Positions 1 through 49,857 of a stretch of DNA of 49,857 nucleotides are shown here, piece by piece. Source of the DNA: Ideonella sp. A 288 (GTDB lineage Bacteria > Pseudomonadota > Gammaproteobacteria > Burkholderiales > Burkholderiaceae_C). Position 1 is the stretch's first letter. Each line of letters begins with the position of its first letter. The stretch is taken from the NCBI RefSeq assembly GCF_002198735.1, contig NZ_MWLO01000132.1:1-49857 (forward strand), read 5' to 3'. A program made the position numbers and the translations under genes. The notes beneath the pieces are model-generated. The model was not told the DNA's origin. It saw only the letters and a program-made list of their open reading frames with translations, and did no database searches.

Positions 1-2606
1 TTGTTGATGGTGTCGAGCAGGTGGTCGCCGGCGGCATCGATCTTGTCCAACCGATCGGCCTGCTCGGGGGCCACGCCCGAGCGCCGGATCAGGTGCGCCA
101 TGCCGATGATCGCGTTCAGCGGCGTGCGGATCTCGTGCGACATGTTGGCCAGGAAGGTGCTCTTGGCGACGGTGGACGATTCCGCGGCCTCCTTGGCCAC
201 GGCCAGTTCGCGCGTGCGCTCGTCGACCAGCGACTCGAGGTGCTGGCGATAACGCTCCAGCTCGGCGGCCGCCTCCTTCTGCTCGGTGACGTCGACGCAG
301 AAGCCGATGTAGCCGATGAAGCGGCCCTGCGAGTCGCAGCGCGGATTGCCGTCGTCGCGCAGCCAGCGGTAGGCGCCGTCGGCGCGGCGCAGCCGGTACT
401 CCATGCTGAAGGGCACCCGCCGTTCGAAGGCCTCGACGTAGGTCTGCATGCAGTGCGCGTGGTCGTCGGGGTGGACGCCCTCGGTCCAGCCGTTGCCGGT
501 TTCCTGCTCGAGGCTGCGGCCGGTGAAGCGCAGCCAGGGCTCGTTGAAGTAGGTGCACTGGGCGTCGAGGCCCGAGGTCCAGATCAGCGCCGACCCGCCG
601 TTGGCGAGGTTGCGGAAATGCTGTTCGCTTTCGCGGACCTGGAGTTCGGCCCGCTTGCGCTCGGTGATGTCGGACCAGATCGACGCGACGTACGAGCGGC
701 CCGCGAAATCGAGCATGCGCATGCTGACCCGCACGTCGCGGACGCTGCCGTCGCGGTGGCGGTGGCGCGACTCGAACACCGCCGGCCCTGCCGCGGCCAG
801 GGTGCGGCGCGCCGCGAGGTGGTCTTCGACGTCGCGCGAGGCCTGAATGTCGGCCAGGGTCATGGCGGCGAACGCCTCCCGCGTGTGGCCCAGGTTGCGG
901 GCCGCGGCGTCGTTGAACTCGACGAAGCGCCCGGTCTCGGCGTCGATGAGGGCGATGGAATCGGCCGCCTGGCTGGCGATGGCCAGGAAGATGGCCTCGC
1001 GCTCGCGCAGCCTGCGCTGCACGGCGCGCTGCTCGACCACGCTGGCCAGCCGCGCCGCCACGGCGTCGAGCAGTTGCTGCTCTTCGGGCAGGAACACCGG
1101 CAGCTCGTCCGGCGCGCGCGCATAGCCCACGGTGATCGATCCCGCCTCCTCCCCCGCGAGGCGGATCACCGTGCGCTGCTGCCACGCGGTCTCGGTGTGG
1201 CCGGCGCTGGCGTAGGCGTCGCCCTGGACGACCACCCGCGCCGACGCCATGGCCGAGTGCTGCCAGGCCGCCGGCAGGTGGTCGGCCACCGCCTGCAACT
1301 GGGTGGCCAGCGGTTCGGTCAGGTCCTCGGTGAGCCGGAACACGCCGTACAGGCCGTCCAGCTCGCGGAGGCGCTGCTGCAACTGCTGCTGCATCGCGCG
1401 GCGTCCCGTGATGTCGTGCGCCACGGCCAGCACACCGACGAGCGTGCCGTCGGCGGCCACCATCGGCGTCTTGCTGATCTCGAAAAGGCCGCGGTAGCCG
1501 TCGGCCAGGAAGGTCATGCGCTCCTCGCGGGTGACGGACTGGCCCGAGGCCATCACCTCGCGGTCCTGGCGGCGGAACTCGTCGGCCAGCTCGGGGGGCA
1601 CGAAATCGTGGTCGGTACGGCCGACGATGCGGGCTTCGGGCGCGCCGTAGCGGCGCTCGAAGGCCGCATTGCAGCCCAGGTAGACGCCATCGGCATCCTT
1701 CAGCCAGATGGGGTCGGGGACGGTGGCCACCAGGGCCTTCAGGCGCGAGCGCTCGAGGTCCAGCTCGCGGTAGGGCTGCTGCACCCCCGCGACGAAGAGC
1801 GCCCGATAGATCATCAGGTAGGCCAAGGCCTTGTAGACGTGGCCGAGCAGGTTGAAGACATCGGTCACGTCGGCATACAGCGTGAAGAACATCTCCGCCA
1901 GGCCCTGCACCCAGGCGGCGGTGCCCAGCCACTGCCACTCGCTGTTCTGCGATCGCCGGCCCCGCAGGTACAGCAGCACCGCGGCCACGGCATAGAGCGC
2001 CGCCAGCAGGTATTCGGCACCGATCTTGAACGGCGTCAGCCCGCGGCCGTCGACGAAGGTGTGCGGCAGCCACTCGGCACGCCACAGGCCGACCCACCAG
2101 ATGCCGGCGGCCAGCGCCACCGATGCCGCCAGGGTGGCCGGCGCGGACCATCGCCGCGGCTGGGTGACGGCCACCAGCAGCAAGGCCATGGCGGCCACGA
2201 AGCGTCCGGCCAGCCAGAAGTTGATGGCCTTCTCCGGGCCGCTGGGCGTCACCCAGTCGGGCATGCCGACATACGACAGGGTGTGCGCCAGGTCGATCAG
2301 GCCGACGGCGAGGAAGGCCGCGGCCAGCGTCATGCGATGGCTGTTCTCGGCCTGCTGCCGCAGGTTCCAGGCCAATGCGAACACCATGCCCGACACCACG
2401 ATCGCCAGCACCTCGAGCACGGTGTGCAGCGGCAGGTACTGCGCCGGCGACGCGAAGAAGCGGGTGGCCGGCAAGGCCTGGCCGAAGATCAGCACCACGG
2501 TCAATGCTGCCGCCCACGCCAGCTGCGGCTGCCTCATCCAGGTGGTGGCACCGACGGCATCGGTGCCTGTCGCGGGTGCGTTGCGTTGCGCTGACCGGTT
2601 GCCCAT
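1..2606 (-). CDS. MASE3/multi-PAS sensor histidine kinase, C-terminus cut by window edge
   Basis: Membrane sensor kinase that should autophosphorylate on histidine and pass phosphate to a response regulator. Translation from the ATG at 2606 gives 868 codons before the window ends. The first ~250 residues are hydrophobic with several membrane segments and the MASE3 hallmark HTLSYVGMPDWVTPSGPEKA (about residue 109 on). PAS-type segments follow (about 275-400, 560-690 and 690-800), with a possible GAF-like stretch at about 430-540, a short coiled linker ending in RYRQHLESLVDERTRELA, and the HisKA H-box MSHEIRTPLNAIIGMAH with the phospho-accepting His at about residue 824. The ATPase domain, and any receiver domain, lie outside the window. 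An in-frame stop just upstream fixes the start. The AraC-type gene upstream is co-directional. The ligand is unknown; MASE3 is a sensory membrane domain without a general assigned ligand. Confidence 0.9.
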   Translation of the reverse strand, partial: MGNRSAQRNAPATGTDAVGATTWMRQPQLAWAAALTVVLIFGQALPATRFFASPAQYLPLHTVLEVLAIVVSGMVFALAWNLRQQAENSHRMTLAAAFLAVGLIDLAHTLSYVGMPDWVTPSGPEKAINFWLAGRFVAAMALLLVAVTQPRRWSAPATLAASVALAAGIWWVGLWRAEWLPHTFVDGRGLTPFKIGAEYLLAALYAVAAVLLYLRGRRSQNSEWQWLGTAAWVQGLAEMFFTLYADVTDVFNLLGHVYKALAYLMIYRALFVAGVQQPYRELDLERSRLKALVATVPDPIWLKDADGVYLGCNAAFERRYGAPEARIVGRTDHDFVPPELADEFRRQDREVMASGQSVTREERMTFLADGYRGLFEISKTPMVAADGTLVGVLAVAHDITGRRAMQQQLQQRLRELDGLYGVFRLTEDLTEPLATQLQAVADHLPAAWQHSAMASARVVVQGDAYASAGHTETAWQQRTVIRLAGEEAGSITVGYARAPDELPVFLPEEQQLLDAVAARLASVVEQRAVQRRLREREAIFLAIASQAADSIALIDAETGRFVEFNDAAARNLGHTREAFAAMTLADIQASRDVEDHLAARRTLAAAGPAVFESRHRHRDGSVRDVRVSMRMLDFAGRSYVASIWSDITERKRAELQVRESEQHFRNLANGGSALIWTSGLDAQCTYFNEPWLRFTGRSLEQETGNGWTEGVHPDDHAHCMQTYVEAFERRVPFSMEYRLRRADGAYRWLRDDGNPRCDSQGRFIGYIGFCVDVTEQKEAAAELERYRQHLESLVDERTRELAVAKEAAESSTVAKSTFLANMSHEIRTPLNAIIGMAHLIRRSGVAPEQADRLDKIDAAGDHLLDTIN

Positions 2607-2661
2607 GCCCTTGGCCTTGGCGATTCGGCAATGACACTATCACGGAAACCCAGCCGCCACC

Positions 2662-2676
2662 GGGGCCCGCGGCCCC
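2662..2676 (-). terminator. GC-rich hairpin after the AraC-type gene
   Basis: A 6-bp perfect stem (GGGGCC / GGCCCC, CGC loop) lies 36-50 nt beyond the stop of the AraC-type gene and before the sensor-kinase start. There is no U-tract, so intrinsic termination is only a guess. Confidence 0.3.
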
Positions 2677-2711
2677 CCGGGTTCAGGTCGGGCGGTTCGT
2701 CCTGCGCTGGA

Positions 2712-3683
2712 TCAATGCGAGGCCGACAGGCCGCGCGCGTGGCGCAGGGTCTCGGACGGCAGTTCGCCGAACATGTGGCGGTAGTCGGCCGCGAAACGCG
2801 ACAGGTGCCAGAAGCCCCAGCGCGCGGCGCGGTCGGCCACGGGCTCGTCACCACCGCGGCGCAGGTCGCGGCGCACGCCATTGAGCCGCAGCGCGCGCAG
2901 GTAGGTGACCGGGCTCATCTGCAACACGTCCTGGAAGCTGTACTGCAGCGTGCGCCGCGAGACGTGGATGGCTTCGCACAGGTCGGGCACGGTGATGGGT
3001 TCTTCGGCGTGCGTGGACATGTAGCGCCGCGCCTCGCGCACCACGCGCTGGCGCGTGGCCGCCGTGGTGTCGCCGGCGCCTGCGGGGGCCATGCGGCGGC
3101 CAAAGCGGTGGATCAGCGCGTCGCACAGCGAATGCACCAGCGCCTTGCGCAGCGGCTCCTGCTCGAGCAGCTTGGGGCTGTCGGCGGCGGTGCCCAGGGT
3201 GGCCAGCAGCAGTTCGCGCAGCGCGGCGTTGTCGGCCTCGCTGCCGTCGATCAGGTCGTTGCGGTCGAGCGTGCCGACGAAGCCCACGCCATCCACGCGC
3301 TGCGAGTAGCCGTCGAGGAAATCGCGGTCGACACCGACGGCGACGATGTCGAAATTGCCGCGCGTGGCCAGTTCGAACTCGCCCCCGGCGATCAGCCCGA
3401 AGGCCTGGCGCTCGTCGAGCCGGCGGCCGCAGAACCAGCCCTGGTTGTGCGCGCCCACCGGCACGGCCAGCGTCAGTGTGCTTGGGCAGGGCGCACCACG
3501 CTGCAGCACGGCGTGCGAGGTGGATTCGCGGAACACCTGCACCGGGCCCAGCCACAGGTCTTGCAGGCGGCCGTCGAAGCGGCCGGGCGCAACCTGGTCG
3601 TATTGCTGGTCCCAGCGCGACAGGCTGGCCGCGTGGTCGTTGACGTCGTCGGACTGGATGGTCTGGTATTGGAAGGCCGTCAT
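2712..3683 (-). CDS. AraC-family transcriptional regulator
   Basis: DNA-binding regulator of 323 aa. The C-terminal third carries the two helix-turn-helix motifs of AraC/XylS proteins (ITVPDLCEAIHVSRRTLQYSF, in part, and RWGFWHLSRFAADYRHMFGE), with the typical closing GELPSETLR. The N-terminal ~200 residues form a ligand-sensing domain like those of the FeaR/EutR type; the ligand is not predictable. The open frame extends 26 codons upstream, but the ATG at 3683 is preferred because it follows an AGGAG ribosome-binding site at good spacing and begins the conserved part. It is transcribed in the same direction as the five-gene DUF1329-to-ligase operon whose last gene stops 128 bp upstream, so it may regulate that operon; this is inferred from position only. 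Confidence 0.88.
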   Translation of the reverse strand: MTAFQYQTIQSDDVNDHAASLSRWDQQYDQVAPGRFDGRLQDLWLGPVQVFRESTSHAVLQRGAPCPSTLTLAVPVGAHNQGWFCGRRLDERQAFGLIAGGEFELATRGNFDIVAVGVDRDFLDGYSQRVDGVGFVGTLDRNDLIDGSEADNAALRELLLATLGTAADSPKLLEQEPLRKALVHSLCDALIHRFGRRMAPAGAGDTTAATRQRVVREARRYMSTHAEEPITVPDLCEAIHVSRRTLQYSFQDVLQMSPVTYLRALRLNGVRRDLRRGGDEPVADRAARWGFWHLSRFAADYRHMFGELPSETLRHARGLSASH

Positions 3684-3767
3684 CGGCTGCTCCTGCGCTC
3701 CGCCTGCAAGCATGGCACACCGCAGGACCCGCAGCGTGCCGTCGAAGCTCAGGGTAAGCACGAATCA

Positions 3768-3804
3768 CACCATCGCCGCCGACCATGCAAGCGCGCCGAT
3801 GGTG
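3768..3804 (-). promoter_or_regulatory. Inverted repeat between acyl-CoA ligase and AraC-type gene
   Basis: CACCATCG (3768-3775) and CGATGGTG (3797-3804) form a perfect 8-bp inverted repeat with a 21-nt spacer. It lies just after the ligase stop and about 85 nt before the AraC-type start. It could be a terminator or a dimeric operator for the regulator. No U-tract follows. Confidence 0.3.
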
Positions 3805-3811
3805 CGTGCGA

Positions 3812-5512
3812 TCAGGCGGTCTTCTGCTCCACCAGCCCCAAGTCGGCGATGCTCTGCTGGCGCATCAGGTACTTCTGCACCTTGCCGGTGATCGTCATCG
3901 GGAAGGCGTCGACGAAGCGGATGTGCCGCGGCACCTTGTAGTGCGCGATCTGGCCGCGGCAGAACTCGCGGATCTCGTCGGCGGTGGCGCGCTCGCCGCT
4001 GCGCAGGATGATCCAGGCGCACAGCTCCTCGCCGTACTTCAGGTCGGGCACGCCCACCACCTGCACGTCCTGCACCTTGGGGTGGCGGTACAGGAACTCC
4101 TCGATCTCGCGCGGGTAGACGTTCTCGCCGCCGCGGATGACCATGTCCTTCAGCCGCCCGACGATGTTGACGTAGCCCTCGGCGTCCATCGTGGCCAGGT
4201 CGCCGGTGTGCATCCAGCCGTCGGCATCCACCGCCTCGCGGGTCTTGGCCTCGTCGTTCCAGTAACCCTTCATCACCGAGTAGCCGCGGGTGCACAGCTC
4301 GCCGGTGGCGCCATGCGGCACGGTCTGGCCCTGGTAGTCGACCAGCTTCACCTCCAGGTGGGGCTGCACCCGGCCCACCGTGGACACGCGGCGCTCCAGC
4401 GGGTCGTCGACCGCGCTCTGGGTGGACACCGGCGAGGTCTCGGTCATGCCGTAGGCGATGGTCACCTCGCGCATGTTCATCTGCGCCTGCACGCGCTTCA
4501 TCACCTCCACCGGGCAGGGCGAGCCGGCCATGATGCCGGTGCGCAGCGTGGCCAGGTCGAACTCGGCGAAGCGCGGGTGGTCGAGCTCGGCGATGAACAT
4601 GGTGGGCACGCCGTACAGCGCGGTGCAGCGTTCGGCCTGCACCGTTTGCAGCACGGCCAGCGGGTCGAATGCTTCGGCGGGGTAGACCATGGTGGCGCCG
4701 TGCGTGAGGCAGCCCAGGTTGCCCATCACCATGCCGAAGCAGTGGTACAGCGGCACGGGGATGCACAGGCGATCGGCCTCGGTCAGGCGGATGGCCTCGC
4801 CGACGAAGAAGCCGTTGTTCAGGATGTTGCGGTGGGTGAGCGTGGCGCCCTTCGGGAAGCCGGTGGTGCCCGAGGTGAACTGGATGTTGATGGCGTCGTC
4901 GCAGGCCAGCACGGGGGCCAGTGCGGCCAGGCGGGCGCGGCTGGCGTCGGTGGCCCGGTCGGGCAGCTCGCTGAAGTTGAGCATGCCGTCGGTGGTGTCC
5001 TCGCCCAGGCGGATCACCCAGCGCAGGTGCGGCAGCGCGCGCGCGTGCAACTGGCCGAAGGGGCTGGCGGCCAGTTCGGGCGCCAGGTCGTTGACGATCT
5101 CGAGGTAGTTGCTGGTCTTCAGCGACGGCGCCAGCACCAGGGCCTTGCACTCGACCTTGTTGAGCGCGTACTCCAGCTCGGACCGCCGGTAGGCCGGGTT
5201 CACGTTGACCAGCACCAGCCCGGCCCGCGCGGTGGCCAGTTGCGTGAGCACCCACTCGGCGCAGTTGGGGGCCCAGATGCCGATGCGGTCGCCGGGGTCC
5301 AGGCCCAGCGCCAGCAGGCCGGCGGCCACGGCATCGGCCCGCCGGGCCAGCTCGCGCCAGGTCCAGCGCACGCCCTGGTGCGGCACCACCAGCGCCTCGC
5401 GCTCGCCGTGGCGCGCCACGGTGGCGTCGAGGGCCTGGCCGATGGTCAGGTCGATCAGCGGCGGCGTGGTCACGCCGCGGGCGTGCGAGAGGGTGGTGTC
5501 GGTCGAGCTCAT
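3812..5512 (-). CDS. AMP-binding acyl-CoA synthetase (fatty-acid-CoA ligase family)
   Basis: 566-aa ANL-superfamily ligase that adenylates a carboxylic acid and transfers the acyl group to CoA. Visible motifs: P-loop [12 protein letters not shown] (residues 213-223), adenine-binding YGMTE (354-358), the GWMHTGDLA motif with the ribose-binding Asp (about 438), hinge [16 protein letters not shown] (about 452-467) and the catalytic Lys in ITGKVQK (about 544). All key residues are present and the length is normal for medium/long-chain acyl-CoA synthetases. The start at 5512 has an AGGGAG site upstream. It is the last gene of the operon and starts 17 nt after the YCF48-like gene stops, so it probably activates the acid handled by the upstream transport genes. 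Substrate chain length cannot be read from sequence. Confidence 0.93.
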
Positions 5513-5528
5513 CACGGGTCTCCCTGCG

Positions 5529-6542
5529 TCAGCGCGGCGCCGAGGCGGCCGCCGCAATCGGGTGGATCTGCACGCCGCCCTGGCCCAGCAGCACCACCTG
5601 GCCATCGGGGCCGGGCAGCACGCCGCCGAGGCCGGCACGGTCGTCGCGCACGGTGGATTCGAAACGGCGGCCGTCGGCGCTGTGCACGACGACCCCGCCC
5701 AGCCCGGCCAGCACCACCGCGCCATCGGGCAGTTGCACGCCGCCGCCCAGCGACTGGTCGGTGCCGGTGGGCACGCTGGCGAAGGTCTTGCCGCCATCGT
5801 CGCTGCGCAGCAGGTTGCCGCGCATGCCCCACACCAGCATCGCGCCGTCGGCCAGCGTGGTGCCGCCCCAGATCGAGCCCTTGTAGGGCAGCGCCACCTT
5901 CTGCCAGGTGCGCGCGTTGTCGTCGCTGCGGAACAGCAGGCCCGATTCGGCGGCGATCCACAGGCTGGCTGGCGCGCCGCCCGCGCCCGGCGGGCCGGCG
6001 AAGATGTGGTTGAGGTGGCGCTCGCCGTCCTCGCCCTCGGCGATCTCGAAGCGCTTCCAGGTCTTGCCGCCGTCGTCGGTGGTGGCGGCATAGCCATAGG
6101 CACCCACGGCCAGGCCTTCGGTGGCGCTGCGGAACCACACCGAGAACAGGATCTCGGGCCCGTCGAGCTGGCCCGATTGCAGGGTCCAGTGGTCGCCACC
6201 GTCGGTGGTGGCGATGACGATGCCGCCATGGCCCACCGCCCAGCCGCGGCGGGCATCGACGAAGTGCAGCGCGGTCAGCGTGGTCACCGTGGGCACGCTC
6301 TTGGCCTGCAGCCAGGTCTTGCCGCGGTCGTCCGACACCAGCACGTGGCCGTGCTCACCGACCACCACCAGCCGCGGGCCGATCCTGGCCCCGGCCAGCA
6401 GCAGGTTCTTCGACGCCAGCACGGCCAGCGTGGCATGTCCGGCCGGCACGGCGGCCGGCGCGCGCGCGCCGACGACGGCCCAGGCCAGCCCCGTCACCAG
6501 CGCGGCGGCGAGCAGGGACGCGATCACGATGGGTGCTCTCAT
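5529..6542 (-). CDS. YCF48/BNR-type beta-propeller protein
   Basis: 337-aa exported or membrane-anchored protein with an N-terminal hydrophobic segment (about residues 5-26). The rest consists of repeated blades with Asp-box-like motifs: [43 protein letters not shown]. This is the YCF48/Hcf136-like propeller fold. The plastid relative is a photosystem II assembly factor; a heterotrophic homologue next to RND genes more likely has a scaffold or ligand-binding role in the periplasm. It begins 8 nt after the RND gene stops, so the two are almost certainly co-transcribed. Function here is inferred only from fold and neighbours. Confidence 0.85.
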
Positions 6543-6549
6543 GGCGTGC

Positions 6550-8910
6550 TCAGTGCGACAGGGTCGGCGCGCGCACCGGGCCGCGCCGCGGGATCAGCGT
6601 GTCGATCACCACCGCCAGGGCCGGCAGCAGGGTGATCGCCATGACCATGTTGATGGTGAACATGAAGGCCAGCAGCAGGCCCATGTCGGCCTGGAACTTC
6701 AGGTCGGAGAAGGCCCAGGTGGCCACGCCCACCGACAGCGTGATGGCGGTGAAGATGGTGGCGTTGCCCGTTTCCAGCAGCGCCGCCTTGAAGGCCGGCT
6801 CGATGGCCACGCCGTGCGCCAGGTGCAACTGCAGCCGGTTGTAGATGTAGAAGGCGTAGTCGACGCCGATGCCCACCGCCAGCACCATCACCGGCAGCGT
6901 GGCGACGGTGAGGCCGATGTCCAGCGTCTTCATGAACCAGTAGCCCAGGAAGGTGGCCACGGTGAGCGGCACGCAGCAGGCCACCATCGCCCGCCAGTCG
7001 CGGTAGGTGAACAGCACCAGCAACACGATGGTGCCGTACACGTACAGCATCATCGGCAGCTCGGTGCGCTCGAGCACCTCATTGGTGGCCGCCTGCACGC
7101 CGGCGTTGCCGCTGGCCAGGCGCACGGTGACGGTGTCGAACTTGTTGGCCTCGCGGTACTGCTTGGCGGCATCGATCACCGACTTCAGCGTCATGGCCTT
7201 GTGGTCGGTCAGGTACACATTGATCGGCAGCACCGTGCAGCGCGGGTCGTACAGGCCCGAGCCTTCGCCCACCAGACCGATGAAGCTGGCCATCGAGCGC
7301 TTGTCGCGCGGCAGCGCGGCCCACTTCAGGTTGCCTTCGTTGAAGCCCGAGGCGCCCACCTTCACCAGCCCCGGCAGCGAGGCCACGCTGGTGACGCCCT
7401 CCTGGTTGGCCATGTGCCAGGCGAAGCGGTCGATGTAGGTCATGCGTCCGAAGTCGTAGCAGCCTTCCTCGGGCACCTCGTTGACGATGGTGAGCACGTC
7501 CAGGCCCAGGCCGAAGCGCTCGACGATGGCCACCGCGTCGCGGTTGTAGCGGGCGTCCTCGCGCAGCTCGGGCGCGCCGGGCTTCAGGTAGCCGATGTGC
7601 CGGCCCTGGCTCTGCCACCAGGCCAGCGCGAACACCACCAGGCCGATGCCGACGACCACGAAGGCCACGCGCTTCTCGGCCACCCGGTCGAGCACCGCGA
7701 TGACCTCCTCGCGACGTGCGCGCAGGGTGTCGATGCGCGGCACGTAGTCGTCGGCGAGCTTGAAGTACGAGGCCAGCACCGGCAGCATGATCAGGTTGGT
7801 GACGATCTTGTAGGCCACGCCGATGCTGGCGGTGATGGCCAGCTCGCGGATCATCGGGATCGGGATCAGCACCAGCGTGGCGAAGCCGACGAAGGCCGTC
7901 ACCAGGGCCATGGTGCCGGGGATCAGCAGGCCGCTGAAGCTGGAGCGCGCGGCGTCGTAGCTGCTCTTGCCGGCGCACATCTCGCGCGAGATGTAGTTGA
8001 CCTGCTGCACGCCGTGCGACACGCCGATGGCGAACACCAGGAAGGGCACCAGCACCGCCAGCGGGTCGAGGCCGTAGCCCAGCAGTTTGAGCGTGCCGAA
8101 CTGCCACACCAGCGACACCAGCGAGCACACCAGCGTGACGAAGGTGAAGACCACCGAGCGGCAGTACCAGAACACGGCCAGCGCGGTGAGCACGAAGGCC
8201 AGCACGAAGAAGATCGCCACCGTCTTGGCGCCCTCGGCGATGTCGCTGATCTGCTTGGCGAAGCCGATGATCTGGATCTCGACGTCGGCATCCTCGAACT
8301 TGGCGCGGATCTCGGTCTCGAGGCGCTTGCCGAGTTCGATGTAGTCGGTGCGCGCCTTGGTCTGCGGGTCCATGTCGAGCAGGTCGGCGATGACCATCGC
8401 ACCCGACCCGTCGGTGGCCACCAGGCTGCCGATGTAGCCGCCGGTGACGACGTTCTCGCGGATCTGCACGATGCGCTTGTCGTCGAGCTTCTCGGGCGTG
8501 ACGTCGCCGCCGATCACGTCGCGGGCCTGGAAGCCCTCTTCGGTGATCTGCAGCACCCGGGTGTTGGGCGTCCACAGCGACGACACGGTGCGCCGGTCGA
8601 CGCCGGGCATGTACAGCACGGCCTTGGTGACGTCGTTCAGCTTGCGCAGGAAGGGCACGTTCCAGATGTCGCCCTTGCGCGCATGCACCACCACCATCAG
8701 GCGGTTGGCGCCGAACAGCGTCTCGCGGTACTTGAAGAAGGTGTCGGTGTACTCGTGGCCGCTGGGCAACTGCTTGTCGAAGCCTGCGTCCATGTGCAGG
8801 CGCGCGGCGAACACGCCCATCACCACGGTGACGACGGCCAGCAGCGCCAACGTGGCGCCGCGGCGGCCGAAGATGAGGTTTTCGAGGCGCTGGACGAGTC
8901 GGGCGATCAT
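6550..8910 (-). CDS. MMPL-type RND superfamily transporter
   Basis: 786-aa inner-membrane transporter with the duplicated RND architecture: an N-terminal membrane segment (about 20-36), a large periplasmic loop, about five membrane helices (about 215-390), a second leading helix (about 420-440), a second periplasmic loop, and a final helix bundle (about 625-775). Family motifs include FAIGVSHGVQQVN in the first bundle and GIGVDYAFYIYNRLQ in the second, as in MMPL/HpnN-like exporters of lipids and other hydrophobic molecules. Unlike tripartite AcrB-type pumps it has no adjacent membrane-fusion protein or TolC-like gene. Its neighbours are a DUF1302 outer-membrane barrel and a DUF1329 periplasmic protein, which suggests a different route across the envelope. 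The direction of transport is unknown. Confidence 0.92.
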   Translation of the reverse strand: MIARLVQRLENLIFGRRGATLALLAVVTVVMGVFAARLHMDAGFDKQLPSGHEYTDTFFKYRETLFGANRLMVVVHARKGDIWNVPFLRKLNDVTKAVLYMPGVDRRTVSSLWTPNTRVLQITEEGFQARDVIGGDVTPEKLDDKRIVQIRENVVTGGYIGSLVATDGSGAMVIADLLDMDPQTKARTDYIELGKRLETEIRAKFEDADVEIQIIGFAKQISDIAEGAKTVAIFFVLAFVLTALAVFWYCRSVVFTFVTLVCSLVSLVWQFGTLKLLGYGLDPLAVLVPFLVFAIGVSHGVQQVNYISREMCAGKSSYDAARSSFSGLLIPGTMALVTAFVGFATLVLIPIPMIRELAITASIGVAYKIVTNLIMLPVLASYFKLADDYVPRIDTLRARREEVIAVLDRVAEKRVAFVVVGIGLVVFALAWWQSQGRHIGYLKPGAPELREDARYNRDAVAIVERFGLGLDVLTIVNEVPEEGCYDFGRMTYIDRFAWHMANQEGVTSVASLPGLVKVGASGFNEGNLKWAALPRDKRSMASFIGLVGEGSGLYDPRCTVLPINVYLTDHKAMTLKSVIDAAKQYREANKFDTVTVRLASGNAGVQAATNEVLERTELPMMLYVYGTIVLLVLFTYRDWRAMVACCVPLTVATFLGYWFMKTLDIGLTVATLPVMVLAVGIGVDYAFYIYNRLQLHLAHGVAIEPAFKAALLETGNATIFTAITLSVGVATWAFSDLKFQADMGLLLAFMFTINMVMAITLLPALAVVIDTLIPRRGPVRAPTLSH

Positions 8911-8983
8911 GCGGTCGGCTGGGCAGCGCAGGGGGCGCCCTGGTCCGCGCCGACGGCGCGGACCAGGGCTGCCCGTTGCAGGG

Positions 8984-10942
8984 TCAGAAGGTGTAGGCCA
9001 GGCTGGCCGCGAAGAAGCTGCGGTCGCGCATCAGGTTACTGGTGCCGCCGCCCCAGAAGTGCGACACGCCGATCTGGCCCTTCCAGGTGCTGCTCTTGTC
9101 GAGCGTCACGCCCAGGAACAGCGACTTGCGGCCTTCGACGAACGGGATGGTGTTGGGCGAGATGCCGCGCACGTCGTGGACGAAGTCGATCTGCGGGATG
9201 ACGTTCAGGCCCAGGAAGGCGTCCGGGTAGGTCAGCGCCACCTCGAGCACATAGCCCCACGAGGTCTTGTTGGGCACCCCGTAGCTCGGGAAGATCAGGT
9301 ACGGGATGTTGGCCGTGTCGAGCTTCGGGTAGTGCGCCACCGCCACCTCGGCCAGCACGTAGCCTTCGGCCGCACCCAGGCTTTTCATGATGGCGCCGAT
9401 CGGCGAGTTCACCTCGATGAAGTAGAAGCCGGTCAGGTGGGCCTGCCACTTCTTCTCTTCGACATAGCCGCGGGTGTAGGTGCGGCAGGTGGCCGGGTCG
9501 TGCGTCTTGCCGGGGCCGGCCGACACGGCGTCGCCGGTGCCGAGCAGGCAGCTCACGCCGTCCATCACGCTGTAGCCCATGGCCTTGCCCGGCGCCAGGC
9601 CGGTGAACGGGAAGGCGAAGGCCGTGGCCAGGCCCGCGGGCACCGGCACGGTGGGGTCGATGGCCACCGAGTCGCGCGGCCGGTACGAGATCTCGGCACC
9701 CACCGCCACCGGGCCGGCCTTGGTGTTGAGCGAGAAGCCGAACAGGTCCTTGTCCTGGCCGTACTCATTGAAGTACGACAGGCCCAGCAGGTTGCCCTGC
9801 GAGGTGGGCGTCACCAGCGACGAGTTCTTTGCGTCCGCCACGAAGGACGTGAACGGCAGCTTGTCGTGGTAACGCATGTAGTAGAAGGCCAGTTCCGCGT
9901 CGATGCTCTTGGGCTTCAGGCGCATCGCCAGGCCGTACTGGCCGCGGTCGGGCGGCTCGCGGTCGCTGCGTTCGATGGGCACCACGTTCTCTCCGGGGGA
10001 GATGCGCGCGCCGGCACCGTCGCCGCAGGTGCCGGGCGTGAACGAGGTGACGCCGCCGATCGCGCAGAGGCCGAAGGTCGACGGCGCGTAGGCCGGCCGC
10101 TGGCCCTTGCCCACCACGTCGGCGCCGGAGAAGAAGGTGCCCACCGGGTCGAACTGGAAGCCGTTCCAGCGGAACTGGTAGTAGCCCTCGAGGTTGACCA
10201 GCGAGCTCAGGCCGGTGTTGAAGTACAGCATCGGCGCCGGGCGGAAGATCTCCTTCAGCTGCGTGCCGGGCGTGTGGTACTTGCGCAGGTCGAGCGGGTT
10301 GATGCTGTTGACGCCGCCGAGGATGAATACGTCCTCGCCCCAGCTGACCACCTGGTTGCCCAGCTTGATGGTGGTGGGCGCGCCGCCGATGGACAGGTCT
10401 TTCGAGATCCACAGGTCGAGCAGCTGCACGTTGCGGGCCGCCAGGTCCTTGGCGTCCTGCGACAGCGGCGTGGTGCGGGTGTTGTCGACCTTGGTGTCGA
10501 CCACCCAGGTGCCGCGGCCGAGGAACTTCCAGCCGTCGCCCCACTTCAGGCCCAGCTCGTGCGTGCCCTTCAGCGCCAGCGAGACGATGTCGCCCTTCTT
10601 GTAGTTGAGGTTGCCGTCGTCGCCATTGAGGAAGTTGAAGTCGGGGTTGGCCGCCGCGCCGCCACCGGCGCCGTGCAGGTTGGTGCCGATGGGGCCTTCG
10701 AATGGCACGTCGCCGCCATTGTCGTTGCCCAGGTTGGTGGCGAGCGGATTGCGCAGGCGCACCTGCAGGCCGTAGGACAGCGTGGTGTTGAAGTCACCGC
10801 GCAGGCCGCCTTCGGTCTCGAAGCTGATGGCCTGCGCGCCACCGGCGGCAGACACCAGGGCGGCGGCCAGGGCCACCCGCCGGATGGTGGCGCGAGGGGC
10901 CGTGCCGAGGGCCCTGCGGGCCAGGCTGGGATGCTGGGTCAT
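8984..10942 (-). CDS. DUF1302 outer-membrane beta-barrel protein
   Basis: 652-aa protein with a signal peptide (arginine-rich start, hydrophobic core, cleavage near AGGAQA, about residue 38) and a long alternating, aromatic-rich sequence ending in FFAASLAYTF. A C-terminal Phe is the usual outer-membrane barrel signal for BAM. Conserved DUF1302 segments are visible: ISFETEGGLRGDFNTTLSYG near the mature N-terminus and GNQVVSWGEDVFILGGVNSI (about 200-220). The start has an excellent GGAGGAG site. DUF1302 proteins are almost always encoded beside DUF1329; they are thought to be porin-like but lack a settled function. It sits between the DUF1329 gene (26-nt gap) and the RND transporter (73-nt gap). 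Confidence 0.9.
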   Translation of the reverse strand: MTQHPSLARRALGTAPRATIRRVALAAALVSAAGGAQAISFETEGGLRGDFNTTLSYGLQVRLRNPLATNLGNDNGGDVPFEGPIGTNLHGAGGGAAANPDFNFLNGDDGNLNYKKGDIVSLALKGTHELGLKWGDGWKFLGRGTWVVDTKVDNTRTTPLSQDAKDLAARNVQLLDLWISKDLSIGGAPTTIKLGNQVVSWGEDVFILGGVNSINPLDLRKYHTPGTQLKEIFRPAPMLYFNTGLSSLVNLEGYYQFRWNGFQFDPVGTFFSGADVVGKGQRPAYAPSTFGLCAIGGVTSFTPGTCGDGAGARISPGENVVPIERSDREPPDRGQYGLAMRLKPKSIDAELAFYYMRYHDKLPFTSFVADAKNSSLVTPTSQGNLLGLSYFNEYGQDKDLFGFSLNTKAGPVAVGAEISYRPRDSVAIDPTVPVPAGLATAFAFPFTGLAPGKAMGYSVMDGVSCLLGTGDAVSAGPGKTHDPATCRTYTRGYVEEKKWQAHLTGFYFIEVNSPIGAIMKSLGAAEGYVLAEVAVAHYPKLDTANIPYLIFPSYGVPNKTSWGYVLEVALTYPDAFLGLNVIPQIDFVHDVRGISPNTIPFVEGRKSLFLGVTLDKSSTWKGQIGVSHFWGGGTSNLMRDRSFFAASLAYTF

Positions 10943-10968
10943 GGTGGGTTCTCCTCCCGCGCGGTGGC

Positions 10969-12381
10969 TCAGCGGCCGCCGGCGCGACGCAGTTCATCGG
11001 CGTCGAAGCGCTTCGGGTCGATGCGACCCTCGCGTCCGGCGAGCCAGTCGACCTTGCCCTCCTGCGGCATGTTGTCGGCCATGTAGCGGCCGACGTTCAG
11101 GTCGTAGCTGATGTAGCCCTGGTACACGCAGGCCGGCAGCTCCCAGGCGCTGTACGGGTAGCTCTCCATCGAGCGCCAGATCTTGCCCTGCGCGTCGTAC
11201 AGGTCCTGCACCACGGCCATCCAGGTGTCCTCGTCGAGGTAGATCACGCGCTTGGGGAACAGGTGGCGCATGCCGGACTTGACCGTGGCCTCGATCTTCC
11301 AGACGCGGTGCAGTTCGTAGCGGATCAGGTCGCGCTGCGGGTAGTCGGGCCCGAAGATGTCCTTGAACTTCTTGCTGGTGTCGTTGAACTTGAAGGTGTT
11401 GTACGGGATGTAGAGCTCCTGCTTGCCGACCACCTTCCAGTCGTAGCGGTCGAGCGGGCCCGAGAACATCGGGTACTGGTCGACCATCAGCAGGTTCTCG
11501 TAGCCCGGCACCGGGTTGTCGTAGCTGAAGGTGGGCGAGCGGCGCACGCGGCGCTGGCCGGGGAAGTACAGCCAGGCGTCGTTGGCCTTGTCGAGGAAAT
11601 AGTGGATGAGGATCATCTCGCCCGCGCGCGCGGCCGGGGACACCACCTCATTGAGCAGCTTGTACTCGATGCCCTCGGATTCGGCCATCGACTTGGCCTT
11701 GGTCGAGCCGAAGGGCGTGAGCGTCCACTGGTCCTGCACCAGAGGCACGAAGTCGCCGCCCTTGGGCTGCGAGAAGATCGTCGCGTAACGCTCGATGCGG
11801 CCCTCGCCCGTCCAGTGCAGCTTGTGGTTCCACATCGCCTCGGCGCCGTTCTTCGGGATCGGGAACGGCACGCCGCCGGGCGTGGCCTTGGCCATGTCCC
11901 AGCCGTTGGGGGCCATCGCCGCGCCGGTGGCGTTGGCGCGCGAGCGCTCGTACACCGCATCGGGATAGCCGCAGGAGCGGCGCGACGGGTACACGTTCAT
12001 CTTGTAGCCCTTGAGCTGCTTGATGAGCGCGAGCTGGCCTTCGGACAGCTTGTCCTTGTGCTTGTCGGCGCTGGCGGCGTCGATCGAGAACAACACCGCA
12101 TCGGACGCGTAGGGGTCGGGCCGCGGCTGGCCGGGCTTCCAGCTGCCCGGCGCCTTCAGGTCGCCGCCCTTCCACTCGGGGATGCTGCCGTCCTTGTTGG
12201 CGGCGCGCTCGGCGCCCACCGGGGTGAGTTCCTTGCCGAGCTTGGCCGCCTCTTGTTCGGTGGCCGCGGGGGCGGCGCCGGCCAGGGCCATCAGCGCCGA
12301 GCCGGCCAGCACCGCCCGCGCCGATCCGGCGAGTGCGGACCGTGCCGCGTTGCACAAACCAGAAAGCCGCATGCGAGACAT
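10969..12381 (-). CDS. DUF1329 periplasmic protein (LolB-like fold family)
   Basis: 470-aa exported protein and first gene of the minus-strand operon. The signal peptide spans about residues 1-40 (hydrophobic core ending AGAAPA). The mature part starts with the typical DUF1329 block LGKELTPVGAERAANKDGSI. The long central region rich in Trp and Tyr (PGQRRVRRSPTFSYDN, WRSMESYPYSAWELP) is characteristic. DUF1329 members are predicted to adopt a LolA/LolB-like lipid-binding fold, which makes a periplasmic shuttle for a hydrophobic ligand plausible. The open frame extends about 120 codons upstream, but the ATG at 12381 is preferred: it has a GAGGAGGAG ribosome-binding site and starts the signal peptide. 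Confidence 0.9.
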   Translation of the reverse strand: MSRMRLSGLCNAARSALAGSARAVLAGSALMALAGAAPAATEQEAAKLGKELTPVGAERAANKDGSIPEWKGGDLKAPGSWKPGQPRPDPYASDAVLFSIDAASADKHKDKLSEGQLALIKQLKGYKMNVYPSRRSCGYPDAVYERSRANATGAAMAPNGWDMAKATPGGVPFPIPKNGAEAMWNHKLHWTGEGRIERYATIFSQPKGGDFVPLVQDQWTLTPFGSTKAKSMAESEGIEYKLLNEVVSPAARAGEMILIHYFLDKANDAWLYFPGQRRVRRSPTFSYDNPVPGYENLLMVDQYPMFSGPLDRYDWKVVGKQELYIPYNTFKFNDTSKKFKDIFGPDYPQRDLIRYELHRVWKIEATVKSGMRHLFPKRVIYLDEDTWMAVVQDLYDAQGKIWRSMESYPYSAWELPACVYQGYISYDLNVGRYMADNMPQEGKVDWLAGREGRIDPKRFDADELRRAGGR

Positions 12382-12719
12382 GGTGGGTCTCCTCCTCGTG
12401 ACAAAGATCGGGCCCGCCCGCCTGCAGGCGGTGGATGGGCGATGGCGGATGGTCGATCGGGGCCGCAGGCCGCCGTTAGCCCGATCCGGCAATCCTGTCC
12501 GGCCACGGGCGGTACCCTGCGGAGGTCCATCGAACGACGGCCCGGCAACCCCGAGAAGTCGCTTGCCGAATCCGGATACTGGTGTTTCACTTGCGGGGTC
12601 GCGCGCCATGGCCAGGCGCCCGCCGGAATCATCACGCGCCGCAAGATGCATGCTGCAACACGGCTGCAACGAAGCGGCGGGACACTCCAGGCCTTGCCCG
12701 ATTCCCCAGGAGACACCCG
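12382..12719. other. Divergent intergenic region (338 bp)
   Basis: Separates the DUF1329 operon (minus) from the small hypothetical gene (plus), so it must carry promoters for both. I see no convincing -35/-10 pair, riboswitch or strong palindrome. The frames that cross it are unstructured extensions of the flanking genes. Confidence 0.5.
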
Positions 12720-13130
12720 ATGACCGATGCCGACGTCCCATCGAACGCCGCTGCCGCCGAGATCGGACCCCTGGTGGGCGCCGTCTACCAGACGGCCCCG
12801 CCGGCCGAGCGCCGCCGCCTGATCGAGCACCTGATGCGCCCGCTGGGCCTGTTGAGCATGGCCGCGGTGGCCGGCGGCGTGTTCACCGCCATCCGACTGC
12901 GCAGCGGCTGGGATTCGATGCAGGTGCGCCTGGACGACACGCTGAACATCGGCGCCACCGAGGTGTCGGCGCTGGCCGACATGGTGCAGCAGGTGGACGC
13001 TGAGGCATTGGACGGCCTGGCCCGCCTGCTGATGGCCAGCCCCGCCCTGGCCGGCACGACGGCGGCCGTGTTGCTGCTGCGCGCCCTGAAGGCCCGCCGG
13101 GGCGGACGCTCGGGGCAGGTCCTCGGCTGA
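12720..13130 (+). CDS. Small hypothetical protein with two hydrophobic segments
   Basis: 136 aa, start ATG at 12720 after a CAGGAG site. Two hydrophobic stretches, LGLLSMAAVAGGVFTAI (about 42-58) and PALAGTTAAVLLLRAL (about 104-119), flank a polar, probably helical segment (SALADMVQQVDAEALDGLARL), suggesting a small membrane protein with an amphipathic loop. I recognise no family. It is divergent from the DUF1329 operon and co-directional with the lipoprotein gene 155 bp downstream. Start and coding status are supported by the ribosome-binding site and by typical high-GC third positions. Confidence 0.65.
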   Translation: MTDADVPSNAAAAEIGPLVGAVYQTAPPAERRRLIEHLMRPLGLLSMAAVAGGVFTAIRLRSGWDSMQVRLDDTLNIGATEVSALADMVQQVDAEALDGLARLLMASPALAGTTAAVLLLRALKARRGGRSGQVLG

Positions 13131-13285
13131 GGTGCCGAGGCGTCACCGGCGTCCCCACATGCCGGCAATCGGCCATCGTACGAACTCTTTCGTCCGCTTT
13201 ACCCTGCAGCAAAGGTTGCGGTCATCCCCGCCCGACGGGGCACGTTGATCACTCTGGCGGCGCGTGGTCCGCTCAGGAGAAGAAC

Positions 13286-13480
13286 GTGAAGCGCATGTCC
13301 AGTCTGATCAAGCTCGCCACCCTCGCCGCCCTCGGCATCTCGCTCAGCGGCTGCATCGTGCTGCCGTGGGGCGGCCACCGCCATGGCGGCCATGGCGGGT
13401 ATCGCCACCTGTCCGCGACGCAGGCGCAGCCGGCGATGGCCGAAGCGCCGCGCGGATCGTCCTACGCCCGCGGACAATGA
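13286..13480 (+). CDS. Small lipoprotein
   Basis: 64 aa starting at GTG 13286 (CAGGAG site 8-13 nt upstream). A basic start, a hydrophobic stretch and the lipobox LSGC (lipidated Cys about residue 23) define a type II signal peptide. The mature peptide is only ~42 residues, His/Gly-rich at first (GGHRHGGHGGYRH), then Ala/Gln-rich. The His-rich stretch could bind metal, but with no family match that is speculative. An internal ATG four codons in is an alternative start. Confidence 0.72.
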   Translation: MKRMSSLIKLATLAALGISLSGCIVLPWGGHRHGGHGGYRHLSATQAQPAMAEAPRGSSYARGQ

Positions 13481-13485
13481 GTCGG

Positions 13486-13505
13486 CAGCCGATCGTCGTC
13501 GGCTG
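13486..13505. terminator. Hairpin after the small lipoprotein gene
   Basis: Perfect 7-bp stem CAGCCGA / TCGGCTG with a 6-nt loop, 5 nt after the lipoprotein stop. It lies between convergent genes; no U-tract. Confidence 0.4.
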
Positions 13506-13538
13506 ATCCTCGGCGGATGATGCCGCATGGGCAGCGGT

Positions 13539-13556
13539 GCGCCGCGCAAGCGGCGC
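13539..13556. terminator. Hairpin between convergent lipoprotein and binding-protein genes
   Basis: Perfect 7-bp stem GCGCCGC / GCGGCGC with a GCAA tetraloop, 13 nt beyond the stop of the minus-strand solute-binding-protein gene. Probably serves as its terminator; no clear U-tract. Confidence 0.45.
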
Positions 13557-13569
13557 GCCCCAACAGCGT

Positions 13570-15156
13570 TCACTGCTTCTTCAGGTTCCAGTAAAGGTGG
13601 CCGTTGCTGACGAAGAAGCCACTCACCTGGCGCCCGGCGGCCAGCGGCACGTCCACCTCGCCCAGCGGTGCGTGGGTGCCGATCTCGAAGGCGCGGGTCT
13701 GGATCGCATCAGCCAGCTTCTTCTTGGCCGGCTCGTCGGTGGCGCGCAGGAACTGGTCGCGCAGCGCCATCAGCGCGTCGTCCTTGGCCCAGCCGAACCA
13801 GCCTGACTTCTCGCCGCGCGTGTCCATCGTCGGGTTGCTGATCGGGTTCCAGATGTCGTGGGCCTGCCAGCCGGTGATCAGCATGTTCCAGCCGCCCTTG
13901 TCCGGCGCGTCCTTCTTGGCGCGGCGGCCGACCAGGGTCTGCCAGTCCATCGCCTGCAGGTCAACCTTGAAGCCGGCCTGGCGCAGCAATTGGGCCGCCA
14001 CGTCGGGCAGCTTCTGGATCGCCGCCAGGTCGGTGGGCTTCATCAGCACCACCGGCGTGCCGTCGTAACCCGATGCCTTGAGCAACTCCTGCGCCTTCTT
14101 CATGTTGCTCTTGCTCTGGATGTCGCTGCCCGCCGCGCTGCCGTATGGCGTGCCGCACATGAACATGCCCGGGCAAGTGCGGTAGAGCTCCTTCACGCCC
14201 ACCTGCGCGCGCAGGAACGGCTCCTGCGCGAACGCGGCCAGTGCGGCCTGCCGCACCTTGGGATTGTCGAAGGGCTTGTGCAGGTGGTTGAACCGCGCCA
14301 TGTACTGCAGGCCGAGGTTGGCCACCCTGGGGATCTGCAGCTTGGGGTCGGCCTTGACAGTCTCGTAGTGGTCGAACGACAGCTGCTCGATGATGTCGAC
14401 CTCGCCCTTCTGCAGCGCGTTCACCTGCGCCTGCGCATCGCGCAGCGCCAGGTTCCATTCCACGCGGTCGACGTACACGCGCTTGCCGCCCGTCGTGCCC
14501 GACGGCGGCTCGCTGCGCGGCACGTACTTGGCGAACTTGGTGTACACGGCCTTGTCGCCGGGCTTGAATTCGTCCTTCTTGAAGACGTAGGGGCCCGAGC
14601 CGATGTGCTCTTCGATCTGCTTGAACGCATCGGTGTCGGCGATGCGCTTGGGCATGATGAAGGGCACGTTCGACGACGGCTTGCCCAGCGCCTCGAGCAC
14701 GAAGCCGCAGGCCTCGCCCAGGAAGATGCGGAAGGTGTCGGGCGCCGGCGTGTCCATGCGCTGCACGAACTGCATCAGCGCCGAGCCCATGGCGTCGCGC
14801 TTGCCCCAGCGCTGCAGGCTGGCCACGACGTCCTCGCTGGTCACCGGCTTGCCGTCGTGGAACTCGAGGCCCTTGCGCAGCTTGAAGGTCCACAGGCGAT
14901 GGTCGGCGCTTTCGGTCCAGCTCTCGACCATCTGCGGCTTGATCTGGTTCTTCTCGTCGGTGCCGAACAGCGTGTCGTAGACCATGTAGCCGTGGTTGCG
15001 GCTCATGTAGGCGGTGGTCCAGATCGGGTCGAGGATCGCCAGGTTGGAGTGCGGCACGATGCGCAGCACGTTGGCCTGCGCGATGGCGCCGGTGTGGACG
15101 AATGTGGCGCCGGCGGCCAGGGCGAGCGCGGCGAGGGTTCTGCGGTGGAATTTCAT
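13570..15156 (-). CDS. Family-5 (dipeptide/oligopeptide-type) ABC solute-binding protein
   Basis: 528-aa periplasmic binding protein. The signal peptide spans about residues 1-27 (basic MKFHRR, hydrophobic core, AIAQA cleavage). The mature protein opens like SBP_bac_5 members: PHSNLAILDPIWTTAY, then GYMVYDTLFGTDE and WTFKLRKGLEFHDGKPVTSEDV, the family signature region. Length is normal. The start at 15156 is chosen for the signal peptide; an upstream open extension is not signal-like. It lies 88 bp downstream of the D-aminoacylase-type gene in the same direction, suggesting that its ligand is an acylated D-amino acid or D-peptide. No permease or ATPase is adjacent; the full transporter 4 kb away could serve it. 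Confidence 0.9.
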   Translation of the reverse strand: MKFHRRTLAALALAAGATFVHTGAIAQANVLRIVPHSNLAILDPIWTTAYMSRNHGYMVYDTLFGTDEKNQIKPQMVESWTESADHRLWTFKLRKGLEFHDGKPVTSEDVVASLQRWGKRDAMGSALMQFVQRMDTPAPDTFRIFLGEACGFVLEALGKPSSNVPFIMPKRIADTDAFKQIEEHIGSGPYVFKKDEFKPGDKAVYTKFAKYVPRSEPPSGTTGGKRVYVDRVEWNLALRDAQAQVNALQKGEVDIIEQLSFDHYETVKADPKLQIPRVANLGLQYMARFNHLHKPFDNPKVRQAALAAFAQEPFLRAQVGVKELYRTCPGMFMCGTPYGSAAGSDIQSKSNMKKAQELLKASGYDGTPVVLMKPTDLAAIQKLPDVAAQLLRQAGFKVDLQAMDWQTLVGRRAKKDAPDKGGWNMLITGWQAHDIWNPISNPTMDTRGEKSGWFGWAKDDALMALRDQFLRATDEPAKKKLADAIQTRAFEIGTHAPLGEVDVPLAAGRQVSGFFVSNGHLYWNLKKQ

Positions 15157-15244
15157 CGGGGAGACCTCGGGAAGATCGATGGTCGGCCCTCGGACATCCC
15201 AAAGGCCATGTGCACATTGTGGTCTCGCCGAATGGGTGCCCCGC

Positions 15245-16747
15245 TCAGGGTAGACGCGCAACGGCCGCCGTGCCCGCGCCCCGGCCGGTGCGCACGATGA
15301 CCTGGCCCTGCCGCGCCCCGGCGTGCGCGCCCTGGCGCCAGGTGATGGCGCCGTTGACGATGACCACGTCGATGCCAGCGGCCACGCGCTGGGGGTCGTC
15401 GTAGCGGGCGGTGTCGAGCACGGTGTCGGGGTCGAACACCACCACGTCGGCGGGCCGGCCGACGGCCAGCGTGCCGCGGTCGTGCAGGCCGAAGTTGCGT
15501 GCGGTCAGGCCGGTCATCTTCCACACCGCGGTCTCGAGGGGGAACAGGCCCAGGTCGCGGCTGTAGTGCCCCAGCACCCGCGGGAAGGTGCCCCACAGCC
15601 GCGGGTGCGGCTTGTCGCCGATGGGGATGCCGTCCGAGCCGATCATCGTCTCGTCGAAAGCCAGGATGCGCTGCACGTCGCCCTCGTCCATCATGAAGTA
15701 GATGGCGCTGCCGGGCTGCAGGCGGCGCGCCGCCTCGTCGCGCGGCACGCCCCATTCGGCGGCGATGTCGGCCAGGTCGCGACCGGCGCATTCGGGGTGC
15801 GGCACGCTGGAGGCGATCAGCACGCGGCCGTCGATCAAGCCGCGGTCGGTGCGGATCATCGTCGACCCGGCGGTGTAGGGATAACAGTCCAAGGACACGC
15901 ACTGGCACTGCATGGCCCGACGCACGTGGGCCAGCGTCTGCGCCGACTTGCCGAAGTTGTGCGGCAGCTGCACCTTGTGGTGCGACAGCACCACCGGCAC
16001 GTCGAGCTCGCGGCCGATGCGCAGGGCCTCGTCCATCGCCGCCGTCATCGCGTCGGCCTCGTCGCGCAGGTGGGTGGCGTAGAGCGCCCCGGTGCCGGTG
16101 AGCGGGCGGCCGAGTTCGATGATCTCCTCGGTGCTGGCCGCCGCGGCCGGCGGATAGAAGGTGCCGGTGGACAGGCCCACCGCGCCGGCGTCCAGCGCCT
16201 CCTGCAGCAGGCCCTGCATCGCGGCGATCTCGCCGGCCGTGGCGCTGCGATCGAGATCGGCCACCGCCGTCACGCGCAGCGTGGTGTGGCCGACCAGCGG
16301 CACCACGTTGACCGACGCCGGCGTGCGCCGCAGCGCGTCGAGGAAGTCGGCAAAGGTCTCGAACGGCGCACGGGCGTCTGCGTCGAGCAGGTTCAGCGGC
16401 GCCGGCAGCGGCCCGCCCGCACGCAGGGGTGCAAGGCTGATGCCGCAGTTGCCGGTGACCACCGTGGTCACGCCCTGCGACACCTTGAACACCATCTCGG
16501 GCGTGGCCAGCAGCGCCTGGTCGTCGTGGGTGTGCGAATCGATGAAGCCGGGGGCCACGATGCGGCCGGTGGCATCCAGGGTCTGTCGCGCCGCGCGCCC
16601 GCGCAGGTCACCGAGGGCCGCGATGCGGCCATCGAGCAGGCCAACGTCGGCCTCGAAGCGTGGCGCCTTCGTGCCGTCGATGACGGTGCCGCCGGTGATC
16701 AGCAGGTCGAACACCGGGGCCGGTGCGGTGGCGAGGGGGTTCGTCAT
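15245..16747 (-). CDS. D-aminoacylase / N-acyl-D-amino-acid deacylase family amidohydrolase
   Basis: 500-aa zinc hydrolase expected to cleave N-acyl-D-amino acids to a carboxylate and a D-amino acid. The composite amidohydrolase pattern is complete: HTH in GFIDSHTHDD (H72, H74), the bridging Cys in VVTGNCGIS (C101), H226 in ATHLRDEAD, H257 in VLSHHK and the catalytic Asp in MIGSDGIP (D372). These match the metal and catalytic positions of D-aminoacylases. The C-terminal sandwich returns with GRPADVVVFDPDTV. The ATG at 16747 lacks a good ribosome-binding site, so the start is moderately certain. It lies 65 bp downstream of the CorA-like gene. The exact acyl and amino-acid specificity is not predictable. 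Confidence 0.9.
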   Translation of the reverse strand: MTNPLATAPAPVFDLLITGGTVIDGTKAPRFEADVGLLDGRIAALGDLRGRAARQTLDATGRIVAPGFIDSHTHDDQALLATPEMVFKVSQGVTTVVTGNCGISLAPLRAGGPLPAPLNLLDADARAPFETFADFLDALRRTPASVNVVPLVGHTTLRVTAVADLDRSATAGEIAAMQGLLQEALDAGAVGLSTGTFYPPAAAASTEEIIELGRPLTGTGALYATHLRDEADAMTAAMDEALRIGRELDVPVVLSHHKVQLPHNFGKSAQTLAHVRRAMQCQCVSLDCYPYTAGSTMIRTDRGLIDGRVLIASSVPHPECAGRDLADIAAEWGVPRDEAARRLQPGSAIYFMMDEGDVQRILAFDETMIGSDGIPIGDKPHPRLWGTFPRVLGHYSRDLGLFPLETAVWKMTGLTARNFGLHDRGTLAVGRPADVVVFDPDTVLDTARYDDPQRVAAGIDVVIVNGAITWRQGAHAGARQGQVIVRTGRGAGTAAVARLP

Positions 16748-16812
16748 GTCGATGGGCACCACGGTGGACGGTTGGGCAGCAGGAACGGGTGCGATGCAGC
16801 GGCCGGGCCAGG

Positions 16813-18483
16813 TCAATCGGCGTCGCGCCGCCACACCGCGGCGAAGGCGCGCAGCTTGCCCCAGGCCGGGAGCTTCTCCTCGGACAGCGCATCGAGGAAG
16901 TCCGACAGGCGCTTGCTCTTGACCATGGTGTACACGGTGAGCGCCCCAGTGGCCACGAAGACCAGCGCGAACAGCGCCAGTCGCTGCGGCCACGGCGCGT
17001 CGGCCTCGGCCAGCAGGTTCATGCCGAGGAAGCCGGTGGTCACCGTGCCGATGAGGCCGAAGATCGTCACCACCGTCAACCGCACCACGGTGTTGGCCTG
17101 GCGGCGCAGGCTGTCGGCATCGAGGTAGGCGTTCATGTCGGCGATGCGTTCCTTGACCTCGCCGTACAGCGGGTCGAGTTCGAGGTGGTCGGCCGTCATG
17201 CGGAACAGCGCGCGGGCCTGCGCCTGCTCGGCCACCTCGTGGAACCAGTAGCGGTGGGTGAAGCGCAGGAAGCCCTCGAAGCTGGCGCGGATGCCGCGCT
17301 TGAAGCGCTTGACGGTGCTGGCATCGCGCACGTTCAATCGCTTCAGCGCCTCGACCAGCCGGTCGCTGAACATCAGCAGCGCCGCCTTCTGGAAGTGCGC
17401 GATCAGGAAGATCAGGAAATGCTCGTGGCGAAACTGCGCCAGCACGCCGCGCTCGGCGCAGCGGAAGAAATGCGCATCGGCACGGCCCACCACGACCATC
17501 GCGTGGCCGCAGCACAGGTAGCGCGTGTCGGGTGCAGATCCGCCAGGCGACCAGAAGCGGTCGAAGCAGTGGCGGGCCTCGAAGTCGGCCAGGTGCTGCT
17601 CGGCGTAGGGCAGGCCACTGCCGCCGCGGCCGCCGGTGACCAGCCCCAGGCGGACGAAATCGCTGCGCGACAACGCGCGCGGCTCGTCCAGCGCCAGGTA
17701 GGCCATCACAGGCATGCGGTGGTACTCGAGCTGCCGGTAACGAAGATGGTGAGCAGCATTGGTCGCGCTGCCCGGCGCCGCATGCTCGGCCCGCAGCGGC
17801 TCGAGCAACCAGGCCCAATGGGCGGCGATGCGCGGCGCGCGGTGCTCGGCCACATAGGCCAGGAAGGCCTCGCGGTCGTGTGCGTCCGAGCGCGCCAGCA
17901 CCGTGCCGTCGGCGGCCAGCCACTCGGCGCCAGCCAGGCAGTGCACGGGCTGGCCTTGCGCGTCCCAGCCCGGGGGGTAGCCCCGGCCGAAGCGGTAAAG
18001 CAGTTCCTGCGCCTGGTCCAGCCGCAGGTCGTCGGCCTCAACCTCGACGTTGAGCAGCACCACGTCGACATCGAAGAAGAAGTACAGGTCCACATGCACC
18101 ACGCGCAGCGTGATCGGCGCCTCGCCGACGCGGGTGACCACGCGCACCGCGGCCACGTCACGGCGGCGGAACACGCGCATCGGCGGACCACTGGCGTCGT
18201 CATCGGCGTGGCGGGCGGCACGCCCCTCGCCATAGAGGAAGCGCTGCACGTAGGGCAGGAAGGTGACGAACTCGTGGTAGTGCCGCTCGTGGAACTTGTC
18301 GGGGTCGCCGGTGTACTCGTCGACCTGTTCGCGCCAGGGCGAGGCCTCGCCCAGGTCGCGCAGCACGTGCCAGGGCGGGTGCCCGGCGCGGCCGGCCACG
18401 GGCATCACCCGCAGCGGCCACAGCAGCACCTGGCGCAGGTGACGGACCAGCGGGTTGGTGTCGATGGCTGGCGCGTCGGTCAT
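16813..18483 (-). CDS. CorA-like two-helix membrane protein with large N-terminal domain
   Basis: 556 aa. The C-terminus has CorA topology: helix VVRLTVVTIFGLIGTVTTGF (about 473-492), then the GMN signature in LGMNLL, a short acidic loop, a second helix (about 505-525) and a basic tail (MVKSKRLSDF). In CorA, Gly-Met-Asn forms the selectivity filter for Mg2+/Co2+. The upstream coiled region KERIADMNAYLDADSLRRQA resembles the CorA stalk helix. The N-terminal ~440 residues, however, are much longer than in classical CorA (~250), with aromatic motifs such as YHEFVTFLPYVQRFLYGEG and HVDLYFFFDVDVVL. Start chosen at 18483 rather than 12 codons upstream because the upstream stretch (including CLHC) looks non-coding; neither has a strong ribosome-binding site. 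One copy of the stem-loop element lies upstream, in a possible leader. Confidence 0.82.
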   Translation of the reverse strand: MTDAPAIDTNPLVRHLRQVLLWPLRVMPVAGRAGHPPWHVLRDLGEASPWREQVDEYTGDPDKFHERHYHEFVTFLPYVQRFLYGEGRAARHADDDASGPPMRVFRRRDVAAVRVVTRVGEAPITLRVVHVDLYFFFDVDVVLLNVEVEADDLRLDQAQELLYRFGRGYPPGWDAQGQPVHCLAGAEWLAADGTVLARSDAHDREAFLAYVAEHRAPRIAAHWAWLLEPLRAEHAAPGSATNAAHHLRYRQLEYHRMPVMAYLALDEPRALSRSDFVRLGLVTGGRGGSGLPYAEQHLADFEARHCFDRFWSPGGSAPDTRYLCCGHAMVVVGRADAHFFRCAERGVLAQFRHEHFLIFLIAHFQKAALLMFSDRLVEALKRLNVRDASTVKRFKRGIRASFEGFLRFTHRYWFHEVAEQAQARALFRMTADHLELDPLYGEVKERIADMNAYLDADSLRRQANTVVRLTVVTIFGLIGTVTTGFLGMNLLAEADAPWPQRLALFALVFVATGALTVYTMVKSKRLSDFLDALSEEKLPAWGKLRAFAAVWRRDAD

Positions 18484-18669
18484 GCGGCAGTGTAGGCAGG
18501 GCGACGAGCCATCCGACACGGGTCAAGCCCGCATCAGCGGTGCCTCGAGGTCCCGCCATGCAATTGCGGAGTCGCGCCATCGGCGCTCCTGGGCAGCGGA
18601 CTGGTTGGGGCGCTCGTAGCGGACGTTCCGAACGGCTGCTCAGAGCAAACCCCTTCGACGTGGGCGCGA

Positions 18670-18778
18670 GGCCGAGGCCACCGGGTGGCCGGCTGACTCC
18701 GTGTCCCCCGCCCGCGGACGAACGCGTCCGCGGGCTCCTCCTTTACCTGCGTCATCCGGCCACCCGGCGCCCTCGGCC
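18670..18778 (-). repeat. Stem-loop element, copy A (minus orientation)
   Basis: Read on the minus strand: outer stem of 8 bp (GGCCGAGG / CCTCGGCC), a 3x3 internal loop, then 12 bp (CCGGGTGGCCGG / CCGGCCACCCGG, 18681-18692 with 18756-18767) and a 4-bp TGAC/GTCA extension. Next comes an unpaired 5' strand CGCAGGTAAAGGAGGAG (18735-18751), an inner 10-bp hairpin (18711-18734, CGTT loop) and an unpaired 3' strand CGGGGGACACGGAG (18697-18710). Both unpaired strands are identical in copy B, whereas all stems differ. The element ends 187 nt before the CorA-like start codon, so it could lie in that gene's leader. Confidence 0.8.
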
Positions 18779-18849
18779 CGGATACAGCGGCGCACATCGA
18801 CGCGCCATCGTTCGCGTCGGCACCTCGGTGGTGTTGGAGCGCCGTGACG

Positions 18850-18934
18850 GGTTGCCCTGTTCTGCGCAGGTAAAGGAGGAGCCGCTGGCCCCGTTCGGCC
18901 AGCGGCGGGGGACACGGAGCAGAACAGGGCAGCC
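18850..18934 (+). repeat. Stem-loop element, copy B (plus orientation)
   Basis: Outer stem of 16 bp with one G-U (18850-18865 with 18919-18934; core TGCCCTGTTCTGC / GCAGAACAGGGCA), 5' loop strand CGCAGGTAAAGGAGGAG (18865-18881), inner 9-bp hairpin CCGCTGGCC / GGCCAGCGG (18882-18905, CCGTTC loop) and 3' loop strand CGGGGGACACGGAG (18906-18919). Same plan and same loop strands as copy A, opposite orientation, 71 bp between them. On the minus strand it lies about 105 nt past the end of the peptide-transporter operon. Confidence 0.8.
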
Positions 18935-19039
18935 AGGCGCGGCGCTCCCGCGCCACTCATCGAACGACGGCTGTTCAGCAGTGCAGCAACGGCCGCTGAG
19001 AGCCCAGAGCAGCGAGTCAGCGCGATCGACCCAGGTCGA

Positions 19040-21006
<1,967 letters not shown>

Positions 21007-21019
21007 GCCGATGTTCAGC

Positions 21020-21949
21020 CTAGAGCACGCGGCGCGGGTCGAGCGCGTCGCGCAGCCCGTCGCCGACGAAGTTGATCGTCAGCACGGCCAGGAAGATGGC
21101 CAGGCCGGGGAACAGCGCCCAGTGGGCGGCGATGTCGAGGTAGTCCTTGCTGTCGAACAGGATGCGGCCCCAGGTGGGGATGTCGGGCGGGAAGCCCAGG
21201 CCCAGGAACGACAGGGTGGATTCGGCAATGATGGCGGCGGCCACGTCGATGGTGCCGGCCACGATGACCGGGCCCAGCGCGTTGGGCAGGATGTGGCGCC
21301 ACACCTGGCGGCTGGTGCTGGCGCCCAGCGCGCGCGCGGCCTCGACGAACTCCTTCTCGCGCAGGCTGAAGAACTGCGCCCGCACAAGGCGCGCCACCGG
21401 CATCCAGCGGAAGCCGCCGACCACCAGCACGATCATGATGAACACGCCCACCTCGGGGCCGAAGACCGACTTGAGCGAATCACGGAACAGGTAGATCAGC
21501 AGCAGCAGCAGCGGCAGCTGCGGCAGCGACAGGAACAGGTCGGTGAGCCACATCAGCGCAGCATCGACGCTGCCGCGCGAGATGCCGGCGATGGCCCCGA
21601 TGGTGACGCCGACGAGGATGGCCATGGCCATCGCCGCCAGGCCCACGGCCAGCGAGATGCGGCCGCCGTAGAGCATGCGCGCGAGCAGGTCCTGGCCGAG
21701 GTCGTCGGTGCCCAGCGGGTGGGCCAGCGAGGGGCCCTGCAGCTTGGCGCTGAAGTCGATCTCGTTGATGGGCAGCTTCCACACCAGCGGCCCGAAGACC
21801 ACCAGCAGCACCATGGTCAGCAGCACCACCAGGCTGGCCACTGCCATCTTGTGGCGGCGAAAGCGCCGCCAGGCCTCGCGGCCGGGCGACACGTGGCGCG
21901 CCGAGGCCAGTGCCTCAGCGGTAGGAGATGCGGGGATCGAGCCAGCCAT
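21020..21949 (-). CDS. Peptide ABC transporter permease (DppC/OppC type)
   Basis: 309-aa inner-membrane permease. Hallmarks: the N-terminal OppC-type stretch AWRRFRRHKMAVASLVVL with the first helix, HPLGTDDLGQDLLARMLYG, about five further helices, and the EAA loop EAARALGASTSRQVWRHILPN that contacts the ATPases, followed by ESTLSFLGLG and the terminal DGLRDALDPRR. The ATG at 21949 lies inside the end of the upstream permease gene (35-nt overlap) without a clear ribosome-binding site, so a start nearer residue 20 or 35 is possible. Confidence 0.93.
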   Translation of the reverse strand: MAGSIPASPTAEALASARHVSPGREAWRRFRRHKMAVASLVVLLTMVLLVVFGPLVWKLPINEIDFSAKLQGPSLAHPLGTDDLGQDLLARMLYGGRISLAVGLAAMAMAILVGVTIGAIAGISRGSVDAALMWLTDLFLSLPQLPLLLLLIYLFRDSLKSVFGPEVGVFIMIVLVVGGFRWMPVARLVRAQFFSLREKEFVEAARALGASTSRQVWRHILPNALGPVIVAGTIDVAAAIIAESTLSFLGLGFPPDIPTWGRILFDSKDYLDIAAHWALFPGLAIFLAVLTINFVGDGLRDALDPRRVL

Positions 21950-22874
21950 AGAGCAGGTCAGCCACCAGGTTGAAGAAGATCACGAGGCACGAGAAGACGA
22001 AGGTCACCGCCATGATGACCGGCGTGTCGTTGCGCAGGATGGCATCGATCAGCAGCGAGCCGATGCCGGGGATGCGGAAGATCTGCTCGGTGACGATGGC
22101 CCCGCCGAAGACCTGCGGCATGGTCAGCGCCACCAGCGTGACCACCGGGATCATCGCGTTGCGCACCACGTGCTTCATCACCACCACGCGCTCGGCCAGG
22201 CCCTTGCTGCGCGCGGTGGTGACATGGTCGAGCCGCACCACGTCGAGCATGGACGAACGCACGTAGCGCGTCCAGCTGGCGCCCTGGAACAGGCCCAGCA
22301 CCATCACCGGCATGATGGACTGGCGCAGGTGCTCCCACCACCACTGCCAGCCGGTGGCCGAGATGTCGGCGCGGTAGACGAAGGGCAGCCAGTCGAGCTT
22401 GATCGAGAACAGCAGGATCAGCAGGAGGCCGGTGAAGAAGGTGGGCAGCGAGAAGCCGACGAAGGCGAACAGGCTGGCCAGGCGGTCGAACAGCGAATAG
22501 GGCTTGACCGCGGAGTAGATGCCCACCGGCAGCGCGATGCACAGCGCCAGCAACTGCGACGCGCCGATGACCGCCAGCGTGACCGGCACGCGCTGCAGGA
22601 TGAGGGTGTCGACATCGACGCGGCTGATGAACGAGAAGCCCCAGTCGCCCTGCAGCATGGCCGCCAGCCAGCGGAAGTAGCGCTGCCACACCGGGTCGTC
22701 GAGACCGAACTTGGCGCGCAGCGCCAGCTTCACCTCGGCCGGCACGTTGGGGTTGAGGGCGATCTCGCCGAACGGATCGCCCGGCGCCAGCGCCAGCACG
22801 GTGTACAGCACCACGCTGATGCCCAGCAGGCTGGGCACGGCAAGCAGCAGGCGCCGCAGGATGTAGGGACCCAC
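21915..22874 (-). CDS. Peptide ABC transporter permease (DppB/OppB type)
   Basis: 319-aa inner-membrane permease. It starts MGPYILRRLLLAVPSLLG, the standard DppB-type opening helix, followed by LAPGDPFGE, multiple helices, and the EAA-like loop TARSKGLAERVVVMKHVVRN, ending LYGWLDPRISYR as in most members. Pairs with the DppC-type permease to form the channel. It starts 24 nt after the stop of the binding-protein gene and overlaps the next permease by 35 nt. Confidence 0.94.
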   Translation of the reverse strand: MGPYILRRLLLAVPSLLGISVVLYTVLALAPGDPFGEIALNPNVPAEVKLALRAKFGLDDPVWQRYFRWLAAMLQGDWGFSFISRVDVDTLILQRVPVTLAVIGASQLLALCIALPVGIYSAVKPYSLFDRLASLFAFVGFSLPTFFTGLLLILLFSIKLDWLPFVYRADISATGWQWWWEHLRQSIMPVMVLGLFQGASWTRYVRSSMLDVVRLDHVTTARSKGLAERVVVMKHVVRNAMIPVVTLVALTMPQVFGGAIVTEQIFRIPGIGSLLIDAILRNDTPVIMAVTFVFSCLVIFFNLVADLLYGWLDPRISYR

Positions 22875-22898
22875 GGCAGGTGGCCGGGTGGCGGGGCG

Positions 22899-24689
22899 TC
22901 AGGCTTCCTTGAACCAGCTGTGCAGGCCCGAGAAGTCGAGGTCCCAGCCCGACAGCGCCGACACCAGCTTGAGGCTCGCACCGCGCACGCGTGGCCGGCT
23001 GATCAGCGGGATGATCACGTTGTCCTTGATCGGCAGGTCGTTCAGGCGGATGAACAGGGCGGCGCGCTTGACCGGGTCGAGCTCGGATTCGGCGGCGACG
23101 TAGGTCTTCTCGTACTCGTCGCTGCTCCAGCGCGTGATGTTCCGGCCCAGCCACTTGTTGGCCTTGGTGGACGCTTCCTTGGCCAGGTACTGGTCCATGA
23201 AGCGCTCGGGGTCGGGCTGGGTCATCGTGGTGGTGTACATCTGCATGTCGCACCAGAACTTGCCGTAGGTGTCGGGGTTGCCGACGTCCGACGAGAAGAA
23301 CACGCTGGCGGTGACCGACTTCAGCTCGAGATCGATGCCGGCCTTCTGGCAGGCCTGCTTGATAACGGCCTGCTCCTTCTGGCGCAGTGAGTTGACCGAG
23401 GTCTGGAAGACGAACTTGAGCTTCTTGCCGCCCTTCTCGCGCACGCCATCGGCGCCCTTCTTCCAGCCCGCCGCATCGAGCAGCTGGCCGGCCTTGTCGA
23501 TGTTGAACTCGTACTTGGTGTTGGGCGAGCGGAACTTGGCCGGGTTGTTGAGGAAGTTGCTGGTGGCGATGCCGGTGCGACCGTAGATGTTCTCCTGGAT
23601 GCCCTTGCGGTCGCACAGCATCGACATGGCCTCGCGCACCGCCGGGTCGGTGAAGGCGAAGTGCTTGGTCTTGAGGTGGGCGCGCTCGCCCTCGACCTCG
23701 GTCCAGGGGTCGAGCAGGTTGAGCTGGACGAACTCGATGTCGCCACTGGGGATGACGTGGGCGCGGCCCTTGCCGCCGGCCTCCATGCGCTTGAGCACCT
23801 CGTCCTCGACCTGCAGGTTCCAGGCGTAGTCGTACTCGCCGGTCTGCAGCACCGCGCGCGCGGCCGACGGCGCATCACCGCCGCCCTTGACCTCGATGGC
23901 GTCGAAGAAGGGCCGGTTGGCCATGTGGTAGTTCGGGTTGATCTCGCCGCGCACCATGTCGCCCGGCTTGAAGTCGACGAACTTGTAGGGCCCCGTGCCC
24001 ACCGGCTTGAGGTTGTTGGGGGCCTCGCGCGACTTGGCGCCGAGGTAGGGCGCGAACAGGTGCTTCGGGATGATCATGCCGTCCGAGGCGACGAACGGCT
24101 GGGCCCAGAACGGCGTGGGCTTCGGGTAGGTGACGCGGAAGGTGTGCGAGTCGACCTTGGTGCAGACGACGTCCTGGTAGACCTTGCTGGTGATCGCGGC
24201 CGTGGCCGGGTCCTTGGCGAACTCCCAGGTGAAGATGCAGTCGTCGGCGGTGAAGGGCTGGCCGTCGTGCCAGGTGACGCCCTTCTTGAGCTTCCAGACC
24301 ACCGACTTGCCGTCGGGCGTGAGGCCGCCGTTCTCGCGCGTGGGGATCTCGGCGGCGAGGATGGGCACGAGGTTGCCGTCGTTGTCCCAGCTGGCCAGCG
24401 GCTCGTAGAAGATGCGCGAGCCCTCCTGGTCCTTCGTGCCATTGGCGAAGTGCGGCTGCAGCAGCGTGGCGCCCTGCCAGAACAGCGCCTTCAGGGTACC
24501 GCCGCCACCGCGTTTGGTGGGCTTGTAGGCCGGCGTCGCCTGGGCCTGGGCCACGCCCGCGTGCATCAGCATCATCGACGCCATCGGCGCGCTCAGGCCC
24601 AGCGACACCATCTGCCCGATGAAGCTGCGCCGCGGCAGCGAGCCCTCGCGGACGTCCTCGATCAGTCGGCGAAGATCGTGTTCATGCAT
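22899..24689 (-). CDS. Peptide ABC transporter solute-binding protein, probably Tat-exported
   Basis: 596-aa family-5 periplasmic binding protein, first gene of the transporter operon. The N-terminus has a twin-arginine motif (PRRSFIGQ, about residues 19-26), then a hydrophobic region ending AGVAQAQA (about residue 51), so export by the Tat pathway is likely. SBP_bac_5 hallmarks: WKLKKGVTWHDGQPFTADDC and GTGPYKFVDFKPGD. Length is at the long end of the family. Chosen start: the ATG at 24689; the frame's longer upstream extension runs into the divergent N-formylglutamate amidohydrolase region and is not coding. The ligand is uncertain, since family 5 also binds nickel, opines and drugs. Confidence 0.92.
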   Translation of the reverse strand: MHEHDLRRLIEDVREGSLPRRSFIGQMVSLGLSAPMASMMLMHAGVAQAQATPAYKPTKRGGGGTLKALFWQGATLLQPHFANGTKDQEGSRIFYEPLASWDNDGNLVPILAAEIPTRENGGLTPDGKSVVWKLKKGVTWHDGQPFTADDCIFTWEFAKDPATAAITSKVYQDVVCTKVDSHTFRVTYPKPTPFWAQPFVASDGMIIPKHLFAPYLGAKSREAPNNLKPVGTGPYKFVDFKPGDMVRGEINPNYHMANRPFFDAIEVKGGGDAPSAARAVLQTGEYDYAWNLQVEDEVLKRMEAGGKGRAHVIPSGDIEFVQLNLLDPWTEVEGERAHLKTKHFAFTDPAVREAMSMLCDRKGIQENIYGRTGIATSNFLNNPAKFRSPNTKYEFNIDKAGQLLDAAGWKKGADGVREKGGKKLKFVFQTSVNSLRQKEQAVIKQACQKAGIDLELKSVTASVFFSSDVGNPDTYGKFWCDMQMYTTTMTQPDPERFMDQYLAKEASTKANKWLGRNITRWSSDEYEKTYVAAESELDPVKRAALFIRLNDLPIKDNVIIPLISRPRVRGASLKLVSALSGWDLDFSGLHSWFKEA

Positions 24690-24717
24690 GGCGGTGATTC
24701 CTGTGTCGTGGGGTGAC

Positions 24718-24761
24718 GGATGCCGGGGCATGCTAGTCCTTGCGACTGGGCGTCGGCATCC
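24718..24761. promoter_or_regulatory. Inverted repeat in divergent promoter region
   Basis: GGATGCCG (24718-24725) and CGGCATCC (24754-24761) form a perfect 8-bp inverted repeat with a shorter AGTC/GACT repeat nested inside. It lies between the peptide-transporter operon (minus) and the N-formylglutamate amidohydrolase gene (plus), where an operator would be expected. Confidence 0.35.
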
Positions 24762-24819
24762 GGGTCCACCCCAGCATGGTGCGGGGCGGCTCGTCGAGGG
24801 CATCGCGCATACTCGCCCG

Positions 24820-25680
24820 ATGGAAGAACATGTGCTGGTCGTGCATGGTCCGGCCCGGGCCGCGCGGCCGATCGTGCTGGATTCCCCGCATTCGGGGTAC
24901 CACATGCCTAGCGACTTCCGTGCCGCGGTGCCCGACGACGCGCTGCGCGATGGCGAAGACTGCTTCATCGACGAGCTGTACCTGCCGGCCACCGCGCGCG
25001 GCATCCCGCTGCTGGCGGCGCAGTTCCCGCGCACCTACCTCGACCCCAACCGGCACGCCGGCGATGTCGACCTGGCGCTGCTAGACGGCGGCCATTGGCC
25101 CGACGCGCACCTGCCCAGCGGCAAGGCGCGCATCGGCAAGGCCCTGCTGTGGCGCACGCTGGACGACGGCACGCCGATCTACGACCGGCGCCTGTCGGTG
25201 GACGAGGTGCGCGGGCGCATCGAGCGCTGCCACCGCCCCTACCACGAGGCCCTGCGCCGGCTGATCGACGACACCCGCGCCGCGCACGGCGTGGTCTACC
25301 ACCTCAACTGCCACTCGATGAACGCCGTCAGCGGCACCATGGGCGAGGGGGGCGCCGGCGTCGCACGCGCCGACATGGTGCTGGGCGACCGCGATGGCAC
25401 CACTTGCGACCCCGCGTTCACCGAGTTCGTGCGCGGGGTGCTGGCCGATCTGGGCTACGACGTGAAGGTCAACGACCCGTTCAAGGGGGTGGAACTGGTG
25501 CGCGCCTACAGCCACCCCGCCGCCGGCCGCCACAGCCTGCAGGTGGAGGTGAACAAGCGCCTGTACATGGACGGCAACCGCGGGCCGAAGCACGCCGGCT
25601 TCGACCGCCTGCAGGGCCATCTGATGCAGTTGCTCGACGCCATCGCCGAACGCTTCGCGTCGGGCGCCACGCGCCGTTGA
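24820..25680 (+). CDS. N-formylglutamate amidohydrolase family protein
   Basis: 286-aa hydrolase of the N-formylglutamate amidohydrolase family; characterised members release formate and glutamate from N-formylglutamate, the last step of one histidine-degradation route. Conserved blocks: LDSPHSGYHMPSDF near the N-terminus, RTYLDPNRHAGDVD (usually DLNR; Pro replaces Leu here), YHLNCHSMN with the metal-binding His, and EVNKRLYMD near the C-terminus. The start ATG at 24820 begins the conserved part; the ribosome-binding site is weak. No other hut genes are visible. It is followed at 166 bp by an amino-acid ABC transporter in the same direction, so it may act on a product imported by that system. 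Confidence 0.87.
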   Translation: MEEHVLVVHGPARAARPIVLDSPHSGYHMPSDFRAAVPDDALRDGEDCFIDELYLPATARGIPLLAAQFPRTYLDPNRHAGDVDLALLDGGHWPDAHLPSGKARIGKALLWRTLDDGTPIYDRRLSVDEVRGRIERCHRPYHEALRRLIDDTRAAHGVVYHLNCHSMNAVSGTMGEGGAGVARADMVLGDRDGTTCDPAFTEFVRGVLADLGYDVKVNDPFKGVELVRAYSHPAAGRHSLQVEVNKRLYMDGNRGPKHAGFDRLQGHLMQLLDAIAERFASGATRR

Positions 25681-25846
25681 GGCGTGGCCGCCGCGGTCTG
25701 CGCGGCGGCTGGGTGGAGACCGCGGCCGGGGCCTCGCGCACCCGGGCAGGGCCGGCGTTGGCACCGATCGTGCAATGGGTGGTGCACCCCCCGTCCACCC
25801 CCCGCCACGCCGCGGCAACGCCGTCCGGCGCCCTCAGGAGAACCCC

Positions 25847-26641
25847 ATGATGCAACGCCGTTCGTTCGGCCTCGGCACCGCCGTGTTGGGCCTCGCGATG
25901 CTCGCGCCGCTGGCCGCCCAGGCCCAGACCGCGCTGGACGACGTGATGGCCCGCAAGGTCATCAACATCGCCGTGCCGACCGACTTCCCGCCCTACGGCT
26001 TCGTGGGCACCGACCTGAAGCCGCAGGGCCTGGACGTCGACATGGCCGCACTGATCGCCGCGAAGCTGGGCGTCAAGCTCGAACTGGTGCCGGTGACCAG
26101 CGCCAACCGCATCCCCTACCTGCAGACCAAGAAGGCCGACCTGGTGATCTCCACACTCGGCAAGAACGCCGAGCGCGAGAAGGTGATCGACTTCACCGCG
26201 GCCTACTCGCCCTTCTTCCAGGCCGTGTTCGCCGCCAAGTCGGTGGCCATCAAGACCCCGGCCGACCTGGCAGGCAAGTCGATCGGCGTCACCCGTGGCG
26301 CCATCGAGGACATGGAACTCACCAAGCTGGCCCCGGCCAGCGCCGACGTCAAGCGCTTCGAGGACAACAACGCCACCGTCTCGGCCTTCGTCTCGGGTCA
26401 GGTGCAGGCCATCGCCACCGGCGCCTCGGTGGCCGGCAACCTGATGGCCCGCAACCCGCAACTGGCCACCGAGTACAAGTTCGTGCTGAAGGATTCGCCC
26501 AACTTCATCGGCGTGGGCAAGGGCGAGGACAAGCTGCGCGCCAAGGTCAACGAGGTCATCGCCGCGGCCAAGGCCAGTGGCGACCTGGACAAAATGGCCA
26601 ACAAGTGGCTGGGCCGACCCGCTGGCGACTTGCCGAACTGA
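25847..26641 (+). CDS. Amino-acid ABC transporter substrate-binding protein (family 3)
   Basis: 264-aa periplasmic binding protein for a polar amino acid or related compound. The signal peptide spans about residues 1-27 (MMQRRSF then a hydrophobic core, AQAQ). The mature region has the SBP_bac_3 pattern: VINIAVPTDFPPYGFVGTD, LQTKKADLVISTL, EREKVIDFTAAYSP and LAGKSIGVTRGAIED. A CAGGAG site precedes two adjacent ATGs; the first (25847) is used. It begins a transporter operon with two permeases and an ATPase. The ligand is unknown; glutamate-like, histidine-like or N-formylglutamate substrates would fit the context. Confidence 0.93.
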   Translation: MMQRRSFGLGTAVLGLAMLAPLAAQAQTALDDVMARKVINIAVPTDFPPYGFVGTDLKPQGLDVDMAALIAAKLGVKLELVPVTSANRIPYLQTKKADLVISTLGKNAEREKVIDFTAAYSPFFQAVFAAKSVAIKTPADLAGKSIGVTRGAIEDMELTKLAPASADVKRFEDNNATVSAFVSGQVQAIATGASVAGNLMARNPQLATEYKFVLKDSPNFIGVGKGEDKLRAKVNEVIAAAKASGDLDKMANKWLGRPAGDLPN

Positions 26642-26651
26642 GCCTCGGCGA

Positions 26652-27329
26652 GTGATCGCGCTCGATTTCCCCGCCGTACTGGAACACTGGCCCGCGCTGC
26701 TGCGCGGCGCCGGCTTCACGCTGGGGCTGAGCGCCACCGCGGCGGTGGTGGGCGTGTCGGTGGGCGTGGCCTGCGGCTGGGCGCGGGCGCTGGGCCCGGC
26801 CTGGCTGCAGCGCCTGGTGGGCGTGTACGTCGAGCTGATCCGCAACACGCCGTTCATCGTGCAGCTGTTCTTCATCTACTTCGGGCTGCCCAGCCTGGGC
26901 GTGAAGCTGTCGCCCGAGGTGGCCTCGATCATCGCGATGGTGGTGAACCTGGGCGCCTACGCGGCCGAGATCGCCCGCGCCGGCATCGAGGGCACGCCGC
27001 GCGGGCAGTTCGAGGCCGCACGCAGCCTGGCCATGACCGAGTTCCAGGTGATCACCCGAGTGGTGCTGCCGCCGGCGCTGGCCCGGGTGTGGCCAGCGAT
27101 GGTGAGCCAGATCGTCATCGTGATGCTGGGCTCGGCGGTGTGCGGGCAGATCTCTGCACAGGAGCTGAGCTATGCCGCCAACCTGATCCAGAGCCGCAAC
27201 TTCCGCGCCTTCGAGGCCACCATCGTGGCCACCGCGATCTACCTGATGCTGTCCATCGGCGTGCGCCAGCTGCTGTTCTGGGCCGGGCCGCGCTGGATCT
27301 TCGGCCGCACGCCGCCGGCCGGACGCTGA
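26652..27329 (+). CDS. Amino-acid ABC transporter permease (HisM/GlnP type), first
   Basis: 225 aa from a GTG start at 26652, 10 nt after the binding-protein stop. Family motifs: ELIRNTPFIVQLFFIYFGLP and the EAA segment EGTPRGQFEAARSLAMTEFQ, with about five membrane helices. The frame is open upstream, but those codons overlap the binding-protein gene. No strong ribosome-binding site precedes the GTG; translational coupling to the preceding gene is likely. Confidence 0.9.
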   Translation: MIALDFPAVLEHWPALLRGAGFTLGLSATAAVVGVSVGVACGWARALGPAWLQRLVGVYVELIRNTPFIVQLFFIYFGLPSLGVKLSPEVASIIAMVVNLGAYAAEIARAGIEGTPRGQFEAARSLAMTEFQVITRVVLPPALARVWPAMVSQIVIVMLGSAVCGQISAQELSYAANLIQSRNFRAFEATIVATAIYLMLSIGVRQLLFWAGPRWIFGRTPPAGR

Positions 27330-27342
27330 AGCGGCACGTGCC

Positions 27343-27993
27343 ATGGTCGACTTCTCGCTCTGGGACATCTTCCGCAACCTGCTGCTGGCCGCGCGCTGGA
27401 CGGTGGGGCTGTCGCTCATCGCCTTCGCCGGCGGCGGCCTGGTGGGTGGTGCGCTGCTGCTGGCCCGACTGGCCCATTGGCCGGGGGCGCAGCGCGGCGT
27501 GGCGCTGTACGTGCAGGTGTTCCAGGGCACGCCGCTGCTGATGCAGCTGTTCCTGGCCTACTTCGGCCTGGCGCTGCTGGGCCTGAACGTGTCGGCCTGG
27601 GTGGCCGCGGGCGTGGCGCTCACGTTGTACAGCAGCGCCTTCCTCACCGAGATCTGGCGCGGCTGCGTCGCCGCCGTGCCCAGGGGCCAGTGGGAGGCCT
27701 CGGAGAGCCTGGCCATGAGCTTCGGCGAGACGCTGCGCCACGTGATCGGCCCGCAGGCCATGCGCATCGCCATCCCGCCCACGGTGGGCTTCCTGGTGCA
27801 GGTGATCAAGGGCACGGCGCTGGCCTCGGTGATCGGCTTCGTCGAGCTCACCAAGGCCGGCACGATGATCACCAACGCCACCTTCCGGCCCTTCACCGTG
27901 TACGCCTGCGTGGCGCTGCTGTACTTCGCGCTGTGCTGGCCGGTGTCGGCCTACAGCCGCAAGCTCGAAAGGACCCTCCGCCGTGGCCACTGA
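27343..27993 (+). CDS. Amino-acid ABC transporter permease (HisQ/GlnP type), second
   Basis: 216 aa, start ATG 27343, 13 nt after the first permease. Motifs: VQVFQGTPLLMQLFLAYFGL and the EAA segment AAVPRGQWEASESLAMSFGE, both diagnostic for polar amino-acid permeases. It presumably forms a heterodimer with the first permease. Its 3' end overlaps the ATPase start by 11 nt. Confidence 0.92.
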   Translation: MVDFSLWDIFRNLLLAARWTVGLSLIAFAGGGLVGGALLLARLAHWPGAQRGVALYVQVFQGTPLLMQLFLAYFGLALLGLNVSAWVAAGVALTLYSSAFLTEIWRGCVAAVPRGQWEASESLAMSFGETLRHVIGPQAMRIAIPPTVGFLVQVIKGTALASVIGFVELTKAGTMITNATFRPFTVYACVALLYFALCWPVSAYSRKLERTLRRGH

Positions 27994-28723
27994 ACCCATC
28001 GTCAGCATCCGCGGGCTGCGCAAGCGCTTCGGCGATAACGAAGTGCTCAAGGGCATCGATTTCGAGGTGGCCCGCGGCGAGGTGGTGGCCATCATCGGCA
28101 AGAGCGGCTCGGGCAAGAGCACGCTGCTGCGATGCATCAACGGCCTCGAGGCCTTCCAGCAGGGCGACCTGCAGGTGGACGGACAGCCGCTGAAGCACGG
28201 CAACGCCGCCGCGATGCGCGCGCTGCGCCAGCACGTGGGCATGATCTTCCAGAGCTTCAACCTGTTCCCGCACCTCAGCGTGGGCCGCAACGTGATGCTG
28301 GCGCCCACGCTGGTGAAGCAGCGCAACGGCGACGCCGCGGCCGTGCAGGCCCGCAAGCTGCTGGAGCGCGTGGGCCTGGCCGAGAAATTCGACGCCTGGC
28401 CCGACCAGCTCTCGGGCGGACAGCAGCAGCGGGTGGCCATCGCCCGCGCGCTGGCCATGGAGCCCAGCGTGATGCTGTGCGACGAGATCACCTCGGCGCT
28501 CGACCCCGAACTGGTGGGCGAGGTGCTGCGCGTCGTCGAGACGCTGGCCGACGAGGGCATGACGCTGCTGATGGTGACGCACGAGATGGGCTTCGCCCGC
28601 AAGGTGAGCGACCGCGTGGTGTTCATGCACGCCGGCCGCATCCACGAGATGGGCCCGCCCGAGCAGCTGTTCGGCGCGCCGCAGACGCCCGAGTTGAGGC
28701 AGTTCCTGTCGGCGCTGCACTGA
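27983..28723 (+). CDS. Amino-acid ABC transporter ATP-binding protein (GlnQ type)
   Basis: 246-aa ATPase starting at GTG 27983 with an AAAGGA site upstream. Walker A GKSGSGKST (about 36-44), Q-loop MIFQSFNLFPHLSV, signature LSGGQQQRVAIARAL, Walker B VMLCDEITSALD (Cys where most members have Phe/Leu, Ile where most have Pro) and H-loop MVTHEMGFAR are present. GlnQ/HisP length and order of motifs. Last gene of the operon. Confidence 0.94.
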   Translation: MATEPIVSIRGLRKRFGDNEVLKGIDFEVARGEVVAIIGKSGSGKSTLLRCINGLEAFQQGDLQVDGQPLKHGNAAAMRALRQHVGMIFQSFNLFPHLSVGRNVMLAPTLVKQRNGDAAAVQARKLLERVGLAEKFDAWPDQLSGGQQQRVAIARALAMEPSVMLCDEITSALDPELVGEVLRVVETLADEGMTLLMVTHEMGFARKVSDRVVFMHAGRIHEMGPPEQLFGAPQTPELRQFLSALH

Positions 28724-28734
28724 ACCGATGTCAA

Positions 28735-28752
28735 GGCGCCCGCTGGGGCGCC
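28735..28752 (+). terminator. Hairpin after the GlnQ-type ATPase gene
   Basis: Perfect 7-bp stem GGCGCCC / GGGCGCC with a GCTG loop, 11 nt after the ATPase stop. No U-tract. Confidence 0.45.
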
Positions 28753-29258
28753 CACCGCCACCTGAACGGGCCATGTGTCGGCGGTAACCAGGTGTGTGGC
28801 CAACGTATCAGACGGCCCTGGGGCAGCAGCCCCGGCACCCCCGCGTGAAGTCCCCCAACCGGGCCGCGTGACCCCACCCGATCGGCCTGCCGAAGGGCAC
28901 CCGGCGCGGCGCGCCGTTCAGCCTGGTTCAGCCCGAAGTGACCTTCGGCACGCGGTTCCGGCACCCCGCCGGCACCCCGCAGCCAGCCCTCGCCACCCCT
29001 CTGACGCCTCTGGCGAGGAGCCCTTTTCGGGGGGTCGGCACGCTGATACATCGCCTCGCCGGCTGGGCCAACTGGCACGCCTGCCCATTTTTCTGGCCCG
29101 CATGTTGCGACAAGAAAGGACATGGCGAGCTCCAGTCGCACCCAACGGTCCACCGATCCCTCAAGGATGCCCCCAGGACCTCCCAGGATGTAACTGAAGC
29201 CCGCCAGACACCGGACCGTCCCGGTCCCTTCTGTCCACTGATTCAACCGGAGCAACAC
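28753..29258. other. Long upstream region of the DDKGG-repeat gene
   Basis: About 500 bp without a convincing gene. It holds a short perfect hairpin (CCGAAG-TGAC-CTTCGG, 28933-28948) and a less GC-rich patch around 29085-29125 (CCCATTTTTCTGGC, then GACAAGAAAGGACATGG) that is the likeliest promoter area for the downstream gene. The open frame entering the downstream gene from 28938 lacks protein-like composition. Confidence 0.45.
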
Positions 29259-30020
29259 ATGGCCAACTCTCTCATCACCAAGCGCACCATCCTCAAGAAC
29301 GGCGCCGACGATCCCATCACCCACGATGTCGGCGACGACAAGGGCGGCACCACCCCGTCCACGGGCACCACGCCGTCCACCGGCACCGTCGTCGACGACA
29401 AGGGCGGGCTCACGACCGGCTCGGACGACCCGGCGACCCACGACGTGGGCGACGACAAGGGCGGCCTCACCTCGGGGTCTGACGACCCGGCCACCCACGA
29501 CGTCGGCGACGACAAGGGCGGCCTCACCTCGGGTTCCGACGATGGTCCCAACCACGACATGCTGGACGACAAGGGCCATCATGTCCTGAAGCTGTTCCAG
29601 AACTCGCAGAGCAAGCAGTTGATCTTCACTGACGACTCGGTCGAGGTCGAGCACTGGGGCAGCGAAGTGCACAAGTCCAGCATCGACCTGACGGTGACCG
29701 CGCCGGCGGCGTCGGCCAGCACCGTGGCGGTGTACCGCTTCCACGACGCCGCCTCCGACGTCTACTACTGGACGGCCGACGACAAGGTGAAGGATTCGCT
29801 GGTGCAGAACCACCCCGAGGTCGAGTTCCACGGCGAGGCCTTCCACGCTTACCGCGACGGCGCCTCGGGCGGCACCACCGCCATCGGCGTGGTCTGGGAC
29901 CACAGCGCGCCGGGCCAGTACGGCAGCTTCACCTACGCGCCGGTGGACGACGCGGTGCGCCTGGCCGGCCAGAGCAGCGACGACGGCCTGGAATACATGG
30001 GCGTCGCCTTCTGGATCTGA
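29259..30020 (+). CDS. DDKGG-repeat protein with DUF5648-like C-terminal domain
   Basis: 253 aa, ATG 29259 after a CGGAG site. Residues ~17-107 are low-complexity and acidic: units of the form DDPATHDVGDDKGGLTSGS, two nearly perfect (56-74, 75-93), with degenerate copies on each side (17-30, 45-55, 94-106). Residues ~108-253 form a globular part; VYRFHDAASDVYYWTADDK followed by FHGEAFHAYRD resembles DUF5648 repeats (aromatic motifs often found C-terminal in secreted hydrolases). No signal peptide or membrane helix is seen, so it is cytoplasmic or exported by a leaderless route. Asp-rich DxGDDKGG loops could bind Ca2+ but do not match RTX nonapeptides. Function unknown. Confidence 0.8.
   Translation: MANSLITKRTILKNGADDPITHDVGDDKGGTTPSTGTTPSTGTVVDDKGGLTTGSDDPATHDVGDDKGGLTSGSDDPATHDVGDDKGGLTSGSDDGPNHDMLDDKGHHVLKLFQNSQSKQLIFTDDSVEVEHWGSEVHKSSIDLTVTAPAASASTVAVYRFHDAASDVYYWTADDKVKDSLVQNHPEVEFHGEAFHAYRDGASGGTTAIGVVWDHSAPGQYGSFTYAPVDDAVRLAGQSSDDGLEYMGVAFWI
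29424..29537 (+). repeat. Two tandem 57-bp coding repeats
   Basis: Units 29424-29480 and 29481-29537 are nearly identical at DNA level and encode two 19-residue repeats; partial copies flank them. The length is a multiple of three, so copy-number change would keep the frame. Confidence 0.85.
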
Positions 30021-30058
30021 CCAGGTTGGTCAACGCCTGACGGCCTCGGCCGTCGGGC

Positions 30059-30098
30059 CACCACGGCCCCGGCGCAGCGATGCGCCGGGGCCGTGGTG
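30059..30098. terminator. Perfect 18-bp hairpin between convergent genes
   Basis: Arms 30059-30076 and 30081-30098 (CACCACGGCC... / ...GGCCGTGGTG) pair perfectly over 18 bp around a GCGA (GNRA) tetraloop. A smaller hairpin (30039-30054) precedes it. It sits between the stops of the DDKGG-repeat gene and xdhB, so it probably terminates both; no strong U-tract on either side. Confidence 0.75.
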
Positions 30099-30105
30099 CG
30101 TGGGC

Positions 30106-32450
30106 TCAGGCGCGCAGGGCCCGCGCGGCCAGCAGGATGCGTTCGGGCGTGGCCGGCGCCACCAGCGGCACCGGCCCGGCACCCGGCGCCACCGCGCCGA
30201 CCGCATCCTTCAGCGCAAAGAACACGCTCAGCGCCAGCATCAGCGGCGGCTCGCCGGTGGCCTTGGTGTTGTAGGGCGTGGGCTTGACGTTGGCACCGTC
30301 GAACAGGTGCACGTGGAAGGCTTCGGGCACGTCGCTGGCCACCGGGATCTTGTAGGTGCTGGGGCCGTGGGTGAGCAGCCGGCCCTTGGTGTCCCAGAGG
30401 CACTCTTCCATCGTCAGCCAGCCCATGCCCTGGATGTAGCCGCCCTCGACCTGGCCGCGGTCGAGCGCCGGGTTGATGCTGCGGCCAACGTCGTGGACGA
30501 TGTCGGCGCGGGTGAGCCACCATTCGCCGGTGAGCGTGTCGATCTCGACCTCGCTGACCGCAGCGCCATAGCAGTAGTAGTAGAAGGCGCGCCCGAAGAG
30601 CTTGGCCGGGTCGTAGCCGATCTCGGGCGTGCGGTAGTAGCCGGTCTGGCTCAGGCCGACGCGCGCCGCCCAGGCCTTGGAGGCCAGCGTGGCGAAGGGC
30701 AGTCGCTGGCCTTCGGGCCCATGGGCCGCGTCGTCGGCGAACGTCACCTGCGCGGCGCTGCAGCCCAGTTCGGTGGCGGCCACCGGCAGCAGGCGCTCGC
30801 GCAGCTGGCGGCAGGCCTCGCGCACGGCCGCGCCGTTGAGGTCGAAGCCCGACGAGGCCGCCGTGGCCGAGGCATTGGGCACCTTCATCGTGTCGGTGGC
30901 CGTGACGCGCACCCGCGCCATCGCCAGGCCCAGTTCGTCCGCCGTGAGCTGGGCGATCTTGGTGTTCAGGCCCTGGCCCATCTCGGTGCCGCCGTGGTTC
31001 ACCGCCACCGAGCCGTCGTTGAAGATGTTCACCAGCGCGCCGGCCTGGTTCAGCAGCGTGGCGGTGAAGCTGATGCCGAACTTCAGCGGCGTGATGGCGA
31101 TGCCGCGCTTGCGGCCGGTGTGACCCGCGTTCCATTGCGCGATCTCGGCGCGGCGGGCGCGGTAGCCGGCGCGCGCCTCCACCTCGGCCAGCACCTGGTC
31201 GCCGACCCAGTCCTCGATCTGCTGACCGTACTGGGTGGTCAGGGTGTCGGGGTCGTCGCTGGCGCGGTACAGGTTGGCCAGGCGCACGTCGAGCGGGTCC
31301 TTGCCCAGGTGGCGGGCCACCTCGTCGATCACCGTCTCGATGCCGAACATGCCCTGCGGGCCGCCGAAGCCGCGGAAGGCGGTGCTGCTCTGCGTGTGGG
31401 TGCGGCAGCGGTGGCCGACGACGCTGAGGTTCGGCAGGTGGTAGCAGTTGTCGATGTGCAGCAGCGCGCGGTCGTTCACCGGGCCGCTGTAGTCCATCGA
31501 GTAGCCGCAGCGCGAGGCCAGCATCACGTCCAGGCCGAGGATGCGGCCGGCGTCGTCGAAGCCCACGTCGTAGTCAACGCGGAAGTCGTGGCGCTTGCCG
31601 GTGATCATCATGTCGTCGTCGCGGTTGACGCGCAGCTTCACCGGCTTCTTCAGCAGATGCGCCGCCAGCGCCGCACTCTGCGAGAAGATGCTGGCGTTGC
31701 CTTCCTTGCCGCCGAAGGCGCCGCCCATGCGGCGGCAGATGACTTCCACGTCCTTGGTCTGCAGGTTCAGCGCGGCCGCGGCCTCCTTCTGGTTGCCCTC
31801 GGGGTGCTGGGTGCTGCTGTACAGCGTGAGCTGGCCGTCCTCGCGCGGGACGGCATAGGTGATGTGGCCTTCGAGGTAGAACTGCTCCTGCTGGCCGGTG
31901 CGGGTGCTGCCCTTCAAACGGTGGGGCGCCGCATCCAGCGCTGCGGCGGCGTCGCCGCGCTGGATGCGCTTGGACGGCATCACCCAGCTCTCGGCGGCCA
32001 GCGCGTCCTCGATGGTCAGGATGGCCGGCAGCGGCTCGATGCGCAACCTGGCCTTCTTCACCGCCTCGCGGGCATAGACCATCTCGCGCGCCACCACCAC
32101 GGCCACCACCTGGCCGATGTAGTTGACCTCGTCGGGCGCCAGGAAGGGATCGTCGTGGACGATCGGGCCGCAGTTGTTCTCGCCCGGGATGTCCTCGGCG
32201 GTGAACACCGCCACCACGCCGTGCTCGCGCAGCAGCGCGGCCTTGTCGACGCCGTTGTGCGGGCCGACGAGCCTGCCATGGGCCACGGGCGACGTGACCA
32301 GCGCCGCGTAAAGCGTGCCGCGCAGTTCGGGCAGGTCGTCGGTGAAGGCGGCCTCGCCAGTGACGTGGAGCACGGCCGACTCGTGCGGCAGTTCCTGGCC
32401 CGACAGGGCGCCGCCGGGCTGCAGCAGGGTGTGGAGGGATTGCGGGGCGT

Positions 32451-32454
<4 letters not shown>
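30106..32454 (-). CDS. xdhB: Xanthine dehydrogenase, molybdopterin-binding subunit
   Basis: 782-aa large subunit that binds the molybdenum cofactor and oxidises hypoxanthine to xanthine and xanthine to urate. Conserved blocks: GQQEQFYLEGHITYAVP, the Gly-rich GGAFGGKEGN, FRGFGGPQGM (contains the substrate-orienting Arg), NHGGTEMGQGLNTK and the catalytic Glu in ATGEPPLML near the C-terminus. Length matches bacterial XdhB (~780). The ATG at 32454 overlaps the xdhA stop by 4 nt (ATGA), so translation is coupled. It works as a heterotetramer with XdhA. The chaperone XdhC, normally needed for cofactor insertion, is not next to it. Confidence 0.96.
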
Positions 32455-33938
<1,484 letters not shown>

Positions 33939-34053
33939 GGTGGGAACCCGAAAATCGAAGCGCGGATTATCGCCGCGGCCCCTGCGGCGTCGCCGCTCGG
34001 AAACACCCACGCGGCAGCGCACCGCCCCCCTGCCGTCGACCACCGATCAAGGA

Positions 34054-34073
34054 CTTGCACGCGGCAGTGCAAG
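34054..34073. promoter_or_regulatory. Palindrome upstream of xdhA
   Basis: CTTGCAC (34054-34060) and GTGCAAG (34067-34073) form a perfect 7-bp inverted repeat with a 6-nt spacer, 116 nt upstream of the xdhA start. It could be a dimeric operator for xdhAB, or part of the terC terminator region. Confidence 0.4.
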
Positions 34074-34097
34074 CGAAGTCGCACCAGCCGGACGCCG

Positions 34098-34115
34098 AGG
34101 CGCCCCGAGGCGCCT
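34098..34115 (-). terminator. Hairpin after terC-family gene
   Basis: Perfect 7-bp stem AGGCGCC / GGCGCCT with a CCGA loop, 19-36 nt past the stop of the TerC-family gene. No U-tract follows. Confidence 0.45.
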
Positions 34116-34133
34116 GCCTCCGGCCGCCCGGGC

Positions 34134-34883
34134 TCAGTCGCCCGGGATGTGCGGCGGGTGCAGTTGCACCGGCTTGGCCGAGCGCTTGCGCATGCGGATG
34201 TTGAGCATCTCGACGCCGAGCGAGAAGGCCATGCCGAAGTACACGTAGCCCTTGGGCACATGGTGGCCGAAACCTTCGGCGACCAGCACGACGCCCACCA
34301 CCACCAGGAACGACAGCGCCAGCATCTTGATGGTCGGGTGGTCGGACACGAAGCGGCCGATCGCACCGGCAAACACCATCATCAAGCCCACTGAGGCGAT
34401 GACCGCCGCGATCATCACCTTCACGTCATCGACCATGCCCACCGCGGTGATGATCGAGTCGAGCGAGAACACCAGGTCGACGATCATGATCTGCAGGATC
34501 ACGGCGCTGAACGTAGCCTTGACGGCACTCGAGGCATGTTCTTCCTCGCCTTCGAGCGACTGGTGGATCTCGCCGGTGCTCTTCCAGATCAGGAAGAGGC
34601 CACCCAGGATGAGGATCAGGTCTCGTCCCGAAATCTCCTGGCCCAGCACGGTGAACAGCGGCGCCACCAGCCCGACGATCCAGGCCAGCACCAGCAGCAG
34701 GCCGATGCGCATGAACATGGCCATGAACAGGCCGATCCGGCGGGCGAACTCGCGCTGCTCTTTCGGCAGCTTGTCGACCAGGATCGAGATGAAGATGATG
34801 TTGTCGATGCCCAGCACCAGCTCGAGCGCGGTGAGGGTGGCGAAGGCGATCCAGGCCTGGGGGTTGGTGAGCAGTTCGATCAT
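34134..34883 (-). CDS. TerC-family integral membrane protein
   Basis: 249-aa inner-membrane protein with about seven helices. The TerC signature is present in both halves: ELVLGIDNIIFISI (about 21-34) and VDLVFSLDSIITAVGM (about 134-149), with the conserved acidic residues inside helices. Family members are linked to tellurite resistance and, for Alx/MntP-like proteins, to Mn2+ export. The start ATG at 34883 begins MIELLTNPQAWIAF, typical for the family. It lies 127 bp downstream of the NCS2 permease in the same direction with a hairpin between, so it is probably a separate unit; its place within a purine cluster is likely coincidental. Confidence 0.92.
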   Translation of the reverse strand: MIELLTNPQAWIAFATLTALELVLGIDNIIFISILVDKLPKEQREFARRIGLFMAMFMRIGLLLVLAWIVGLVAPLFTVLGQEISGRDLILILGGLFLIWKSTGEIHQSLEGEEEHASSAVKATFSAVILQIMIVDLVFSLDSIITAVGMVDDVKVMIAAVIASVGLMMVFAGAIGRFVSDHPTIKMLALSFLVVVGVVLVAEGFGHHVPKGYVYFGMAFSLGVEMLNIRMRKRSAKPVQLHPPHIPGD

Positions 34884-34971
34884 GGGGCGCGATTGTGCTC
34901 ATCCACCCTGACACCGCCAAGGCCGCGGCAAGGCTCCTCCCCGCGATGGCAGGGGCCATCGACGCGGGCCT

Positions 34972-34993
34972 GCGGCCGCTTGGCGGCGGCCGC
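34972..34993 (-). terminator. Hairpin between NCS2 permease and TerC-family gene
   Basis: Two GCGGCCGC arms (34972-34979, 34986-34993) with a 6-nt loop form an 8-bp stem 18-39 nt past the permease stop. No U-tract. Confidence 0.4.
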
Positions 34994-35010
34994 GCCCGGC
35001 CGCACCTGGG

Positions 35011-36516
35011 TCAGTGCGCCTCGGCCACCCGGGCGGCTTCGATGGCGCCACGCTCGTCGCCGCGGGTGCCGTTGAAGAACAGGTTCAGCACCACCGCCGC
35101 CACCGCGGTGAGCAGGATGCCGCTTTCCAGCAGCGGGTGCAGGCCATGCGCCATGTGCTGCGTCCAGCGCGGTGCCACCAGCGGGATGAGGCCGAAGCCG
35201 ATCGACAGCGCGACGATGTAGAGGTTGTTGCGGTTGTGCTTGTAGTCCACGGTGGACAGGATGCGGATGCCGGTGGCCGCCACCATGCCGAACATCACCA
35301 GCCCGGCGCCGCCGAGCACGAACTGCGGGATCGCCTCGACGAAGGCCGCCATCTTCGGCAGCATGCCCAGCACCAGCATGATCAGGCCACCGGCCACGCA
35401 GACCCAGCGGCTGCGCACACCGGTGACGCCCACCAGGCCCACGTTCTGCGAGAAGCTGGTGTACGGGAAGGTGTTGAAGATGCCGCCGATCAGCGTGCCC
35501 AGGCCGTCGGTGCGCAGGCCGGCGGCCAGTTCGGGCTGGCCGATCGGCTTGCCGGTGATGTCGGACAGCGCGAGGAACATGCCGGTGGATTCGATCATCA
35601 CGACGATCATCACCAGCGTCATCGTCAGGATCATCAGCGGGTCGAAGGTGGGCGGGCCGAAGGCGAAGGGCGTGACGATGTCGAACCAGTGCGCCTTGCC
35701 CACCTTGTCGAAGCTCATCTTGCCCATCGCCATCGCGACCACGCAGCCCAGCACGATGCCCAGCAGCACCGAGATGTTGGCGAGGAAGCCCTTGGTGAAC
35801 CTCACCAGCAGCAGGATGGCCAGCAGCACCAACCCGGCCACGGCCAGGTTGTCGAGCGCGCCGTAGCCGGCGTTGTTGACCATCGGGATCGGGCCCGGCA
35901 GGCGCATCGCCGGCGCCGAGGCACCGGTGAGGGCCGCCGACGCCGCGGCGGCAGCGGCCGCGGCCTTGGCGCCATCGACCATGGCCACCAGCTTGGGCAC
36001 GTCCACGCTCTGGGCCAGCGGGGCCGGACCGCCCATGGCCCAGCCCACGCCCACGCGCATCAGGCTGATGCCGATGATCGCGATGATGGTGCCGGTGACC
36101 ACCGGCGGAAAGTAGCGCAGCAGCTTGCTGACGATTGGCGCGATGACCATCGAAATGAGGCCCGCGCCGATGATGGCGCCGAAGATGGCGCGGGCGCCGT
36201 CGACCCCCGGCATGGCGTTGGCGAAGGCCACCATGGGCCCCACCGCGGCGAAGGTGACGCCCATCATCACCGGCAGCTTGATGCCGAACCAGCGCGTCAT
36301 GCCCATCGACTGGATCAGCGTGACCAGGCCGCAGGCGAACAAGTCGGCCGAGATCAGCAGCGCCACCTGCTCGGGCGTGAGCTTGAGCGCGCGCCCGACG
36401 ATCAGCGGCACGGCGATGGCGCCGGCGTACATCACCAGCACATGCTGCAGGCCCAGCGCGGCCAGGCGGCCTGTGGGCAGTTTCTCGTCCACCGGATGGA
36501 CTGCCGTGGTGTTCAT
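35011..36516 (-). CDS. NCS2-family purine (urate/xanthine) permease
   Basis: 501-aa nucleobase:cation symporter with 12-14 membrane helices. Family landmarks: LGLQHVLVMYAGAIAVPLIV with the conserved QH in the first helix, IESTGMFLALSDITGKPIG, and the NAT signature SQNVGLVGVTGV (QNxGxxxxTG) that lines the substrate site; the surrounding FNTFPYTSFSQN is typical of urate/xanthine carriers. An unusual Ala-rich insert (about residues 180-210) lies in a loop. Start 36516 is chosen over a start 20 codons upstream because of a GAGGAG site. Follows puuD by 34 nt, so uptake of urate feeding PuuD is the obvious role. Confidence 0.92.
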   Translation of the reverse strand: MNTTAVHPVDEKLPTGRLAALGLQHVLVMYAGAIAVPLIVGRALKLTPEQVALLISADLFACGLVTLIQSMGMTRWFGIKLPVMMGVTFAAVGPMVAFANAMPGVDGARAIFGAIIGAGLISMVIAPIVSKLLRYFPPVVTGTIIAIIGISLMRVGVGWAMGGPAPLAQSVDVPKLVAMVDGAKAAAAAAAASAALTGASAPAMRLPGPIPMVNNAGYGALDNLAVAGLVLLAILLLVRFTKGFLANISVLLGIVLGCVVAMAMGKMSFDKVGKAHWFDIVTPFAFGPPTFDPLMILTMTLVMIVVMIESTGMFLALSDITGKPIGQPELAAGLRTDGLGTLIGGIFNTFPYTSFSQNVGLVGVTGVRSRWVCVAGGLIMLVLGMLPKMAAFVEAIPQFVLGGAGLVMFGMVAATGIRILSTVDYKHNRNNLYIVALSIGFGLIPLVAPRWTQHMAHGLHPLLESGILLTAVAAVVLNLFFNGTRGDERGAIEAARVAEAH

Positions 36517-36550
36517 GGGTGTCTCCTCGTTGTTGCGGGCCCGGCCCGGC

Positions 36551-37753
36551 TCATTTCGTGGGGGCGCCGGCGGCAAACCAGCGGCCGAGCAGCGCGCGTT
36601 CGTCGTCGGTGATCTGGGTGGCGTTGTTCAGCGGCATGGTCTTCTGCACCACCGCCTGCTGGTTCATCGCCGGCGCATGCCGGGCGATCAGCTCGGGCGT
36701 GTGCAGCGCCACGCCCTTCTGCTGCAACTGCTCGTTGTGGCACATCACGCAGCGCTGCTGCACGATGGCCTGCACCTGGGCGAATGTCGCCGGCGCGGCA
36801 GCCTGGCGGTCGGCACCCAGCGAACCCCACGGCGCCAGCCACACGATCAGCACGAGCAGCGGCGCCACGCCCGCCGCCGCCCAGTGCCAGGGCTCGGGCT
36901 TGCCGGCCATGTGGGTCTTGTGGCGCGCCACGAAGAATTGCCGCACCAACGCGCCGGCCAGCATCACCAGCACCAGGATGACCCAGTTGTGGCGGTGGCC
37001 GTAGAGCTGGCCGTAGTGGTTGCTGAGCATCGCGAACAGCACCGGCAAGGTGAAGTAGGTGTTGTGCGTGCTGCGCTGCTTGCCGCGCTTGCCGTGCACC
37101 GGGTCGGTCGGCTGTTTGGCCTCCATCGCGGCGATCACCTTGCGCTGCCCCGGGATGATCCAGAAGAACACGTTGGCGCTCATCGCCGTGGCCATCATCG
37201 CGCCCACCAGCAGGAAGGCCGCGCGGCCGGCGAACAGCTGGCAGGCCAGCCACGACGCGAAGACGATGAACGCGAACACCAGCGCGCCGACCTTCTTGTC
37301 GGCCTCGGGCCCGGCCCCCAGCACGCGGCAGATGCCGTCGTACACCAGCCAGAACACCACCAGGAAGCCCAGCGCCGCCGCCACTGCGCCCTGAGCGCTC
37401 CAGGCGTAGACGCTCTTGTCCACCAGGAAGGTGGTGGCGTTCCACAGGTACAGCACCGTGAACAGCGCAAAGCCCGACAGCCAGGTGGAGTAGCTCTCCC
37501 AGTAGAACCAGTGCAGCTCGGTGTGGATCTTCCGGGGCGCCACCATGTACTTCTGCGGGTTGTAGAACCCGCCGCCGTGCACCGCCCACAACGCGCCGTC
37601 GACGCCCTTCTCGAGCAGGTCGGGCGACTTCGGGCGGATCAGGTGGTTGTCGAGCCAGACGAAGTAGAAGCTCGAGCCGACCCAGGCGATGGCGGTGATG
37701 ACGTGCAGCCAGCGCAACAGCAGGTTGGCCCAGTCGAGAAGGTACGCTTCCAT
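36551..37753 (-). CDS. puuD: Urate hydroxylase PuuD (membrane urate oxidase with cytochrome c domain)
   Basis: 400-aa integral membrane enzyme that converts urate to 5-hydroxyisourate. The N-terminal ~310 residues contain about eight helices, starting WANLLLRWLHVITAIAWVGS, with conserved HTELHWFYWESYSTW and STHNTYFTLPVLFAMLSNHY. The C-terminal ~80 residues form a c-type cytochrome with the haem motif CVMCH (C335, C338, H339) and a likely Met ligand at 373 (KTMPLNN), so electrons are passed to the respiratory chain rather than directly to O2 as in cofactor-free uricase. Length and order match the family. In an operon with the NCS2 permease; UraH, the next enzyme in the pathway, is encoded 1.1 kb upstream. 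Confidence 0.95.
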   Translation of the reverse strand: MEAYLLDWANLLLRWLHVITAIAWVGSSFYFVWLDNHLIRPKSPDLLEKGVDGALWAVHGGGFYNPQKYMVAPRKIHTELHWFYWESYSTWLSGFALFTVLYLWNATTFLVDKSVYAWSAQGAVAAALGFLVVFWLVYDGICRVLGAGPEADKKVGALVFAFIVFASWLACQLFAGRAAFLLVGAMMATAMSANVFFWIIPGQRKVIAAMEAKQPTDPVHGKRGKQRSTHNTYFTLPVLFAMLSNHYGQLYGHRHNWVILVLVMLAGALVRQFFVARHKTHMAGKPEPWHWAAAGVAPLLVLIVWLAPWGSLGADRQAAAPATFAQVQAIVQQRCVMCHNEQLQQKGVALHTPELIARHAPAMNQQAVVQKTMPLNNATQITDDERALLGRWFAAGAPTK

Positions 37754-37817
37754 GCGCGGCTCCTTTGTGGGCTCACCACAGCGGGCGCTGTGAGCGGGGT
37801 TCGGAAGGTCGCGCTGC

Positions 37818-37839
37818 GGGCCGGCAGCGAAGCCGGCCC
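37818..37839 (-). terminator. Hairpin between Bug-type gene and puuD
   Basis: Perfect 8-bp stem GGGCCGGC / GCCGGCCC with a 6-nt loop, 27-48 nt past the stop of the Bug-type gene. A second hairpin (37771-37795, core CACAGC / GCTGTG) follows just before puuD. The pair may separate the transcripts or attenuate read-through into puuD. Confidence 0.45.
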
Positions 37840-37865
37840 CTGGCCCACGGCGACCGTGTCGCGTG

Positions 37866-38807
37866 CTAAGGCTTGATGTCGGCGGCCTTCAGGGCGGGCG
37901 CCCAGTCGGCAATCTGCTTTTCGACCAGGTGGGCGAAGTCGGACGAGCTCATCTTCACGGTGGTGATGGCCAGTTCTTCGAAGCGCTTGACGATGGCCGG
38001 GTCGGCCACGATGGCGGCCAGCGCCGTGGCCAGCTTGTCGACCACGTCCTTGGGCAGGTTGGCCGGGCCGGAGACACCGAAGTAGTTCTCGGCCACCAGT
38101 TGCGGCAGGCCCAGTTCGACCACCGTGGGCACGTCGGGCAGCAGCGGCGAGCGCGTGCGCGTGGTGACGGCCAGCGCCTTGATCTGGCCTTGCTTGATCA
38201 TCGGCACGAAGGCCGTCAGCACGTCGATGCCCACCGGGATGGTGCCGGCGATCAGGTCGGTGGCCATCGGCGCGCCACCGCGGTAAGGCACGTGCTGCAT
38301 CTGGAACTTCATCGCGCTCTTGGCCATCTCGCCGACGATGTGGCCGATGGAGCCCGGGCCGCCGCTGCCGAAGGCCTGCACCTTGGGCAGGTCCTTCAGC
38401 GTGCCGATGCCAGCCTTGGGGTTGGCCATGATCGCCACCGGCGCCACGCCCAGCATCGCGATGTGGGTGAACTGCTTGACGGGGTCGTAGGGCAGCTTGG
38501 GCACCGTCCACGGGCCGATCGACAGCGGCGTGCTGTTCGACAGCATCAGCGTGTAGCCATCGGGTGCGGCACGCACCACCTCGGTGCCGCCGAGCGTGCC
38601 GCCGGCGCCAGGCTTGTTATCGACGATGACCGGCTGGCCCAGCGCCTTGGACAGCGGCTCGGAGATGGCCCGCGCGACGATGTCGCTGGCGCCACCCGCA
38701 CCGAAGGTGACGACGATGCGGATCGGCTTCTCGGGCCAGGCGGCCCAGGCGGGGGCGGCCAGCAGGCCGGCGACGGCCAGGCCCAGGACGGTGCGGCGAA
38801 CGGTCAT
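37866..38807 (-). CDS. Bug-family tripartite tricarboxylate transporter substrate-binding protein
   Basis: 313-aa periplasmic binding protein. The signal peptide spans about residues 1-22 (ending APAWAAW). Bug/TctC hallmarks: PIRIVVTFGAGGASDIVAR, NKPGAGGTLGG, AAPDGYTLML and MQHVPYRGGAPMATDL. Bug proteins bind carboxylates and other small molecules and are strongly expanded in Burkholderiales, often without dedicated TctA/TctB membrane partners, as here. The start ATG has an AGGAG site. It lies between uraH and puuD; a purine-derived ligand is possible but unproven. Confidence 0.92.
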   Translation of the reverse strand: MTVRRTVLGLAVAGLLAAPAWAAWPEKPIRIVVTFGAGGASDIVARAISEPLSKALGQPVIVDNKPGAGGTLGGTEVVRAAPDGYTLMLSNSTPLSIGPWTVPKLPYDPVKQFTHIAMLGVAPVAIMANPKAGIGTLKDLPKVQAFGSGGPGSIGHIVGEMAKSAMKFQMQHVPYRGGAPMATDLIAGTIPVGIDVLTAFVPMIKQGQIKALAVTTRTRSPLLPDVPTVVELGLPQLVAENYFGVSGPANLPKDVVDKLATALAAIVADPAIVKRFEELAITTVKMSSSDFAHLVEKQIADWAPALKAADIKP

Positions 38808-38824
38808 GGAGGACTCCTCGGGAC

Positions 38825-38854
38825 GATGGCGATGGCGATGGCGATGGCGATGGC
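38825..38854. repeat. Five tandem GATGGC hexamers
   Basis: Perfect 6-bp tandem array, five copies, in the 74-bp gap between the uraH stop and the Bug-type start, 18 nt upstream of the latter's start codon. Copy-number slippage would change spacing upstream of the ribosome-binding site. Confidence 0.9.
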
Positions 38855-38881
38855 GGACAGACGCAACCGGCGTGCCAGCGT

Positions 38882-39235
38882 TCAGCTGCCGCGATAGGTG
38901 GCGCAGCTCCAGGGGCTCGCGAGCAGCGGCACGTGGTAGTGCGACGAGAGGTCGGCGATGCCGAAGTCGAGCGGCACCTCGTCGAGGAAAGGGGGATCAG
39001 GCAATTCGACGCCGCGAGCGCGGAAGTAGGCCGCCACGCCGAAGACCAGGCGGTAGCGGCCCTTGGCGAAATCGGCACCGGTGAGCAGCGGGCCATCGCC
39101 GCGACCATCGGCATTGAGCGTCAGCGACCGGATCTGCACCGGGCCCGAGGCCTCGATGCGGTACAGCGCCACGGCCATGCCAGCGGCGGGGCAACCGTTC
39201 ATCGTGTCGAGCACATGGGTGGTGAGGCCGGCCAT
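38882..39235 (-). CDS. uraH: 5-hydroxyisourate hydrolase (transthyretin-like)
   Basis: 117-aa enzyme that hydrolyses 5-hydroxyisourate, the PuuD product, to OHCU. The conserved residues are all visible: H7 in TTHVLDT, R45 in NADGRGDGP, the SSHYHVPLL motif (H99, H101) and the diagnostic C-terminal YRGS tetrapeptide (114-117). Length is normal. The open frame continues upstream, but the ATG at 39235 begins the fold exactly as in homologues. Divergently transcribed from the GntR-type regulator, with the operator-like palindrome about 77-92 nt upstream. There is no periplasmic signal peptide. Confidence 0.95.
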   Translation of the reverse strand: MAGLTTHVLDTMNGCPAAGMAVALYRIEASGPVQIRSLTLNADGRGDGPLLTGADFAKGRYRLVFGVAAYFRARGVELPDPPFLDEVPLDFGIADLSSHYHVPLLASPWSCATYRGS

Positions 39236-39311
39236 CGTCTGCAGTTCTCCGCGGTGGGCGCCTGCCCAATCGCCGGCTGGGTGGCCGGAAAGGGGTTTGG
39301 CAGGCGCGATC

Positions 39312-39327
39312 AAAGTGTATACACTTT
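39312..39327. promoter_or_regulatory. Perfect 16-bp palindrome, likely GntR/FCD operator
   Basis: AAAGTGTATACACTTT lies in the divergent promoter region between uraH and the GntR-type regulator, and GCATACACC just downstream repeats a half-site. Its core TGTATACA resembles FCD-type GntR operators (TnGTnnnACnA class). Position 34 nt upstream of the regulator gene fits autoregulation together with control of uraH. Confidence 0.65.
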
Positions 39328-39360
39328 GGCATACACCGCATCTGCTCGTCAACCCTGACC

Positions 39361-40224
39361 ATGCCGCGCACGCCGACCCGCACCAAAGCCGTCCGAGCGA
39401 AAACCGTGCCCGCCCGTCCGAAGGCCGGCGCGCCGGTCCGCCCTCCGCAACGCGGCGCGGCGGCGGTGCGGGCCGAGCCGGCCTCCCGCGATGCCGGGGC
39501 CGTGCTGCGCAAGGCCAGCGCCCCGGCCGACACGGCCGCCGGCCCGGCCGCCAGCACCACCACCCGCCGCATCGCCGAGGCCATCACCACCGCCATCGTC
39601 GAGCGCCGGCTGATGCCCGGCACCAAGCTCGCCGAGCAGCAGATCGCCGACATCTTCCAGGTCTCGCGCACGGTGGTGCGCCAGGCGCTGAACCAGCTCT
39701 CGCGCGACCGCCTCATCGTGCTCGAGCCGGCCCGTGGTGCCTTCGTGCGCCAGCCGTCCATCGAAGAGGCGCGCCAGGTGTTCGAGGTGCGCGCCCTCAT
39801 CGAATCGGCGCTGGTGCGCGAGCTGTGCCGCGTCATCACCGACGAGCAGGTGCAGGTGCTGCGCGAGCACCTGCGCGCCGAGGCCGAGGCGGTGGCCCGC
39901 ACCGACGTGCCCGGCCGCACCCGGCTGCTGGCCGACTTCCACGTGGTGCTGGCCCGCATGCTCGGCAACGAGGTGCTGGCCGAACTGCTCGACGACCTGC
40001 TGTCGCGCTCGTCGCTGGTGTCGCTGATGTACCAGTCGGCGCACTCGGCCGAGGCCTCGCAGTCCGAGCACGTGGCCATCGTCGACGCGCTGTCGCGGCG
40101 CGACGTGCGCGCGGCCACGCGGCTGATGGAAGGCCACCTCGGCAACGTCGAGCGCAACCTTCGCCTCGAACCCCGCCACACCGACCTGGCCGACGTGCTG
40201 CGGCCTACCCCCGAAACCACATGA
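39361..40224 (+). CDS. GntR-family (FCD) transcriptional regulator of the purine operon
   Basis: 287-aa regulator. Residues ~1-65 are a basic, Ala/Pro/Arg-rich tail unlike the family norm. The winged helix-turn-helix follows: RIAEAITTAIVERRLMPGTK, LAEQQIADIFQVSRTVVRQA and LEPARGAFVRQPS. The C-terminal FCD domain (about 130-270) has FEVRALIESALVREL, DFHVVLARMLGN and SEHVAIVDALSRRD, with the Asp/His residues that bind metal or effector. The first ATG at 39361 gives the long tail; a later start at about residue 60 would give a standard FCD protein, but no better ribosome-binding site is seen. Its stop overlaps the puuE start (ATGA), so it is co-translated with the pathway it probably controls. 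Confidence 0.9.
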   Translation: MPRTPTRTKAVRAKTVPARPKAGAPVRPPQRGAAAVRAEPASRDAGAVLRKASAPADTAAGPAASTTTRRIAEAITTAIVERRLMPGTKLAEQQIADIFQVSRTVVRQALNQLSRDRLIVLEPARGAFVRQPSIEEARQVFEVRALIESALVRELCRVITDEQVQVLREHLRAEAEAVARTDVPGRTRLLADFHVVLARMLGNEVLAELLDDLLSRSSLVSLMYQSAHSAEASQSEHVAIVDALSRRDVRAATRLMEGHLGNVERNLRLEPRHTDLADVLRPTPETT

Positions 40225-41183
40225 CCACTCCACCCTACCCCCGCGACCTGCGCGGCCACGGCCGCCACCCCCCGCACGCGCAATGGCCTGGCCAGGCCCG
40301 CATCGCCGTGCAGTTCGTCCTCAACTACGAAGAGGGCGGCGAGAACAGCGTGCTGCACGGCGACGCCGGCAGCGAGCAGTTCCTGTCCGAGATGTTCAAC
40401 CCGCCGGCCTTCGCCGCGCGGCACCTGAGCATGGAGGGCATCTACGAGTACGGCTCGCGTGTCGGCGTGTGGCGCCTGCTGCGCGAGTTCGAGCGCCGCG
40501 GCCTGCCGCTCACGGTGTTCGGCGTGTCGATGGCGCTGGAACGCTGCCCCGAGGTCACGGCCGCTTTCATGGAACTGGGCCACGAGATCGCCTGCCACGG
40601 CTGGCGCTGGATCCACTACCAGGGCCTGGACGAGGCGGTCGAGCGCGAGCACATGGCGCGCGGCATGGCCATCATCGCCCGCCTCACCGGCGATGCGTCG
40701 CGCGCGCTGCACGGCGCCGGCTGGTACACCGGCCGCGACAGCCCCAACACCCGCCGGCTGGTGGCCGACTTCGGTGGCTTCGAGTACGACAGCGACTACT
40801 ACGGCGACGACCTGCCCTTTTGGCTGCAGGTGAAAAAGACCGACGGCACCCTGGCACCGCAGCTGGTGGTGCCCTACACGCTGGACGCCAACGACATGCG
40901 CTTCGCGCTGCCGCAGGGCTACAGCCATGGCGACGAGTTCTTCCAGTACCTGCGCGACAGCTTCGATGTGCTCTATGCCGAAGGCGACGAGCACCCGGCC
41001 ATGCTGTCCATCGGCATGCACTGCCGCCTGCTCGGCCGGCCCGGCCGCATGCGCGCGCTGCAGCGCTTCCTCGACCACGTCCAGTCGCACGACCGGGTGT
41101 GGGTGACGCGGCGCATCGACATCGCCCGCCACTGGCGGACCACCCACCCCTTCGACGCCGCCACGGCCCACATCTGGCGATGA
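40221..41183 (+). CDS. puuE: Allantoinase PuuE (polysaccharide-deacetylase type)
   Basis: 320-aa allantoinase of the NodB/polysaccharide-deacetylase superfamily, unrelated to the zinc amidohydrolase AllB; hydrolyses allantoin to allantoate. Diagnostic segments: VLNYEEGGENSVLHGDAGSE near the N-terminus, HGWRWIHYQG, and GFEYDSDYYGDDLPFW. The length and C-terminal HPFDAATAHIWR match the family. Both ends overlap neighbours by 4 nt, so it is translationally coupled to the GntR-type gene and the UraD fusion. Confidence 0.95.
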   Translation: MTTPPYPRDLRGHGRHPPHAQWPGQARIAVQFVLNYEEGGENSVLHGDAGSEQFLSEMFNPPAFAARHLSMEGIYEYGSRVGVWRLLREFERRGLPLTVFGVSMALERCPEVTAAFMELGHEIACHGWRWIHYQGLDEAVEREHMARGMAIIARLTGDASRALHGAGWYTGRDSPNTRRLVADFGGFEYDSDYYGDDLPFWLQVKKTDGTLAPQLVVPYTLDANDMRFALPQGYSHGDEFFQYLRDSFDVLYAEGDEHPAMLSIGMHCRLLGRPGRMRALQRFLDHVQSHDRVWVTRRIDIARHWRTTHPFDAATAHIWR

Positions 41184-42952
41184 CCATGCTGACCCTTGCT
41201 CAACTCAACACCGCGCCGCTCGACGAGGCCTGCGCCTGGCTCGACGGCACCTACGAACACTCGCCCTGGATCGCCCGCGAGGCGCTGGCCAGGCGCCCCT
41301 TTGCCACGCTGGCCGCGCTGAAGCACGCCATGGTGCAGGTGGTGCGCGACGCCGGCCGCGAGCGGCAGATCGCGCTGATCCGCGCCCACCCAGAACTCGC
41401 CGGCAAGGCCATGGTGAGCAAGACGCTCACCGCCGAATCGACGAACGAACAGGGCAAGGCCGGCCTGACCGACTGCACGCCCGACGAGTTCGCGCGCATC
41501 CAGCGGATGAACGCCGACTACAACGCGAAGTTCGGCTGGCCCTTCATCCTGGCCGTGCGCGGCCCGCGCGGCACGGGCCTGGACCGCCACCAGATCATGG
41601 CCACCTTCGAGCGCCGGCTGCAGGGCCATCCTGACTTCGAGCTGGCCGAGTGCCTGCGCAACATCCACCGCATCGCCGAGATCCGGCTGGCCGACAAGTT
41701 CGGCGAGACGCCCACGCTCGGCGAGCAGGTGTGGGACTGGGCCGAGGCGATGGCGGTGCACAGCGACCCCGGCTTCAAGGAAGCCGGCGAGCTCACAGTG
41801 ACCTACCTCACCGAGGCGCACCGTGCCTGCGCCGCGCTGCTGCAGGGCTGGATGCGCGAGTGCGGCTTCGACGAGGTGCGGCTGGACGCGGTGGGCAACG
41901 TCGTCGGTGTCTACCACGGCAGCGACGCGTCCTCGAAGCGCCTGCTCACCGGCAGCCACTACGACACCGTGCGCAACGGCGGCAGGTACGACGGCCGCCT
42001 GGGCATCCTGGTGCCGATGGCCTGCGTGCGCGAGCTGTCGCGCGCCGGCCGGCGCCTGCCCTTCGGCTTCGAGGTCGTCGGCTTCGCCGAGGAGGAAGGC
42101 CAGCGCTACAAGGCCACCTTCCTGGGCTCGGGCGCGCTGGTCGGACAGTTCGACCCGGCCTGGCTGGACCAGACCGATGCCGACGGCGTCTCGATGCGCG
42201 ACGCGATGCGCGCCGCCGGCCTGCCGGCGACGATGGACGCGATCGCCGGCGAACGGCGCGATCCCTCGCGCTACCTCGGCTTCGTCGAGGTGCACATCGA
42301 GCAGGGCCCGGTGCTCGACGCCATGGACCTGCCGCTGGGCGTGGTCCGCTCGATCAATGGCAGCGTGCGCTACCTCGGCGAGGTCGCCGGCCAGGCCAGC
42401 CACGCCGGCACCACGCCGATGGGCCAGCGGCGCGACGCCGCGCTGGCGGTGGCCGAACTGGCGCTGTTCGTCGAGCGGCGTGCGGCCGCCGTGCCCGACG
42501 TGGTCGGCACCGTCGGCATGCTGGAGGTGCCGGCCGGCTCGATCAATGTGGTGCCGGGACGATGCCGCTTCAGCCTCGACCTGCGCGCCACCACCGACAC
42601 AGCTCGCGATGCCCTGGCCAAGGACGTGTGCGCCGAGCTGCAGGCCATCTGCGCACGGCGCGGCGTGGCCCACACGCTGGAGGAAACCCTTCGTGCCGCC
42701 GCCGCCCCCAGCGCACCCGACTGGCAGCAGCGCTGGGAGGCCGCGGTGCAGTCGCTGGGCCTGCCGGTGTTCCGCATGCCCAGCGGCGCCGGCCACGACG
42801 CGATGAAGCTGCACGAGGCCATGCCGCAGGCGATGCTGTTCGTCCGCGGCGGCAACTCGGGCATGAGCCACAACCCGCTGGAGACCATCACCGCGCACGA
42901 TGCGCAACTGGTGGTCCAGGCCTTCTCCCACCTCCTCGAGCACCTCGCATGA
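41180..42952 (+). CDS. uraD: Fused OHCU decarboxylase and allantoate amidohydrolase
   Basis: 590-aa two-domain protein. Residues ~1-170 are OHCU decarboxylase (UraD), forming S-allantoin: H70 in RAHPELAG, E90 in AESTNEQ, and NAKFGWPFILAVRG. Residues ~180-590 are an M20 allantoate amidohydrolase/hydantoinase: GSHYDTV (H260, D262), GRYDG, EEE (304-306), HIEQGPVL (H372), GQASHAGTTPMG and the terminal SHNPLE. PuuE catalyses the step between the two activities, so the fusion joins non-consecutive reactions of one pathway. The frame is open throughout the joint with no sign of a frameshift. Start 41180 overlaps puuE by 4 nt; a second ATG lies 5 nt further in another frame. The 3' end overlaps the next gene by 4 nt. 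Confidence 0.93.
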   Translation: MTMLTLAQLNTAPLDEACAWLDGTYEHSPWIAREALARRPFATLAALKHAMVQVVRDAGRERQIALIRAHPELAGKAMVSKTLTAESTNEQGKAGLTDCTPDEFARIQRMNADYNAKFGWPFILAVRGPRGTGLDRHQIMATFERRLQGHPDFELAECLRNIHRIAEIRLADKFGETPTLGEQVWDWAEAMAVHSDPGFKEAGELTVTYLTEAHRACAALLQGWMRECGFDEVRLDAVGNVVGVYHGSDASSKRLLTGSHYDTVRNGGRYDGRLGILVPMACVRELSRAGRRLPFGFEVVGFAEEEGQRYKATFLGSGALVGQFDPAWLDQTDADGVSMRDAMRAAGLPATMDAIAGERRDPSRYLGFVEVHIEQGPVLDAMDLPLGVVRSINGSVRYLGEVAGQASHAGTTPMGQRRDAALAVAELALFVERRAAAVPDVVGTVGMLEVPAGSINVVPGRCRFSLDLRATTDTARDALAKDVCAELQAICARRGVAHTLEETLRAAAAPSAPDWQQRWEAAVQSLGLPVFRMPSGAGHDAMKLHEAMPQAMLFVRGGNSGMSHNPLETITAHDAQLVVQAFSHLLEHLA

Positions 42953-44193
42953 CCGCAGCCTCTGCCACCGACTTCAACGCCCTCGACGCCTGGGTCGATG
43001 CCCACTTCGACGAGGAGGTGCGCTTCCTGCAGGCGCTGGTGCAGGTGCCCACCGACACGCCGCCCGGCAACAACGCGCCACACGCCGAGCGCACCGCCGA
43101 GTTGCTGGCCGACATGGGCCTGACAGCGGAAAAGCACGCCGTGCCGGCGGCCGAGGTGCAGGCGTACGGCCTGCAGTCGATCACCAACCTGATCGTGCGC
43201 CAGCGCTTTGGCGAGGGCGGCCGCACCATCGCACTCAACGCGCATGGCGACGTGGTGCCGCCGGGCGACGGCTGGACGCACGCTCCGTACGGCGGCGAGG
43301 TCGTCGACGGCAAGCTCTACGGCCGTGCCTCGGCAGTGAGCAAGGGCGACTTTGCGAGCTTCACCTTCGCGCTGCGCGCACTTGCGGCAGTGGCGCCGCC
43401 GGCAAAGGGCGCGGTCGAGTTGCACTTCACCTACGACGAGGAGTTCGGCGGCGAACTTGGCCCCGGCTGGCTGCTGGCCAAGGGCCTGACCAAACCCGAC
43501 CTGCTGATCGCCGCCGGCTTCAGCTACCAGGTGGTCACGGCCCACAACGGCTGCCTGCAGATGGAGGTGACCTTGCACGGCCTGGCGTCGCACGCGGCCT
43601 ACCCACACACCGGCGTCGATGCATTGCAGGCGGCCAACCAGCTGCTCACCGCGCTGTACGCACACAACGACGTGCTGCGCACCAGGCTGTCGAAGGTGGA
43701 AGGCATCACCCACCCCTACCTCAACGTCGGCCGCATCGAAGGCGGCAGCAACACCAACGTCGTGCCCGGCAAGGTGGTGCTCAAGCTCGATCGCCGCATG
43801 ATCCCCGAGGAGAACTCCGCCGCGGTCGAGGCCGAGGTGCGCGGCCTGATCGAGGCCACCGTGGCGACCTGCCCGGGCGTGCGCGTCGAGATCAGGCGCC
43901 TGCTGCTGGCCGAATCGCTGAAGCCCGACAACCGCAACGCACCGCTGGTGGCCGCGCTGCAGCGCCACGGCCAGGCGGTGTTCGGCGAGCCGATCCCCAC
44001 CAGCGGCACGCCGCTGTACACCGATGTGCGCCTGTACGGCGCACACGGCGTGCCGGCGGTGATCTACGGCGCCGGCCCGCGCACCGTGCTGGAGTCGAAC
44101 GCCAAGCGCGCCGACGAGCACCTGGTGCTGGACGACCTGCGCCGCGCCACGAAGGTCATTGCGCGGGCCTTGAGCGAACTGCTGGCGGGCTGA
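42949..44193 (+). CDS. M20-family metallohydrolase (ArgE/DapE type)
   Basis: 414-aa zinc hydrolase. Metal-site residues are intact: HGD in NAHGDVVPPGDGW, the bridging Asp in GRASAVSKGD, DEEFGGE with catalytic and ligand Glu, and the C-terminal YTDVRLY and ADEHL. The dimerisation domain includes LHGLASHAAYPHTGVDAL. Characterised relatives cleave N-acyl or N-carbamoyl amino acids. Start 42949 overlaps the preceding stop (ATGA). Because it ends the urate operon, it may act on a ureido compound downstream of allantoate, such as ureidoglycolate, or on a substrate of the ABC importer that follows. This is inferred from context; the family alone does not settle it. Confidence 0.88.
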   Translation: MTAASATDFNALDAWVDAHFDEEVRFLQALVQVPTDTPPGNNAPHAERTAELLADMGLTAEKHAVPAAEVQAYGLQSITNLIVRQRFGEGGRTIALNAHGDVVPPGDGWTHAPYGGEVVDGKLYGRASAVSKGDFASFTFALRALAAVAPPAKGAVELHFTYDEEFGGELGPGWLLAKGLTKPDLLIAAGFSYQVVTAHNGCLQMEVTLHGLASHAAYPHTGVDALQAANQLLTALYAHNDVLRTRLSKVEGITHPYLNVGRIEGGSNTNVVPGKVVLKLDRRMIPEENSAAVEAEVRGLIEATVATCPGVRVEIRRLLLAESLKPDNRNAPLVAALQRHGQAVFGEPIPTSGTPLYTDVRLYGAHGVPAVIYGAGPRTVLESNAKRADEHLVLDDLRRATKVIARALSELLAG

Positions 44194-44366
44194 TCCGCCC
44201 TGCTCCGGTGCATGACGGGGCGCGGCATCGGGTCTGCCGGGTCGCGGCGCCCCAAAGCAGTGCCGGCCGTGCCGCGGCTTATCATCAGATCGCGGTCCGG
44301 CAAGCACGGTTCTTGCTGACTGCGGAATCCAGAACCCCAACTCGAAACCAGTCGTCGGAGCCCCTC

Positions 44367-45425
44367 ATGTCGTCGTTCAGCGCCCTCACCCGCCGTGCCT
44401 GCCTGGCCGTGGCCGCCTTCGCCACGCTCGCCGCCGCCCTGCCCGCCCACGCGCAGGACACCGCCATCAAGTTCCAGCTCGACTGGCGCTTCGAGGGCCC
44501 CAGCGCCTTCTTCCTGCTGCCGGTGAGCAAGGGCCTGTTCAAGGCCGAGAAGCTGAATGTCACGGTCGACGCCGGCAATGGCTCGGGCAACGCCGTCAAC
44601 CGCGTCGCGTCGGGCACCTACGACATGGGCTTTGCCGACCTGGCCGCGCTGATGGAGTTCCACGCCAACAACCCCACCGCGCCGAACAAGCCGGTGGCGG
44701 TGATGATGGTCTACAACAACACGCCCGCGGCCGTGTTCTCGCTGAAGAAGACCGGCATCAAGACCCCGGGCGACCTGGCCGGCAAGAAGCTCGGCGCGCC
44801 GGTGTTCGACGCCGGCCGCCGCGCCTTCCCGATCTTCCAGAAGGCCAATGGCATCGGCGCCGTCAACTGGGTCAGCATGGACCCGCCGCTGCGCGAGACC
44901 ATGCTCGCCAAGGGCGATGTCGACGCCATCACCGGCTTCTACTTCACCAGCCTGCTCAACCTCGAGGCGCGCGGCATCAAGCCCGACGAGATCGCGGTGC
45001 AGATGTTCCCGGCCCATGGCGTCAAGCTCTACGGCAACGCCATCATCGCCAGCGAAGAATTCCTGAAGAAGAACCCCGAGGCGGTGAAGGCCTTCCTGCG
45101 CGCCTTCACCAAGGGCGCCAAGGCCGTGATCGCCGACCCCGTGGCCGCCACCGCGGTGGTGAAGGAGCGTGACGGCATCGTCAACGCCGCACTGGAAGAG
45201 CGCCGGCTGCGGCTGGCCATCGAATCGTCGATCGCCACCGCCGACGCCAAGGCCGAAGGCTTCGGCGACGTCAAGGGCCCGCGCCTGGCACTGATGGCCA
45301 GCCAGGTGGCCGATGCCTTCGCCACCAAGACCCGCGTCAACCCCGACGCCGTCTGGAACGGCAGCTTCCTGCCCTCGGCCGCCGACCGCGACATCTTCGG
45401 CGCCAAGGCCGCGGCGAAGAAGTGA
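44367..45425 (+). CDS. NMT1/SsuA-type ABC transporter substrate-binding protein
   Basis: 352-aa periplasmic binding protein. The signal peptide spans about residues 1-29 (TRRACLAVAAF core, PAHAQ cleavage). NMT1/ThiY/SsuA features: FQLDWRFEGPSAFFLLPVSK, GNAVNRVASGTYDMGFADLA and DLAGKKLGAPVFDAGR. Family ligands include pyrimidine precursors, sulfonates, nitrate and hydantoin-like compounds. Here, 173 bp after the allantoate/M20 genes, a purine-breakdown ureide is the best guess. A GGAG site precedes the ATG at 44367. Confidence 0.9.
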   Translation: MSSFSALTRRACLAVAAFATLAAALPAHAQDTAIKFQLDWRFEGPSAFFLLPVSKGLFKAEKLNVTVDAGNGSGNAVNRVASGTYDMGFADLAALMEFHANNPTAPNKPVAVMMVYNNTPAAVFSLKKTGIKTPGDLAGKKLGAPVFDAGRRAFPIFQKANGIGAVNWVSMDPPLRETMLAKGDVDAITGFYFTSLLNLEARGIKPDEIAVQMFPAHGVKLYGNAIIASEEFLKKNPEAVKAFLRAFTKGAKAVIADPVAATAVVKERDGIVNAALEERRLRLAIESSIATADAKAEGFGDVKGPRLALMASQVADAFATKTRVNPDAVWNGSFLPSAADRDIFGAKAAAKK

Positions 45426-45435
45426 CGGGGTCGAA

Positions 45436-46260
45436 GTGACCCCCTTCGTCGACTTCCGCAACGTCTGGCTGGCCTACAACGAGGATCTGCTCGCGCAGGG
45501 CCACTTCGCGGTCGAGGACATCTCGCTGGCCGTCGGCGAGGGCGAGTTCATCGCCATCGTCGGGCCCTCGGGCTGCGGCAAGTCGACCTTCATGAAGCTG
45601 GCCACCGGCCTGAAGCGCCCGAGCAAGGGCTCGATCGCCATCGGCGGCCAGCCGGTGACCGGGCCGTTGAAGATCACCGGCATGGCCTTCCAGGCGCCCA
45701 GCCTGCTGCCCTGGCGCACCACGGTGCAGAACGTGATGCTGCCGCTGGAGATCGTCGAGCCCTACCGCTCCAGTTTCAAGGCCAAGCGCGCCGAGTACGA
45801 GGCCAAGGCCCGCGCGCTGCTGCAGAGCGTGGGCCTGGGCGGCTACGAAGACAAGTTCCCCTGGCAGCTGTCGGGCGGCATGCAGCAGCGCGCCAGCATC
45901 TGCCGGGCGCTGGTGCACGAGCCGAAGATGCTGCTGCTCGACGAGCCCTTCGGCGCGCTCGATGCCTTCACCCGCGAAGAACTGTGGTGCACGCTGCGCG
46001 ACCTGCAGGCGGCGCAGAAGTTCAACGTCATCCTGGTCACGCACGACCTGCGCGAGAGCGTGTTCCTGGCCGACACGGTGTACGTGATGAGCCGCAGCCC
46101 GGGCCGCATGGTGGTGCGCCGATCGATCGAGCTGCCGCGCCCGCGCGACCTCGAGCTGACCTACACGCCCGAGTTCACCGACATCGTGCACGAGCTGCGT
46201 GGCCACATCGGCGCGGTGCGCAACACCATGGGCCGCCCTGCCACCGGGGCAACGGCATGA
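45436..46260 (+). CDS. ABC transporter ATP-binding protein (SsuB/TauB type)
   Basis: 274 aa from GTG 45436, 10 nt after the binding-protein stop. Walker A GPSGCGKST (about 44-52), Q-loop MAFQAPSLLPWRT, signature LSGGMQQRASICRAL, Walker B MLLLDEPFGALD and H-loop LVTHDLRESVFLAD are intact; FQAPSLLPW is characteristic of the nitrate/taurine/sulfonate subfamily. The ribosome-binding site is weak, and the frame's open extension overlaps the binding-protein gene. The stop overlaps the permease start by 4 nt. Confidence 0.93.
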   Translation: MTPFVDFRNVWLAYNEDLLAQGHFAVEDISLAVGEGEFIAIVGPSGCGKSTFMKLATGLKRPSKGSIAIGGQPVTGPLKITGMAFQAPSLLPWRTTVQNVMLPLEIVEPYRSSFKAKRAEYEAKARALLQSVGLGGYEDKFPWQLSGGMQQRASICRALVHEPKMLLLDEPFGALDAFTREELWCTLRDLQAAQKFNVILVTHDLRESVFLADTVYVMSRSPGRMVVRRSIELPRPRDLELTYTPEFTDIVHELRGHIGAVRNTMGRPATGATA

Positions 46261-47024
46261 AGCAGAAACAGCTCGAGACCTGGGCGCCCTGGGCGCTGCT
46301 GGTGCTGTTCATCGCCGTCTGGCAGCTGGTCTGCACGGTGTTCAACGTCAGCGAGTTCATCTTTCCCAGCCCGGCGCGCATCTGGTCGCAGTTCCTCGAA
46401 TTCAAGGGCGAGATCGCCAAGCACGCCTGGCGCACCTACTGGGTGACGATGGTCGGCTTCGGCATCGCCATCGTCGTGGGCGTGCTGCTGGGCTTCCTGA
46501 TCGGCAGCTCGCGCCTGGCCTACGCCGCCATCTACCCGCTGATGACCGGCTTCAACGCGTTGCCCAAGGCGGCCTTCGTGCCGATCCTGGTGGTGTGGTT
46601 CGGCATCGGCGTGGGGCCGGCGGTGCTCACCGCCTTCCTGATCTCGTTCTTCCCAATCACGGTGAACATCGCCACCGGGCTGGCCACGCTGGAGCCCGAG
46701 CTGGAAGACGTGCTGCGCGTGCTGGGCGCCAAGCGCTGGGACGTGCTGGTGAAGGTGGGGCTGCCACGCTCGATGCCCTACTTCTTCGGCTCGCTGAAGG
46801 TGGCCATCACGCTGGCCTTCGTGGGCACCACGGTGTCGGAGATGACGGCCAGCAACGAGGGCATCGGCTACCTGCTGGTGTCGGCCGGCTCGTCGATGCA
46901 GATGGGCCTGGCCTTCGCCGGCCTGGTGGTGGTGGGCGCGATGGCGATGGGCATGTACGAGTTCTTCTCGGTGCTCGAGAAGCGCATCACCGGCTGGGCG
47001 CATCGGGGCTCGAACGCCACCTGA
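46257..47024 (+). CDS. ABC transporter permease (SsuC/TauC type)
   Basis: 255-aa inner-membrane permease with about six helices. Landmarks: WALLVLFIAVWQLVCTVFNV (first helix), FIFPSPARIWSQFLEF, TGFNALPKAAFVPILVVWFG and the EAA loop VLRVLGAKRWDVLVKVGLPRS, as in BPD_transp_1 members of nitrate/sulfonate/taurine importers. Last gene of the importer; a short GC hairpin follows. Confidence 0.93.
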   Translation: MKQKQLETWAPWALLVLFIAVWQLVCTVFNVSEFIFPSPARIWSQFLEFKGEIAKHAWRTYWVTMVGFGIAIVVGVLLGFLIGSSRLAYAAIYPLMTGFNALPKAAFVPILVVWFGIGVGPAVLTAFLISFFPITVNIATGLATLEPELEDVLRVLGAKRWDVLVKVGLPRSMPYFFGSLKVAITLAFVGTTVSEMTASNEGIGYLLVSAGSSMQMGLAFAGLVVVGAMAMGMYEFFSVLEKRITGWAHRGSNAT

Positions 47025-47044
47025 GCCCGGCCGGCCCAGGCGAT

Positions 47045-47060
47045 GCCCGCGCCGGCGGGC
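47045..47060. terminator. Hairpin between convergent permease and hypothetical gene
   Basis: Perfect 6-bp stem GCCCGC / GCGGGC with a GCCG loop, centred between the two stops (47024 and 47070). No U-tract. Confidence 0.45.
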
Positions 47061-47069
47061 CGCCGCGCG

Positions 47070-47570
47070 TCAGGCCAGTTCGCCGGTGAAGCTGGAGTCG
47101 GCCACCTTGGCCGGCGTCACGGCCACAAGGTAATCGCGGCCGGCCTGGGCCCCGCGCAGGGCGGTGACGAGCTGCTGCGCCTGCACCGTCGCCTGGGCCA
47201 GCGCGGCGGCGTCGGGGGCGCGTTCGATGCGGATGGCCACCGATTCACCCACCGGCCCCACCAGGTCGATCAGGCGCCGCACGGCCAGGCGGCGGTGGTC
47301 GGCCAGGCGGGCCTGGGCCTTCGTCACCGGCGCGGGCACCGCGGGCGTGACCACGCTGGCCAGCACGTCGCGCATCTGCTGGTCGACGAAGGCACCGTAG
47401 TCGCGCAGTCGCTTCTCCTGGCTTTCCAGGGCCTTGGCGATCACCTGCCGGGCGTAGGCGGCGTCGCGCATGAAGGCCATCACGTCCAGTGACCAGCCAA
47501 ATTCGCGGCGCATCGGCACCACCATGCGGACGACGGTGTCCAGGACCAAGGATTGCGGCGTGCGGTTCAT
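47070..47570 (-). CDS. Hypothetical protein, helical
   Basis: 166 aa, start ATG 47570 after a GGGAAG site. No family recognised. Predicted to be mostly helical and soluble: an amphipathic first half (VIAKALESQEKRLRDYGAFVDQQMRDVLAS) and an Ala-rich C-terminal half with AAALAQATVQAQQLVTALRG. No signal peptide or membrane helix. Phasin-like and other helical bundles have similar composition, but I cannot support an assignment. It is monocistronic, convergent with the ABC permease, with a ~300-bp upstream region. Confidence 0.72.
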   Translation of the reverse strand: MNRTPQSLVLDTVVRMVVPMRREFGWSLDVMAFMRDAAYARQVIAKALESQEKRLRDYGAFVDQQMRDVLASVVTPAVPAPVTKAQARLADHRRLAVRRLIDLVGPVGESVAIRIERAPDAAALAQATVQAQQLVTALRGAQAGRDYLVAVTPAKVADSSFTGELA

Positions 47571-47871
47571 GCTCTTCCCTTTCGACAGGCTCTGTGGCCG
47601 ATGTGTCAGGCGCTGAAGGAACCGACCGTCACACGACGGCACAAGTCACTACACACGCTTACAACGCCACGATGCTAGCGCCGAACCTGTGGGGATTCCT
47701 GGACTCGAGGTGGGGAAATGCCGCCATCCCCCTCAGGCGGGGGGGTAGGAATGGCACAGCGCCTGGACCGGGGTCAAGGCGACCGGCCTGCGGAGCCCTC
47801 GGCACCACGGTGCCCCGGGACGAACCGCACGTCGACTGGTGCTCGGCCGGCGACGCCACCACCGCACCCGG
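47571..47871. other. Intergenic region upstream of the hypothetical gene
   Basis: 301 bp between the hypothetical gene start and the GST stop, both minus strand. It contains a G/C hairpin (CCCCC at 47728-47732 pairing with the G7 run at 47739-47745) and a relatively AT-richer patch (47640-47665, with CACTACACACGCTTACAACG) that is the likeliest promoter area. No gene is visible. Confidence 0.45.
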
Positions 47872-48543
47872 TCAGCTGGCGTAGTCGTAGGGGCCGCCGC
47901 GCTCCAGGGCTCGCCGGTAGGCCGGACGCGCATGGATGCGCTGCAGGAAGGCCATCAGCCGGGGGCGCGACGCGTCCAGCCCGGCGCGGGCGGCGGCAGC
48001 CTCGAGCGGGAAGCTCATCATGATGTCGGCCGCGCTGAAGTCAGCGCCCGCAAACCAGCCGTACTCGGCCAGTTCGTTCTCCATGAAGTCGAGCTGGCGC
48101 TTCAGGTTGGGCCACACCACCACGTCCTGCGCCTTGGCGCAGATGCCCTTGACCACCGGCCGCACCAGGAAGGGCATCGGCGCCTCGGCGATCTTGTCGA
48201 ACACCAGCTTCATCAGCAGCGGCGGCATCGCCGAGCCCTCGGCGAAGTGCAGCCAGTAGCGGTAGCGCAGGTGCGCCGGCGTGCCCAGGGCCGGCGCCAG
48301 GCGGCCCTCGCCGTGGCGCTCGATCAGGTACTCGACGATGGCACCGGTCTCGGCCACCGTCACCTTGTCGTCGGTGATCACCGGCGACTTGCCCAGCGGG
48401 TGCGCCGCCAGCAGCTCGGGCGGCGCCAGATGGGTCTGCGGATCGCGCGCGTACTGCTTGATGCGGTAGGGCACACCCAGCTCTTCCAGCAGCCACAGCA
48501 CGCGCTGCGAGCGCGAATGGTTCAGGTGGTGGACGGTGATCAT
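47872..48543 (-). CDS. Glutathione S-transferase family protein
   Basis: 223 aa. The N-terminal thioredoxin-like domain begins MITVHHLNHSRSQRVLWLLE with the likely catalytic Ser in SRSQR, continues to HPLGKSPVITDD (the cis-Pro glutathione-binding segment) and AETGAIVEYLIERH. The helical C-terminal domain ends with a standard LMAFLQRIHARPAYRRALE. Complete length. The start overlaps the flavoprotein stop by 4 nt, so the two genes form an operon. Substrate unknown; ETG plus this C-terminal pattern fit bacterial beta/theta-like GSTs. Confidence 0.93.
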   Translation of the reverse strand: MITVHHLNHSRSQRVLWLLEELGVPYRIKQYARDPQTHLAPPELLAAHPLGKSPVITDDKVTVAETGAIVEYLIERHGEGRLAPALGTPAHLRYRYWLHFAEGSAMPPLLMKLVFDKIAEAPMPFLVRPVVKGICAKAQDVVVWPNLKRQLDFMENELAEYGWFAGADFSAADIMMSFPLEAAAARAGLDASRPRLMAFLQRIHARPAYRRALERGGPYDYAS

Positions 48544-49847
48544 GGCCCGATTCTGGCGCCATCGGCGGCCTGCTGGCGCCACCAGTCGAGCACGCCGCGG
48601 CCCGCTGCGCGGCCGCCGGCCAGACAGGCGGTGAGCAGGTAGCCGCCGGTGGGCGCCTCCCAATCCACCATCTCGCCGACGCAGAACACGCCGGGGCAGG
48701 CGCGCAGCATGCACCGCGCGTCCATCGCCTCGAAACGCACGCCACCGGCGGTGCTGATGGCCTCGGCCACCGGGCGCGGCGCGGTCAGCACCAGCGGCCA
48801 GGCCTTCAGTTCGGCGGCCAGCCCGGCCGCGTCCTGGGCCACGCGCCGGGCCAGTTCGTCGGCCGACCAGCGCTCGCGCAGCAGCGCGGCCTTGACACCA
48901 TCGAGCCCAGCCTGCTCGCGCAGGTGGTTGGGCAGCGAGCGCGTGCCGCGGCCCTTGGCCAGCGCGGCCGACAGCCGCGCCAGGTCGCGCCCCGGCACCA
49001 GGTCGAGGTGGATGGTGGCGCTGCCCTGCGCCTCGATCGTGTCGCGGATCAGCGCCGAGGCGGCGTACACCAGGCTGCCCTCGATGCCGCCGGCGGTGAC
49101 GACGAACTCGCCCGGCCGGTCGAAACGCTGGCCCATCGCGTCGACCGCCATCAGCCGCACCGACTTCACCGGCGTGCCGGCAAAGCGCTGGGCGAAGTAC
49201 GGGCTCCAGCCGACATCGAAGCCGCAGTTCGACGGCCGCAGCGGCGCCACGGCCACGCCCAGCGCGGCCAGGCCGGGCCACCAGGCACCATCGGAACCGA
49301 GCTGCGGCCAGCTGGCGCCGCCCAGCGCCAGCACCACCGCGTCGGCCTGCACGGCCTGCTCGCCGGACGGCGCATCGAAGCGCAGCGCGGCGGGCAGGGC
49401 CGAGCGGCTCTCGCCCGGTGCCCAGCCCAGCCAGCGGTGGCGCATGTGCAGGCGCAGGCCCGCTGCGCGCAGCCGGTGCAGCCAGGCGCGCAGCAGCGGC
49501 GCGGCCTTCATCTCGGCCGGGAAGACGCGGCCGGAACTGCCGACGAAGGTGTCGATGCCCAGGCCCGCCGCCCACTCACGCAGGTCGGTCGGGTTCAGCG
49601 CATCGAGCCAGGGCGCGACGTCGTCGCGCCGATCGCCATAGCGCCCGATGAACGCGTCCATCGGCTCGCTGTGCGTGAGGTTCAGCCCGCCCTTGCCGGC
49701 GAGCAGGAACTTGCGGCCGACCGAGGGCATGGCGTCGTAGAGATCAACCGAGGCGCCACCCTGCAGCAGGGCCTCGGCCGCCATCAGCCCGGCGGGGCCG
49801 CCACCGATGATGGCCACGCGGGGGGTCACGGGTGCTTGAACAAGCAC
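48540..49847 (-). CDS. HI0933/YhiN-family flavoprotein (NAD(P)/FAD-dependent oxidoreductase)
   Basis: At least 435 aa. N-terminal FAD-binding Rossmann motif AIIGGGPAGLMAAEALL, then the family motifs VGRKFLLAGKGGLNLTHSEP and GRVFPAEMKAAPLL; the C-terminal FAD motif is FCVGEMVDWEAPTGGYLL. Family members are of uncertain physiological role (proposed reductases acting on tRNA or aromatic compounds). The first available start is GTG at 49847, 10 nt from the window edge and without a purine-rich site; the in-frame GTG at 49829 is an alternative, and a start beyond the window cannot be excluded. Coupled by 4-nt overlap to the GST gene. Confidence 0.9.
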   Translation of the reverse strand: MLVQAPVTPRVAIIGGGPAGLMAAEALLQGGASVDLYDAMPSVGRKFLLAGKGGLNLTHSEPMDAFIGRYGDRRDDVAPWLDALNPTDLREWAAGLGIDTFVGSSGRVFPAEMKAAPLLRAWLHRLRAAGLRLHMRHRWLGWAPGESRSALPAALRFDAPSGEQAVQADAVVLALGGASWPQLGSDGAWWPGLAALGVAVAPLRPSNCGFDVGWSPYFAQRFAGTPVKSVRLMAVDAMGQRFDRPGEFVVTAGGIEGSLVYAASALIRDTIEAQGSATIHLDLVPGRDLARLSAALAKGRGTRSLPNHLREQAGLDGVKAALLRERWSADELARRVAQDAAGLAAELKAWPLVLTAPRPVAEAISTAGGVRFEAMDARCMLRACPGVFCVGEMVDWEAPTGGYLLTACLAGGRAAGRGVLDWWRQQAADGARIGP

Positions 49848-49857
49848 GGGAGGGAGG

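Follow-up and report, generated by a model that had tools for sequence, protein, structure and literature searches.

The window, the whole stretch of 49,857 nucleotides analyzed here, comes from Ideonella sp. A 288, and two hairpin elements, A and B, occupy one of its intergenic gaps. The flanking genes, the longer repeat in which the pair lies, and the parts of each element are as follows.

16813–18483, minus strand: open reading frame (ORF) of 556 aa with no Pfam hit at 1e-5; the pair is upstream of its start codon
18603–19025 (approximate), no strand: longer dispersed repeat with the head-to-head pair; its ends are where other own-genome copies stop matching
18673–18775, minus strand: element A, whole, with 25-bp outer stem, internal loop, and inner hairpin (covariance model R1; fold z −6.4)
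18751–18775, minus strand: element A, outer stem 5′ arm
18735–18750, minus strand: element A, conserved loop strand 1, GCAGGTAAAGGAGGAG
18711–18734, minus strand: element A, inner hairpin, CCCGCGGACGCGTTCGTCCGCGGG
18698–18710, minus strand: element A, conserved loop strand 2, CGGGGGACACGGA
18673–18697, minus strand: element A, outer stem 3′ arm
18776–18840, no strand: 65-bp spacer between the facing 5′ ends of elements A and B
18841–18943, plus strand: element B, whole (covariance model R1; fold z −8.9)
18841–18865, plus strand: element B, outer stem 5′ arm
18866–18881, plus strand: element B, conserved loop strand 1, GCAGGTAAAGGAGGAG
18882–18905, plus strand: element B, inner hairpin, CCGCTGGCCCCGTTCGGCCAGCGG
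18906–18918, plus strand: element B, conserved loop strand 2, CGGGGGACACGGA
18919–18943, plus strand: element B, outer stem 3′ arm
19040–20035, minus strand: oligopeptide-type ABC transporter ATP-binding protein gene (PF00005 and PF08352); the pair lies downstream of its stop

An earlier note, made from the letters of this DNA, had described two hairpin copies on opposite strands, and these are real, with covariance-model borders at 18673–18775 (minus) and 18841–18943 (plus). Its coordinates for element A (18670–18778) were close to these borders, and those for element B (18850–18934) were short by 9 nt on each side. The 556-bp gap that it gave is correct when the left ORF is started from its internal ATG at 18483, and shrinks to 520 bp under the longest ORF call. 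Element A, whose sequence is in the training set of R1, scored 72.6 bits against the model (E = 1.1e-11), and element B, which lies outside that set, scored 71.7 bits (E = 1.7e-11). For the R1 search of the own genome, 150 of 7,747 first-look candidates were scored.

The loop strands of A and B, 16 and 13 nt long, are letter-for-letter identical (GCAGGTAAAGGAGGAG and CGGGGGACACGGA(G)), as had been noticed for the strings CGCAGGTAAAGGAGGAG and CGGGGGACACGGAG. A and B differ in sequence in their 25-bp outer stems and their 24-nt inner hairpins, yet each of these pairs, again as had been claimed. In the two window copies, the outer arms are complementary at 89% over 28 nt and 82% over 38 nt, and the inner arms at 100% over 11 and 10 bp. 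Both elements fold beyond dinucleotide shuffles (z −6.4 for A and −8.9 for B), with none of 200 shuffles matching either one, and RNAfold extended the pairing of element B to about 18827–18957.

A family with fixed loops and covarying stems

The two-strand loop pattern occurs four times in the own genome, against none for a reversed-pattern control. Among 149 relatives, the exact pattern was found in 14: 8 of 21 genomes of the own genus, this genome included, 6 of 69 from other genera of the host's family, and 0 of 59 from other families of the order Burkholderiales. A larger sample of the host's family had 31 carriers among 399 genomes, spread over 21 of 141 genera, with a low 1–13 exact copies per carrier genome. 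A named contig collection held at least 115 stretches with the pattern; the 80 matches listed with names included Rhodoferax, Hydrogenophaga, Aquabacterium, Comamonadaceae, Burkholderiaceae, Burkholderiales, and beta proteobacterium, and a few of the matches listed were labelled merely Proteobacteria, Pseudomonadota, or uncultured bacterium. One viral contig in IMG/VR bears the pattern. Searches by blastn with a single copy against plasmids and phages, and with the window pair against plasmids, gave no match beyond about one-third of the query, though copies with other stems would escape such a search. Because the main counts were built from exact matches to the loop pattern, they make the loops look more conserved than they are and leave out decayed copies; looser checks, with two mismatches per strand, covered the fetched loci and the Mpl sample described below. 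In the open-access literature, searched by loop strings, peptides, and topics, the family was not found: the 12-mer loop string matched papers that were unrelated by title and the start of the abstract, and the 14-mer loop string and the insert peptides gave no match.

Two groups of copies stood out within this distribution. In genome G012, 11 copies (on contigs C19, C52, C80, C126, C129, and others) share the identical inner hairpin CCGGCCGCAGGCCGG, and 5 of the 11 start no more than 110 bp from the first base of their contig, a pattern that suggests a recent burst of copies at which the assembly breaks. A cluster of 15 loci (L048, L067, L069, and others) includes many with a 9-nt inner form near one shared gene, which by eye we take to be an acyl-CoA carboxylase biotin carboxylase.

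Stem architecture was read from the 140 copies with enough flank among 147 distinct copies (152 loci, 170 instances). The outer stem is 25 bp long without bulges, each of the 25 positions being paired (Watson–Crick or G·U) in 83–100% of the 140 copies; at positions 26, 27, and 28, pairing stands at 69%, 64%, and 43%. Some genera pair for a few base pairs more, as in genome G419 with about 28–30 bp. In its commonest form the core unit is ~92 nt, comprising the 25-bp stem, GCAGGTAAAGGAGGAG, CGGGGGACACGGA, and a variable inner hairpin. When arms were dealt randomly among copies, Watson–Crick pairs became much rarer at most positions. In a covariation alignment of 66 rows (65 of the 140 copies, with a 13-nt inner hairpin, plus the window minus copy), both sides had changed at 28 of 30 base pairs, the covariation score was 0.583 against 0.177 in shuffles, and 95.3% of cells were paired, against 74.5% in shuffles and 35–48% with the partner slid by 1–3 columns. 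None of 500 shuffles reached the observed values, which confirms the compensatory stems that the earlier note had proposed. The arrangement it had named as speaking against its reading, conserved stems with variable loops, was not seen, a one-sided result since copies were mostly found via their loop strands; nor did the element appear only as part of a known IS or REP family without covariation. Fixed loops together with pairwise-rewritten stems suggest that a folded single strand is what matters.

Two other ideas about the structure were set aside. Arms copied from the host DNA at the target are disfavored by a stem consensus common to unlinked copies, and a G-quadruplex between the helices is not claimed, as RNAfold with quadruplex energies predicted one in only 7 of 60 random copies.

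The mismatches within the stems are uneven between the strands. On the loop-bearing strand, the 3,500 stem cells of the 140 copies contain 249 G·T, 40 A·C, and 138 other mismatches. Strand-symmetric mutation without selection would give equal numbers of G·T and A·C, so the 249:40 seen (binomial p = 5e-38 against equality, with copies that are not independent) indicates that one particular strand folds.

To follow the stems at orthologous sites, we used 222 copies from relaxed matching, which gave 199 copy pairs with alignable flanks on both sides, and counted changes for copies in which 20 or more of the 25 pairs form (189 comparisons, overlapping and not independent). These contained 716 compensated pair changes, 309 of transition type and 407 of transversion type, as well as 541 changes with G·U and 448 broken pairs (152 giving A·C and 296 other breaks). 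Orthologous copies keep their stems across species at flank identities of 70–99%, and sites with 90–92% flank identity have 19–23 of 25 stem pairs in common, which argues for old insertions whose stems changed in place. Copies at two sites, L250/L268 (flanks 96% identical) and L267/L270 (91.5%), differ through most of the inner hairpin. These changes outpace the flanks, so selection through G·U steps alone is insufficient, and arm-to-arm copying or exchange between copies may add to stem change. In a sample chosen through the Mpl protein rather than the loop pattern, 50 loci of 113 matched genomes were viewed and 40 Mpl loops were readable; the element was present in 5 of the 40, which is not a prevalence because the query protein itself bore the element. 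Four of these five copies kept the stem (among them L157, with changed loop strands) and L159 lacks one arm; L186, L314, and L318, with a loose match to one loop strand, were left out of this count.

Such changes could also come from a neutral DNA process that involves no structural selection, either replication template switching from one arm to the other (quasi-palindrome correction) or conversion among copies. Transversion-type double changes outnumber transition-type ones (407 versus 309 in the 189 non-independent comparisons) and need no G·U intermediate, inner stems were largely replaced between flanks that are 91–96% identical (L267/L270 and L250/L268), and Mpl copy L157 combines changed loop strands with a nearly intact stem, all of which fit this account. 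A neutral process is symmetric, however, and predicts G·T equal to A·C rather than 249:40; the conserved loops, the 25-bp length, and the pair geometry are also left unexplained by it. We therefore regard it as quite unlikely to be the whole cause, although neutral palindrome correction may act together with the explanation that we prefer below.

Paired units between genes and single copies within them

Neighboring copies were examined among 226 distinct elements in which 17 or more of the 25 stem pairs form. A neighbor within 300 bp was found for 88, a share that is not a frequency because regions around pairs were fetched on purpose. Of the 44 neighbor pairs, 43 face each other with their 5′ ends (head-to-head), one is tail-to-tail, and none is tandem; the head-to-head spacers are 16–72 bp in 39 of 43 and 102–129 bp in the other four. 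Pair units lie between genes. The dispersed units are 240–414 bp long and match at 90–96% between loci of one genome, with no match outside: 94% over 414 bp in G005, 95% over 367 bp in G012 (where one right end is a contig end), and 90–96% over 240–273 bp in the own genome, where the matches to the window cover 18603–18875 (contig C95), 18646–18885 and 18942–19005 (C70), and 18874–19025 (C32). Genomes G251 and G419 have several pair units each. Copy L235 of G012 is without element A and the spacer, its joints falling within 1–3 nt of the 25-bp borders, and between G419 and G289, from one genus, the same site holds a pair (L267) versus a single element (L270). At its two ends the longer unit carries similar but imperfect repeats, which vary from genus to genus; inspection by eye revealed no target-site duplication around it.

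Several own-genome loci may carry further rearrangements. On C70 (L217, about 742–744), element B is half deleted and the break holds N; since this may be an assembly fault, the break was not used as evidence of excision. At C95 (L218, ~731–1301) and C32 (L219, ~744–1067), an IS110-family transposase (PF02371, E = 2.6e-18, with a weak PF01548 match, E = 0.022, at the other end) appears to interrupt a further copy within its conserved loop strand, one contig having GCAGGTAAAG and the other AGGAGGAG, with an overlap of AG; the two contigs would be the two sides of one insertion. IS110 elements have a CT core and target REP or attC repeats.

The paired arrangement recalls REP/REPIN (BIME) sequences, which are likewise intergenic hairpins in inverted pairs with a short spacer and several copies per genome. 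An ordinary REP/REPIN family moved by RAYT (Y1 tyrosine transposase) would account for the head-to-head geometry, and 13 of 18 carrier genomes have a Y1 gene. However, Y1_Tnp was undetected (E up to 1e-5) in the other five, G000 (the own genome), G005, G012 (82% complete), G289, and G419, and of these G000 and G419 carry paired units. The element was also present in none of the 22 Y1 loci (~2.6–3.4 kb, allowing up to three mismatches per loop strand). Here it is the internal loop that is conserved and the stem that is free, rather than a conserved stem or foot tag, and by eye the stem foot bears no GTAG or CGTC, the tags in the title of PMC3733652. Copy number is low, and the extragenic location of REP/REPIN sequences does not hold for the 44 copies inside genes (13 of them the reference loci described below). 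Movement of an ordinary REPIN family by RAYT is, on this evidence, most improbable.

No mobilizing enzyme was found in the loci and genomes searched, and the Y1 family gave no link to the element. A candidate autonomous version at L124 has a 179-aa ORF between copies ~1.0 kb apart, which by eye is no recognizable transposase. A transposase shared near copies was sought among 51 clusters of ORFs of at least 110 aa (116 loci), and among these the 45 listed look by eye like host genes beside insertion sites common to several loci, not like a transposase. MITEs offer a further comparison, for which Coxiella QMITE1, ERIC, and the Correia/NEMIS repeats serve as examples: the family resembles them in being short and non-autonomous, with dispersed near-identical copies. 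It differs from them in that no parent transposon was found and the stem sequences are not conserved. The imperfect similar ends of the longer unit may be comparable to MITE ends, and no target duplication was recognized by eye.

Single copies also lie inside genes, in-frame and in both orientations. Pfam matches span or flank the insert in eight unrelated kinds of gene: Mpl, Tex, DnaE, an HrpA-like helicase with DUF3418, a molybdopterin oxidoreductase, an FtsX-type permease, MutL, and CobB. The insert is N-terminal to the Pfam-matched stretch in ThiG, BtuF-like, UvrD-like, and GNAT proteins and beyond it in photolyase-like and N6/N4-methylase proteins; only one side of the insert has a Pfam match in the methylase, photolyase, GNAT, and UvrD-like ORFs. 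For counting, 14 reference ORFs were picked among copies that a long open frame reads through, and 44 copies, including 13 reference loci, had both flanks matching one of these and fell in 13 of the 14 reference genes. None of the 44 has a neighbor within 350 bp, the apparent case L057 being two overlapping readings of one copy. Inner length, with the conserved C included, is 14 nt in 42 of the genic copies, 23 nt in one, and 10 nt in one. It agrees modulo 3 in 43 of 44, against 84 of 174 others (Fisher p = 6e-11), the 174–175 others including further genic copies; with the 13 reference loci left out, agreement is 30 of 31 (p = 6e-8). In the sole exception, the frame is restored by one additional A within loop strand 1.

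In Mpl, the insert covers residues 161–192, inside the Pfam match at 119–328. From NFGVSARLG to FVIEADEYD, the intervening loop measures 72 bp when empty (five genomes) versus 156–159 bp in most element-bearing loci, and the element is found there in either orientation. AlphaFold gave the element-bearing protein a mean pLDDT of 78.8 and a pTM of 0.75, with residues 161–186 below a pLDDT of 50 in an otherwise folded model; short stretches at 200–205 and 225–229 are equally low. The Mpl insert is thus predicted to be unstructured. Across genic copies, the insert peptides come from more than one reading frame and from either orientation of the element (QVKEEP..., AGKGGAR..., and APCPPPA...). In other genera, the same Mpl loop bears two different in-frame palindrome-like inserts (L158, L174, L179, L185, and L186; L163 and L169), with peptides like APSGGSEPHAVGSVGA and LPSGGAVPPWGGPAA, and the loop seems to be a hotspot for several palindrome families.

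This outcome resembles that of the Rickettsia palindromic elements (RPEs), which Ogata (2000/2002) reportedly described in-frame in protein-coding genes. In the text available from PMC10969869, which also has the QMITE1 and ERIC elements, RPEs are ~100–150-bp palindromes that occupy unrelated protein-coding genes without breaking the frame and occur outside genes as well. In-frame palindromic insertion into coding genes is found here as well (eight gene kinds; 43 of 44 congruent and the exception compensated). RPEs are described as coding for a conserved peptide, whereas the present inserts are read in various frames and both orientations. In the present family conservation is confined to the two loop strands, the stems vary freely and covary, head-to-head pairs occur, and the bacterial class is different; this separation rests on how RPEs are described. 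Because the RAYT link failed and the conserved-peptide feature of RPEs failed too, the family is assigned to neither REPIN nor RPE.

The folding strand and the nature of the elements

The genic copies allow the mismatch bias to be read against the orientation of the host gene. In the 27 sense copies of the 44, the ratio of G·T to A·C is 48:14, or 43:11 over 26 copies without L143, whose inner length of 10 placed it one base out of register in this tally. The 17 antisense copies give 36:5 and the remaining 175 copies 309:58. Dropping the reference loci leaves 19 sense copies at 39:13 and 12 antisense copies at 24:5. The sense and antisense ratios do not differ significantly (Fisher p = 0.21). 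As antisense copies keep the bias and the mRNA of their gene lacks the folding strand, host mRNA is not the obvious target, and an element acting in host mRNA is disfavored.

These data also bear on a structured RNA (a small RNA or cis element), in which the folded plus strand, for example a protein-binding site with several GGA motifs, would have its copies kept for function. Tolerance of G·U wobbles on one strand accords with an RNA, as do pair units between genes, stems kept across species at orthologous sites with flanks of 70–99% identity, and nearly invariant loop strands, though most copies were found by those strands. Against an RNA, 17 of 44 genic copies are antisense with the same bias (36:5), the element has no conserved promoter, its arms varying freely, and Rfam 15 gave no match above gathering score in the window, the best sub-threshold match at the locus being to a miRNA family (E = 0.088; 21.8 versus a cut-off of 150). 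We consider a structured RNA unlikely. The antisense bias and the lack of room for a conserved promoter in the arms lead us to favor single-stranded DNA (ssDNA) or a mobility step over host mRNA for the folding strand, and this is an inference.

The explanation we prefer, to which we give a probability a little under 60%, is a family of short, non-autonomous mobile palindromes in the host's own family of Burkholderiales, moved by a putative enzyme, that act as a folded single strand, with loops read by a trans-acting protein and stems that need only pair. The loop-bearing strand would act folded, most likely as ssDNA exposed in replication or transposition, and its purine-rich internal loop would be read by sequence by the trans-acting protein. 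Stems required for pairing alone would be free to drift with compensation. Two head-to-head hairpins, mostly 16–72 bp apart, would make up the dispersed intergenic unit, on a REPIN-like plan, and single genic hairpins would be tolerated when the frame is kept, probably yielding a disordered peptide insert, an outcome like that of RPEs. Integron attC sites, as generally described, share the structure-dependent single-stranded hairpins and the free stem sequence, and the present family differs from that description in its conserved internal-loop strands and insertions in genes. Three readings had been offered by the earlier note, namely a structured RNA, a protein-binding hairpin, and a non-autonomous mobile element that folds when single-stranded. 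The last fits best because of the dispersed copies, the rigid head-to-head pairs, the in-frame insertions in both orientations, and a bias that tracks the element and not host mRNA; an RNA is less likely, and protein binding to the loop strands is inferred. That interpretation as a whole is partly supported, and the family-wide 25-bp stem, the recurrent head-to-head unit in a longer repeat, and the in-frame genic copies elsewhere go beyond it.

Some observations count against mobile palindromes. Intact stems at orthologous sites are unexpected for merely dead mobile copies, and broken pairs are not rare (448 versus 716 compensated). The absence of a recognized target-site duplication, the imperfect, genus-specific terminal repeats, and the low copy number (1–13 exact copies per carrier genome) weigh in the same direction. 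The stem change at L250/L268, with flanks of 96% identity, is faster than would be expected from point mutation plus selection and does not follow from this explanation alone. A more specific proposal, an element class with a folded-ssDNA intermediate, recognition through the sequence of an internal loop flanked by two helices that evolve freely, handling by a novel enzyme, and arm-to-arm copying that renews the palindrome in place, is possible and on balance doubtful.

If such an arm-copying class exists, its element can live in-frame in housekeeping genes in either orientation. To our knowledge, known bacterial palindromic repeats are recognized via conserved stems or foot tags. Fixed loops with matched rewriting of the stems are the inverse of that rule, even in mpl, tex, hrpA-like, and dnaE genes and even antisense. 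The family predicts a reader of an internal loop, and its well over a hundred loci form a natural data set on whether palindromes are kept up by selection or by arm copying. Rickettsia-type protein-coding palindromes occur in Burkholderiales too, by an apparently different route.
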